Source: Chloroflexota bacterium | GTDB taxonomy: Bacteria > Chloroflexota > Dehalococcoidia > Lucifugimonadales > Australimonadaceae | Assembly (NCBI GenBank): GCA_027618515.1 | Contig: JAQCEV010000014.1 | Location: 1-41,069, forward strand | DNA: 41,069 nucleotides | Direction: 5' to 3' | The notes under the pieces: model-generated | What the model was told of the DNA's origin: nothing | Databases searched by the model: none | Seen by the model: the letters and a program-made list of their open reading frames with translations, nothing else | Part shown: positions 1 through 41,069 of the stretch, piece after piece | Layout: the number at the start of each line of letters is the position of its first letter | Position numbering within the stretch: the first letter of the stretch is position 1 | Position numbers and translations under genes: made by a program

Positions 1-146
1 GGGCTGAACACCGGCTACGCGCCGATCCCGCACCCATCTCGCAGAACGCAACTCCCCTGGCTAGTTGCAGCGAACGCATTCCGTATCTACTATTCGTCAC
101 GAGGCGTTGCCTCAAGTGGTATGGAACGGCAGGCTGGGGGTGAACT

Positions 147-683
147 CTGAGCGAATCCGTCCTTGTTCTCAACCATAACTACGAACCGCTGAACGTTTGT
201 GGCGTTCGGCGGGCTATCGTCCTGCTGCTTCGCGAGAAGGCCCAGCCTCTCGACTCAAGCGAAGTGATGATTCACGCAGCTACCAACGATTTCCTCGTGC
301 CCTCAGTGATTCGCTTGCTGCACATGGTGAAGCGCCCTGTGTTTTCTCGACGCCTATCAAGGCGCGAGATTTTCTGGCGTGACGGGTTCCGGTGCCAGTA
401 CTGCGGCAAGCAGGTGCGCGAACTAACGCTGGATCACGTTCAGCCCAGGGTAAAGAACGGCCCACACACGTGGGAGAACGTGGTGACGGCCTGCGAGGCC
501 TGCAACCACCGCAAGGCTGGCAGATCACCTCAAGAGGCGGGTATGCGGCTCTTGAAGGAGCCTGCGCCGCCAAAGCCCAACCCCTACTACCACCTGATGC
601 ACCGCCAACTCCCCGAAGAGTGGAGCATCTATCTGCCGTGGATGCAGCCTCGTCGGGACGCGATGGCTTTAGCTTCAGCCTAA
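147..683 (+). CDS. HNH endonuclease with probable CTG start
   Basis: Small HNH nuclease of the type common in Actinobacteria and Chloroflexota, about 178 aa. The N-terminal part contains the family motif VLVLNHNYEPLNV. The C-terminal half holds the zinc-finger HNH core: FRCQYCGK, then LTLDHVQPR, then CEACNHRKAG, so two CxxC pairs surround the catalytic His. The N-terminal family region is open only back to a stop at 141-143, and the only plausible initiator in it is CTG at 147. That CTG lies 6 nt after a GGGGG Shine-Dalgarno-like run (136-140). The first ATG in frame is at 264 and would remove about 39 conserved residues. The substrate is unknown; such genes are often stand-alone nucleases. 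The family call is firm, the start is inferred. It is convergent with ricT. Confidence 0.85.
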   Translation: MSESVLVLNHNYEPLNVCGVRRAIVLLLREKAQPLDSSEVMIHAATNDFLVPSVIRLLHMVKRPVFSRRLSRREIFWRDGFRCQYCGKQVRELTLDHVQPRVKNGPHTWENVVTACEACNHRKAGRSPQEAGMRLLKEPAPPKPNPYYHLMHRQLPEEWSIYLPWMQPRRDAMALASA

Positions 684-684
684 A

Positions 685-709
685 CTTTCCAGCCACCAGT
701 GCTGGAAAG
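685..709. terminator. Hairpin between convergent HNH gene and ricT
   Basis: Perfect 9-bp inverted repeat, CTTTCCAGC (685-693) and GCTGGAAAG (701-709), with a 7-nt loop. It fills the gap between the stop codons of the HNH gene and ricT. There is no long T tract, so it may act as a weak or bidirectional terminator. Confidence 0.55.
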
Positions 710-1621
710 CTAGGTTTGGGGCCGTTGGTCTTGGGGCGGTCGTTGATCGCGCGCGGGCCCTTGGCCTCGGTGATCGGGTCGTTCTTCTCGCGGTTGGCGT
801 TCGATCTCGCTGAGCGGGAATTCGACGGTGCGAACGAAGTCGTTCTCACCTCGCTGTTCGAGTATCACGGAGACCGATTCTTTGACCGCGTGACCCACGA
901 CGACCCGTGCGGGGCCGTCTGGCGTGTTCACACGCTCACCGATGCGCGGGAGTATCTTGTTGGTCGCACGGTACTGCTCATACTCGAATCTGAGGCAGCA
1001 CTTGAGACGCCCACACTGACCAGCGAGTCCTTCGGCGCTGATAGGCAGCGCTTGTTCCTTGGCCATGCGAACGGTGACGGACTCAAACTTTTCCAACCAT
1101 GAGGCGCAGCAGAGCACCTGTCCGCAGCGGCCCATCCCCCCGATATTCTTCGCTTCATCGCGAGGGCCCACCGATCGCAACTCGACCTTGCCTTTGAGCG
1201 CGTCGGTCAGCTTACGGTACAGCTCCCGGAGCTCCACCCGCTCTCCTGCGGTGAATTCAAGAACAACCTTGCGCTCATCCAAAGAGATCCGCGCAGAACT
1301 GAACTTCATCTGGAGCCCAAGTATCCGTGACTTGGCTCTTGCTTGAACCAAGGCTTCCGCCTCTTTGACCTTGAGCAGCTCGCGAAGAGCGAGATCCGCG
1401 TCGGTGGCAACGCGAATCATCGGGCGTATCGCGACCATGGGGTCGCGATGCACCAAAGCACGCGGCGCGATGGCCACGTTGCCCACGTCAGGGCCACTGG
1501 TGGTATCTACCACCACTTTGTCCCCAACCGCTACTTCAAGCTCTCCTGGATCGTAGAAAGTGACGGCTTGGGCCGTCTTGAAACGCACACCAATCACGCG
1601 TGGAGCGTGTTCTATTGTCAT
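710..1621 (-). CDS. ricT: PSP1-domain protein, RicT/YaaT family
   Basis: PSP1 (YaaT/RicT) family protein of 303 aa. In Bacillus, RicT with RicA and RicF forms an Fe-S complex that directs RNase Y-dependent RNA maturation. The Cys motifs typical of the family are present: C166, C171 and C172 (RCGQVLCC), then C203, C208 and C209 (CGRLKCC). The C-terminal 30 residues are a charged, Pro/Gln-rich tail probably outside the fold. It lies 100 nt downstream of holB, the same order as in Firmicutes (holB-yaaT). The ATG follows a GGGG stretch that sits inside a 14-bp palindrome. RicA and RicF partners are not in the window, so the role here is inferred from the family. Confidence 0.9.
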   Translation of the reverse strand: MTIEHAPRVIGVRFKTAQAVTFYDPGELEVAVGDKVVVDTTSGPDVGNVAIAPRALVHRDPMVAIRPMIRVATDADLALRELLKVKEAEALVQARAKSRILGLQMKFSSARISLDERKVVLEFTAGERVELRELYRKLTDALKGKVELRSVGPRDEAKNIGGMGRCGQVLCCASWLEKFESVTVRMAKEQALPISAEGLAGQCGRLKCCLRFEYEQYRATNKILPRIGERVNTPDGPARVVVGHAVKESVSVILEQRGENDFVRTVEFPLSEIERQPREERPDHRGQGPARDQRPPQDQRPQT

Positions 1622-1625
1622 CTGT

Positions 1626-1639
1626 ATTCCCCGGGGAAT
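1626..1639. promoter_or_regulatory. 14-bp palindrome over the ricT ribosome-binding site
   Basis: Perfect palindrome ATTCCCCGGGGAAT. On the minus strand its GGGGAAT half lies a few bases before the ricT ATG (1621-1619) and supplies the only Shine-Dalgarno-like sequence. It could be a protein-binding site or could mask the ribosome-binding site; function is inferred only from position. Confidence 0.35.
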
Positions 1640-1721
1640 TACCCGCGGAATACTATGCCATGCCGATGTGAAGAACCTGTGACTTCGAAGGAAAACCCGA
1701 AGACCGTTTCCGTGAACGCCG

Positions 1722-2735
1722 CTAGGTGGTACGCAGCGAAGGTGCTTCGAGCATCATGACGTCAAGAGCGAGGCGAGGGTTGGCGTTGCGATCCAGCGCT
1801 TCGATGGATTCGGTGACGAGATGCAGCCAACGTACGGTGTCGGCAGGCGTAAGGGCGGCGGCGTGGCGCAGGATGGTGTCGCGCCAGCTCACGTTGACGA
1901 TAGAGTTGCTTTGGCCCTGCTGGACCAGCAGCACGTCCCGGAGCCATCGCAGCCATAGGTAGAGCTCCTCGCGCGCCGCAGCGCGATCGCGCTGAAAACG
2001 CCGCGCCAATTGCTCCGAGTAGCCGAACCGATCTTCGAGGCCCTCTTCGACGACTTCGGCGATGCGCTCAAGGCTTTGGTGAACGCCGGCCAGCAACGCG
2101 GGCTCGTGGGCGGCCTCGATCGCCCAACCCAAGCACCCCCGCGACAATCTCGCCACGATGTCTGCCTGTTCGGCACCCATGCCATGGTCTGCCTGGAGTA
2201 TCTGCGCCACCTGAATCGTAGGTAGCGGGTGCAATTCAACGTGCTGGCACCGCGACGTGATCGTGGGGAGAACGCTGTCTTGGCTAGGAGCAAGCAGCAG
2301 CAGACGAACGTCTGGGGGCGGCTCCTCCAGCACCTTCAGGAGCGCGTTGGCCGCATCGTTGGTCATCGTGTCTGCGCCATCGAAAACGAACACGCGGGTT
2401 CGCCCCTCGTACGGGCGCAGGTGCGCTGAAGCGATCAACTCGCGTACAGCGTCGATGCCGATCGCGGTCTTGGGGCCTTCGGTGGCCTCCGGGTCAACGC
2501 GGATCACGCGAACGTCGGCATGGGTGCCAGCCGCGATGCGGGTGCAAGCCTCGCACGTGCCGCAGGGCTCGTCGCCAGCAGTCAAGCAGTTGACGGCCTG
2601 CGCGATCTGCATCGCCAGGGTGAGCTTGCCCACGTGGGCAGGCCCGGTGATGAGGTAGGCATGATGCATCCGGGCGCAACGCAGGGCAGCCTCGAATGCC
2701 TGTACCGCTGCGTCGTGCCCCTGCAGGCGTAGCAC
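1722..2735 (-). CDS. holB: DNA polymerase III subunit delta prime
   Basis: Clamp-loader delta prime subunit of 337 aa, with an AAA+ fold. The N-terminal P-loop reads GPAHVGKLTLA, keeping the Lys but lacking the following Thr/Ser; delta prime is usually an inactive ATPase, so this is expected. A zinc-binding Cys cluster (CGTCEAC plus an upstream Cys) follows. ANALLKVLEEPPP and the arginine-finger motif TSRCQ are clear. The GTG start at 2735 lies one base after the lysA stop, so the two are probably translated from one mRNA. dnaX, its clamp-loader partner, lies at the far right end of this window. Confidence 0.93.
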   Translation of the reverse strand: MLRLQGHDAAVQAFEAALRCARMHHAYLITGPAHVGKLTLAMQIAQAVNCLTAGDEPCGTCEACTRIAAGTHADVRVIRVDPEATEGPKTAIGIDAVRELIASAHLRPYEGRTRVFVFDGADTMTNDAANALLKVLEEPPPDVRLLLLAPSQDSVLPTITSRCQHVELHPLPTIQVAQILQADHGMGAEQADIVARLSRGCLGWAIEAAHEPALLAGVHQSLERIAEVVEEGLEDRFGYSEQLARRFQRDRAAAREELYLWLRWLRDVLLVQQGQSNSIVNVSWRDTILRHAAALTPADTVRWLHLVTESIEALDRNANPRLALDVMMLEAPSLRTT

Positions 2736-2736
2736 G

Positions 2737-4053
2737 CTAGATGACGTCCTGCGCCATGAGGTCTGCGTAGGTCTCGCGGCGGCGGATCAACGTGGCCTTG
2801 CCGTCGGCGACCATGACGATGGCCGGGCGACCGTTGGCGTTGTAGGTGCTGGCCATCGAAGGCGCGTAGGCCCCCGATGCGGGTATGGCGATGATGTTGC
2901 CAGCCGTGACGGCGGCTATCTGAGCGTCGTGGACGAGGACGTCGCCCGACTCACAGTACTTGCCAGCGATCGTGACGGTGACATCCGGCTCAACCGTCGC
3001 GCGGTCAGCGGTGACGGCGACGTACTCAGACCCGTAGAGCGCAGGACGGATGTTGTCGCCCATGCCACCGTCCACGGAAACGAAGGTACGGACCCCAGGA
3101 ACGTGCTTGATCGCGCCAACCGTATAGATGGCGACGCCAGCCGGGCCTGTGATGGAGCGTCCAGGCTCGATGATGAGCCTGGGCTCTGGCATGTGGTACT
3201 TCGCGCAGCCGTCCTTGAGTGCTTTGACGATGACCTCGGCGTAGGCCGAAGGTGGCGGGGGCTCGTCCGCTTCGGTGTAGGCGATGGCGTAGCCGCCGCC
3301 GGGTGAAAACTCCTGCATGTCGAGGCCAAGCTCACGCATCTCTGACGCGAAGGTCAGCACACGGGTGACGGCTTCCTCGTACGGCTCAAGCTCGAAGATG
3401 GGCGAACCAAGGTGGAAGTGGATGCCCTTGAGGTCGAGGTGCTCCGCTGCGAGAGCGAGCTCGATCGCCTCTTTGGCCTGGCCTGTCTCGATGGGAAAGC
3501 CGAACTTGGAGTCCAGCACGCCAGTCGTGGTGAGCAGGTGAGTGTGGGGGTCGATGCTGGGGGAGACACGGATGAGCACGGTCTGCTTGCGGCCAGCCTC
3601 ACCCGAGAGTTTGTTCAGCAGGTCTAGCTCGTAAAAGCTATCGACGACCACCTGGCCGATGCCCCAGTCCACCGCATCACGTAGCTCTAGGGGAGTCTTG
3701 TTGTTGCCGTGAAAGTAAACGTCAGCCGCTGGCACGCCTGCTGCGCGGAGCACTGCAAGCTCGCCACCAGAAACGATGTCAAAGCCGAGCCCCTGGGCCG
3801 ACAGCATGCGCGCCAGGCCCACGTTGATGAACGCTTTGCTGGCGTAGAGCACCTTGGAGTTGGGGTGGCGCGACTGAAAAGCAGTCCTGAATGCGCTCGC
3901 TTGCGCCTTGAGGGTGGCTTCGTCATAGATGTAAAGAGGCGTGCCGAACTCGGCGGCCAGGTCGACGAGGTCACATCCGCCGATGACCAGGTGATCGAGG
4001 TCGTTGACCTCGGTTGATACGGGAAATACTTTTGCTTTAGGGACGGTCGTCAT
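2737..4053 (-). CDS. lysA: Diaminopimelate decarboxylase
   Basis: PLP-dependent fold-type III decarboxylase of 438 aa catalysing the last step of lysine synthesis, meso-diaminopimelate to L-lysine. The PLP lysine lies in YASKAF near residue 70. Other family motifs visible are FDIVSGGEL, HFHLGS, SPGGGYAI, IEPGRSI, the second-subunit CESGD loop near residue 360, and GAYAPSMASTYN. The usual HIGSQ motif reads HLGSP here, a mild variation. It is the first gene of a lysA-holB-ricT run. The ATG start at 4053 begins an MTTVPKAK leader before the fold. Confidence 0.94.
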   Translation of the reverse strand: MTTVPKAKVFPVSTEVNDLDHLVIGGCDLVDLAAEFGTPLYIYDEATLKAQASAFRTAFQSRHPNSKVLYASKAFINVGLARMLSAQGLGFDIVSGGELAVLRAAGVPAADVYFHGNNKTPLELRDAVDWGIGQVVVDSFYELDLLNKLSGEAGRKQTVLIRVSPSIDPHTHLLTTTGVLDSKFGFPIETGQAKEAIELALAAEHLDLKGIHFHLGSPIFELEPYEEAVTRVLTFASEMRELGLDMQEFSPGGGYAIAYTEADEPPPPSAYAEVIVKALKDGCAKYHMPEPRLIIEPGRSITGPAGVAIYTVGAIKHVPGVRTFVSVDGGMGDNIRPALYGSEYVAVTADRATVEPDVTVTIAGKYCESGDVLVHDAQIAAVTAGNIIAIPASGAYAPSMASTYNANGRPAIVMVADGKATLIRRRETYADLMAQDVI

Positions 4054-4145
4054 ACAAACGCTCCACAGGTGATACGTTGAGGATATCGCTGACGGCGCTC
4101 CCGCGCGAGGGCGAGAAGACGCGCCAGGCGGGGGCCAGCGTAGCG

Positions 4146-4976
4146 CTAGTGGGCGAGCGTGTAGCGGTCGCCATCTTCACGCGCAGCGCCATCCTCGATG
4201 AGCTTGGCGATCCCGGTTCGCAGTTGATCCTCAGCCAGCGCCCAGCGGACCTCCGGCAATCCCGTGTACATGATCTCGCGAATCTCGCGAACGGTGTACG
4301 TCCCCTCACCTAGCACGCGCAGCAAATCCTGCTCCCGCTGCTCGCGATGACGCACCAGTTGGTCGAGGCGTTTCGCGGGATCCGCTATGGGGTCGCCGTG
4401 GCCTCCGTAGATGGTCTTGGCGCCGATCTGCCGGAAGCTCTCCAGCGTGTTGGCGTAGGCACGCAGATCGCCTTCTGGGGGGCGCAGAACGGTGGTCGAC
4501 ATCCCCATCACGGTGTCCGTAGCAAAGAGCGCGCCACGTTCAGGAACGTACAGCGCCAGACAACCAGGGGTGTGTCCTGGCGCGTGGTGAATCTCCACGG
4601 TGAGTCCACCGAGATCGCGGACTTCGCCGCCGTGCACGTCAGCGGCGATAGGCGCGCGCCCTTGGAGGCGGTCGCGCTCGATTGCCTCTCGGTCCAGTGG
4701 ATGGCAGGTCAACGCGGCGCCGGTGGCAGCGTGGATCGCAGCTGCTCCACCTCCGTGATCGGGATGACGATGGGTGATGATCAGCTCTGACACGGGAGGC
4801 GCGCCCAGAGACTCGATGTAGGTCATGCGCTCACGATGGTCGTTTTCGTCATCGTAACCAGCGTCGATCAGGATCGAGGAGTCGTTGCCGACCACCACGA
4901 ACGAGTTGGGCGTGGGGAATCCAGCGAACGGCTGACGGCCGATAGTGAGTTGGTGGATACCAGGTTCAAACTGCAT
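4146..4976 (-). CDS. MBL-fold metallohydrolase with winged-helix tail
   Basis: Metallo-beta-lactamase fold protein of about 276 aa. Metal ligands are seen in order: THRHPDHGGG (HxHxDH), APGHTPG, FATDTVMG and GGHGDP. The last 60 residues look like the winged-helix tail of the LACTB2-like branch, which includes RNA- and thioester-cleaving enzymes. I prefer the ATG at 4976: a GGAGG lies 11 nt upstream, and a longer TTG start at 4994 would put that GGAGG inside the gene. The substrate is unknown. It lies 92 nt upstream of lysA on the same strand and is divergent from the Lon-like gene. Confidence 0.85.
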   Translation of the reverse strand: MQFEPGIHQLTIGRQPFAGFPTPNSFVVVGNDSSILIDAGYDDENDHRERMTYIESLGAPPVSELIITHRHPDHGGGAAAIHAATGAALTCHPLDREAIERDRLQGRAPIAADVHGGEVRDLGGLTVEIHHAPGHTPGCLALYVPERGALFATDTVMGMSTTVLRPPEGDLRAYANTLESFRQIGAKTIYGGHGDPIADPAKRLDQLVRHREQREQDLLRVLGEGTYTVREIREIMYTGLPEVRWALAEDQLRTGIAKLIEDGAAREDGDRYTLAH

Positions 4977-5126
4977 GAGGGGGAATACCTCCAATAGTGA
5001 GATGGCAAAGTGCGATGCGCACGTGATTCTAGGCGTGAGGGCGATGATGTAATGTACACCGAGTAGGTGACACGGGACAGCGGATGCGGCGAAGCAACAA
5101 GCTGAGGGCCAGGTGGCGAGGGAAAC

Positions 5127-7679
5127 ATGACCACTAAATCAGACAGCCTCGAACAACGCTTGGCGGTTCCCGTCGACCGGTTGACCACGCACATCGATGA
5201 GGCGTCGTTGGGGTTCACGTCGACCCGCGAGATGGCCCCACTCGATGGCACGATCGGTCAAGAGCGCGCTTTGAAAGCGCTCGATTTTGGCCTGGACGTG
5301 GACGCCCACGGCTTCAACATATTCGTGGCAGGCGCTCCCGGCTCTGGGCGCAACACGACGTTGGCCAGCGTCATCGGGAAGCTCGCCGCGAGCAGGCCCG
5401 TGCCCAGCGACTGGGTATACGTCCACAACTTCCATGACCCCATGAAACCCAGGAGCATCAGCCTGCCTGCCGGCATGGGTCGGCATTTGGCCTCCAACAT
5501 GGATGAGGTCGTCACTGAAGCGAAGGAGCGCATACCGCGAGCATTCGAAGGTGGGGAGTACCAGCAGCGAGTGGAGACGGCGCTGGCCGATGTGCACGCC
5601 AAGCACCGTGAACTAACGGAGGAGATGGTGGCAGAGGCTCGGACCCGTGGTGTAGCGCTCGCGCTCACGGACTCGGGGATCCTCGCCACCCCACTGGGTG
5701 CCGACGGTGAACCCATGACCCCCGAGCAACTTAGTGCGATGTCCGAGGCGGATGCAGAGCGCGTCCAGCAGCAACAAAAGGCTCTCCAGGAATTCATCGG
5801 CGAGCGGATATCAACGCTCCGCCAGTTGGAGCGCGAAGCGGTTCGCGTGCGCCACCAGGTGAATCGAGATATCGGCGAATTCGTTCTGCAAGCGCTGTTC
5901 GCAGAGCTACGGGAGACCTACAAAGAACACCCGGAGGCGATCACCTACCTGGAACAGGTACGTGAAGACATGGTGCAAAACGTCTCTTCGTTCCTGCACC
6001 AAGAGCGCCCGCAGGGAGGACCTCCCGGCCTGCAGGATCTCATCGCAGGGATGAGTGGCGGCGGGGGAGGGGATGAAACGCTCCGCTACAGGGTCAACGT
6101 ATTCGTGGATCACTCCCGAAGCAACGGCGCTCCGTACGTGTCCGAGCAGAGTCCCACGTACCACAATCTCTTCGGCCGGATGCAGCACGTCTTGCGCCAG
6201 GGCGTGATGAGCACCGATTTCACCATGCTGAGCGCCGGAGCCATCCACAAAGCCAATGGCGGGTTCCTCGTGCTCCAGGTAGCGGACCTATTGACCTACC
6301 CCTTCGTCTGGCAGGCGCTCAAGCAGGCGCTCAAGAATCGTCAAGCCAAGATCGAGAACGTTGCGGAGCAGTACTCGCTCATGCCAACGTCAAGCCTGGA
6401 GCCTGAGGCGATCCCCTTGGATGTGAAAGTCGTGCTGGTGGGAAACTCGAACCTCGCCCGGATGCTGATGCTGTACGACGAGGATTTCTCCAAGCTTTTC
6501 AAGGTGAAGGCCGAGTTCGGCCACGAGTTTGAAATCAACACGGAGAACATCAAGAAGCACGCGCAGTTCGTGGTGAATCGCGTACAGGAACATGGCCTGC
6601 GGCACTTCGACGCCTCAGGCGTGGCACGCTTGATCGAGCATTCATCGCGCCTGGTGGAAGACCAAGATCGCCTTACGGCCAGGTTCGTGGAGATCGAGGA
6701 TCTGATCACCGAGGCGGCGTACTGCGCGAAGATGGCCGACCACGACCTGGTGACTGGCGAAGACGTGCTCCGTGCAGTGCAGGAGCAACGCGAGCGCTCC
6801 AACCTCATCGAGGATCGCCTCCAGGATCTCTACGACCATGGCACGATCCGGCTGGAGGTAGACGGGGAGCAGGTGGGCCAGATCAACGGCCTAGCTGTCA
6901 TCGACATGGGGGACTACTCCTTCGGTCGACCATCGCGGTTGACGGCCCGTGTCGGCCTAGGACGTGGCGAGTTCGGCAGCGTGGAGCAGTCTGCCCAGAT
7001 GAGCGGGCGCATCCATACCAAAGGGTTCCAGATTCTGATCGGCTACCTGATGGGCAAGTACGGCGTGGATGCCACGTTCCCCGTACGGGTGAGCATCGCG
7101 TTTGAGCAGACGTACGAGGAGATTGACGGCGATAGTGCGTCGAGCACGGAGGCCTATGCCTTGCTGTCGGCGCTCTCAGGCGTGCCTATCAAACAGAGTT
7201 TCGCGGTAACGGGATCGATCGACCAACACGGTCGCGTGCAAGCCATCGGCGGTGCGACCCGCAAGATCGAGGGATTCTTCGACGTCTGCAAGGCCAAGGG
7301 GCTCACAGGGTCGCAAGGCGTACTGATCCCTGCGACCAACACCAGGCATCTGGTGCTGCGTAAGGAGGTCGTAGATGCGGTCAAGGCGGGCCAATTCCAC
7401 ATCTATGGCGTCGAGACCATCGAGCAAGGCATCGAGTTGCTGACGGGCGTGAAGGCAGGCGTACCAGGCCGAGGGGGCAAGTACCCCAAGGGCACTATCA
7501 ACGCGAAGGTAACAGCAGCGCTGGAAGGCATGGCAGACCGCCTACGTGGTGCCGACCGCAACTCACGTGCCCCACGCGACGGCGAGAAGCCTGTGGAACT
7601 CAAAGACCCCGAGGGTCGAGACCGCGACCCCCGCGAGGGTCCTGGCACGCCACCCACTCCATCGACGGTGGACGTGTAG
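5127..7679 (+). CDS. Lon-related AAA+ protease (COG1067 type)
   Basis: Large Lon-family peptidase of 850 aa, of the COG1067/YcbZ branch rather than classical Lon; no Lon N-terminal substrate domain is visible. The P-loop near residue 70 reads GAPGSGRN, with Arg75 in the usual Lys position, as is common in this branch. A helical insertion (about 120-300) precedes AIHKANGGFLVL, the Walker B region. The proteolytic dyad is visible as Ser670 in DGDSASS and Lys713 in TRKIEGF. The C-terminal 50 residues are a charged, Pro-rich tail. GAGGG lies 4 nt before the ATG. It probably performs protein quality control; substrates are unknown. Confidence 0.92.
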   Translation: MTTKSDSLEQRLAVPVDRLTTHIDEASLGFTSTREMAPLDGTIGQERALKALDFGLDVDAHGFNIFVAGAPGSGRNTTLASVIGKLAASRPVPSDWVYVHNFHDPMKPRSISLPAGMGRHLASNMDEVVTEAKERIPRAFEGGEYQQRVETALADVHAKHRELTEEMVAEARTRGVALALTDSGILATPLGADGEPMTPEQLSAMSEADAERVQQQQKALQEFIGERISTLRQLEREAVRVRHQVNRDIGEFVLQALFAELRETYKEHPEAITYLEQVREDMVQNVSSFLHQERPQGGPPGLQDLIAGMSGGGGGDETLRYRVNVFVDHSRSNGAPYVSEQSPTYHNLFGRMQHVLRQGVMSTDFTMLSAGAIHKANGGFLVLQVADLLTYPFVWQALKQALKNRQAKIENVAEQYSLMPTSSLEPEAIPLDVKVVLVGNSNLARMLMLYDEDFSKLFKVKAEFGHEFEINTENIKKHAQFVVNRVQEHGLRHFDASGVARLIEHSSRLVEDQDRLTARFVEIEDLITEAAYCAKMADHDLVTGEDVLRAVQEQRERSNLIEDRLQDLYDHGTIRLEVDGEQVGQINGLAVIDMGDYSFGRPSRLTARVGLGRGEFGSVEQSAQMSGRIHTKGFQILIGYLMGKYGVDATFPVRVSIAFEQTYEEIDGDSASSTEAYALLSALSGVPIKQSFAVTGSIDQHGRVQAIGGATRKIEGFFDVCKAKGLTGSQGVLIPATNTRHLVLRKEVVDAVKAGQFHIYGVETIEQGIELLTGVKAGVPGRGGKYPKGTINAKVTAALEGMADRLRGADRNSRAPRDGEKPVELKDPEGRDRDPREGPGTPPTPSTVDV

Positions 7680-7682
7680 CAA

Positions 7683-7697
7683 GCGGGGCGTCCCCGC
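7683..7697. terminator. Short hairpin between convergent genes
   Basis: GCGGGG and CCCCGC flank a 3-nt loop in the 18-nt gap between the stops of the Lon-like gene and the CocE-type hydrolase. The stem is GC-rich, but no T tract follows on either strand, so termination is only possible. Confidence 0.4.
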
Positions 7698-9353
7698 CTA
7701 CGCCCGCGACACCACTGGAAGCAGCAGGCGCGAGGGGTGCTCGGCGTCGTGGTAGATGGTGTCCGCGCCCTGCTTGAACCACAGGTACTGGTGCGCGAAG
7801 TTGCCATCCGTGAACGTGGAGTCACCGTTGGCGAGTTCTAGGCGCATGCGATGGCCAGCCTTGAACAGGTACGACGCAGGGTGGACTTCGATCTCAAACT
7901 TGTACACGCGCCCTGGCTCTAGCGGCTGGGGGTCGGCGGGGGTGTGGAACGGCCTTGACGGGCTGCTGCGGGCGTCGTCCTTCTGTCGGAGGGACGCCTT
8001 CAGCCAGCCCTTAGTGACGTTGACGAACTCCGGTTGCTCACCCGCCGCTCGCTTGCCCGCATCCAGCGGCAACACATCCGAAATCTTGACGATGAAGTCG
8101 GTGTCAGGCTGGTCAGATGAGGCGTAAAGCTCCAGCGCTAAGCAACCGGTGACCTCCGTGTCGACGGCCAATTCGGGCGTGGTGAACGTGAGCACGCGTG
8201 CCACGGGATCCATGCCGTTGGACGTGCGAGCGACCACGCCAGACGCCCACTGATCGTCGGGGTAGGCGTAGGTGGTCGAGCCACTGGTGGCTGCTGGTGG
8301 ATCGGTCGAGAGCGCGCCATCGTTGAGCGAGGTCATGCTGTTGGTCGGCCCAGCGCTGAGGTAGTAGGACACGGCATCGGCGCTGGCCACCGGCCAGGCA
8401 GGTTCCTCGCGGTAGGCGTTCTCGCCGCGGACGAACAGCTTCACGGGGCTGCCCTCCATGAAGCCGCTGTCGATGCCCTTGAGGTAGTGATCGTAGAAGG
8501 GCAGGAGTTCCTTCTCGTGGAACTCGATGGTGTCGAAAAGGTGGTGAGCCTCGACCGTGTTACGCATGCCTGTGACCACGAGCTTCTTGGGGCCTTTGAC
8601 CTGCTCGTAGCCAAGGATGTTGCCGCGCAGCTGAAGGCCTACTTTGCCCCAGTGACCGATGGACAGCACGGGGATGGTGACCTCGGGCAGCCGCTCGTAG
8701 GCACTGCGCTCCTTCCACCACGCATCGTAGGTGGCGTGGGCCAGCGCCTCGCCAGGCAGGTCCGGCATGGTTCCAGGGCCGTTGGGCCGACCTGCCGGGC
8801 GCATGATGTTGTTGGCACGTACGCCGGCGTACCACGAAGGGAAGAACGGAGCGTAGATGCCGCCGTTATACGCCGAGCCACGGTAGGGATCCACGAAGCC
8901 GTCGTAAGGCGCGATGCACGTGAGGCTAGGCGTGTTCCACCCAGCAACCAGCCACTGGATCATCGCGTAGTAAGACTGCCCGTAGCCGCCCACCTTGCCA
9001 TTGGACCAGGGTTGGCGGGCGATCCACTCGATAACTTCGGTGCAGTCCTCCTGCTCGTCGCGGTCCAGGTAGCCGTAGGTTCCCTCCGACTTGCCTGCGC
9101 CGCGCACGTCCATGCGTACGTAGGCGTACCCGTGCTGGACGTACCACTCGACGGGCCCGGTCTCGCGCCAAAGGAACAGCGGCAGCGAAGGCAGATCGTC
9201 GGTGTCATATTGGTAAGGCGATGCCACGAATAGCGTGGGAAATTCGCCCTCCGCGTCAGGTCGATAGATGCGCAGGCCGATACGCACGCCGTCCCGCATC
9301 GTTACGTAGATGTCCATCTCGTCGTGCATCGCGAAGTTGTCGAGTTGCGTCAT
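7698..9353 (-). CDS. CocE/NonD-family alpha/beta hydrolase
   Basis: Peptidase S15/CocE-type serine hydrolase of 551 aa. The N-terminal alpha/beta-hydrolase domain opens with DGVRIGLRIYRP, has the MDVRGAGKSEG strand, and carries the nucleophile elbow GGYGQSYY with Ser127. The C-terminal 220 residues form the jelly-roll PepX_C domain (LALELYASSDQPDTDFIVKI, later HRMRLELA). Known members cleave acyl esters or X-Pro dipeptides. No signal peptide is visible, so it is probably cytoplasmic. The substrate cannot be read from sequence. It lies 71 nt upstream of prmC and may be unrelated to it. Confidence 0.9.
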   Translation of the reverse strand: MTQLDNFAMHDEMDIYVTMRDGVRIGLRIYRPDAEGEFPTLFVASPYQYDTDDLPSLPLFLWRETGPVEWYVQHGYAYVRMDVRGAGKSEGTYGYLDRDEQEDCTEVIEWIARQPWSNGKVGGYGQSYYAMIQWLVAGWNTPSLTCIAPYDGFVDPYRGSAYNGGIYAPFFPSWYAGVRANNIMRPAGRPNGPGTMPDLPGEALAHATYDAWWKERSAYERLPEVTIPVLSIGHWGKVGLQLRGNILGYEQVKGPKKLVVTGMRNTVEAHHLFDTIEFHEKELLPFYDHYLKGIDSGFMEGSPVKLFVRGENAYREEPAWPVASADAVSYYLSAGPTNSMTSLNDGALSTDPPAATSGSTTYAYPDDQWASGVVARTSNGMDPVARVLTFTTPELAVDTEVTGCLALELYASSDQPDTDFIVKISDVLPLDAGKRAAGEQPEFVNVTKGWLKASLRQKDDARSSPSRPFHTPADPQPLEPGRVYKFEIEVHPASYLFKAGHRMRLELANGDSTFTDGNFAHQYLWFKQGADTIYHDAEHPSRLLLPVVSRA

Positions 9354-9424
9354 GGGGATCCTTACTTACTGAGGGTTGGTTGCTGCCTGGTGCCCTAGGG
9401 TCCGATCGGGGAATGCCAGCAAGT

Positions 9425-10279
9425 CTACGCCGACATTTCCAAGACGAGCACGCGGTCGCGCCTCGTGAGGTCTTGGACGATGCGGATGCTCGCGCCGGGG
9501 ACGACGTCAGCCGCGAAGGCGCTCGCTCGGGCGATCTGGCGTGGGTCCATCTCCATGAGCAGCACGCCGGATGGCTTCAGATAGCGGGGGACATCGACGA
9601 GGAAACGGCGAATGAGGTCGAGGCCATCGTCGCCGCCATCGAGGGCTTCGCGTGGCTCGTACAGGCGCACCTCAGGGTCAAGCGTGGGGATCTCGCCCGA
9701 CTCCACATAGGGCAGGTTGGTGGTGATCATGTCCACGGGCCCCGGCAGCGGCGCCAGCAAGTCGCCTTCGAGAACGTCGACACGCTCGGCAAGCCCAAGA
9801 CGATCAGTGTTACGACGGGCGAGATCGAGCGCCGCTGGATAGAGGTCAGTTGCATAGACGTGGACGCTAGGCAGGTTGGCTGCGATGGCGAGCCCGATGG
9901 CACCGGTGCCACAGCCAACGTCGGCGATGATGAGCGGCGCGGGAAGGCCTGCGGCGATGCGCAAGGCTTCTTCGACCAACGCTTCGGTGTCCGGACGTGG
10001 GATCAGCGCACCGACACCGACCAGCAGGTCGATGTTGTAAAACTCACGGTGGCCGAGCAGATAGGCGGTGGGTTCATGACGCAAGCGACGTTGGATCAAC
10101 TCTTCAGCGCTCTGCGCTTCAGCGTCGGAAGGGGCATCAGCCATTCGAGCGTAGAGCTCGGCCCGGGAGACTTCTAGAGTGGTCATCCAGACGAGATCCG
10201 CCTCGATGCGAGCATCGCCGATACCGCCAACAGCGAATCGGCGCTCCGTCTTGCGCAGGAGTTGGCCGAACGTTGTCAC
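9425..10279 (-). CDS. prmC: Release factor glutamine methyltransferase
   Basis: HemK/PrmC-type SAM methyltransferase of 284 aa that modifies the Gln of the GGQ motif in release factors. The N-terminal helical domain runs to about residue 85, with HEPTAYLLGHREF and PRPDTEALVEEAL. SAM motif I is ADVGCGTGAIGLA. The catalytic motif reads TTNLPYV where the family usually has NPPY. The GTG start at 10279 lies three bases after the prfA stop, a tight operon with its own substrate's gene. Confidence 0.93.
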   Translation of the reverse strand: MTTFGQLLRKTERRFAVGGIGDARIEADLVWMTTLEVSRAELYARMADAPSDAEAQSAEELIQRRLRHEPTAYLLGHREFYNIDLLVGVGALIPRPDTEALVEEALRIAAGLPAPLIIADVGCGTGAIGLAIAANLPSVHVYATDLYPAALDLARRNTDRLGLAERVDVLEGDLLAPLPGPVDMITTNLPYVESGEIPTLDPEVRLYEPREALDGGDDGLDLIRRFLVDVPRYLKPSGVLLMEMDPRQIARASAFAADVVPGASIRIVQDLTRRDRVLVLEMSA

Positions 10280-10282
10280 CCG

Positions 10283-11359
10283 CTACGCGCTGTCGCTCTC
10301 TTCAAGAAGGCGGGCTTGCTCATCTTGCAGCAACGCCTCAACGATGTCGTCTAGGCGTCCCTGCCCATCGAGGATCTCAGGCAATCCGTGAACCGTGAGG
10401 TTGACACGGTGGTCGGTCAGCCGATCCTGGGGGAAGTTGTAAGTGCGCACCTTCTCGGAGCGTTCACCTGTGCCCACCTGCAATTTGCGAGTTGCGGCGG
10501 TCGCTTCGAACTGCTCCCGCAGATGCATCTCGAGCAAGCGCGACCGCAGCACCGTCATCGCTTTGGTCTTGTTCTTGAGCTGGGAGCGCTCATCCTGGCA
10601 CACGGCCATCGTCCCCGTGGGGATATGAACGATCCGGACCGCTGTAGCGACCTTGTTGACGTTCTGGCCGCCAGCGCCACCTGAGTGGAAGATGTCGATA
10701 CGAAGTTCGTTGGCAGGGACTTCGAAGTCCGATTCCTCGGCCTCTGGAAGCACGACGACCGTCGCGGTTGAGGTGTGGATGCGTCCTTGAGTCTCGGTGA
10801 CGGGCACGCGTTGCACGCGATGGACGCCACCCTCATGTTTCATATACCGGAAGGCGTCGGGGCCTACGACTTCGAAGACGACTTCTTTGAACCCGCCTTG
10901 CTCGCTGCCGTTGGAGTCCATGATTTCGACGACTAGACCGTGCCTTTGGGCGTAGCGTGCGTACATCCTGTACAGGTCCGCTGCGAAGAGGCCTGCCTCA
11001 TCGCCCCCGGTTCCCGCCCGGAGTTCGATGATCGCGTTCTTGTTGTCGTTCGGGTCCTTGGGCAGCAGGGCCGAGTGAAGTTCGCCCTCTACCTCTGCGA
11101 TACGCGCGACCAAGCCGGGGATCTCGTCTTTGGCCATGGCGGCCATGTCCGCGTCGTCCTCGCTGGCGAGAGCGCGGGCCTCATCCAACTCCTCCTGAGT
11201 TGCTTTGAGGCGCATGTATGCCTCCACGACGGACTGGAGGCCAGCTCGCTCCTTGGCCAGCTTGCTCAACCGAGCATGATCGCCAGCGATGTCCGGATTC
11301 GCGAGGAGTTCGTCGATCTCCGCGAATCGTAGCGCGAGTTTTTCGAGCTTTTCGAGCAT
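10283..11359 (-). CDS. prfA: Peptide chain release factor 1
   Basis: Class I release factor RF1 of 358 aa, recognising UAA and UAG. The tripeptide anticodon region reads RVPVTETQGRIHTSTATV, the RF1-type PxT motif. The peptidyl-tRNA hydrolysis motif GGQ is at residues 230-232 (SGGAGGQNVNK). Domain order and length are normal. The start is an ATG after a leader of more than 40 nt. It is followed directly by prmC, which methylates the GGQ glutamine. Confidence 0.97.
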   Translation of the reverse strand: MLEKLEKLALRFAEIDELLANPDIAGDHARLSKLAKERAGLQSVVEAYMRLKATQEELDEARALASEDDADMAAMAKDEIPGLVARIAEVEGELHSALLPKDPNDNKNAIIELRAGTGGDEAGLFAADLYRMYARYAQRHGLVVEIMDSNGSEQGGFKEVVFEVVGPDAFRYMKHEGGVHRVQRVPVTETQGRIHTSTATVVVLPEAEESDFEVPANELRIDIFHSGGAGGQNVNKVATAVRIVHIPTGTMAVCQDERSQLKNKTKAMTVLRSRLLEMHLREQFEATAATRKLQVGTGERSEKVRTYNFPQDRLTDHRVNLTVHGLPEILDGQGRLDDIVEALLQDEQARLLEESDSA

Positions 11360-11402
11360 CTGCCGTCCAATCAGTGACCTGTCAAAGACCTATCACAAGG
11401 AA

Positions 11403-11421
11403 GCCCCCGCTTAGCGGAGGC
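11403..11421 (-). terminator. Hairpin upstream of prfA
   Basis: On the minus strand GCCTCCGC and GCGGGGGC form an 8-bp stem (one G-T pair) with a TAA loop, followed by TTCCTTG. It lies about 45 nt upstream of the prfA start and could end an upstream minus-strand transcript or act as a leader hairpin. The rest of 11360-11589 shows no gene. Confidence 0.4.
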
Positions 11422-11589
11422 CGTACCCAAAAGTATAGCACTGGCTAGTCACGACACGGAGAGAGTGGCCAATCCGGCCAGAATGCGGGCAATCGACGCT
11501 GAGACTACTGCCATAGCTCCCAATCGTCGTTGTAGACTTGACGGGATTTTGGCTGCTAAAACGTCTGCTGGTAGAACGGTTGTGTTCGT

Positions 11590-12789
11590 ATGAAAATCGG
11601 TCGTCTCTCATTATTAGGACCCGCTATCGTGCTGTTGATCGTGTTGGTAGCGGCCTGTGCAGGAGGTGGCACGCCCACCGCCGGCCCGCTGCCCCCCACA
11701 CCCACGGCGACCTCGACGCCCACGCTCACTCCCACGTTCACTCCCACGCCAACAGCAACGGCATCGCCGCCAACGGCCACGCCGACGCCAACGCCATCGC
11801 CAACGCCAACTCCAACTCCAGAGCCAACCGCCACGCCAACACCGACTGCCACGCCGACGCCCACACCTACACCATCCATAAGCGACGGCATCGCCATCGG
11901 CGAGAGGGCGATGGTCAAGCTCACTGCTGGGTCATCTCAGTGGTCGGGGGTCATGATTGACCCATCCGGGCGAATCGTGACAACGTCAACCAACCTGGGC
12001 ACCGCCCCGCTAGTGTCGTTCCGCACGTTTGACGGTGCGACCGGTCAGGCTTGGGTTGTCGGCCGCGACGACAATCTTGACCTCGCCGTCCTTGAAGTTC
12101 TGAACCCCGGGCAGCAGTTCGCGTCCGTAGAGGTTTCCTCCGAGGATCCCCCAAACCGCAACGAGAACCTAGTGCTCATGCATTTCAAGGCTGGCGGTGT
12201 TGTTACCCAACAATTCAACTCCGCAGTAGTCGGATCCCGTCAGGACGCGATCACGGGCATCTCCTACTTGCAGCTCCAGGGATTCTCGGTAGGAGACGAA
12301 GACGGTGGGGCCGTCTTCGACGCGCTAGGACGGCTGCGCGGTCTGCGCATGGACTCAGACAGAATGATTAGCATCGGCATCGGTCGGATCGGAGAGGTTT
12401 GGGCGATGGACTCGTTTGCCCTAGCGAGCTCGATGATTCCCCGCCTCCAGGCGGGCGTTTCAATCATCTACGCGACGGCAGGGCAGTGCGTCGATCTTGG
12501 CGCGCCGCCGCCGATCCCTGCGATCTACAAGGGTGACCTTTCCATCGGCGGAGCGCCAGCAGCGATCGGTTTACGCATGTACGCCAGAACAACCAAGACA
12601 TCGACGGGAGAAGAACTTTGGTTCTCCCAGCCGATCACGAACGTCGGACGCTACTTTCTCACGATTAGTATCTGCGACCCGATTTTCGCCAACGGGGTCG
12701 TGGACTTCTGGCTCAACTCCAAGCCATCCCCGACGACAAGCCTCTACACGCCAAGTAGCACGCTCATCAATAATCTGTTTTTCCCCTAA
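11590..12789 (+). CDS. Lipoprotein with Thr/Pro linker and degenerate HtrA-like domain
   Basis: Exported lipoprotein of 399 aa. It has a short basic start, a hydrophobic stretch and a lipobox LVAAC, so Cys23 should be lipidated. Residues about 28-95 are a low-complexity Thr/Pro linker, likely a flexible surface spacer. After it comes a trypsin-like fold: [13 protein letters not shown] and [11 protein letters not shown] match the HtrA strands around the catalytic His and Asp. The His position reads TSTNL, and the Ser loop (GNSGGP in HtrA) reads GDEDGGAV. Only the Asp region is retained, so it is probably a pseudoprotease. The last 100 residues (two Cys) match nothing I recognise. It may bind a ligand or partner outside the cell. 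Confidence 0.8.
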
Positions 12790-12815
12790 CTGGCAGATCC
12801 GCGTAAATCCACGCG

Positions 12816-14063
12816 TTAGTTAGAAAGCGATTCGAGGAGCCCCCCCTGAGGCTCCTCTTTCTGTTCCGCGGTTTCCATGTCACGTACGGTGGCGACACCG
12901 GCCTCTAGCTCTTTGGGGCCCAGGATCACGACCTTACGCGCGCCGACAGAAGAGGCATAGCGCATCTGAGCCTTCATGCTGCGTTCGGGTGCGAGAACCG
13001 CCGTCACGTCGGCTGCGCGCAATTCAGTGGCGATGACAACAGCCTTGGTCTTCGCCTCTGCACCGCTGTACGCGATGACGATAGGCGCTGGCGGCACGAT
13101 GCCTGCCGTCGCCCCCTGCTCGCGTAGGTTCAGGATGAGACGCTCGATGCCCGCCGCGAAGCCGATTCCGGGCGTGGGCTTGCCACCGAGTTGCTCGATC
13201 AGTCCGTCGTAACGACCCCCAGCGCAGACAGCGCTCTGGGAGCCCTCACGGTCGGGGTGCACCTCAAAGACCGTGCGCGTGTAGTAATCAAGCCCGCGCA
13301 CGAGCTTGCTGTCGAGTACGTAGGGGATCTTGAGATCGTCGAGGTAGGCGAGCAGTTCGTCCCAGTGGGCCTGCGCTTCATCGCCGAGGAAGTCGGTGCT
13401 CTTGGGAGCGTCGTTCATGAACGATTCTCGCGCTAGCTCTTTGGAGTCCAGCAGCCGGAGCGGGCTGGTGTCGAAACGACGCCGGTCGTCCTTGCCAAGG
13501 TGGGCGATGTGGGGGCGGAAGTGCTCCTGGAGGGCGTCCATGAAACGGGGCCGATCTACAGCGTCTCCGATGTTGTTGAGAAGCAACTTCATGCCACCGA
13601 GGCCGAGTCGGCGCATGGTGTCCATGGCGAGCTGGATCACCTCTAGGTCTACCGCCGCGTTGGTGTCACCGATGGCCTCCACACCGAACTGGTGGAACTG
13701 CCGGAAGCGACCTGCCTGAGGACGATCGTACCTGAACATGGGGCACAAGTAGAAAAGTCGCACCGGCTGCGCCTGGTTGTGCATGCCGCTCTCAAGGTAC
13801 GCGCGACACACAGCCGCCGTGCCTTCGGGACGCAGCGTGATGTTGGTGCCTCCACGATCGTCGAAGCTGTACATCTCCTTTTGGACGATATCGGTCTCTT
13901 CACCGACCGTGCGCAAAAAGAGGCCTGTCTCTTCGAAGATCGGAGTGTCGATCCGCCGGTAGCCATGGACGTGGGCCGCCTGAGTAACCGTGGCAGCGGT
14001 GAAGCTCCACAGCGGCTGATCTTCGGGAAGGATGTCAGCGGTGCCCCGCGGCGCCTGATACAT
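12816..14063 (-). CDS. hisS: Histidyl-tRNA synthetase
   Basis: Class II aminoacyl-tRNA synthetase of about 415 aa. Motif 2 reads FRYDRPQAGRFRQFHQFG, and motif 3 is GIGFAAGIERL. The histidine-specific blocks LVRGLDYYTRTVFE and AGGRYDGL are intact, followed by a C-terminal anticodon-binding domain. I prefer the ATG at 14063 because GGAG lies 11 nt upstream; a GTG at 14072 would sit only 2 nt from that GGAG. The last codons (EEPQGGLLESLSN) overlap a hairpin that can terminate the convergent lipoprotein gene. A TATAAT box lies about 45 nt upstream. Confidence 0.96.
   Translation of the reverse strand: MYQAPRGTADILPEDQPLWSFTAATVTQAAHVHGYRRIDTPIFEETGLFLRTVGEETDIVQKEMYSFDDRGGTNITLRPEGTAAVCRAYLESGMHNQAQPVRLFYLCPMFRYDRPQAGRFRQFHQFGVEAIGDTNAAVDLEVIQLAMDTMRRLGLGGMKLLLNNIGDAVDRPRFMDALQEHFRPHIAHLGKDDRRRFDTSPLRLLDSKELARESFMNDAPKSTDFLGDEAQAHWDELLAYLDDLKIPYVLDSKLVRGLDYYTRTVFEVHPDREGSQSAVCAGGRYDGLIEQLGGKPTPGIGFAAGIERLILNLREQGATAGIVPPAPIVIAYSGAEAKTKAVVIATELRAADVTAVLAPERSMKAQMRYASSVGARKVVILGPKELEAGVATVRDMETAEQKEEPQGGLLESLSN
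12834..12862 (+). terminator. Plus-strand terminator embedded in the hisS 3' end
   Basis: GAGGAGCC (12834-12841) and GGCTCCTC (12850-12857) form a perfect 8-bp stem with an 8-nt loop, followed by TTTCTGTT on the plus strand. It lies 45 nt past the lipoprotein stop but inside the hisS coding region on the opposite strand. Confidence 0.6.
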
Positions 14064-14107
14064 ATGTGGCACGTCTCCAGTGGATTGATCGGTGGATCGG
14101 AGCGGTC

Positions 14108-14113
14108 ATTATA
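14108..14113 (-). promoter_or_regulatory. Candidate -10 box of hisS
   Basis: Consensus TATAAT on the minus strand, 45 nt before the hisS ATG and after the stop-side of the upstream amidohydrolase. No convincing -35 is seen 16-18 nt further upstream, so the call rests on the -10 box and position. Confidence 0.4.
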
Positions 14114-14143
14114 CGGGCGAGCCTCGCGCGGCCGGGTTTCGGG

Positions 14144-15175
14144 CTACAAGGCGTAGAGCCTCCGCGGATTCGCATCCAGAATCTTTTCGACGAGGGCAGG
14201 CGAAAGGCCACCGTTGTCGCGGAGGTTTGTGAGCGCGCGGAGTTCGGTGGACGTGTCGTTGTGCCCGTAGTCCGTCCCGATCATCAGGTTGTCCTCGCCA
14301 GCGGTTTCAACGATGTAGTCGATGTCGTCCGTCGTCTGCACGGCCACGAAGATGTTGCGCTCCTGCAGCAACTCCCGACCGGCCCACGGGATGCCTTGTC
14401 GGGTGTACCTGACCGACAAGTCGTTCATGGCGTAGGGCAGCCATGAGGCGCTGATCTCCACGAACCCCCAACGGAGGTCAGGAAATTTCTTATGCATGTC
14501 CTTCATGATGATGTCATGAAATGCTCCGACGGCGGGGAGCTTGAAAGTGGAGAAACCGGCGTCCCTCGAGAAGTAATCGAAAAACTCGAATTTGCCTGTA
14601 GCGGCGTGTATGCAGATCGGCAGGTCCAGGCGCTGCGCCTCTTCCCACAGCGGGTAGAGGTACGGATCGCTCAGCCGATGATCGCCCTCTATGCCACGCA
14701 TGAACACACCGCATGCGCCGTGCTCTTTGCCGTAGTTCAATTCCTCGATGGCAATGTCCATGCGAGATGTTGGCACGATCACTGTCCAACGCAGTCGGCC
14801 CTCACTTTGGGCATGGATGTTCCCGACCCAGCGGTTGTATCCGCGAGCTAGCGCCACCTCCACCTCCTGGTGGTAAGCAAGCGGACGGAGGAAAACTGTG
14901 GGATAGAGCACGTGCGTCGTCACTCCCAACTCGTCCATGTGAGCAAGCCGCTTCTTGACGTCCGACGCCTCGCGGGTCTCCAGGTCTGTGTCGAGCCCCA
15001 CGTTCACATCCTTGGCAAACACCCGACCATCAATGAACCAATATTCCCCCGCACGGGTCTTGTGACCTGGCTTGGGCACGAGGATCGCAGGCCGATGGGG
15101 CTGGTCCTCTTCCGGCATGAAATCCCACGTGTACTCGTTCTCCACTACGTGAGCGTCCGCATCGATGATGGCCAT
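14144..15175 (-). CDS. Amidohydrolase_2 family metal-dependent hydrolase or decarboxylase
   Basis: TIM-barrel amidohydrolase_2 (ACMSD-like) protein of about 343 aa. The N-terminal metal site reads DADAHV, close to the DxH form of this family. CIHAAT supplies the next His, and IGTDYGHND holds the late Asp near residue 280. Relatives decarboxylate or hydrolyse aromatic and carboxylated ring compounds; the substrate cannot be deduced. The start is placed at ATG 15175 because GAGGAG lies 5 nt upstream; a longer start at 15223 adds 16 non-conserved residues. A second, distant member of the family is at 34742-35788. Confidence 0.88.
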   Translation of the reverse strand: MAIIDADAHVVENEYTWDFMPEEDQPHRPAILVPKPGHKTRAGEYWFIDGRVFAKDVNVGLDTDLETREASDVKKRLAHMDELGVTTHVLYPTVFLRPLAYHQEVEVALARGYNRWVGNIHAQSEGRLRWTVIVPTSRMDIAIEELNYGKEHGACGVFMRGIEGDHRLSDPYLYPLWEEAQRLDLPICIHAATGKFEFFDYFSRDAGFSTFKLPAVGAFHDIIMKDMHKKFPDLRWGFVEISASWLPYAMNDLSVRYTRQGIPWAGRELLQERNIFVAVQTTDDIDYIVETAGEDNLMIGTDYGHNDTSTELRALTNLRDNGGLSPALVEKILDANPRRLYAL

Positions 15176-15270
15176 AACACCACTCCTCTTCGTATCCCGA
15201 TTCAAGTTGTGTAAGCCGACCATACGTCGAAACCGGCCCCCAATCTAGGGGTGCATGAGATGTCGGCGAC

Positions 15271-15276
15271 TATAAT
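15271..15276 (+). promoter_or_regulatory. -10 box abutting the relA/spoT start
   Basis: TATAAT ends 6 nt before the ATG at 15283, so the expected transcription start coincides with the A of the start codon. No Shine-Dalgarno sequence lies between. This predicts a leaderless mRNA. No good -35 element is visible. Confidence 0.55.
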
Positions 15277-15282
15277 GCGAAA

Positions 15283-17475
15283 ATGCAGGCATTACTCGAA
15301 AAGGTAAGAAGTTACCTGCCGCAGGACCGCGTGCAGTTGGTGGAAGACGCCCTGGAGTATGCACGCGAGCTCCACGAGGGGCAGAAGCGCCGCTCTGGCG
15401 AGCCCTACATCGAACACCCCGTCAGCGCCGCGACCTACTTAGCCGACCTACTGCTCGACGCTACGACCATCGCGGCAGCGCTCCTTCACGATGTAGTCGA
15501 AGACTGTGGCGTTTCCGTCGATGAGCTTCGCGAGCGCTTCGGCGACGAGGTCGCGCGCCTGGTTGACGGCGTTACGAAACTCACCCAGCTGGATCTGCTA
15601 GGGCTCGACGAGAACGGCACGCTTCCAACTCCAGTCGATGACGAACAGGCTGAGAGCCTTCGCAAGATGTTGGTGGCGATGGCCGAAGACATCCGCGTGG
15701 TGCTCATCAAGCTGGCTGACCGGCTGCACAACATGCGCACGCTTGGCGCGCTGCCGCACCACCGACGGATCGCTATCGCCCAGGAAACGCTGGATATCTA
15801 CGCTCCACTGGCGCACCGCTTAGGCATGGGTGAGGTTAAGTGGCAGTTGGAAGACCTGTCGTTCAGGTACCTCCAGCCAATCGAGTACAAGTCCATATCC
15901 AAACGCCTAACAACCAAGCGCCGAGAGCGTGAGGCGTACATCGAACAGGTTACGGAGGTCTTGAAGCGGGAGCTTGCGCGAGCGAACTTCAACGCAGAGG
16001 TCACCGGTCGACCGAAACACATCTACTCGATCCACCACAAGGCACAGGCGTACGCCGCGCAGGGCAAGCAGCTCGGCGACATCTACGACCTGTTCGCCGT
16101 GAGGGTGCTGGTGCCCAGCGTGCAGGATTGCTATGGCGTGCTGGGCGTAGTGCATTCGCTCTGGCGTCCGCTCCCCGGCCAGTTCGACGACTATATCGCG
16201 AATCCCAAAGAGAACGACTACCAGTCGCTCCACACCTCCGTGCGCTCCATAGGTGGGCTACCCGTTGAGGTGCAGGTGCGAACGTACCAGATGCACCGCA
16301 TCTCCGAGTACGGCGTCGCCTCCCACTGGAGCTACAAAGAGGGCGGGGGCGCCGGCAAGGACGTCAAGTTCGAAGAGCGGATGACCTGGCTTCGCCAGCT
16401 ACTGGAGTGGCAGCGGGATGTCTCAGGGACTGAGGAGTTCCTGGAAAACGTTCGCACCGACATCTTCCGAGACCAAGTTTTCGTATACACGCCGAAGAAC
16501 GCGATCAAGGAATTGCCCGCGGGGGCAACTCCCATCGATTTCGCGTACCGGATCCACACGGAGCTTGGTCATCGCTGCATCGGCGCAAAGGTCAACGGCA
16601 AGCTGGTAGGCCTGGACACGCAACTCAAGAACGGCGACACGGTGGAGATACTCACGAGCCGGGTCGCGCGCGGCCCCAGCCTGGATTGGCTGAACTCCCA
16701 TCTTGGGTACGTGAAGACCGCCACTGCCCGCCAATCGATCCGCGCGTGGTTCCGTCGCGAGGAGCGTGGAGAGAACGTCCAGCGGGGTCGTGATCTGCTC
16801 AGACGAGAACTCAAGCGCCTGAACGACGCTACTGATGAAGTCGAGATCGCGAAGATGTTTGGCTATGCGTCAGAGGACGACCTGTTCGCTGCTGTGGGCA
16901 GCGGCATGGTCTCCATGGCCCAGGTCGCAGGCAGACTCACTACCCACGCCGACAGCCGAACCGACCCCACGAGCGTCGATGACGCGTCACTCACCGGGCC
17001 AACCGCAGGTATCACCGTGCTTGGTGTCGGCGAACTGCTTACGCGTATGGGGGAATGCTGCCACCCATTGCCTGGCGACGACATCACGGGCTACGTGACG
17101 CGATCCCGAGGAGTGACCGTTCACCGGACTGATTGCCCCAATCTAAACAGCCTCCACGCCTCGGATAGCTCCGGCGACAGGATGGTGCCGGTCTCGTGGG
17201 GCAAGAGCCGGAACCAGTATCCGGTACGCCTGAAGATCGAGGCGTTCGACCGGATGGGATTGTTGCATGACATCACGGGTGCGACATCCATCGAGCGCGT
17301 GAACATACGTGGCTCACAGACCGATGTCCACAGCGACCACACCGTGACGGTCCACGTAACGGTGGAGGTACAAGGCCTGGAACAGCTCAGTCGCCTGTTC
17401 TCCCGCATCGAAGGCGTACGAGGCGTCCACTCTGTAAGCCGTACCATCCAATCGGTAGCGCCTGCTGCTACCTAG
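15283..17475 (+). CDS. RelA/SpoT bifunctional (p)ppGpp synthetase/hydrolase
   Basis: Long Rel-type stringent-response enzyme of 730 aa. The HD hydrolase domain is intact: EHP at 44-46, LLHDVVED at 67-74, and LADRLHNMRT near 147-156. The synthetase domain carries GRPKHIYSIHHK, YDLFAVRVLV and NDYQSLHTSV. TGS (FVYTPKNAIKELPAGATPIDFAY), the RIS zinc-finger region (CCHPLPGD) and a C-terminal ACT domain follow. With HD and synthetase motifs both intact it should make and degrade (p)ppGpp. It appears to be transcribed without a leader. rpsT follows 99 nt downstream. Confidence 0.95.
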   Translation: MQALLEKVRSYLPQDRVQLVEDALEYARELHEGQKRRSGEPYIEHPVSAATYLADLLLDATTIAAALLHDVVEDCGVSVDELRERFGDEVARLVDGVTKLTQLDLLGLDENGTLPTPVDDEQAESLRKMLVAMAEDIRVVLIKLADRLHNMRTLGALPHHRRIAIAQETLDIYAPLAHRLGMGEVKWQLEDLSFRYLQPIEYKSISKRLTTKRREREAYIEQVTEVLKRELARANFNAEVTGRPKHIYSIHHKAQAYAAQGKQLGDIYDLFAVRVLVPSVQDCYGVLGVVHSLWRPLPGQFDDYIANPKENDYQSLHTSVRSIGGLPVEVQVRTYQMHRISEYGVASHWSYKEGGGAGKDVKFEERMTWLRQLLEWQRDVSGTEEFLENVRTDIFRDQVFVYTPKNAIKELPAGATPIDFAYRIHTELGHRCIGAKVNGKLVGLDTQLKNGDTVEILTSRVARGPSLDWLNSHLGYVKTATARQSIRAWFRREERGENVQRGRDLLRRELKRLNDATDEVEIAKMFGYASEDDLFAAVGSGMVSMAQVAGRLTTHADSRTDPTSVDDASLTGPTAGITVLGVGELLTRMGECCHPLPGDDITGYVTRSRGVTVHRTDCPNLNSLHASDSSGDRMVPVSWGKSRNQYPVRLKIEAFDRMGLLHDITGATSIERVNIRGSQTDVHSDHTVTVHVTVEVQGLEQLSRLFSRIEGVRGVHSVSRTIQSVAPAAT

Positions 17476-17574
17476 CCAAGCAGCGCCATTCAAGGCATAA
17501 TGGTTAGGTTGTAATCCGAAATTCAACGTTGCGACATCATTCGCACCGTCCGCAGAGCCCTTAGGAGGGATCCG

Positions 17575-17826
17575 TTGCCAGCAACAAAAGCAGCCCGAGT
17601 CCAGGAGCGCCGCCGCGTCATCAACCGTCTCGTACGCACGCGCACCCGAACGGCAGTGAAGCGCGCAGTCGTTGCGATCGCTAGTGAGCCGACCGAGGCA
17701 ACAACAGTCGTTGCTATCGCCATCAGTTCGCTGGATCGAGCCGCGAACAAAGGGATCATCCACAAGAACAATGCGGCCCGCCGCAAGTCCCGCTTGGCCA
17801 AGCGCCTGAACGCCGCTGCCAAGTAG
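17575..17826 (+). CDS. rpsT: 30S ribosomal protein S20
   Basis: Small basic ribosomal protein of 83 aa that binds 16S rRNA. It has the S20 layout: a basic N-terminal helix (RVQERRRVINRLVRTRTRTAVKR), a middle helix, and the C-terminal HKNNAARRKSRLAKRLN. It starts at TTG, fixed by AGGAGGG 5-6 nt upstream; no ATG lies nearby. A strong hairpin terminator follows the stop. Use of a weak start codon is also seen in other bacterial rpsT genes. Confidence 0.93.
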   Translation: MPATKAARVQERRRVINRLVRTRTRTAVKRAVVAIASEPTEATTVVAIAISSLDRAANKGIIHKNNAARRKSRLAKRLNAAAK

Positions 17827-17845
17827 GCACCTAACCTATGTAGCC

Positions 17846-17878
17846 AAAAGGCCGGGCAAATGCCCGGCCTTTTCTTTT
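17846..17878 (+). terminator. Rho-independent terminator of rpsT
   Basis: GGCCGGGC (17850-17857) and GCCCGGCC (17862-17869) flank an AAAT loop, followed by TTTTCTTTT. The A-rich left flank would allow it to work in both directions. Confidence 0.9.
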
Positions 17879-17926
17879 GGCCGTTTCCAAGGCCTCTTCG
17901 TGGTCATACAGAACACGCGGGAATCT

Positions 17927-17955
17927 GTGACAACTGCCCGTTGACGCGTTGTCAC
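17927..17955. promoter_or_regulatory. Spaced inverted repeat upstream of lexA
   Basis: GTGACAAC (17927-17934) and GTTGTCAC (17948-17955) are perfect inverted copies with start points 21 bp apart, about two helical turns. The right arm lies just after a TTGACG (17941-17946). Either a dimeric regulator site or a hairpin is possible; it is distinct from the SOS box. Confidence 0.4.
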
Positions 17956-17969
17956 GGGCCAATTAGTCT
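17941..17969 (+). promoter_or_regulatory. Candidate lexA promoter
   Basis: TTGACG (17941-17946), a 17-nt spacer and TAGTCT (17964-17969). The -35 is good and the -10 is weak. The SOS box begins 8 nt after the -10, where LexA would block transcription initiation. Confidence 0.4.
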
Positions 17970-17976
17970 TCCAATA

Positions 17977-17988
17977 GAACATGTGTTC
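17977..17988. promoter_or_regulatory. SOS box (LexA operator) of lexA
   Basis: GAACATGTGTTC fits the Gram-positive/Chloroflexota-type LexA operator consensus GAAC-RNRY-GTTY. It lies 14 nt before the lexA ATG and just upstream of the ribosome-binding GGAGG, so it supports autorepression. Confidence 0.85.
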
Positions 17989-18002
17989 CCCGGAGGACGA
18001 CA

Positions 18003-18650
18003 ATGACCCTACTGAACCCACGACAGCAAGAGATCCTAGATTTCGTTCGCGGATATCACCTCGACCGCAGCTACATGCCATCGGTCCGCGAGATACAAGC
18101 CGCGTGCGAAATCAGTTCCACGTCGGTGGTCGACTACAACCTCCGCATCCTAGAGCGTGAGGGGTTCGTCCGGCGATCCCCCGACATCTCACGGGGCTTG
18201 GAACTCGTGGGAACGGAGGAGAAGGAACCACAGATCGAGATCTTCCAGATCCCGGTCCTGGGCTCCATCGCTGCCGGTGAGCCGATCCCCGTGCCCGAAT
18301 CCGAAGGGTGGCGCTCTGAAGGATCAGAGACCATCACACTGCCCCCTGAACTCGCCACTCGTAACCCCGAAGAACTCTTCGCTCTGCGCGTGAAGGGCTA
18401 CTCGATGATCGACGCCCTGATAACCGACGGCGATATCGTCGTACTCACGCCCACCTCGCAGGCCCGCAACGGCGACATGATCGCCGCATGGCTGCCGTTG
18501 GAGGAGACCGCAACACTCAAGCGTTTCTTCCTTGAAGGCGACATGGTGCGCTTGCAGCCCGAGAACAAGCAGATGGACCCCATCATGGTGCCCGCGGGCA
18601 ACGTCCAGGTGCATGGTCGGGTCGTGGGTGTCATCCGCCGGATGAACTAG
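18003..18650 (+). CDS. lexA: LexA repressor
   Basis: SOS repressor and self-cleaving peptidase (S24) of 215 aa. The N-terminal winged helix starts LLNPRQQEILDFV and has YMPSVREIQAACEISSTSVVDYNL. The Ala-Gly cleavage site is in SIAAGEPIP near residue 92. The catalytic Ser is in VKGYSMIDALI and the Lys in ATLKRFF. A Tyr replaces the more usual Asp or Met before SM, probably harmless. GGAGG lies 7 nt before the ATG. An SOS box overlaps the leader, so the gene is expected to repress itself. No other box of this form was found in the window. Confidence 0.95.
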   Translation: MTLLNPRQQEILDFVRGYHLDRSYMPSVREIQAACEISSTSVVDYNLRILEREGFVRRSPDISRGLELVGTEEKEPQIEIFQIPVLGSIAAGEPIPVPESEGWRSEGSETITLPPELATRNPEELFALRVKGYSMIDALITDGDIVVLTPTSQARNGDMIAAWLPLEETATLKRFFLEGDMVRLQPENKQMDPIMVPAGNVQVHGRVVGVIRRMN

Positions 18651-18715
18651 CCGCATAAGCCCGTCGTTGGAAACGCGAAGCGCTCTCATGCCAACCGGTG
18701 ACGTATCATCGAGCC

Positions 18716-19156
18716 ATGTTCAACGTTCGTCTCGCCCAACCCTCAGAAGTCCCCCTCATCGTCGATTTCCAGCTCAACATGGCTGAGGAGAGCGAGGGAG
18801 TCGTGCTCGATCGCGAGACGCTCACCGCAGGCGTGACCGCCGTTTTCGAGGGCAGCGCGCGCGCCGGGTACTGGATCGTCGAGCAAGGCGGCACGGCGAA
18901 GGGCATGGCGATGACGGTGCCTGAGTGGAGCGATTGGCGCAACGGGACTGTGGTTTGGATCCACTCGGTCTACGTGACCCCAGATGCTCGCCGCCAGGGT
19001 GCGTTCCGGGCGATCTACGATCACCTCCACGCGACGGTCGAGGCGACCGACGAGTTGAAGGGGCTGCGGCTCTACGTGGACAAGACCAACGAGCGCGCCC
19101 AGCAGGTCTACGAGGCCATCGGCATGACCCGCGACCACTACCACCTCTACGAGTGA
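18716..19156 (+). CDS. GNAT-family N-acetyltransferase
   Basis: Acetyl-CoA-dependent N-acetyltransferase of 146 aa. The fold is readable: FNVRLAQPSEVPLIVDFQ (beta 1-alpha 1), WIHSVYVTPDARRQGAFRAI (motif A, with a reduced RRQG acetyl-CoA loop), and the C-terminal LRLYVDKTNERAQQVYEAIGM. ATG 18716 is preferred over a GTG at 18698 because it begins directly at the fold. The acceptor is unknown. Two 21-nt tandem repeats follow the stop closely. Confidence 0.85.
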   Translation: MFNVRLAQPSEVPLIVDFQLNMAEESEGVVLDRETLTAGVTAVFEGSARAGYWIVEQGGTAKGMAMTVPEWSDWRNGTVVWIHSVYVTPDARRQGAFRAIYDHLHATVEATDELKGLRLYVDKTNERAQQVYEAIGMTRDHYHLYE

Positions 19157-19168
19157 CTCAAGCCAGGG

Positions 19169-19210
19169 CCAGGGTAACCCCTGAACCCACCAGGGTGCCC
19201 CCTGGACCCA
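19169..19210. repeat. Two head-to-tail 21-nt repeats after the GNAT gene
   Basis: Units 19169-19189 and 19190-19210 abut exactly and differ at three positions. The second contains CCAGGG and CCCTGG, which can form a 6-bp hairpin. They lie 12 nt beyond the GNAT stop. The remaining intergenic sequence to 19356 shows nothing else convincing. Confidence 0.7.
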
Positions 19211-19356
19211 TAATTTCGGCTCGCACTATGAAGGCGACTGTTGAGCGGTGGATGTCAGCGCTCAGGCTGGCTGGCGCAGAACGCCGGGACGCTGGCCATC
19301 AGCTGACGATAGCCCCTGCCGAGCGGCAGCATACCGTCCTGCGGTGACGTAGACCG

Positions 19357-19608
19357 CTAGTCGGAGGAGGGGAGGGTCTTGGCGGCGAGGAGTGCCATTG
19401 GGGCGCCATCGCAGCAGACGATGCCGGTGCCTGCCTTGGTGCACAGCAGAGTCGCCTCGCAGGTCGCGCACTGGTAGCGCTTGCCTAGCTGATTAGGGCC
19501 GTCCTGTCCTGCGTCTGTGCAAGAAAGATCACCGGCCCCGGCCTTAGTCACCATGTACTGCGCTCCGTGGTCGCTGCACTCGAAGCGCTTTCCCATCACT
19601 GACGGCAC
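19357..19608 (-). CDS. Small duplicated desulforedoxin-like protein
   Basis: Protein of 83 aa built from two copies of a roughly 35-residue unit, each opening GKR(F/Y)xC. The second copy (YQCATCEATLLC, then IVCCDGAPMALL) matches the desulforedoxin/desulfoferrodoxin N-terminal FeS4 site: CxxC and a later CC pair. The first copy is degenerate, with CxxH and a single later Cys. It probably binds one iron, in a redox or superoxide-related role, but no partner enzyme lies beside it. It starts at GTG 19608, with GAGGTGA a few bases upstream. The family call is from motif only. Confidence 0.75.
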   Translation of the reverse strand: MPSVMGKRFECSDHGAQYMVTKAGAGDLSCTDAGQDGPNQLGKRYQCATCEATLLCTKAGTGIVCCDGAPMALLAAKTLPSSD

Positions 19609-19623
19609 GATTCACCTCACCTT

Positions 19624-19659
19624 GTGGCCTTCTGGGTGACCTTCTGTGTGGCCTTCTGG
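19624..19659. repeat. Three 12-bp tandem repeats
   Basis: Consecutive 12-mers GTGGCCTTCTGG, GTGACCTTCTGT and GTGGCCTTCTGG; copies one and three are identical. They lie 16-51 nt upstream of the small desulforedoxin-like gene, where a minus-strand promoter would be expected. Confidence 0.8.
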
Positions 19660-19776
19660 CCAACCCTGCAATGATAGCAAAGCGCTCGGCTTGCCCCGTG
19701 CCGTTAAGTGTTGAGGGTTGCGGCGGCCCAGGCGCGCCCCTATCCTCGCGCCGACCAACCAACGGGGAGTGTGCGC

Positions 19777-20967
19777 ATGGCTATCGCCTCGCAGATCAAG
19801 CAGTACATGGCGGACAGCTCGTGGATCCGCCGCATGTTCGAACTCGGGATCGCCATGAAGCGCGAGCGAGGCGAAGAGAACGTTTTCGATCTCTCGCTGG
19901 GGAATCCCGTGATGGAGCCGCCGCCAGAATTCATGGCTGAGATGCGGCGACTTCTGGATGAATTGCCAGCCGGTTCGCACCGCTACATGCCCAACGCCGG
20001 CTACGTCGAGACGAGAGCCGCTGTCGCCTCAGCGCTCGCCGAAGAGACCGGCCTCGCCTACGGCGCGCAACACGTGCTGATGACGGTCGGCGCTGGTGGC
20101 GGGATCAACGCCGTCCTACACGCGCTTTGCGAGCCCGACGATGAGGTGGTGATCTTCGCGCCCTTCTTCGCCGAGTACCTCTTCTACGCCGTCAATCATG
20201 GGGCCAAGTCCGTCGCGGTGGGCTGCGGCGCGGACTTCACACCAGATCTCGCGGAGCTAGAGGCAAAGATCACGCCACGAACTAAAGTGGTAATGGTAAA
20301 TTCGCCAAACAACCCGTCAGGACGCGTGTACCCAGACACGTTCATCCGTGATCTAGGAGCGCTGCTCCAGAGGAAGGGCCACGAGTTGGAGACGGAGATA
20401 TATCTGCTCAGCGACGAGCCCTATCGCAAGATCATCTTCGACGACCAGCCGTACCCGTTCCCACAGCTGGCCTACGACAAGACCATCACCGTGACGTCGC
20501 ACTCTAAAGACCTAGCGCTGCCCGGCGAGCGCATCGGCTACGTGGCGGTACACCCAGACTACGAGGGCGCCGCTGAGTTGATGGATGCGTTCGTGTTCTG
20601 CAATCGCGTGCTTGGCTTCGTCAACGCTCCGGCGATGATGCAACACGTGGTTCGCGCGCTCCAACACGTGACGGTGGACGTGAGCGACTACCAGCGGAAG
20701 CGAGATTACCTCTACGGGGTGCTGACCGAGGCGGGATATGAGGTATTCAAGCCCGAAGGCGCCTTCTACATGTTCCCCAAGTCACCGGTCGAGGACGAGA
20801 TGGTGCTTGTAGAAGCCTTGCAGCGCCACGGTGTACTCGTCGTGCCAGGCCGAGGCTTCGGCATGCCTGGGTACTTCCGAATCTCGTACTGCGTTGACCA
20901 ACACGTCTTGGAGGGTGCAGTGCCAGGATTCCAGGCTGTCGCCAAAGAGCTTGGCGCCTCCAGCTAG
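19777..20967 (+). CDS. PLP-dependent aminotransferase, class I/II
   Basis: Fold-type I aminotransferase of 396 aa, related to aspartate and alanine aminotransferases. LSLGNPVMEPP is the substrate-binding start, VNSPNNPSGRVY is the cofactor loop, LLSDEPYRKI carries the PLP-contacting Asp and Tyr, and SHSKDLALPGERIGY holds the Schiff-base Lys. The late Arg is in YFRISYC. ATG 19777 follows GGGGAG with a 7-nt spacing; a longer frame opens upstream but lacks a ribosome-binding site. The substrate is not predictable. It sits alone between the small iron protein (divergent) and htpX. Confidence 0.92.
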   Translation: MAIASQIKQYMADSSWIRRMFELGIAMKRERGEENVFDLSLGNPVMEPPPEFMAEMRRLLDELPAGSHRYMPNAGYVETRAAVASALAEETGLAYGAQHVLMTVGAGGGINAVLHALCEPDDEVVIFAPFFAEYLFYAVNHGAKSVAVGCGADFTPDLAELEAKITPRTKVVMVNSPNNPSGRVYPDTFIRDLGALLQRKGHELETEIYLLSDEPYRKIIFDDQPYPFPQLAYDKTITVTSHSKDLALPGERIGYVAVHPDYEGAAELMDAFVFCNRVLGFVNAPAMMQHVVRALQHVTVDVSDYQRKRDYLYGVLTEAGYEVFKPEGAFYMFPKSPVEDEMVLVEALQRHGVLVVPGRGFGMPGYFRISYCVDQHVLEGAVPGFQAVAKELGASS

Positions 20968-21096
20968 CCGATGCGATGCGGAGGACGACCCGGTATCATG
21001 CCCAATACCACAGAGGGAACGCAAACGGCGCGCGCCTCGTAGTTCTTAGCACGCGCTATAGAACAGAGTGGATCAGGAAAAGCGCCGGAGGAAATT

Positions 21097-21996
21097 ATGT
21101 TCCAGCCAGTGCAATTCGGTAGAGATAACCAGCTCAGGGCTCGCATGTTCATCACCATGCTCGGCCTTGGGCTGCTGTACGGCGTGTTCATGTGGATCGC
21201 GTGGCAATTCAGCCCCATGTATCTGTCCATCGCGCTCGTCATGGTCATCATCCAGTTCACGTTGTCGGACAAGATGGTTCTCGCGTCCATGCGTGCGAAA
21301 GTCGTTACGCCCACCGAGGCCCCCAAGCTCCACCGGATGGTGGATGAACTATGTATGAAGGCAGGCATTCCCAAGCCGAAGGTCGCAATATCCGACATGG
21401 CAACGCCTAACGCTTTCGCGACGGGACGTAGCCAGAAGCACGCCGCCGTTGCGGTGACGACCGGTCTCCTGAACATCCTTGACGATGACGAACTTGAAGC
21501 CGTCCTCGCCCACGAGATCAGCCACATCAAGACGAGGGACGTCATCGTCATGACCTACGCGTCGTTCTTCTTGATTGTCGCGGCAACGCTGTCGTCTTTT
21601 CTCATGTTCTCCGCCATATTCGGCGGCATGGGCCGCAGCAGGAACAACAACGCAGGCAGCGTAATCATGGTCGCTTTACTCGTAACGTTTATCGTGAGGA
21701 TCATCGGGAGCATCCTGGTAGCCACGCTCTCGCGCTACCGCGAGTTCTCCGCCGACCGTGGGGCGTCCGCCCTGACGCTGAAGCCCATGGCTCTAGCTTC
21801 CGCGCTTCAGCGGCTCCAAGGCTCAATGGTTAGCGTTCCCAAGCAAGACCTACGCAAGGTCGAAGGCATGAACGCCTTCTTCATCATGTCAGCCGTAGGC
21901 TCAGGCCTCGGTCAGCTATTCTCCTCGCACCCGTCGACGGAGAAACGGGTTCAGCGTCTCCAGCAGTACCAACAACAGATGGCGTTTTTGAGGTAA
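21097..21996 (+). CDS. htpX: Membrane zinc protease HtpX
   Basis: M48-family membrane metalloprotease of 299 aa. Two N-terminal transmembrane segments (about 20-55) precede the zinc motif H139-E140-x-x-H143 (VLAHEISHIKTRD); two more segments follow. The third ligand region YREFSADRGA is present. It degrades misfolded membrane proteins. GGAGG lies 6 nt before the ATG. A PspAB-like gene follows 7 nt after the stop, pointing to an envelope-stress pair. Confidence 0.95.
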   Translation: MFQPVQFGRDNQLRARMFITMLGLGLLYGVFMWIAWQFSPMYLSIALVMVIIQFTLSDKMVLASMRAKVVTPTEAPKLHRMVDELCMKAGIPKPKVAISDMATPNAFATGRSQKHAAVAVTTGLLNILDDDELEAVLAHEISHIKTRDVIVMTYASFFLIVAATLSSFLMFSAIFGGMGRSRNNNAGSVIMVALLVTFIVRIIGSILVATLSRYREFSADRGASALTLKPMALASALQRLQGSMVSVPKQDLRKVEGMNAFFIMSAVGSGLGQLFSSHPSTEKRVQRLQQYQQQMAFLR

Positions 21997-22003
21997 ACCG
22001 ACC

Positions 22004-22588
22004 GTGTGCCTAATGACATTCAAACGAGCTCCGAAGCACTCAACCTGGCCTGAGGCGATGGAGGCGATGGCCCGCAACAGCGACCGGTTTCAGCAGCAGC
22101 TCGACACCGTCACGACAGGCGAGGTCGCCGTGCTCGTGCGTCCGACTCCAGAACAGTCGCACACACAGACCAAGGCGGAGTTGGAGCGGGCGCTCACCGG
22201 CATGGATCGCACCAAGCACCATTTCGACGTGACGATCGATGAGGTCGGCCATGGCTGGGTGATCCTGAAGGGTGAGCACTTGCAGGAACTCGCGCAGGGC
22301 GCCGCGCAGATGGGCGACGTTTTTGCCGCAGCGGGTCTCGGTGAACGGGTCGTTGCGGCGGTGTTTCCGATGCGCTGGCACGACTCGACCAACCAGCGAG
22401 ATCGAACGATCTACTGGCTGTACCAGTCACGGATCCGCAGCTTCACGCCATTCGTTCCCGAGGGTGACCCGAGCAACGAGCGACGTGACCACGAGCTAGA
22501 GGTCAGGATGGAAGCCGCCATCAGGCGCGAGTTGCCCACGGAGCGTCAAACAGCGGAGTGGTTTCCGATCTGGGGCATGCCCGTCTAG
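22004..22588 (+). CDS. PspAB-like protein, HtpX partner
   Basis: Soluble protein of 194 aa. Its last 90 residues resemble the PspA-associated PspAB family as I recall it: YWLYQSRIRSFTPFVP, then a charged stretch with RRDHELEVRMEAAIRRELP and the end EWFPIWGMP. No catalytic motif is visible. It starts at GTG 22004, 7 nt after the htpX stop, with GAGGT 9 nt upstream; ATG 22013 is the alternative. It probably acts with HtpX in membrane-stress control. The family call is moderate and was not checked by search. Confidence 0.65.
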   Translation: MCLMTFKRAPKHSTWPEAMEAMARNSDRFQQQLDTVTTGEVAVLVRPTPEQSHTQTKAELERALTGMDRTKHHFDVTIDEVGHGWVILKGEHLQELAQGAAQMGDVFAAAGLGERVVAAVFPMRWHDSTNQRDRTIYWLYQSRIRSFTPFVPEGDPSNERRDHELEVRMEAAIRRELPTERQTAEWFPIWGMPV

Positions 22589-22599
22589 CCAGCGCTTCG

Positions 22600-22794
22600 C
22601 TAACTCGCGGGCTTGCGGCGTTTGCGGATCAGCGAGTCGTAAGCCCAGGCCAGCTCGATCACGTCCAGCACGGCGAGCAACGGCAGGCCGATCCAGAGCT
22701 TTACGCCCAGGAACAACACGAGCACCATCACGAAGAGCGCGGTGAGCCCCAAGCCGCCCAGCAGCATCACACCTATGCGGGTCGTCCGGTCCAT
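22600..22794 (-). CDS. Small two-helix membrane protein
   Basis: Hypothetical membrane protein of 64 aa. Two hydrophobic stretches (about 8-28 and 30-48) are joined by a short turn, and the protein ends in a basic tail RKRRKP. The ATG at 22794 has AGGAG 6 nt upstream; a longer frame to 22824 lacks such support. It is divergent from csoR, with 131 nt between. No family recognised. It could belong to the copper island, but nothing in the sequence shows metal binding. Confidence 0.65.
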   Translation of the reverse strand: MDRTTRIGVMLLGGLGLTALFVMVLVLFLGVKLWIGLPLLAVLDVIELAWAYDSLIRKRRKPAS

Positions 22795-22818
22795 CTCTGA
22801 CTCCTGAGTCGCTAAGCA

Positions 22819-22858
22819 TGTCAATCGGCACTGCCAGTATAGGTGGCACCGATTGACA
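22819..22858. promoter_or_regulatory. 10-bp inverted repeat containing the csoR -35
   Basis: TGTCAATCGG (22819-22828) and CCGATTGACA (22849-22858) are perfect inverted copies with start points 30 bp apart. The right arm ends in the TTGACA -35 of csoR. A two-site operator or a divergent regulatory region is possible. Confidence 0.5.
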
Positions 22859-22880
22859 ACGGCTCACGCCTGCGTATGCT
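22853..22880 (+). promoter_or_regulatory. csoR-copA promoter
   Basis: TTGACA (22853-22858), a 16-nt spacer and TATGCT (22875-22880). The expected start is near 22887, directly before the CsoR-like operator. Confidence 0.65.
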
Positions 22881-22888
22881 GGTACTAA

Positions 22889-22905
22889 ACCCCTACCGGG
22901 GGGGT
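22889..22905. promoter_or_regulatory. CsoR-type copper operator
   Basis: ACCCCTACCGGGGGGGT is a C-run/G-run pseudo-palindrome like known CsoR sites (B. subtilis type ACCCTACGGGGGT). It lies at the predicted transcription start and 21 nt before csoR, so Cu-free CsoR would block the promoter. Confidence 0.7.
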
Positions 22906-22925
22906 GTGGGTCAACAGGAACGAGT

Positions 22926-23192
22926 ATGCTCACCGACACGAAAGCCGACGCCCTGAAACGGCTGAACTACATCTCAGGCCATCTCGACGGTATCAAAAAG
23001 ATGGTGGAGGCGGACACCTACTGCGTGGACGTGCTCAAGCAGACGCACGCGGTACGGCGAGCGATCGAAAAGCTCGAAGCGCTCATGCTCGATGGCCACC
23101 TACGTTCCTGCGTGGTGACAGGCGTGAAGGAAGGGCGCGAAGACGAAGTGCTCGGCGAGTTGTTGGAGCTCTACCAAGTAGCGAACCGCTAG
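22926..23192 (+). CDS. csoR: Copper-sensing repressor, CsoR family
   Basis: CsoR/FrmR-type all-helical repressor of 88 aa. The metal ligands follow the Cu(I) CsoR pattern: Cys33 (YCVD) with His58 and Cys62 in DGHLRSCVV, which favours Cu(I) over the nickel or formaldehyde branches. [13 protein letters not shown] is the DNA-binding helix. When copper binds, the repressor leaves the operator and copA is expressed. copA starts 3 nt after its stop, so both lie on one mRNA behind the operator at 22889. Confidence 0.93.
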
Positions 23193-23194
23193 CC

Positions 23195-25717
23195 ATGAGT
23201 ACAGAAACCCAGCAAACCAGTCCTCCAGAAAACCGAACCAGCATCATCCTGCCCATCGAGGGCATGACGTGTGCGGCGTGCGTATCGACCGTCACAGGCG
23301 CCATCGAGCACGTGCCAGGCGTGAGCCAGGTTATGGTGAATCTGGCGACGGAAACGGCCTCCGTTGAGTACGACGCGGCGCAGGTCGACGTCACCCGGCT
23401 GACCAAAGCGGTCGCGAGTTCCGGCTACGGCACCGCCGAGGAGACCGCGACCGTCGCCGTCAGCGGCCTCACCGACGCCAGCACGGCCAAGATCATCGAG
23501 GCCACGCTCAGCCAGCTTGCGGGCGTGCTCGACGCGTCCGCGAACCCCGCAACCGAACAGGTCAATGTGACGTTCGTCCCTGGTACGGTGGCGCCGTCCG
23601 ACCTCCGAGAGGCCATCAGATCCGCAGGCTACGAACCGGGCGAGATCGCCAGCGCTGATGCTCTGGAGATCGAGATGGAACGCCTGGCGCGCAGTTCCGA
23701 GATCCGAAAGCTATGGACCAAGGTCATCGTCAGCGCTGTCGCCGCGACGGCCATCATGATTCTCATGTTCGTCCCTGCCATCGGTCGCACAATCGGCATG
23801 ACGTGGGTCAACGTGCTGGCGCTGGTACTCGCGACGCCTATTCAGTTCTGGGCGGGGCGGGTGTTCTACACGAGTGCGATCGCAGCGGCACGGCATCGCA
23901 CATCCAACATGAACACGCTCATCGCCCTCGGCACAAGCGTCGCCTACGGCTACAGCCTGCTGGTCACCGTATTCGGCGGACTCGTCGAAGGCGAGGAGCC
24001 AACGTACTTCGACACCTCCGCCATGATCATCGGCATCATCCTGATCGGTCGCCTGCTGGAGGCACGAGCCAAGGGCAACGCGTCCGAGGCGATCCGGGCG
24101 CTGATGGCGATGCAACCACGCACCGCTCACGTGATCCGCGACGGCGAGGACATCGATCTTGCCATCACGGACGTCGTGCCAGGCGACCACGTCGTCGTGC
24201 GGCCTGGCGAGCGGGTGGCGGTCGACGGCGAGGTCGTGGAAGGCGCATCGGGCGTTGACGAGTCGATGCTGACCGGCGAGAGCCTCGCCGTGGAGAAGCA
24301 CGCGGGGGACTCGGTATTCGGCGGCACCATCAACCAGACCGGCAGCCTAACGTTCCGCGCGACCAAGGTGGGTAGCGCCACAGCACTAGCCCAGATCGTG
24401 CGCATGGTTCAGCAAGCACAGGGCTCCAAGGCACCGATCCAGCGCCTCGCCGATACCGTGGCCTCCTACTTCGTGCCGACCGTGCTGGCGATCGCGGCCC
24501 TGACGTTCGTGCTCTGGGCGGTCTTCGGGCCTGATCCTGCCTTCAACCTAGCGATGCTCAACACAGTGGCAGTGCTCATCATCGCTTGCCCGTGCGCACT
24601 TGGCCTGGCAACGCCCACAGCAGTCATGGTGGGTACCAGCGCGGGCGCACACCGAGGGATCCTGGTACGTGGGGCAGGGGCGCTGGAGCAAGCGCACAAG
24701 TTGGACGTCGTCGTGTTCGACAAGACGGGGACGCTGACCATGGGCAAGCCGCAGGTGACGGATATCTTGGCCAGAGGCGAGACCGACGCGGAGGTGCTAC
24801 GGCTCGCGGCGTCCGTGGAGCAGTTCAGCGAACACCCACTGGGGGGCGCCATCGTCACAAGCGCCAAGGAACGCGGGCTTACCCTCGAAAAGGTAACTGA
24901 CTTCCAATCAGTGCCCGGCCTGGGTGTCCGCGCGAACGTAGACGGCGAATCGATCACCGTTGGCAGCATGAATCTCGCGGTGCAGGCCGGGGTGCAGTTG
25001 GACGGTCCCGCAGAAACCGCAGCCAGATTGCTGGCAGAGCAGGGCAAGACGCCCATGGTGGTGCTACGCGATATGATCCTGTTGGGCGTACTCGCAGTCG
25101 CCGACACGGTGCGCCCAGAGTCTGCGGAGGCGGTCGCGCAACTCCAGGCACTCGGCATCGACGTGGTCATGCTCACCGGCGATGGGGAGGCGACGGCGAG
25201 AGCCATCGCATCAGAGTTGGGCATCGAGCAGGTGCTAGCCGAGGTGATGCCCTCGCAGAAGGCCGAACAGGTCAGGCGACTGCAGGCCGAGGGGAAGCGC
25301 GTGGCCATGGTTGGTGACGGCGTCAACGACGCCCCTGCGCTCGCTGCCGCCGACGTTGGCATCGCGATTGGCACGGGCACCGACGTAGCATTGGAGACGG
25401 CGGACGTGGCGCTGATGCACGCAGACGTTCGCGGTGTGGCGACAGCGATAGCGCTATCCAAGGCGACGATGCGGGTGATCAGGCAGAATTTGGTGTGGGC
25501 CTTCGGATACAACGTGGTGCTCATACCGGTCGCAGCCGGCGGACTCTACCTGGTCTTCGGGCAGGGTGGGGCGCCGGAATCCCTCAGGTGGGCTCTCGGC
25601 GATAGTGGTTTCTTGAATCCCATGCTGGCGGCGGTGGCGATGGCCATGAGCTCCGTATCCGTAGTCAGCAATAGCCTGCGCCTGCGTCGATGGGGCAGGC
25701 GGCCCGAAGCATCTTGA
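23195..25717 (+). CDS. copA: Copper-exporting P1B-type ATPase
   Basis: Cu(I) efflux ATPase of 840 aa. The first N-terminal HMA domain has the metal site GMTCAAC (Cys26, Cys29). A second HMA-like unit (about 88-152) lacks the Cys pair: the loop reads GLTDAST. The transmembrane metal site is CPC at 465-467. The phosphorylation motif FDKTGTLT has Asp509; [17 protein letters not shown] and [11 protein letters not shown] are intact, as is TGES in the actuator domain. ATG 23195 is chosen because it follows the csoR stop directly; an upstream in-frame opening overlaps csoR. It should pump Cu(I) out of the cytoplasm. Confidence 0.96.
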
Positions 25718-25763
25718 GAACAGGCTTAGAACCAGGGGCGATGCCCCACATTAGGAGAAATCG

Positions 25764-26285
25764 ATGACTCAGCTAGACCTGATATTCGGCAAGGCGGGCG
25801 ACACAGCGATCGACCCCGTATGCAAGATGACCGTGCAGAAGGCCAACCCCGGTGGCGGAACGGCAGACCACGAGAGTGAGACCTACTACTTCTGTGGCCC
25901 CGGCTGCCGTGAGGCGTTCGTCGCCGACCCGGCAAAGTTCCTGGAAGCCGACGCAGCCAACATGGGGCACATGGGGCATATGGATCACGGCGACCACGAA
26001 GGGCATGAGCACCACGAGGAACATGCGGAACACGCCGATCACGCCGATCACGCCCATGGGGATCATGCCGATCACGCAGGGCCTGGGACGGCCGTCTGCT
26101 ACCCCTGCAACCACAACGTGGAGATGGCGACCGCAGCGCACTGGGAGTACAAGGGCACAACTTTCTACTTCTGCAGCACCGGCTGCGAGGAAAAGGTGAA
26201 GGCTGAGCCGGAGAAGTGGTTGGTCATCGCCAACAACCGCGTTTCGCTGGATCCCCACGCAGGGCACGACCACGCACAGCACTGA
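25764..26285 (+). CDS. YHS / His-rich / YHS metal-binding protein
   Basis: Protein of 173 aa. The N-terminal YHS domain (about 16-62) has DPVCKMTV and YYFCGPGCREAF. A linker of some 40 residues is rich in His, Asp and Met (MGHMGHMDHGDHEGHEHH and on). A second YHS-like domain has AVCYPCNHNVEMA and FYFCSTGCEEKV, and the tail ends with more His. It has no signal peptide, so it is probably a cytoplasmic copper buffer or chaperone for the ATPases either side. AGGAG lies 7-8 nt before the ATG. The function is inferred from composition and position. Confidence 0.85.
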   Translation: MTQLDLIFGKAGDTAIDPVCKMTVQKANPGGGTADHESETYYFCGPGCREAFVADPAKFLEADAANMGHMGHMDHGDHEGHEHHEEHAEHADHADHAHGDHADHAGPGTAVCYPCNHNVEMATAAHWEYKGTTFYFCSTGCEEKVKAEPEKWLVIANNRVSLDPHAGHDHAQH

Positions 26286-26337
26286 TCCACGTCGGTAGAG
26301 GCGCGAGGGCCAAGTAGGGCCCAGGAGGGGAGGGCTT

Positions 26338-27399
26338 ATGTCAGCCAGTGAAATAGCGGTGACTCTGGTAGGGATCGCTTCGATCCTCGTTCTTGCCTAT
26401 TTCTTCTTCGGGCCCAAGAAAGCCAAGACTGCGTCCCTGGTCGGTGGTATCCAGGAGATAGAGATCACGGTCAAAGGCGGCTACTCCCCGGACATCATCC
26501 GCGTCAAAGAGGGTGTTCCGGTCCGTCTGAAGTTCAACAGGCAAGAGGCAGGCGATTGCTCGTCCCGCGTCGTCCTGCCTGACTTCAGGGTGAGCAAGAG
26601 CCTCGCCGCCTTCAAGACCACCACTCTTGAGTTCACCCCGGATCGGGCGGGCGAGTTCGGCTTCGCCTGCGGCATGAACATGCTGCACGGGACGCTGATA
26701 GTCGAAGCGGCCGATGCAGGCCCGCGCGAGCCGACCGCCGGGCAAACGGCGACCGCTACCGCAGAGGCGCCTGAACATCACGACCATGAGCACGACGAGC
26801 ACGCGGGGCACACCCACGGATTCGCTCGCGCGGTGGGCGTAGGCCCGACTCTACAAGTTGGTGAATTGGAGAGTGTCGAACTCGCCATTTTCGGTGGCGG
26901 TGTGACCTGCCCGACGTGCGTAACCAACATCGAAGCGTTCATCAACGAACTGCCTGGGGTCGACGACGTCCAGGTCAACTTCGGCGCGGAGCGCGTTGGC
27001 GTGCGATTCGACCCGACGCAGGTGTCCGTCGATGACATGGAGGCCGCCGTTCGATCTGGCGGCTACACGGTACGGCGGCGCGAGAAGCCAGGGTCTCCGG
27101 AAACGGAAGACCAGGAAGCAGCCGAACGCCGAGCGGAGCAGCGCGACCTGACCCGCCGGGTGCTGGTCGGCGCCGTCCTCACCGCGCCCGTGCTGTTCGG
27201 CATGATGACCCATGAATTCTTCAGCCCCGACTGGCTGCCTTCCATCTTCCTGAACCACTGGTTCCAACTCATCCTCATCACGCCGGTCATGTTCTACGCA
27301 GGCTGGCCGATCCACCGCACGGGCTGGCTCGCGCTGAGCCATCGCACCGCTGACATGAACAGCCTTATCACGTTGGGGGCGTTCTCGTCGTACGGGTAA
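26338..27399 (+). CDS. Fragment 1: anchor, cupredoxin, HMA and first ATPase helices
   Basis: Open frame of 353 aa, the 5' part of the broken ATPase. It could still make a membrane-anchored protein carrying a cupredoxin and an HMA domain, ending in the second helix pair at SSYG. Cupredoxin ligands probably include DCSSRVVLPDF and FACGMNMLHG. GGAGG lies about 11 nt before the ATG. Whether this piece is stable alone is unknown. Confidence 0.6.
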   Translation: MSASEIAVTLVGIASILVLAYFFFGPKKAKTASLVGGIQEIEITVKGGYSPDIIRVKEGVPVRLKFNRQEAGDCSSRVVLPDFRVSKSLAAFKTTTLEFTPDRAGEFGFACGMNMLHGTLIVEAADAGPREPTAGQTATATAEAPEHHDHEHDEHAGHTHGFARAVGVGPTLQVGELESVELAIFGGGVTCPTCVTNIEAFINELPGVDDVQVNFGAERVGVRFDPTQVSVDDMEAAVRSGGYTVRRREKPGSPETEDQEAAERRAEQRDLTRRVLVGAVLTAPVLFGMMTHEFFSPDWLPSIFLNHWFQLILITPVMFYAGWPIHRTGWLALSHRTADMNSLITLGAFSSYG

Positions 27400-27429
27400 A
27401 GCCTGCTCGTTACGTTCGCCCCCGATCTC

Positions 27430-28245
27430 GTGCCAGAGAATCTCCGGGCGGTCTACTACGAAGCGGTAGGCGTCATCATCACGCTGATCCTCCTCGGGCG
27501 CCTGCTGGAAGCGATCGCCAAGAGCGGCATGGGCGAGGCGATACGCAAGCTCATCGGCTTGCAGGCCAAGACAGCGCGGATCGAGAGGGACGGCCAAGAG
27601 TTGGAGGTGCCGGTCGACGAAGTGGAGATCGACGACGTGGTGCTCGTGCGCCCTGGCGACAAAGTCCCCGTCGATGGGGAGATCGTCGAAGGCCGTTCCA
27701 CGCTCGACGAGTCCATGGTCACGGGTGAGAGCATTCCCGTCACGAAAGAGGTCGGAGATACGGTCGTAGGGGCGACCATCAATCAGACCGGAGCCTTCAA
27801 ATTCCGGACCACGAAGGTCGGCAAAGAAACCATGCTGGCCCAGATCATCCGGCTCGTTCAGGAAGCGCAATCATCGAAAGCGCCCATCCAACGCATGGCC
27901 GACCTCGTCGCCAGCTACTTCGTCCCCGTCGTCATATTCATCGCCATTGGGACGTTCGTGATCTGGTTCAACTTCGGCCCTGACCCTGTGCTGACCTTTC
28001 TCCTTGGTCAGTGCGGTCGCCGTCTTGATCATCGCCTGCCCATGTGCGCTAGGGCTCGCCACCCCACTCTCCGTCATGGTCGGCACTGGCAAAGGCGCGG
28101 AAAACGGCATCCTGATCCGCTCTGCGGAGGCGCTGGAGACGGCCCACAAGCTCCAGATGCTGGTACTCGACAAGACCGGGACAATCACTCACGGGAAGCC
28201 AGCGTTAACCGACGTGATACCCGCGGGCGAAACTCCGAGAGATGA
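27430..28245 (+). CDS. Fragment 2: ATPase actuator domain, frameshifted end
   Basis: In-frame continuation after the [14 protein letters not shown], the actuator domain with MVTGESIPV, and [14 protein letters not shown] are all normal for P1B ATPases. After about 28000 the frame leaves the ATPase sequence and reads non-homologous residues to a stop at 28243-28245. No ribosome-binding site is seen before the possible GTG at 27430, so independent translation is doubtful. Confidence 0.4.
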
Positions 28246-29365
28246 TCTGCTCCGCTTGGTCGCGTCAGCTGAAAAGAACTCGGAGCACCCCCTGGCACAA
28301 GCCATCGTCCAAGGAGCGGAGGCCGAAGGCCTCGCGCTCTCAGACGCTACAGACTTCCAGTCCATCACCGGCAAAGGGATCGAGGTCACCGTCGACGGCC
28401 GCAAGCTGCTCGTCGGCAACCAACGCCTGCTGGTCGACGCAGGCATGGACATCACAGCACTCATCTTGCAATCGGAGGCGCTGGCCACGCAAGGTAAGAC
28501 GCCCATGTTCGCGGCGATCGACCGGCACCCGGCGGGGATCATCGCCGTGGCCGATACCGTCAAGGAAGACTCCGCACGAGCCGTCGCCGTTCTCCGCCGG
28601 ATCGGCGTAGAGGTCGTCATGATCACCGGCGACAACAAGCGCACTGCTGAAGCGATCGCTCGGCAGGTCGGGATAAGCAGAGTGCTCGCCGAGGTGATGC
28701 CAGAAGACAAGGCTCTTGAGATACGCCGACTTCAAGACGAAGGGAAGATCGTGGGCATGGTCGGCAACGAGATCAACGACGCGCCTGCGCTCGCTCAAGC
28801 TGACGTGGGCATCGCGATAGGCACGGGCACCGACGTAGCCATCGAATCGTCCGATGTAACGTTGATCTCGGGAGAGTTGGGGGGCGTGGTAACCGCAATC
28901 ACCCTCAGCCGGTCCACCATGCGCAACATCAAGCAGAACCTGGTGTTCGCGTTCGGATACAACATGATCGGGATACCCATCGCGGCAGGCGCGCTCTACC
29001 CGTTCTTCGGCCTGCTCCTCAGCCCTGCGATCGCCGCAGCGGCCATGGCGCTCAGTTCCCTATCCGTCGTCACGAATGCCAACCGTCTGCGCCGCTACCG
29101 TCGGCCTGAGCTACCAACCACAATCGCTACAAGCTCAGCCACGACTGCCATCGAGGTCAGTGGCCCATCAGAACACGAACATCATCATCAGGGCGGAGAG
29201 CAGATGGCCACCGTAACCGATCCCGTGTGTGGAATGACTATCGATTCAGCCTCCGCAGCAGCCCACGAAGAGTACGCAGGGGCGACCTATTACTTCTGCT
29301 CGCCTGCCTGCCACGAGAAGTTCAACGCTGATCCAGCGCAGTACGCCACCAGCGCTACGGGATGA
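28004..29365 (+). CDS. Fragment 3: ATPase catalytic domain and YHS domain
   Basis: Frame of 453 aa. It begins at the sixth-helix region ([14 protein letters not shown]) and holds the phosphorylation motif [20 protein letters not shown] and [12 protein letters not shown]. The late motif reads [10 protein letters not shown] instead of GDGxNDAPAL; the lost Asp binds Mg in the family. Two closing helices, a His-rich stretch (EHEHHH) and a YHS domain ([21 protein letters not shown]) follow. The nominal TTG start has no ribosome-binding site. An ATG at 29204 after GGAG could make the YHS part alone. Confidence 0.5.
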
Positions 29366-29492
29366 GGGCAGTCGTTGAGCACAGGGGCTAAGCTTGCGAA
29401 GTTCACGGGTGAGACAGGCACACCTAAACCAGGGGCGCGCTATGTGCACCTGCTGGGGCCCCAATGCTATCTAACCCAACGATGGGTCACTT

Positions 29493-30083
29493 ATGACAAC
29501 GCTTATCGCGACGTTGATCGCCGCCTATTTACTCGGCGGGATACCTACCGCATACCTCCTGGGCAAGCGGTGGCATGAGGTCGATATCCGCACGCTCGGG
29601 TCGCACAACGTCGGCACGTCCAACGCTGCCAAGTCGTTCGGGCCGCGCGCTGGGGCGATCGTGCTTCTCGCCGACGCTACGAAGGGCGCGCTGGCGGCTG
29701 GCCTGGCGCTTGCTCTCAACCTGCCACCGTGGGGCGCAGCGTTGGTGGCGCTAGCGGTCGTCGTGGGGCATAACTTCTCGCCCTACCTACGCCTCAGCGG
29801 AGGACGTGGCGTGGCGACCGCCCTAGGCGTATCGACCGTCATGGTGCCCGCGGTCGCGTTCGTGGGGCTGATTGTGGGCGCGGTGTGGTTCGTAGGCATG
29901 CGAAACATCGTGGGCGCGGGCGTCTTGGCGTTCGCGGTCACCAACGTGCTCGTTGTCGCAACGGGCGCACCCATGCCTGTGCTGGCCATGTGTGGCGCAG
30001 TCTCGATGCTGGTCCTAGGCACCCACCTGGCGCGCGAGCGAAGCGGAACACGGAGAACGGCGATGGAGGAGGTGGAGCGATGA
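29493..30083 (+). CDS. plsY: Glycerol-3-phosphate acyltransferase PlsY
   Basis: Integral membrane acyltransferase of 196 aa that uses acyl-phosphate to make lysophosphatidic acid, the first step of ester-lipid synthesis. Family motifs are LGGIPTAYLLGK, then LGSHNVGTSNAAKSFG (motif 1, with small changes), VVGHNFSPYLRLSGGRGVATALG (motif 2), and the late GTH. Five to six hydrophobic helices are visible. The stop overlaps the next start in an ATGA. The upstream 127 nt hold no gene. Confidence 0.93.
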   Translation: MTTLIATLIAAYLLGGIPTAYLLGKRWHEVDIRTLGSHNVGTSNAAKSFGPRAGAIVLLADATKGALAAGLALALNLPPWGAALVALAVVVGHNFSPYLRLSGGRGVATALGVSTVMVPAVAFVGLIVGAVWFVGMRNIVGAGVLAFAVTNVLVVATGAPMPVLAMCGAVSMLVLGTHLARERSGTRRTAMEEVER

Positions 30084-30625
30084 GTTGGTGGATCATTCCC
30101 GTAAAGCTAGAGACGATCGAAGCGCAATTCAGGGCCGACCGACGCCTCGCGTTTCAAGTGTTGACCGCGTTCGGCAGCAAGAACCAGCAAGCTGGCCCGT
30201 CGCGCGTGTTGCACGAAGCCGACGACGGACGCCGCTTGGTGGAATTCACGTCAGAGACCGGCAGGCCCGGCAAGACAGCGGTCACCCACGAGTGGGTGGC
30301 GGTCGATGAACCTGGCGAGATCCGTTTCTCTGGCGTCAAAGGGCCTCTCCAGCACTTAGAAGACCGGTTCACCCTCGAAGATGACAATGGCTGCACCCAG
30401 TTCCGCTACGAGAGCTCCATAGGCGTACGCGGCTGGTGGTTTGGCTGGCTGATCGCCCGCTTCTACGCGAAAGCGATCGTCGAGCGCATGATGCGCACGC
30501 ACGTGCCCGAGATGAAAGAGGCGATCGAGAATCGCGCCAGCCGGAGCAGCCTATTCCCCCAGACCGGCTGCGCGGCGCAAGCCGATCAGGTCGCAGTCAG
30601 CGCTCTCGCCACCAGTAGCGCATAG
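30080..30625 (+). CDS. SRPBCC-fold protein
   Basis: Probable START/SRPBCC-domain protein of 181 aa. The pattern is ETIEAQFRADRRLAFQVLTAF, then a long antiparallel sheet with VTHEWVAVDEPGEIRFSGVKGPLQHLEDRFTLE and a closing helix WLIARFYAKAIVERMMRTHVPEMKEAIE. Such proteins bind lipids or hydrophobic ligands. The ATGA overlap with plsY suggests translational coupling and perhaps a membrane-lipid role. The last 40 nt overlap the convergent methyltransferase gene, giving a tail with no clear homology. Confidence 0.7.
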   Translation: MSWWIIPVKLETIEAQFRADRRLAFQVLTAFGSKNQQAGPSRVLHEADDGRRLVEFTSETGRPGKTAVTHEWVAVDEPGEIRFSGVKGPLQHLEDRFTLEDDNGCTQFRYESSIGVRGWWFGWLIARFYAKAIVERMMRTHVPEMKEAIENRASRSSLFPQTGCAAQADQVAVSALATSSA

Positions 30626-31383
30626 CCGAGCCGACCGTCGCTCGCAAGGCCTCGCGCCGCCTTCACCGCACGCTTGGCGGGCTCTAGCGTCGTCGCAGGG
30701 ACATCCAGCTTGCCCAGACCAACCGCGATCTCCGCGAGCATCAGGCCATTGCGGGCTTTATCGATGAAACCACCCACCGTGTCCGGCAGGTCACGCGCCT
30801 CCTCGACGGCGAACCCTGCGTCCTCGATGGCGCGAGCGTAGCCGATCAGCGAGATCGCCCCTGCGAGGCATAGCGCAGCGGCCGTGACTCCCTCAAGCTC
30901 CTCCGGGACCTCCCCCTCACGCGTCACGTCAGTGATTGCGAGCGTCCCGCCCGGCTTCAGCACGTCGCGGATGCGCAACAACGCCTCATGCTTGTTCGGC
31001 AACGTCGACAGCACGCACTCCATCACGACCGTGTCGAACGCGGTGAGGTTCGCGGGCATGTCCATGATGTCGCCCTGGACGAACGCCACGCGCTCGGACA
31101 CTCCTTGCGCGGTAGCGTGCGCCTCGCCTTCGGCCACGCCAGCGGCCTCGATGGTCAAGCCCGTCACACGGCACCCCAGCGTCTCTCCCAAAAACACGCT
31201 GCTCACGCCACGCCCAGATCCAGCGTCCAGCACGCGCTGGCCATGGCTGACCCCCGCGGCGCGCGCAAGCTCCAACGTAAGCCCAAGTCCACCAGGGTGG
31301 AATGAATCGCCCATGAGGAACGCTGCCAGCGGGTGGCCGTACAACGTGGAGCAGCACTCGGTGATGGGGTGAAGCTGTGTCAC
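30586..31383 (-). CDS. Class I SAM-dependent methyltransferase paired with radical SAM enzyme
   Basis: Rossmann-fold methyltransferase of 265 aa. Before the fold it has ECCSTLYGHPLAAFLMGDSFHPGG, with a Cys-Cys pair and an FHPGG motif that I associate with a subgroup found beside radical SAM genes. Motif I is VLDAGSGRGVSS; the acidic loop, VQGDIMDMP and LKPGGTLAITDV follow. A helical tail fills the last 90 residues. The GTG start shares its G with the TAG stop of the radical SAM gene, so they are translated together. The substrate is unknown; the Cys pair could bind metal, metalloid or an Fe-S cluster. Confidence 0.85.
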   Translation of the reverse strand: MTQLHPITECCSTLYGHPLAAFLMGDSFHPGGLGLTLELARAAGVSHGQRVLDAGSGRGVSSVFLGETLGCRVTGLTIEAAGVAEGEAHATAQGVSERVAFVQGDIMDMPANLTAFDTVVMECVLSTLPNKHEALLRIRDVLKPGGTLAITDVTREGEVPEELEGVTAAALCLAGAISLIGYARAIEDAGFAVEEARDLPDTVGGFIDKARNGLMLAEIAVGLGKLDVPATTLEPAKRAVKAARGLASDGRLGYALLVARALTAT

Positions 31384-32864
31384 TAGACCTCGTCCAACTC
31401 GATGGTGACGAGGCCCTTCTTGGCCTGGCGCTCAGCCAGGCGTTTCGCGGCCATGTGCGCACGGTCCGCTTCGCGGTAGCCCACGTTGTTGTACGCACAG
31501 AAAGGCACCATTTTGCCTTCCGGTGTGATGATCTCCACGCAACACTTCATCACCTTCTTCACGTCAAACGTATAGGAGTCCATGAAGTCCTTGATGCTGA
31601 TCGCAAACACATGCTTGGCCAACTCATGACCCGACGCGATCAGGCCTAGGTCGCACGCGACGCACTCGAACTGGTCGGCCAGCGTGTCCCCGCCGGGCGC
31701 GGCGCTAGATGACCACAGGCCTTCCAGCGCTACTTTGATATCCGACGAGAACTCAGGCCACGTGCGGTTCGTGATGTAGTCCAGGTAGTCGTCCACGTTC
31801 AGCAAACGCGGCAACGGCGTCACCTTGCCGTCCTCTACGTAGGCGTAGGTGACGGATTGGCACCCTGGGTTGCAGCAGGGCACGGGCACGAAGTCGCTCT
31901 TGGCGAACAGACCCGATGTTTGCTCTGCGATACGCCCGACGACCTCGGGGATCGTGACTCGATCCAACGGATCGAAGTCCGGGTGGCGCCCGGTGTGGGT
32001 GACCGGCTGAAAGTTCACGCCGCGAACCGCCGGGTGTTTCAGGCCGAACTCCACCAGCGGCCCGATCTCGTGTTCGTTAACGCCACGCTCGATGGCGGCG
32101 ACCAATACGGTGTCCAGGTCAAGCTCCGCCAGCCGGTCAAGCGCCTTCAGCTTCTCGGCCAGCAGTGGCTCACCCCTGAGCGTGACGTAGGTTTCGTCCG
32201 TCAGGCCATCGAACTGCAGGTAGATCATCGGCTTGAGTTCGCCGATAGTGGCGGCCCACTCGGGGTCACGGGCGAATCGCAGGCCGTTGGTGTTGATCAT
32301 GACGTGACGGATTCCCTTGGCCTGCGCCAGGCGAACGAAATCAGGGAGCAGGGGATGCAGCGTGGGCTCGCCGCCACTGTACTGAAGCACCTCGGGATCT
32401 CCCTCAGTCCTGACGAAGGTTTCGAGCATCATCTCGACCTCCTCCATCGTCAGGTTGTGACCGGGCCCTGCGTCCGCGAAGCAGGTGGGGCACGCGAGGT
32501 TGCACCCCGTGTTGACCTCGATCAGGCCCAAGCACGCATGCTGCTTGTGCTCGGGGCACAGCCCGCAATCGTGCGGGCAGCCGTCCTTGACCTCGGTCGT
32601 GAACTCCAGGGGGATCGTGCCAGGCTTGTTGAAGCGCACGGAATCCACGTAGGCCTCGGCGTCAGGCGAGATCAGCGCCTCGAACCAACCATGGTCCTTG
32701 CAGCGCTTGCGCATGATCACCTTACCGTCACGCAGGTGGATCTGCGCATCGATGACGCGCCTACACACAGGACACAAGCTGCGGGTCAGCTCATGGAATA
32801 TCGAATCAGCGGTCTTCTTCTTTCGGGTCTCGACCGGAACCGACGGCTTGAACTCGCGCAGCAC
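31383..32864 (-). CDS. Radical SAM enzyme of the MJ0619/COG1964 type
   Basis: Radical SAM protein of about 493 aa. The N-terminal part holds CPVCRR and a later CKDHG, then CPHDCGLCPEHKQHAC. The cluster motif CNLACPTC (Cx3Cx2C) and YSGGEPTLHP are classical. The C-terminal region has more Cys groups: CCNPGCQS, CVACD, KCCVEI and FCAYN, suggesting two or more extra Fe-S clusters. This is the pattern of the family that contains archaeal tetraether synthase Tes. The start is set at GTG 32864, behind GGGGAGGGG; the open frame reaches 33146 but there overlaps the ThDP gene. The substrate is unknown. Confidence 0.85.
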   Translation of the reverse strand: MLREFKPSVPVETRKKKTADSIFHELTRSLCPVCRRVIDAQIHLRDGKVIMRKRCKDHGWFEALISPDAEAYVDSVRFNKPGTIPLEFTTEVKDGCPHDCGLCPEHKQHACLGLIEVNTGCNLACPTCFADAGPGHNLTMEEVEMMLETFVRTEGDPEVLQYSGGEPTLHPLLPDFVRLAQAKGIRHVMINTNGLRFARDPEWAATIGELKPMIYLQFDGLTDETYVTLRGEPLLAEKLKALDRLAELDLDTVLVAAIERGVNEHEIGPLVEFGLKHPAVRGVNFQPVTHTGRHPDFDPLDRVTIPEVVGRIAEQTSGLFAKSDFVPVPCCNPGCQSVTYAYVEDGKVTPLPRLLNVDDYLDYITNRTWPEFSSDIKVALEGLWSSSAAPGGDTLADQFECVACDLGLIASGHELAKHVFAISIKDFMDSYTFDVKKVMKCCVEIITPEGKMVPFCAYNNVGYREADRAHMAAKRLAERQAKKGLVTIELDEV

Positions 32865-32922
32865 ATCCCCTCCCCACACACCATCAGGTGGGGATTGGAT
32901 GCGCCGAGCGATGTAACCGGTA

Positions 32923-34701
32923 CTAGCGCGCCGCCTGCCGACCGTCCATCCTCGCGATGCGGATATCGAGGACAGCGGCCTGACCAGCGTGGACGCGATC
33001 AAGCCCACGCCTGATGGCGGGCTCGATCTCGGCGGGGTCCTCGACCGTTTCGCCGTACCCGCGGGCTGCCTGGGCGAGCACTGCGTAGTCCGGTGATGGG
33101 TCGATGGCGGTGCCAAGGAAGTCGTTCTTGGTATTGCCCACGCCATCCGGGTAGGTGCGTGCCCAGCTGTTGACCGTGGCCATGTGCTGAGAGTTGTTGT
33201 AGATGATCGTCAGGAACGGCGCGTTGTACTTCTCCGCCGCCCAGAACGCCGACGTTGGCCGCGCGAACACGAACGACCCGTCACCCTCCAGCGCGATGAC
33301 ATCGCGGTCTGGGTTCGCGAGCTTGGCGCCGATGGACGCGCCGAGCCCCCAGCCCAGGCTGGAGCCACCTGCCATGAACACCGTGCCAGGCACTCTGCGG
33401 TCCGACATCGCGATCCACGGCCAGCCGCCGGACATGCCTTCGTTCATGACGATGGCATCCTCTGAGATGACCCGCTCCAGGCAGTAGGCAGCCCACAGCG
33501 GGTGGATCGGCCGGTCGTCCTTGTGGGAGAGGGCTACCGCCTTGAGGCGCGCCCGCTCCGTGACGGTGTTGGCCGTGTAAGCCTCTACGCGCTTGGCGAC
33601 GCGAGCCTTGTCGTCGCTGGTCATGCGCGCCTTCAACGCTTCGAGCAACGCAGGCAGCGCGATCTTCGACGACGCATGCATCATCAAGTCGGCCGGATAG
33701 GACCACATGGGGATGGTGTCCTTGGTGGGGTCAATGTCGATCCAGGCGATCTTCGCGGATGGCTCCAGCGTCTCTTGGTCAGGGATCCACGGATTGTCGT
33801 GGTCGATGACGAGAACAACGTCGGCGTCTTTGACGCTTGGTGCGCCACACGTTCCGGCGTTAAGCGGGTGCTGCGTCGGGAAGTTCAGACGCGTTCCGAT
33901 AGCGCCCTGAACGGGTGCGCCAGTGAGCTCGGCGATTTCGGTGAGTACGGCGACCGTTTCTTTGTAGCGTCCAGAGGAGCCAGCGATGATGAGAGGCTTC
34001 TCCGCGCTGGCAAGCCAGTCAGCCAGCAAAGCGATCGAACCCGGATCGGCCGCAGGGGGGGTGGGCTGGCCGTGACGACCAGCGGACGGCAATTGCAGTT
34101 CAGTCATCTCTTGGATGAGCAACTCACGGGGCAGCGTCATATAGACAGGGCCTGCGGGCTCCGATTCAGCGACCTGATGGGCCTTCTGCATCACCCAGTT
34201 AAGGCTTTCGAGGCTGCGCAACTCGTAGTCCCACTTGGTGAAATTACGAACGATTCCGCCTTGGTCAGGCTGCTCTTGGATCCAGTGGATATTCATATCC
34301 TTACCACCACGCGCTGCCCCGCCGATGGTGGATGGCGCACGTCCGGCGAACACCATGATGGCCGCACGATCACGCTGGGCGTCGTGCCACGCGCCACCGA
34401 TGTTTATGGTGCCAGCGTCCACGTGCACGAGCACCGCCTGCGCGCGTCCCGTGTTCTGGTAGTACCCGTGGGCCGCGAACATCGCCGTGGTCTCGTCGAT
34501 GCACAGGATGATCTTGGGAACCGTCCGCTCCTGCTCCATCATGCGCTGCGTGGCCTCCAGGATGGGGAACACGTCGGTGCCGGAGTTCAGGAAGATGTAC
34601 TCAACCCCGTTGTTGTTGAGCATCTCGACGAACGCTTCAGCGCCATCCTCGACCGGGATCGAGTGGAGCATGCGTTCTGTTGAGTCGTCGGTGGTTGCCA
34701 T
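32923..34701 (-). CDS. ThDP-dependent enzyme, acetolactate synthase-like
   Basis: Thiamine-diphosphate enzyme of 592 aa with the three-domain PYR, central and PP layout. The PYR domain has the catalytic Glu in CIDETTAMFAAHGY. The PP domain has the ThDP/Mg motif LEGDGSFVFA closing with IIYNN. Known relatives include acetolactate synthase, benzoylformate decarboxylase and oxalyl-CoA decarboxylase; none is singled out by what I can see. It lies 40 nt downstream of an amidohydrolase and 58 nt upstream of the radical SAM gene. A 2-keto acid decarboxylase or C-C lyase role in a catabolic route is inferred. Confidence 0.88.
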   Translation of the reverse strand: MATTDDSTERMLHSIPVEDGAEAFVEMLNNNGVEYIFLNSGTDVFPILEATQRMMEQERTVPKIILCIDETTAMFAAHGYYQNTGRAQAVLVHVDAGTINIGGAWHDAQRDRAAIMVFAGRAPSTIGGAARGGKDMNIHWIQEQPDQGGIVRNFTKWDYELRSLESLNWVMQKAHQVAESEPAGPVYMTLPRELLIQEMTELQLPSAGRHGQPTPPAADPGSIALLADWLASAEKPLIIAGSSGRYKETVAVLTEIAELTGAPVQGAIGTRLNFPTQHPLNAGTCGAPSVKDADVVLVIDHDNPWIPDQETLEPSAKIAWIDIDPTKDTIPMWSYPADLMMHASSKIALPALLEALKARMTSDDKARVAKRVEAYTANTVTERARLKAVALSHKDDRPIHPLWAAYCLERVISEDAIVMNEGMSGGWPWIAMSDRRVPGTVFMAGGSSLGWGLGASIGAKLANPDRDVIALEGDGSFVFARPTSAFWAAEKYNAPFLTIIYNNSQHMATVNSWARTYPDGVGNTKNDFLGTAIDPSPDYAVLAQAARGYGETVEDPAEIEPAIRRGLDRVHAGQAAVLDIRIARMDGRQAAR

Positions 34702-34741
34702 CTTGTGTCTCCCTGTGCTTCAGCTACCAGTTGAATATCGA

Positions 34742-35788
34742 CTATTCGATGCCGTAGAAGCGTGCTGCCGTGTCGTGCAGCAGCGTTCGTCGCTGCGCGT
34801 CTGACAGATCCTCACGCGTCTGTATCTTGTGGAGCGATTCCGGGTATTCGCAGTCCCAGTGCGGGTAGTCCGAGGCGTACATCACGGTATCCGCGCCGAT
34901 CACATCCATGACCTGCGGCAACATGCGCTCGTTGGATTCGCACCCGAAGAAGATGTTGCCACCAGTGTGGACGTAGGAACTGGGCACGTTCTTGACCAAC
35001 GGAGCGTCGACCGCCCCACGGCTCTCGTACTCCTCGTCCAGACGATCCATCCACCAGGGCACCCACGTAGCCCCGGTCTCCAGGAACGCGAACTTCACCG
35101 AGGGGAATTTGTCGAAGACACCCTCGAACATCATGCTGGTGAAGTGGCGCATGATCCCGAAAGGATGCGCGACCGAGTGCGCCTGGATGAATTTGGGGAA
35201 AACGTCTGCGCCAGGCGCATTGCTGGAGCCCGAGGCGTGGACCGTTACGGGGAAGTCGAGTTCCGCCGCAGCCCCGTAGACCCCGTCGAAACGCTTGTGA
35301 CCGAGCAGGTGTACTCCATCTGCCGGGAACATGACGCCTGCAAGCCCCAACGACTTGGCTCGCCGTAGTTCAGCCTCGGCTGCGTCCTCGTGATGTGTCG
35401 GGAGCAAGCCGACAGCCAACAGGCGACCGCCGCTTGGCTCGCAGATGTCGCTGGCGACCCAGGTGTTGTAGGCACGGCAAAGTGCCGCTTGGTAGTCCGG
35501 GTCCTTCACGAAACCGGAGAAGAGCCCCAGAGTTGGGAACAGGACGCTCTTGGCCATCGGGCCTCGATCGAGCGCGTCCAGCCACTCTTGCGTCGTACGA
35601 GCGCTGCCCTTGAACAGGCGCGTGCCGAGGTTGCGGTCGACACCGTCCAACGGCACCAACGCTGACGACTCCATGGGCGTGCTTCGGAATTCCCGGTACG
35701 GCTCCTCAAGCAACTCCGCGAGCCGCTTCGGGTTCTCCATGATGTGGCCATCGCCGTCGATAGCCGTCACCAGCGTCTGCGTCGCCAT
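34742..35788 (-). CDS. Amidohydrolase_2 family protein
   Basis: TIM-barrel amidohydrolase_2 protein of 348 aa. The first metal motif is IDGDGHIME, a DxH form. TVHASGSS holds the next His, then HPFGIMRHF, and the late Asp is in MYASDYPHWD. Members decarboxylate aromatic acids or open lactones. It sits between the ThDP gene and an SDR, with gaps of 40 and 12 nt. It is clearly different from the family member at 14144-15175 (low identity by eye). Confidence 0.88.
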   Translation of the reverse strand: MATQTLVTAIDGDGHIMENPKRLAELLEEPYREFRSTPMESSALVPLDGVDRNLGTRLFKGSARTTQEWLDALDRGPMAKSVLFPTLGLFSGFVKDPDYQAALCRAYNTWVASDICEPSGGRLLAVGLLPTHHEDAAEAELRRAKSLGLAGVMFPADGVHLLGHKRFDGVYGAAAELDFPVTVHASGSSNAPGADVFPKFIQAHSVAHPFGIMRHFTSMMFEGVFDKFPSVKFAFLETGATWVPWWMDRLDEEYESRGAVDAPLVKNVPSSYVHTGGNIFFGCESNERMLPQVMDVIGADTVMYASDYPHWDCEYPESLHKIQTREDLSDAQRRTLLHDTAARFYGIE

Positions 35789-35800
35789 CTCGTCCCTCCG

Positions 35801-36589
35801 CTACTCGCCGCCGTTGACCAAGATGGTCACGCCATTCACGAATGACGCGGCATCGGAGGCCAGGAATCCCGCAACCCCCGCGATGTCGTCGGCGACACCC
35901 ACCCGACCAACCGCGATGCGTTGCGCGGCGTCAGCCATCTCAGGCCTCACGTAGCCTGCCGGGCGCGGCGTTTGGATGACACCGGGCGCGATGCAGACCG
36001 CTCGTATCTCCGGACCCCACTGTTGCGCCATGCGAAGCGTCATCTGGTGAACCGCTGCCTTTGCCGCTCCATATGCAGTCAGGTCGCCCGTTCGCCCACC
36101 AGGGTTCGGGAATCCAGAAGATGACCCTATGTTGATGATGACGCCGCTGCCTGCCGCCTTCATGTGAGGCACTACGGCTTTCGCACACAAGAAGCCTGTC
36201 TTCACGTTGGACTCAAAGGTCGTCATGAAATCGTGCTCACTCATCTCCAGCAGCGAAGCCCGGTTGTACTGTGGCATGTCCGCGTTCCGAGCGAACGTCC
36301 CACCCGCGACGTTCATGAGGATGTCGATGCGGCCGAACCGCTCCATGGTCTGCGCGACCATGCGCTCGACCTCATCAGCGTTGGCGACGTTGGCGGCGAT
36401 GCCCAATGCCTCCACTCCACGGGTTTCTATGTCCGCGACCACGGGCGGGATCGAGTCGGCAGGCACGCTTACGATAACGACGTTAGCGCCAGCATCGGCG
36501 AAGGCGCGCGCGCTGGCGCTGCCGATACCTCCGCTACCGCCTGTCACTATCGCCACGCGGCCTTCCAACGAGTAACGTGAAAAGTTCAT
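35801..36589 (-). CDS. SDR-family oxidoreductase
   Basis: Classical short-chain dehydrogenase/reductase of 262 aa. TGGSGGIGSASA binds the dinucleotide, NVAG is present, and the catalytic Ser is in IGSSSGF with YGAAK. The C-terminal end SFVNGVTILVNGG is family-typical. No Arg follows the second beta strand (VIVSVPADS), so the cofactor preference is unclear. It precedes the amidohydrolase by 12 nt, in one run with a second SDR. Confidence 0.92.
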   Translation of the reverse strand: MNFSRYSLEGRVAIVTGGSGGIGSASARAFADAGANVVIVSVPADSIPPVVADIETRGVEALGIAANVANADEVERMVAQTMERFGRIDILMNVAGGTFARNADMPQYNRASLLEMSEHDFMTTFESNVKTGFLCAKAVVPHMKAAGSGVIINIGSSSGFPNPGGRTGDLTAYGAAKAAVHQMTLRMAQQWGPEIRAVCIAPGVIQTPRPAGYVRPEMADAAQRIAVGRVGVADDIAGVAGFLASDAASFVNGVTILVNGGE

Positions 36590-36633
36590 TGGTGCTCTCC
36601 TATAGCTAGGTTGATCGCCCGGAAACGCTCGGG

Positions 36634-37440
36634 CTACGTCCCACCGTTGAGGTCAAGGTAGGACGCGTTGAAGAAAGCGCCCGCATCGGACGCGATGTAG
36701 ACGGCTGCGGCGGCGATGTCCGCTGGCGTACCAAAACGGCCGATCTGGATCTCCGCCAGGGACTTCGCACGACGCTCAGGGGTCTCCGTGCGCACGCGGC
36801 GAGGCGTGAGGAAGTGGCCAGCGTTGATGCAGTTCACCCGAACGTTAGGCTCCCACTCTTTCGCCATGTTCCGCGTGAGGTGCATGACTGCGGCCTTGGT
36901 CATGTTGTACACGCTCATCACTGGCTCAGGCGGCCGGTAGTCGCGCGCGCCGATGGACGACATGTTGATGACCACGCCCTTGCCACGCTCCAGCATGTGC
37001 GGAACGATCTCGTGACAGCAGACGAACACGGAGCCAACGTTGATGTTGAACGCCTCCATGAAGTCCGCCTTGTCCAACTCCAGCAAGCGACCGCGACTGA
37101 ACGTGGGGCCCTGGGAGCCCCCGACGACGTTCATGAGAATGTCGATCTGGCCGAAACGCTCCAGCGCGGCATCTCGCATGTGGGCGACAGACTCTTGATC
37201 CGTCACGTCAGTTGATACGCCCAACACCTGCCCGCCCTTGGCCTCGATCTCAGCGACCACGCTGTCGATCTTCTCCTGCGTCCGAGCAGCGATGACGACA
37301 CTGGCGCCAGCATCGACGAAACCGTGGGCGATCATGCGCCCGATGCCGTCGCTACCACCGGTGACGACCGCTACTCGCCCTTTGAGCGAGAAGAGGTCTA
37401 GCGAAAATTGTGGGACTTCGTTTGCGGGCTCTGTTGTCAT
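36634..37440 (-). CDS. SDR-family oxidoreductase
   Basis: Classical SDR of 268 aa. TGGSDGIGRMIA is the nucleotide site. AARTQEKID after beta 2 has an Arg in a position often linked to NADP(H). NVVGG replaces the usual NNAG. The active site is MSSIGARDY with YNMTK, and the end FFNASYLDLNGG is family-typical. It shares only general SDR features with its neighbour 44 nt downstream, so the pair probably acts on different or successive substrates rather than being a recent duplication. Confidence 0.92.
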   Translation of the reverse strand: MTTEPANEVPQFSLDLFSLKGRVAVVTGGSDGIGRMIAHGFVDAGASVVIAARTQEKIDSVVAEIEAKGGQVLGVSTDVTDQESVAHMRDAALERFGQIDILMNVVGGSQGPTFSRGRLLELDKADFMEAFNINVGSVFVCCHEIVPHMLERGKGVVINMSSIGARDYRPPEPVMSVYNMTKAAVMHLTRNMAKEWEPNVRVNCINAGHFLTPRRVRTETPERRAKSLAEIQIGRFGTPADIAAAAVYIASDAGAFFNASYLDLNGGT

Positions 37441-37492
37441 TGCGATCTCTCTCTTAGTACCTGATCTCTCGCGGGAGTACGCTCAGCCGCCG

Positions 37493-38008
37493 CTAGTACC
37501 AGCCGTGCCCGCGGATCAGCCCGCGCAGGTACGAGACCTGCCCGATGTGCTGAATGTTGTCGTTCAGGATGATTGCCAGGCGGTTCTTCACCGGCTGCGC
37601 TGGTCGGCCTGGGATAGTAGGCTCCACCATGCGGGTCATGTCCGCGTCTGTGAGGCCCTCGACGATCTTGAGGCTCTTCTCGGCAACCGCGTCGAAGTAG
37701 CCGACGAGCGTCGCGAAATCTTTCGGGTCGAACAGGTGGACATCTGCGGGAGCGAACCGAGGGAGCTCACCCTCCAACCCGAAGCGTGCGCCCCAACCGC
37801 CGGACTCCCAGATCGATGTCTCCCCCGCGATGCTCGCGGAGATGGTGTCGCGCGTGCGCGTCAAGTGCCACACCAGCCAGCCGATAGGGTTGCTCCCCTC
37901 ACCAGCGGGTTGATTCCTCAGGTCTTCGGTACTCAGATCATCCAACGCTCGGTGTAGGTCAGCGTCGGATCGGCGGATTGTGTCAGCGTAAAGTTCAATG
38001 GTGCTCAT
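37493..38008 (-). CDS. DinB-family protein
   Basis: DinB/YfiT-like four-helix protein of 171 aa. The metal-site motifs are WLVWHLTRTRD and DNIQHIGQVSYLRG. In other bacteria members are metal-dependent hydrolases or thiol (mycothiol, bacillithiol) transferases. It starts directly at the stop of the preceding DinB gene and ends 52 nt before an SDR gene. The two DinB proteins are similar in layout and may have arisen by duplication. The reaction is unknown. Confidence 0.88.
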   Translation of the reverse strand: MSTIELYADTIRRSDADLHRALDDLSTEDLRNQPAGEGSNPIGWLVWHLTRTRDTISASIAGETSIWESGGWGARFGLEGELPRFAPADVHLFDPKDFATLVGYFDAVAEKSLKIVEGLTDADMTRMVEPTIPGRPAQPVKNRLAIILNDNIQHIGQVSYLRGLIRGHGWY

Positions 38009-38536
38009 CTAGACGTTCATCCAGCCGAAGCCCTGAACCATACCGCGCGCGTACATCACTTGCCCGGCGTGCTGCGTGTTGTCGGAGATGACGCTCACCA
38101 AACGTACGCCTATCGTAGGCAGCGGCGTGTACTGTGGCTCGTTGATCTCCGCGTCGAGACCCTCCGGCGTCACCGTCGCCAGATACTGCTTGGCGCGTTC
38201 GAAGACCGCATCCGCGTACCCCAGTGACAGGCCTGCGGAATCAACCTCCAGCGCGGCCACCTGCTCCAACGTGTGCCCGGTACCTGTCTCGCTCTCGTCC
38301 TTGGCCATGCCGAACTTCTCGTGCCAGCCATCGGACACCCACAACTGCGGGACCTCCAAGAGGTCGGAGATGTGGTGGTCTTGCACCCGACAGAGGTGCC
38401 ACGCCAACCAGGCCATCGAGTTTGAACCCGGTGCTGGCTGCTTGTTGAGCGTCTCAGCAGGGACTCCATCCATCGCCCGGTGCAAGACCCGATTGATCCG
38501 ACCCAGCGCATCAGCTATGACTGCGGCTCCGTCCAT
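38009..38536 (-). CDS. DinB-family protein
   Basis: Second DinB-fold protein, about 175 aa, and the first gene of the minus-strand run. WLAWHLCRVQDHH and DNTQHAGQVMYARG carry the predicted metal His residues; GTGHT adds another. ATG 38536 has GGAGG 5 nt upstream; the longer frame to 38593 is not supported. The stop TAG abuts the ATG of the next gene with no gap. The divergent ybeY lies 155 nt away, so the promoter of the run probably sits in that gap. Confidence 0.88.
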   Translation of the reverse strand: MDGAAVIADALGRINRVLHRAMDGVPAETLNKQPAPGSNSMAWLAWHLCRVQDHHISDLLEVPQLWVSDGWHEKFGMAKDESETGTGHTLEQVAALEVDSAGLSLGYADAVFERAKQYLATVTPEGLDAEINEPQYTPLPTIGVRLVSVISDNTQHAGQVMYARGMVQGFGWMNV

Positions 38537-38691
38537 GCCTACCTCCGTTGGCGCGGCCTTGGCCTGCTCGCATGGCCTCAGCTTGTCACGCACGTTATCT
38601 TGATTCTGGAGGCGGCATCGTGCCTTTCCTACCAGCGGGCGCCATGATAGCGCACACCCTCATGCTATGATTCCTAGAGGTGGTTTCACCC

Positions 38692-39228
38692 ATGCCCACA
38701 GGCTCTCCGAAGCGCTCCATCGACATCCGCGTGTTCCCCGCTTTCCGGGGCCTAGTAAAGACGCCCTTCGCCCGACGCGCAGCCACAGTGGCGCTCAAAG
38801 TTGCTGACCCCGGCGGTGACAGGGACGTGAGCGTCGTGATCGCTGACGATGAGACCCTCCACGACCTGAACCTACGCTACCGGGGCTTCGACGAGCCCAC
38901 GGATGTTTTGTCCTTCGGCGACGAGAGCGACGCGTCACTCGCAGAAGAAGACGCCGACGACGGCCCCGCGTTCCCTGAGATGCCCGGCGAATCACTCCCG
39001 CTTGGGGAGATTGTCCTGTCCTACCCCTTGGCTGTTCGACAGGCGGGCGAGCACAATGTTCAGGTTGATGAAGAGGTGGCTTTGCTCATCGTCCACGGCG
39101 TCCTGCACCTCCTGGGGCATGACCATGCCAAACCGGACGAGGAGGCAGTGATGAAGGCGCTTGAAGCCCAAGCGCTTACCGCACTTTTCCCGGAGCGGGC
39201 CGGACCCACACAGGAGGCGCGTAGATGA
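38692..39228 (+). CDS. ybeY: Endoribonuclease YbeY
   Basis: Metal-dependent RNase of 178 aa with a role in 16S rRNA 3' end maturation and ribosome quality control. The zinc motif is HGVLHLLGHDHAKPDE (HGxLHLxGxDH). The N-terminal part has LNLRYRGFDEPTDVLSFG, family-typical. An acidic insertion of about 25 residues (ASLAEEDADDG onward) lies before LPLGEIVLSY. ATG 38692 follows GAGG at 38677-38680; a GTG at 38680 overlaps that site and is less likely. The stop overlaps the dnaX start (ATGA). Confidence 0.93.
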   Translation: MPTGSPKRSIDIRVFPAFRGLVKTPFARRAATVALKVADPGGDRDVSVVIADDETLHDLNLRYRGFDEPTDVLSFGDESDASLAEEDADDGPAFPEMPGESLPLGEIVLSYPLAVRQAGEHNVQVDEEVALLIVHGVLHLLGHDHAKPDEEAVMKALEAQALTALFPERAGPTQEARR

Positions 39229-41069
39229 GCGGCGAGGTGCTTTACCGCAAATGGCGGCCCCCACGCTTCGCCGACATCGTCGGCCAAGGGCCCATCACGC
39301 AAACCCTCGCCCAGGCCATCGCCACCGGGCGTACCGCGCACGCGTACCTCCTCTGTGGCCCCCGAGGCACTGGCAAGACATCCACCGCCCGCGTACTAGC
39401 GAAGGCACTCAACTGCACCATGCGTCCGCCTGGGTTCGGTGACCCGTGCGGAAATTGCGACGCCTGCCTCGCGATCGAGCGGGGCAATTACGTTGACCTC
39501 ATCGAGATCGACGCCGCCAGCAACCGTGGGATCGACGAGATGCGCGACCTCCGAGAGAAGGTTCGCTTCCTGCCCACGCAGGGCAAGTACAAGGTCTACA
39601 TCATCGACGAGGCCCACGCGCTCACCAACGACGCGTTCAACGCCTTCCTCAAGACCCTGGAAGAGCCGCCGCCCCACAGCGTGTTCGTCCTGGCAACGAC
39701 CGAGCCCCACCGGCTGCCGGCCACCATCATCTCGCGTTGCCAGAGGTATGACTTCCGTCGTATCTCCCCGGCTGACGTGGTTGAGCGACTATCCGAGATC
39801 GCGACCTCAGAGGGAGTCGACGTCTCGCCAGAGGTACTGCGCACGGTATCCCGTGCTGCGGGCGGTAGCCTTCGCGATGCCACCAACATGCTCGATCAGC
39901 TCATTACGTCGTTCGGCGCCAAAGTGGGCATCGAGCAAGTACGTGAACTGCTCGGCATCGGTGGCGAGGAGCGCGCCGTCGCTCTGGTTAAGCACCTCCT
40001 AACCAACAACACGACCGCAGCGCTGGAGTTGATCAACACCGTCGCGTCTGAGGGTCAAGACATCCGACCGCTCCACCGTATGACCGTCGATTTCCTGCGT
40101 GCCGCCTTGCTGATGAAATCCGGGGTCAAAGACTCGCTGGAACTCTCTAAAGAGGCGTACACCGAATTGTCGTTCGCCGCAACGAACACCACCATGGAGC
40201 ACCTGCTACGAGCGCTGCGCCTGTTCGGTCAGGTGTCACTGAAGTTCGACCAGCCGTCGCCATTGCCCTTGGAGCTTGCGACCGTTGAGTTGAGCCTCGA
40301 CCCACAACCGATAATCGTCGCGCAAGCGGCCCCGATGGCCCCCGCGCAAGCCGCACCAGCGCCCACGCAACAGCAGGCGCCACAACGGCCGCCAGCGCAG
40401 CAACCGGCGTACGCACCGCAGCAACAACGACCTCAACAGGCCCCGGCTCAACAGCCACCGCAGCAGCGGCCGCAGGGACAACCCCCGCAGCAAGCACCAG
40501 CGCAAGGCCAACGCCCTCCGCAGGCGCCCCCACCCGCACGTTCCGCCGAGCCTCCGGCGCCCATCGACCCCAACGCCCCGGTCGAGGAACGCCTCATCGC
40601 CGCATGGCCGTTGATCCTTCGAGCCCTGAGTCGCGTACCACGCCGCCGATTCGACGTGGCAGCGTTGCTCCGCAGCTCCACGAAACGACAGATCATCGGC
40701 AGCGAGTTGCTCGTGCGCTTCACGCACACCTCCAACAGCGAACGTCTCCAAGACGAGCTGGAGGACCCAAGGTGCCGACTTGAGGTTGAGCGCATCCTCG
40801 AACAGGCGCTGGGCGCGAATTACACCCTCAAGGTCGAGACTGACACCAATCGCACCACGGCCAACCTCAACGCCGACCAGCCAGGTCACCTCGTCCGTGC
40901 TGCCATGAGCCTCGGTGGCCAGGTCATCCAGAACGCACAGCAGCAGCCTGAAGCGCCAGCACCTGTCGCCCAAGCCGTGGAGCCGATCGCCGATCCAACA
41001 CCAGTCGCGCCTGCTCCCGAAGCTCCAGTCGCGCCGGTCATCGACGAAACGCCGATCGAGCCACCGCCC
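39225..41069 (+). CDS. dnaX: DNA polymerase III gamma/tau subunit, 3' end outside window
   Basis: Clamp-loader ATPase open to the right edge, so at least 615 codons are present and the stop is outside. The start is ATG 39225, overlapping the ybeY stop. The Walker A is GPRGTGKTS (Gly45 to Lys51), the zinc Cys group is in NC and CGNCDAC, and Walker B is YIIDEAHAL. ISRCQR carries the Arg finger. After the collar domain comes a long Pro/Gln/Ala linker (about 365-445), then a folded region and a second Pro/Ala tail. I see no A-rich slippery site of the E. coli type, so a frameshifted gamma form is not supported. Confidence 0.95.
   Translation, partial: MSGEVLYRKWRPPRFADIVGQGPITQTLAQAIATGRTAHAYLLCGPRGTGKTSTARVLAKALNCTMRPPGFGDPCGNCDACLAIERGNYVDLIEIDAASNRGIDEMRDLREKVRFLPTQGKYKVYIIDEAHALTNDAFNAFLKTLEEPPPHSVFVLATTEPHRLPATIISRCQRYDFRRISPADVVERLSEIATSEGVDVSPEVLRTVSRAAGGSLRDATNMLDQLITSFGAKVGIEQVRELLGIGGEERAVALVKHLLTNNTTAALELINTVASEGQDIRPLHRMTVDFLRAALLMKSGVKDSLELSKEAYTELSFAATNTTMEHLLRALRLFGQVSLKFDQPSPLPLELATVELSLDPQPIIVAQAAPMAPAQAAPAPTQQQAPQRPPAQQPAYAPQQQRPQQAPAQQPPQQRPQGQPPQQAPAQGQRPPQAPPPARSAEPPAPIDPNAPVEERLIAAWPLILRALSRVPRRRFDVAALLRSSTKRQIIGSELLVRFTHTSNSERLQDELEDPRCRLEVERILEQALGANYTLKVETDTNRTTANLNADQPGHLVRAAMSLGGQVIQNAQQQPEAPAPVAQAVEPIADPTPVAPAPEAPVAPVIDETPIEPPP

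Follow-up and report, generated by a model that had tools for sequence, protein, structure and literature searches.

A radical SAM gene of the Tes/TrsS superfamily coupled to a Cys-Cys methyltransferase gene: a candidate module for organo-metal(loid) or chalcogen chemistry

Among proteins of solved structure, the tetraether synthase Tes (GDGT-MAS, MJ0619, PDB 7TOL/7TOM, NCBIfam NF045702) is structurally closest to the radical SAM protein analysed here. A bacterial membrane-spanning lipid synthase, Mss, was assigned a Tes-like architecture by structural modelling (PMC13274423). Bacterial Tes homologues, with those of Chloroflexota and Acidobacteriota prominent, have been counted as possible brGDGT makers (PMC8941075, PMC11868695), and Zeng et al. 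(2022) reported Halobacteria that carry Tes homologues and make no GDGTs, leaving the function open (PMC8941075). For cooperation between a methyltransferase and a radical SAM enzyme, arsQML is a precedent in which ArsM and the radical SAM protein ArsL work together (PMC8552651), and in CmArsM residues Cys174 and Cys224 bind As(III) (PMC3877260).

The window, i.e. the whole stretch of 41,069 nucleotides that was analysed, comes from a Chloroflexota genome assembly of 3.0 Mb that is 94% complete. The gene pair and its neighbours are arranged as follows.

29493-30083, plus strand: plsY
30080-30625, plus strand: gene for an SRPBCC protein with a Cys near its C-terminus
30586-31383, minus strand: class I SAM methyltransferase gene with a Cys-Cys head and an HPGG motif, 265 aa, GTG start
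31383-32864, minus strand: radical SAM gene of the Tes/TrsS superfamily, 493 aa, GTG start (32864), TAG stop
31383-31385, minus strand: stop codon (TAG) of the radical SAM gene; the G at 31383 also opens the GTG start of the methyltransferase

The stop of the radical SAM gene and the start of the methyltransferase gene overlap by that single base, and the 3' ends of the SRPBCC and methyltransferase genes overlap by 40 bp. The radical SAM protein begins with VLREFKPS, and the head of the methyltransferase reads ..TECCSTLYGHPLAAFLMGDSFHPGG.. An earlier note on this DNA had described a Tes/MJ0619-type radical SAM gene coupled to a Cys-Cys methyltransferase through a stop/start overlap, the head of that methyltransferase, extra Cys clusters in the radical SAM protein, and plsY and an SRPBCC gene next door on the other strand. 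Both open reading frames, the overlap, the head and the plus-strand coordinates were confirmed, and the extra clusters proved to be the motif set of MJ0619 Tes together with further Cys. These rubredoxin-like, N-auxiliary, radical SAM and C-auxiliary motifs lie at the following positions.

32691-32774, minus strand: rubredoxin-like motif C31..C34..C55..H58 (Zn_ribbon_HMPTM, PF23545)
32547-32579, minus strand: N-auxiliary cluster motif C96/C100/C103/H106, with the family-specific C111 just downstream
32481-32504, minus strand: radical SAM cluster motif C121xxxC125xxC128
31860-31877, minus strand: C330 C331 xxx C335, of which C335 is aligned to a Tes Cys and C330/C331 are gained
31653-31664, minus strand: gained CxxC (C401/C404), present in TrsS and haloarchaeal relatives, not in Tes
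31497-31544, minus strand: C-auxiliary cluster region C441 C442 .. C456

A Pfam search of the radical SAM protein returned the HMPTM zinc ribbon and the Radical_SAM domain, and its closest solved structure is MJ0619 (PDB 7TOL, E=2e-87). The AlphaFold model (pLDDT 87) was superposed on Tes 7TOM over 432 residues, 36% of them identical, with Z 53.1 and rmsd 2.9, the second-best fold match being MoaA (Z 21). The best NCBIfam match was TrsS (NF045646, 363.9 bits, below the curated cut-off of 490), and the score against the Tes family (NF045702) was 338.9 bits, below the curated cut-off of 450. At the position of Tes Tyr459, just after C442, the window protein has I, and at the upstream position of Tes Met439 it has K.

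The initial scan gave 68 related loci in at least eight phyla including Nitrososphaerota; 40 longer regions were added and duplicates removed, giving 80 radical SAM loci. Nearly all loci of the initial scan with room downstream have a homologous methyltransferase gene there. In the dereplicated set the methyltransferase gene is adjacent in 70 of 80 loci and on the same strand in all 70, mostly with a gap of less than 160 bp, so that the co-occurrence survey bears out a conserved, operonic pairing, well outside what chance would give. An SRPBCC gene homologous to that of the window accompanies the pair, either separating its two genes or next to them, in L002-L007, L010 and L029; in L002-L006 it fills the gap within the pair. 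Six of the 10 loci without the methyltransferase belong to a sister subgroup linked to Lgt, which has the same radical SAM Cys and no methyltransferase. In the reverse survey, covering 151 Chloroflexota genomes, 10 of 12 methyltransferase matches adjoin a radical SAM or TrsS gene. The pair was seen in Chloroflexota, Acidobacteriota, Actinomycetota, Pseudomonadota and Nitrososphaerota, and its distribution is sporadic, with 26/251 genomes in Chloroflexota, 9/346 in the phylum of Nocardia, 6/247 in an acidobacterial phylum, 1/337 in the class of Bradyrhizobium and 1/200 in the sample of the thaumarchaeal phylum; the genome on which each sample was centred is counted in. One Mycolicibacterium plasmid and four haloarchaeal plasmids carry the pair, the latter at 32-34% identity.

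The Fe-S cluster ligands of Tes and the SAM-binding motifs are conserved in the pair-type proteins, except that the haloarchaeal radical SAM copies have no N-auxiliary ligands. In contrast, the Tes hallmark Tyr459 was found in 0 of 63 pair-type proteins and Met439, the labile C-auxiliary ligand of Tes, likewise in none (Q, K, E or R instead), while two thaumarchaeal Tes proteins keep both residues and TrsS retains Met439. Since Tes with the M439A substitution is still active (PMC9433317), the loss of Met439 is taken as a mark of the family and not as functional proof. The pair-type proteins have gained Cys111, Cys330, Cys331, Cys401 and Cys404. True Tes (690-698 bits) is present in three thaumarchaeal genomes that separately hold one or two pair-type copies, and in a quick tree, where TrsS and L092 have long branches, the pair-type proteins are separate from both Tes and TrsS.

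For the methyltransferase, the following sites were located.

31351-31356, minus strand: Cys10-Cys11, of which C11 is invariant and C10 is 99% conserved, in all relatives but one
31288-31299, minus strand: HPGG motif, residues 29-32, retained in the haloarchaeal partners
31015-31017, minus strand: Cys123, invariant, aligned to the arsenite-binding Cys174 of CmArsM
30868-30870, minus strand: Cys172, invariant, aligned to the arsenite-binding Cys224 of CmArsM

Local alignments placed Cys123 and Cys172 on conserved Cys (NCV, GEC/ECL) of three arsenite methyltransferases (5evj, 4fr0, 8xt7). Most relatives have two further Cys around Cys123 (CECxxC), which the window protein lacks, and the TrsS-linked and haloarchaeal methyltransferases keep the Cys123/Cys172 positions without the CC head. 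The model (pLDDT 92) has the fold of RebM, AtmM and cyclopropane synthases. ArsM was considered as a singled-out fold match and rejected, the top rows of the fold search being AtmM, CmaA1 and MitM; the link to ArsM therefore rests on the two Cys and the local alignments, and in sequence and fold the enzyme is equally close to RebM, AtmM, MitM and ArsM. Its best family match is DVU_1556 (NF045667, 118.6 bits, below the cut-off of 155), and against the arsenite methyltransferase model PRK11873 it scores 88.8 bits, below the cut-off of 263.

In the neighbourhoods, where neighbour counts are approximate because gene calls in GC-rich loci were heuristic, a large proportion of loci have an FAD disulfide reductase of the MerA/lipoamide dehydrogenase type next to the pair. 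Mercuric reductase with a C-terminal SCC was found within about 10 kb in eight independent loci (L014, L026, L050, L064, L111, L112, L131 and L150) from Chloroflexota, Actinomycetota, Acidobacteriota, a thaumarchaeon and an unclassified bacterium; six of the eight exceed the TIGR02053 cut-off, the L026 gene is a fragment lying where its locus ends, and that of L014 was assigned by similarity and motif. About 0.1 such loci would be expected in 80 at the base rate of 21% (52/251 Chloroflexota). In the unbiased Chloroflexota sample, MerA and the pair occur together in 7 genomes and within 10 kb in 2 of them (expected 0.04, P ~9e-4). At genome level MerA was found in 7 of about 19 pair-bearing Chloroflexota against about 19% of the others, a weak association that is suggestive only; no MerA was found in the window's own genome. 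A MerE gene overlaps the methyltransferase stop in L011, copper-type P-type ATPases lie near the pair in the window, L035 and L065, and bufferin maturase genes recur near it in Rhizobiales. Further recurrent neighbours are CcdA, TlpA, VKOR, thioredoxin-like proteins, glutaredoxin-TrxR fusions, AhpD, DsrE and redoxin, as well as DUF427, DUF3179 and Crp/Fnr genes. The ergothioneine genes EgtB and EgtD stand beside one thaumarchaeal copy, and two haloarchaeal pairs have a 'dihydrolipoyl dehydrogenase' in their vicinity. An ArsP-type permease lies directly 3' of a related radical SAM gene in L071, with a homologue in L072, and a small number of loci, L112 among them, have regulators of the ArsR/SmtB type nearby; no arsenic operon was found beside the pair, and a crude motif scan of the loci for ArsR (CVCDL) and ArsM (CYGCG) was empty. 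These neighbourhoods may alternatively have arisen because islands accumulate resistance genes.

As a tentative best explanation, to which we give somewhat less than an even chance, the two enzymes are predicted to form a module that acts in organo-metal(loid) or chalcogen chemistry, with a logic like that of ArsM with ArsL or ArsS, rather than in membrane-lipid coupling, and the MerA/lipoamide-dehydrogenase-like FAD disulfide reductase is predicted to be often its third member. The pairing, the missing Tes hallmarks, the two Cys at ArsM positions and the genes nearby favour soft-element or thiol chemistry over lipids. We infer the substrate of the module, the order of its steps and the bond formed as follows. 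The thiolates of Cys10-Cys11, Cys123 and Cys172 of the methyltransferase would hold a soft metalloid or chalcogen centre, as ArsM does with As(III), and the enzyme would methylate this centre from SAM. The radical SAM protein, with its Tes fold and Cys-enriched C-terminal auxiliary site, would generate a 5'-deoxyadenosyl radical, remove hydrogen from a second substrate at an unreactive carbon and join that carbon to the thiolate-bound centre through a C-metalloid, C-S or C-C bond, and the neighbouring disulfide reductases, CcdA, TlpA/thioredoxin-like proteins, VKOR and AhpD may hold the thiols reduced. Mercury is unlikely as a direct methylation substrate, since a methyl cation should not be transferred from SAM to Hg(II). 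The radical SAM protein may still act on unreactive carbon by C-C or C-metalloid chemistry, since none of its functionally known relatives points to another placement. A more specific version would be a long shot: here the pair would link a metalloid or chalcogen, once methylated, to an unactivated carbon such as a lipophilic fatty-chain end (an arsenolipid-type synthase), would have spread through bacteria and archaea by gene transfer and would have gone unnoticed among the 'bacterial Tes' lipid synthases. If the metalloid or chalcogen reading is true, the genes encode a new organo-element enzyme pair in aerobic soil bacteria, haloarchaea and thaumarchaea.

Several observations count against soft-element chemistry, namely the empty arsenic scan, the equal nearness of the methyltransferase to RebM, AtmM and MitM, the haloarchaeal partners without the N-terminal CC, the Lgt-linked subgroup that keeps the radical SAM Cys without a methyltransferase, the weak genome-level association with MerA, and the absence of a mer gene from most loci, resistance islands being able to collect unrelated genes. 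The pair may instead tailor a thiol-bearing organic scaffold into a small redox thiol, metallophore or cofactor, with the FAD enzyme as the cognate disulfide reductase, and metal genes would then lie nearby because the product would protect against soft metals. The FAD enzyme that directly adjoins the pair in many loci, the haloarchaeal 'dihydrolipoyl dehydrogenase', the recurrent CcdA, TlpA, VKOR, glutaredoxin-TrxR fusions, AhpD, DsrE and redoxin, the thaumarchaeal EgtB and EgtD, and the natural-product enzymes that are the nearest methyltransferase structures are consistent with such a product. However, no genes for building a scaffold, such as ligases, NRPS or amino-acid enzymes, were found repeatedly beside the pair, and two invariant Cys stand exactly at the metalloid ligand positions of ArsM, so this explanation is considered rather doubtful.

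The earlier note had proposed that the pair could perform C-C coupling or C-methylation of unreactive carbon, for example in membrane lipids. In a lipid reading, the radical SAM protein would couple tails in the manner of Tes and the methyltransferase would put on methyl branches. The relationship to Tes stood as far as membership of the superfamily (Z 53, 432 residues), but the protein is separate from Tes in the quick tree and below the Tes cut-off. Lipid coupling is consistent with the Tes fold, the Lgt gene adjoining the radical SAM gene of the sister subgroup, the cyclopropane synthases among the fold matches and the brGDGT role proposed for bacterial Tes homologues (PMC8941075), but it is improbable given the loss of Tyr459 and Met439 in 63/63 proteins, the presence of genuine Tes in three thaumarchaeal genomes that also have pair-type copies, and a pair that is sporadic, plasmid-borne and found in haloarchaea, though Halobacteria with Tes homologues are reported to be GDGT-free (PMC8941075). 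The proposed lipid context was not upheld either: the partner has ArsM-type Cys and the recurrent neighbours are mercury, copper and thiol-redox genes, not lipid genes. plsY, which together with SRPBCC adjoins the pair in the window and L007, was rejected as a sign of lipid context, as it recurs in just that one further locus. If the TrsS/DVU_1556 genes serve maturation or cofactor modification, the pair may modify a protein or a cofactor of pterin type, which would agree with the best family matches of the pair (TrsS at 364 bits, and DVU_1556), with a true TrsS gene (543 bits against NF045646 for the reference in L070/L105) whose neighbouring methyltransferase has Cys at the positions of Cys123 and Cys172, and with the original annotation of Tes as a pterin methylase (PMC9433317). 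This is nevertheless highly unlikely. Both family cut-offs were missed, the neighbouring genes showed no molybdenum enzyme that recurs, and of the two companions in L105, the one TrsS locus read (by eye), a C-GCAxxG-C-C protein and a CoA ligase, neither has a counterpart among the window ORFs.

The haloarchaeal copies found here are pair-type, with Tyr459 replaced by Val, Met439 by Thr and a methyltransferase gene adjacent. The puzzling halobacterial Tes homologues of Zeng et al. are therefore probably pair-type, their identity with the proteins counted there being inferred, and the family is a likely answer to the question of Halobacteria with a Tes homologue and no GDGTs. Many 'bacterial Tes' put forward as brGDGT synthases may belong to the same family. 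brGDGTs are used as palaeotemperature proxies. At least part of the surveyed bacterial Tes homologues should be pair-type; such proteins can be told by the methyltransferase gene next to theirs, by their additional Cys and by the replacement of Tyr459 and Met439.

Compared with known systems, the window protein has the whole fold and the four cluster ligand sets in common with Tes, but the loop ahead of the Tes cluster Cys338 is shorter, and pair-type proteins differ in their methyltransferase partner, gained Cys, replaced Tyr459/Met439 and sub-cut-off Tes score. The likeness of Mss to a Tes-type architecture is the one reported from structural modelling. TrsS with the DVU_1556 methyltransferase (NF045646, NF045667) is a similar two-gene pairing and has the positions of Cys111, Cys401, Cys404 and methyltransferase Cys123/Cys172 in common with the window pair, but its gene order is opposite, its neighbours are different, Met439 is retained and Cys330/331 are absent, unlike in the pair-type radical SAM proteins, and its methyltransferase has no CC head. 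ArsM/AS3MT with ArsL or ArsS is alike in the logic of a radical SAM enzyme working with a methyltransferase and in both Cys positions (174, 224), whereas the window methyltransferase has an N-terminal CC in place of the N-terminal Cys motifs of ArsM, and its radical SAM partner comes instead from the Tes/TrsS superfamily.

A gene encoding a MerB-like organomercurial lyase is present in the window's own genome (G000):

Locus L156 (contig C7), about 2019-2705: MerB-like organomercurial lyase gene

This gene carries in-frame TGA at apparently both catalytic Cys positions, and a tRNA-Sec scoring 71 bits, above the Rfam cut-off, is present in G000, indicating that the lyase is probably a double-selenocysteine MerB. 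Transport genes were also observed beside relatives of the radical SAM gene, where each of the following permease genes overlaps the end of the related radical SAM gene:

L071, 2907-3803: ArsP_1-type permease gene
L072, 515-1414: ArsP_1-type permease gene

Their position hints at organometalloid export. The window itself contains a second heavy-metal P-type ATPase (26338-29365), with cupredoxin-like, HMA and YHS parts spread over three ORFs, and its breaks near 27400 and at 28004-28245 are frameshifts or assembly errors.

The radical SAM and methyltransferase pair was also found on haloarchaeal plasmids (L169, L170, L171 and L172), where its neighbours are genes encoding DUF547, redoxin, DUF3179, DsrE or dihydrolipoyl dehydrogenase, and where the N-auxiliary cluster ligands of the radical SAM protein are lost. 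At one thaumarchaeal copy of the pair, ergothioneine genes lie about 2 kb away:

L061, 146-2580: EgtD and EgtB genes, both above cut-off

In Rhizobiales and part of the Acidobacteriota, at L028, L033, L036, L037 and further loci, the surroundings of the pair include bufferin maturase (BufB/DUF692) gene clusters that also contain genes for a sigma factor and an NrsF-like protein.

A subgroup of sister radical SAM proteins is linked to Lgt:

L043, L046-L049, L051, L062, L072, L076, L086, L088: sister radical SAM genes
L168 (Mycobacterium branderi plasmid), L167 (Persicobacter plasmid): plasmid copies

Here an Lgt-family (prolipoprotein diacylglyceryl transferase) gene lies upstream and the methyltransferase is absent; most of the Cys gained by pair-type proteins are shared, and the hallmarks of the archaeal tetraether synthase Tes are likewise lost. 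The substrates of this subgroup may be lipids or lipoproteins. Besides the pair, the acidobacterial genome G158 holds a second radical SAM homologue that resembles Tes more closely (L092, contig C16; 322 bits to Tes) and is a candidate for lipid coupling separate from the pair.
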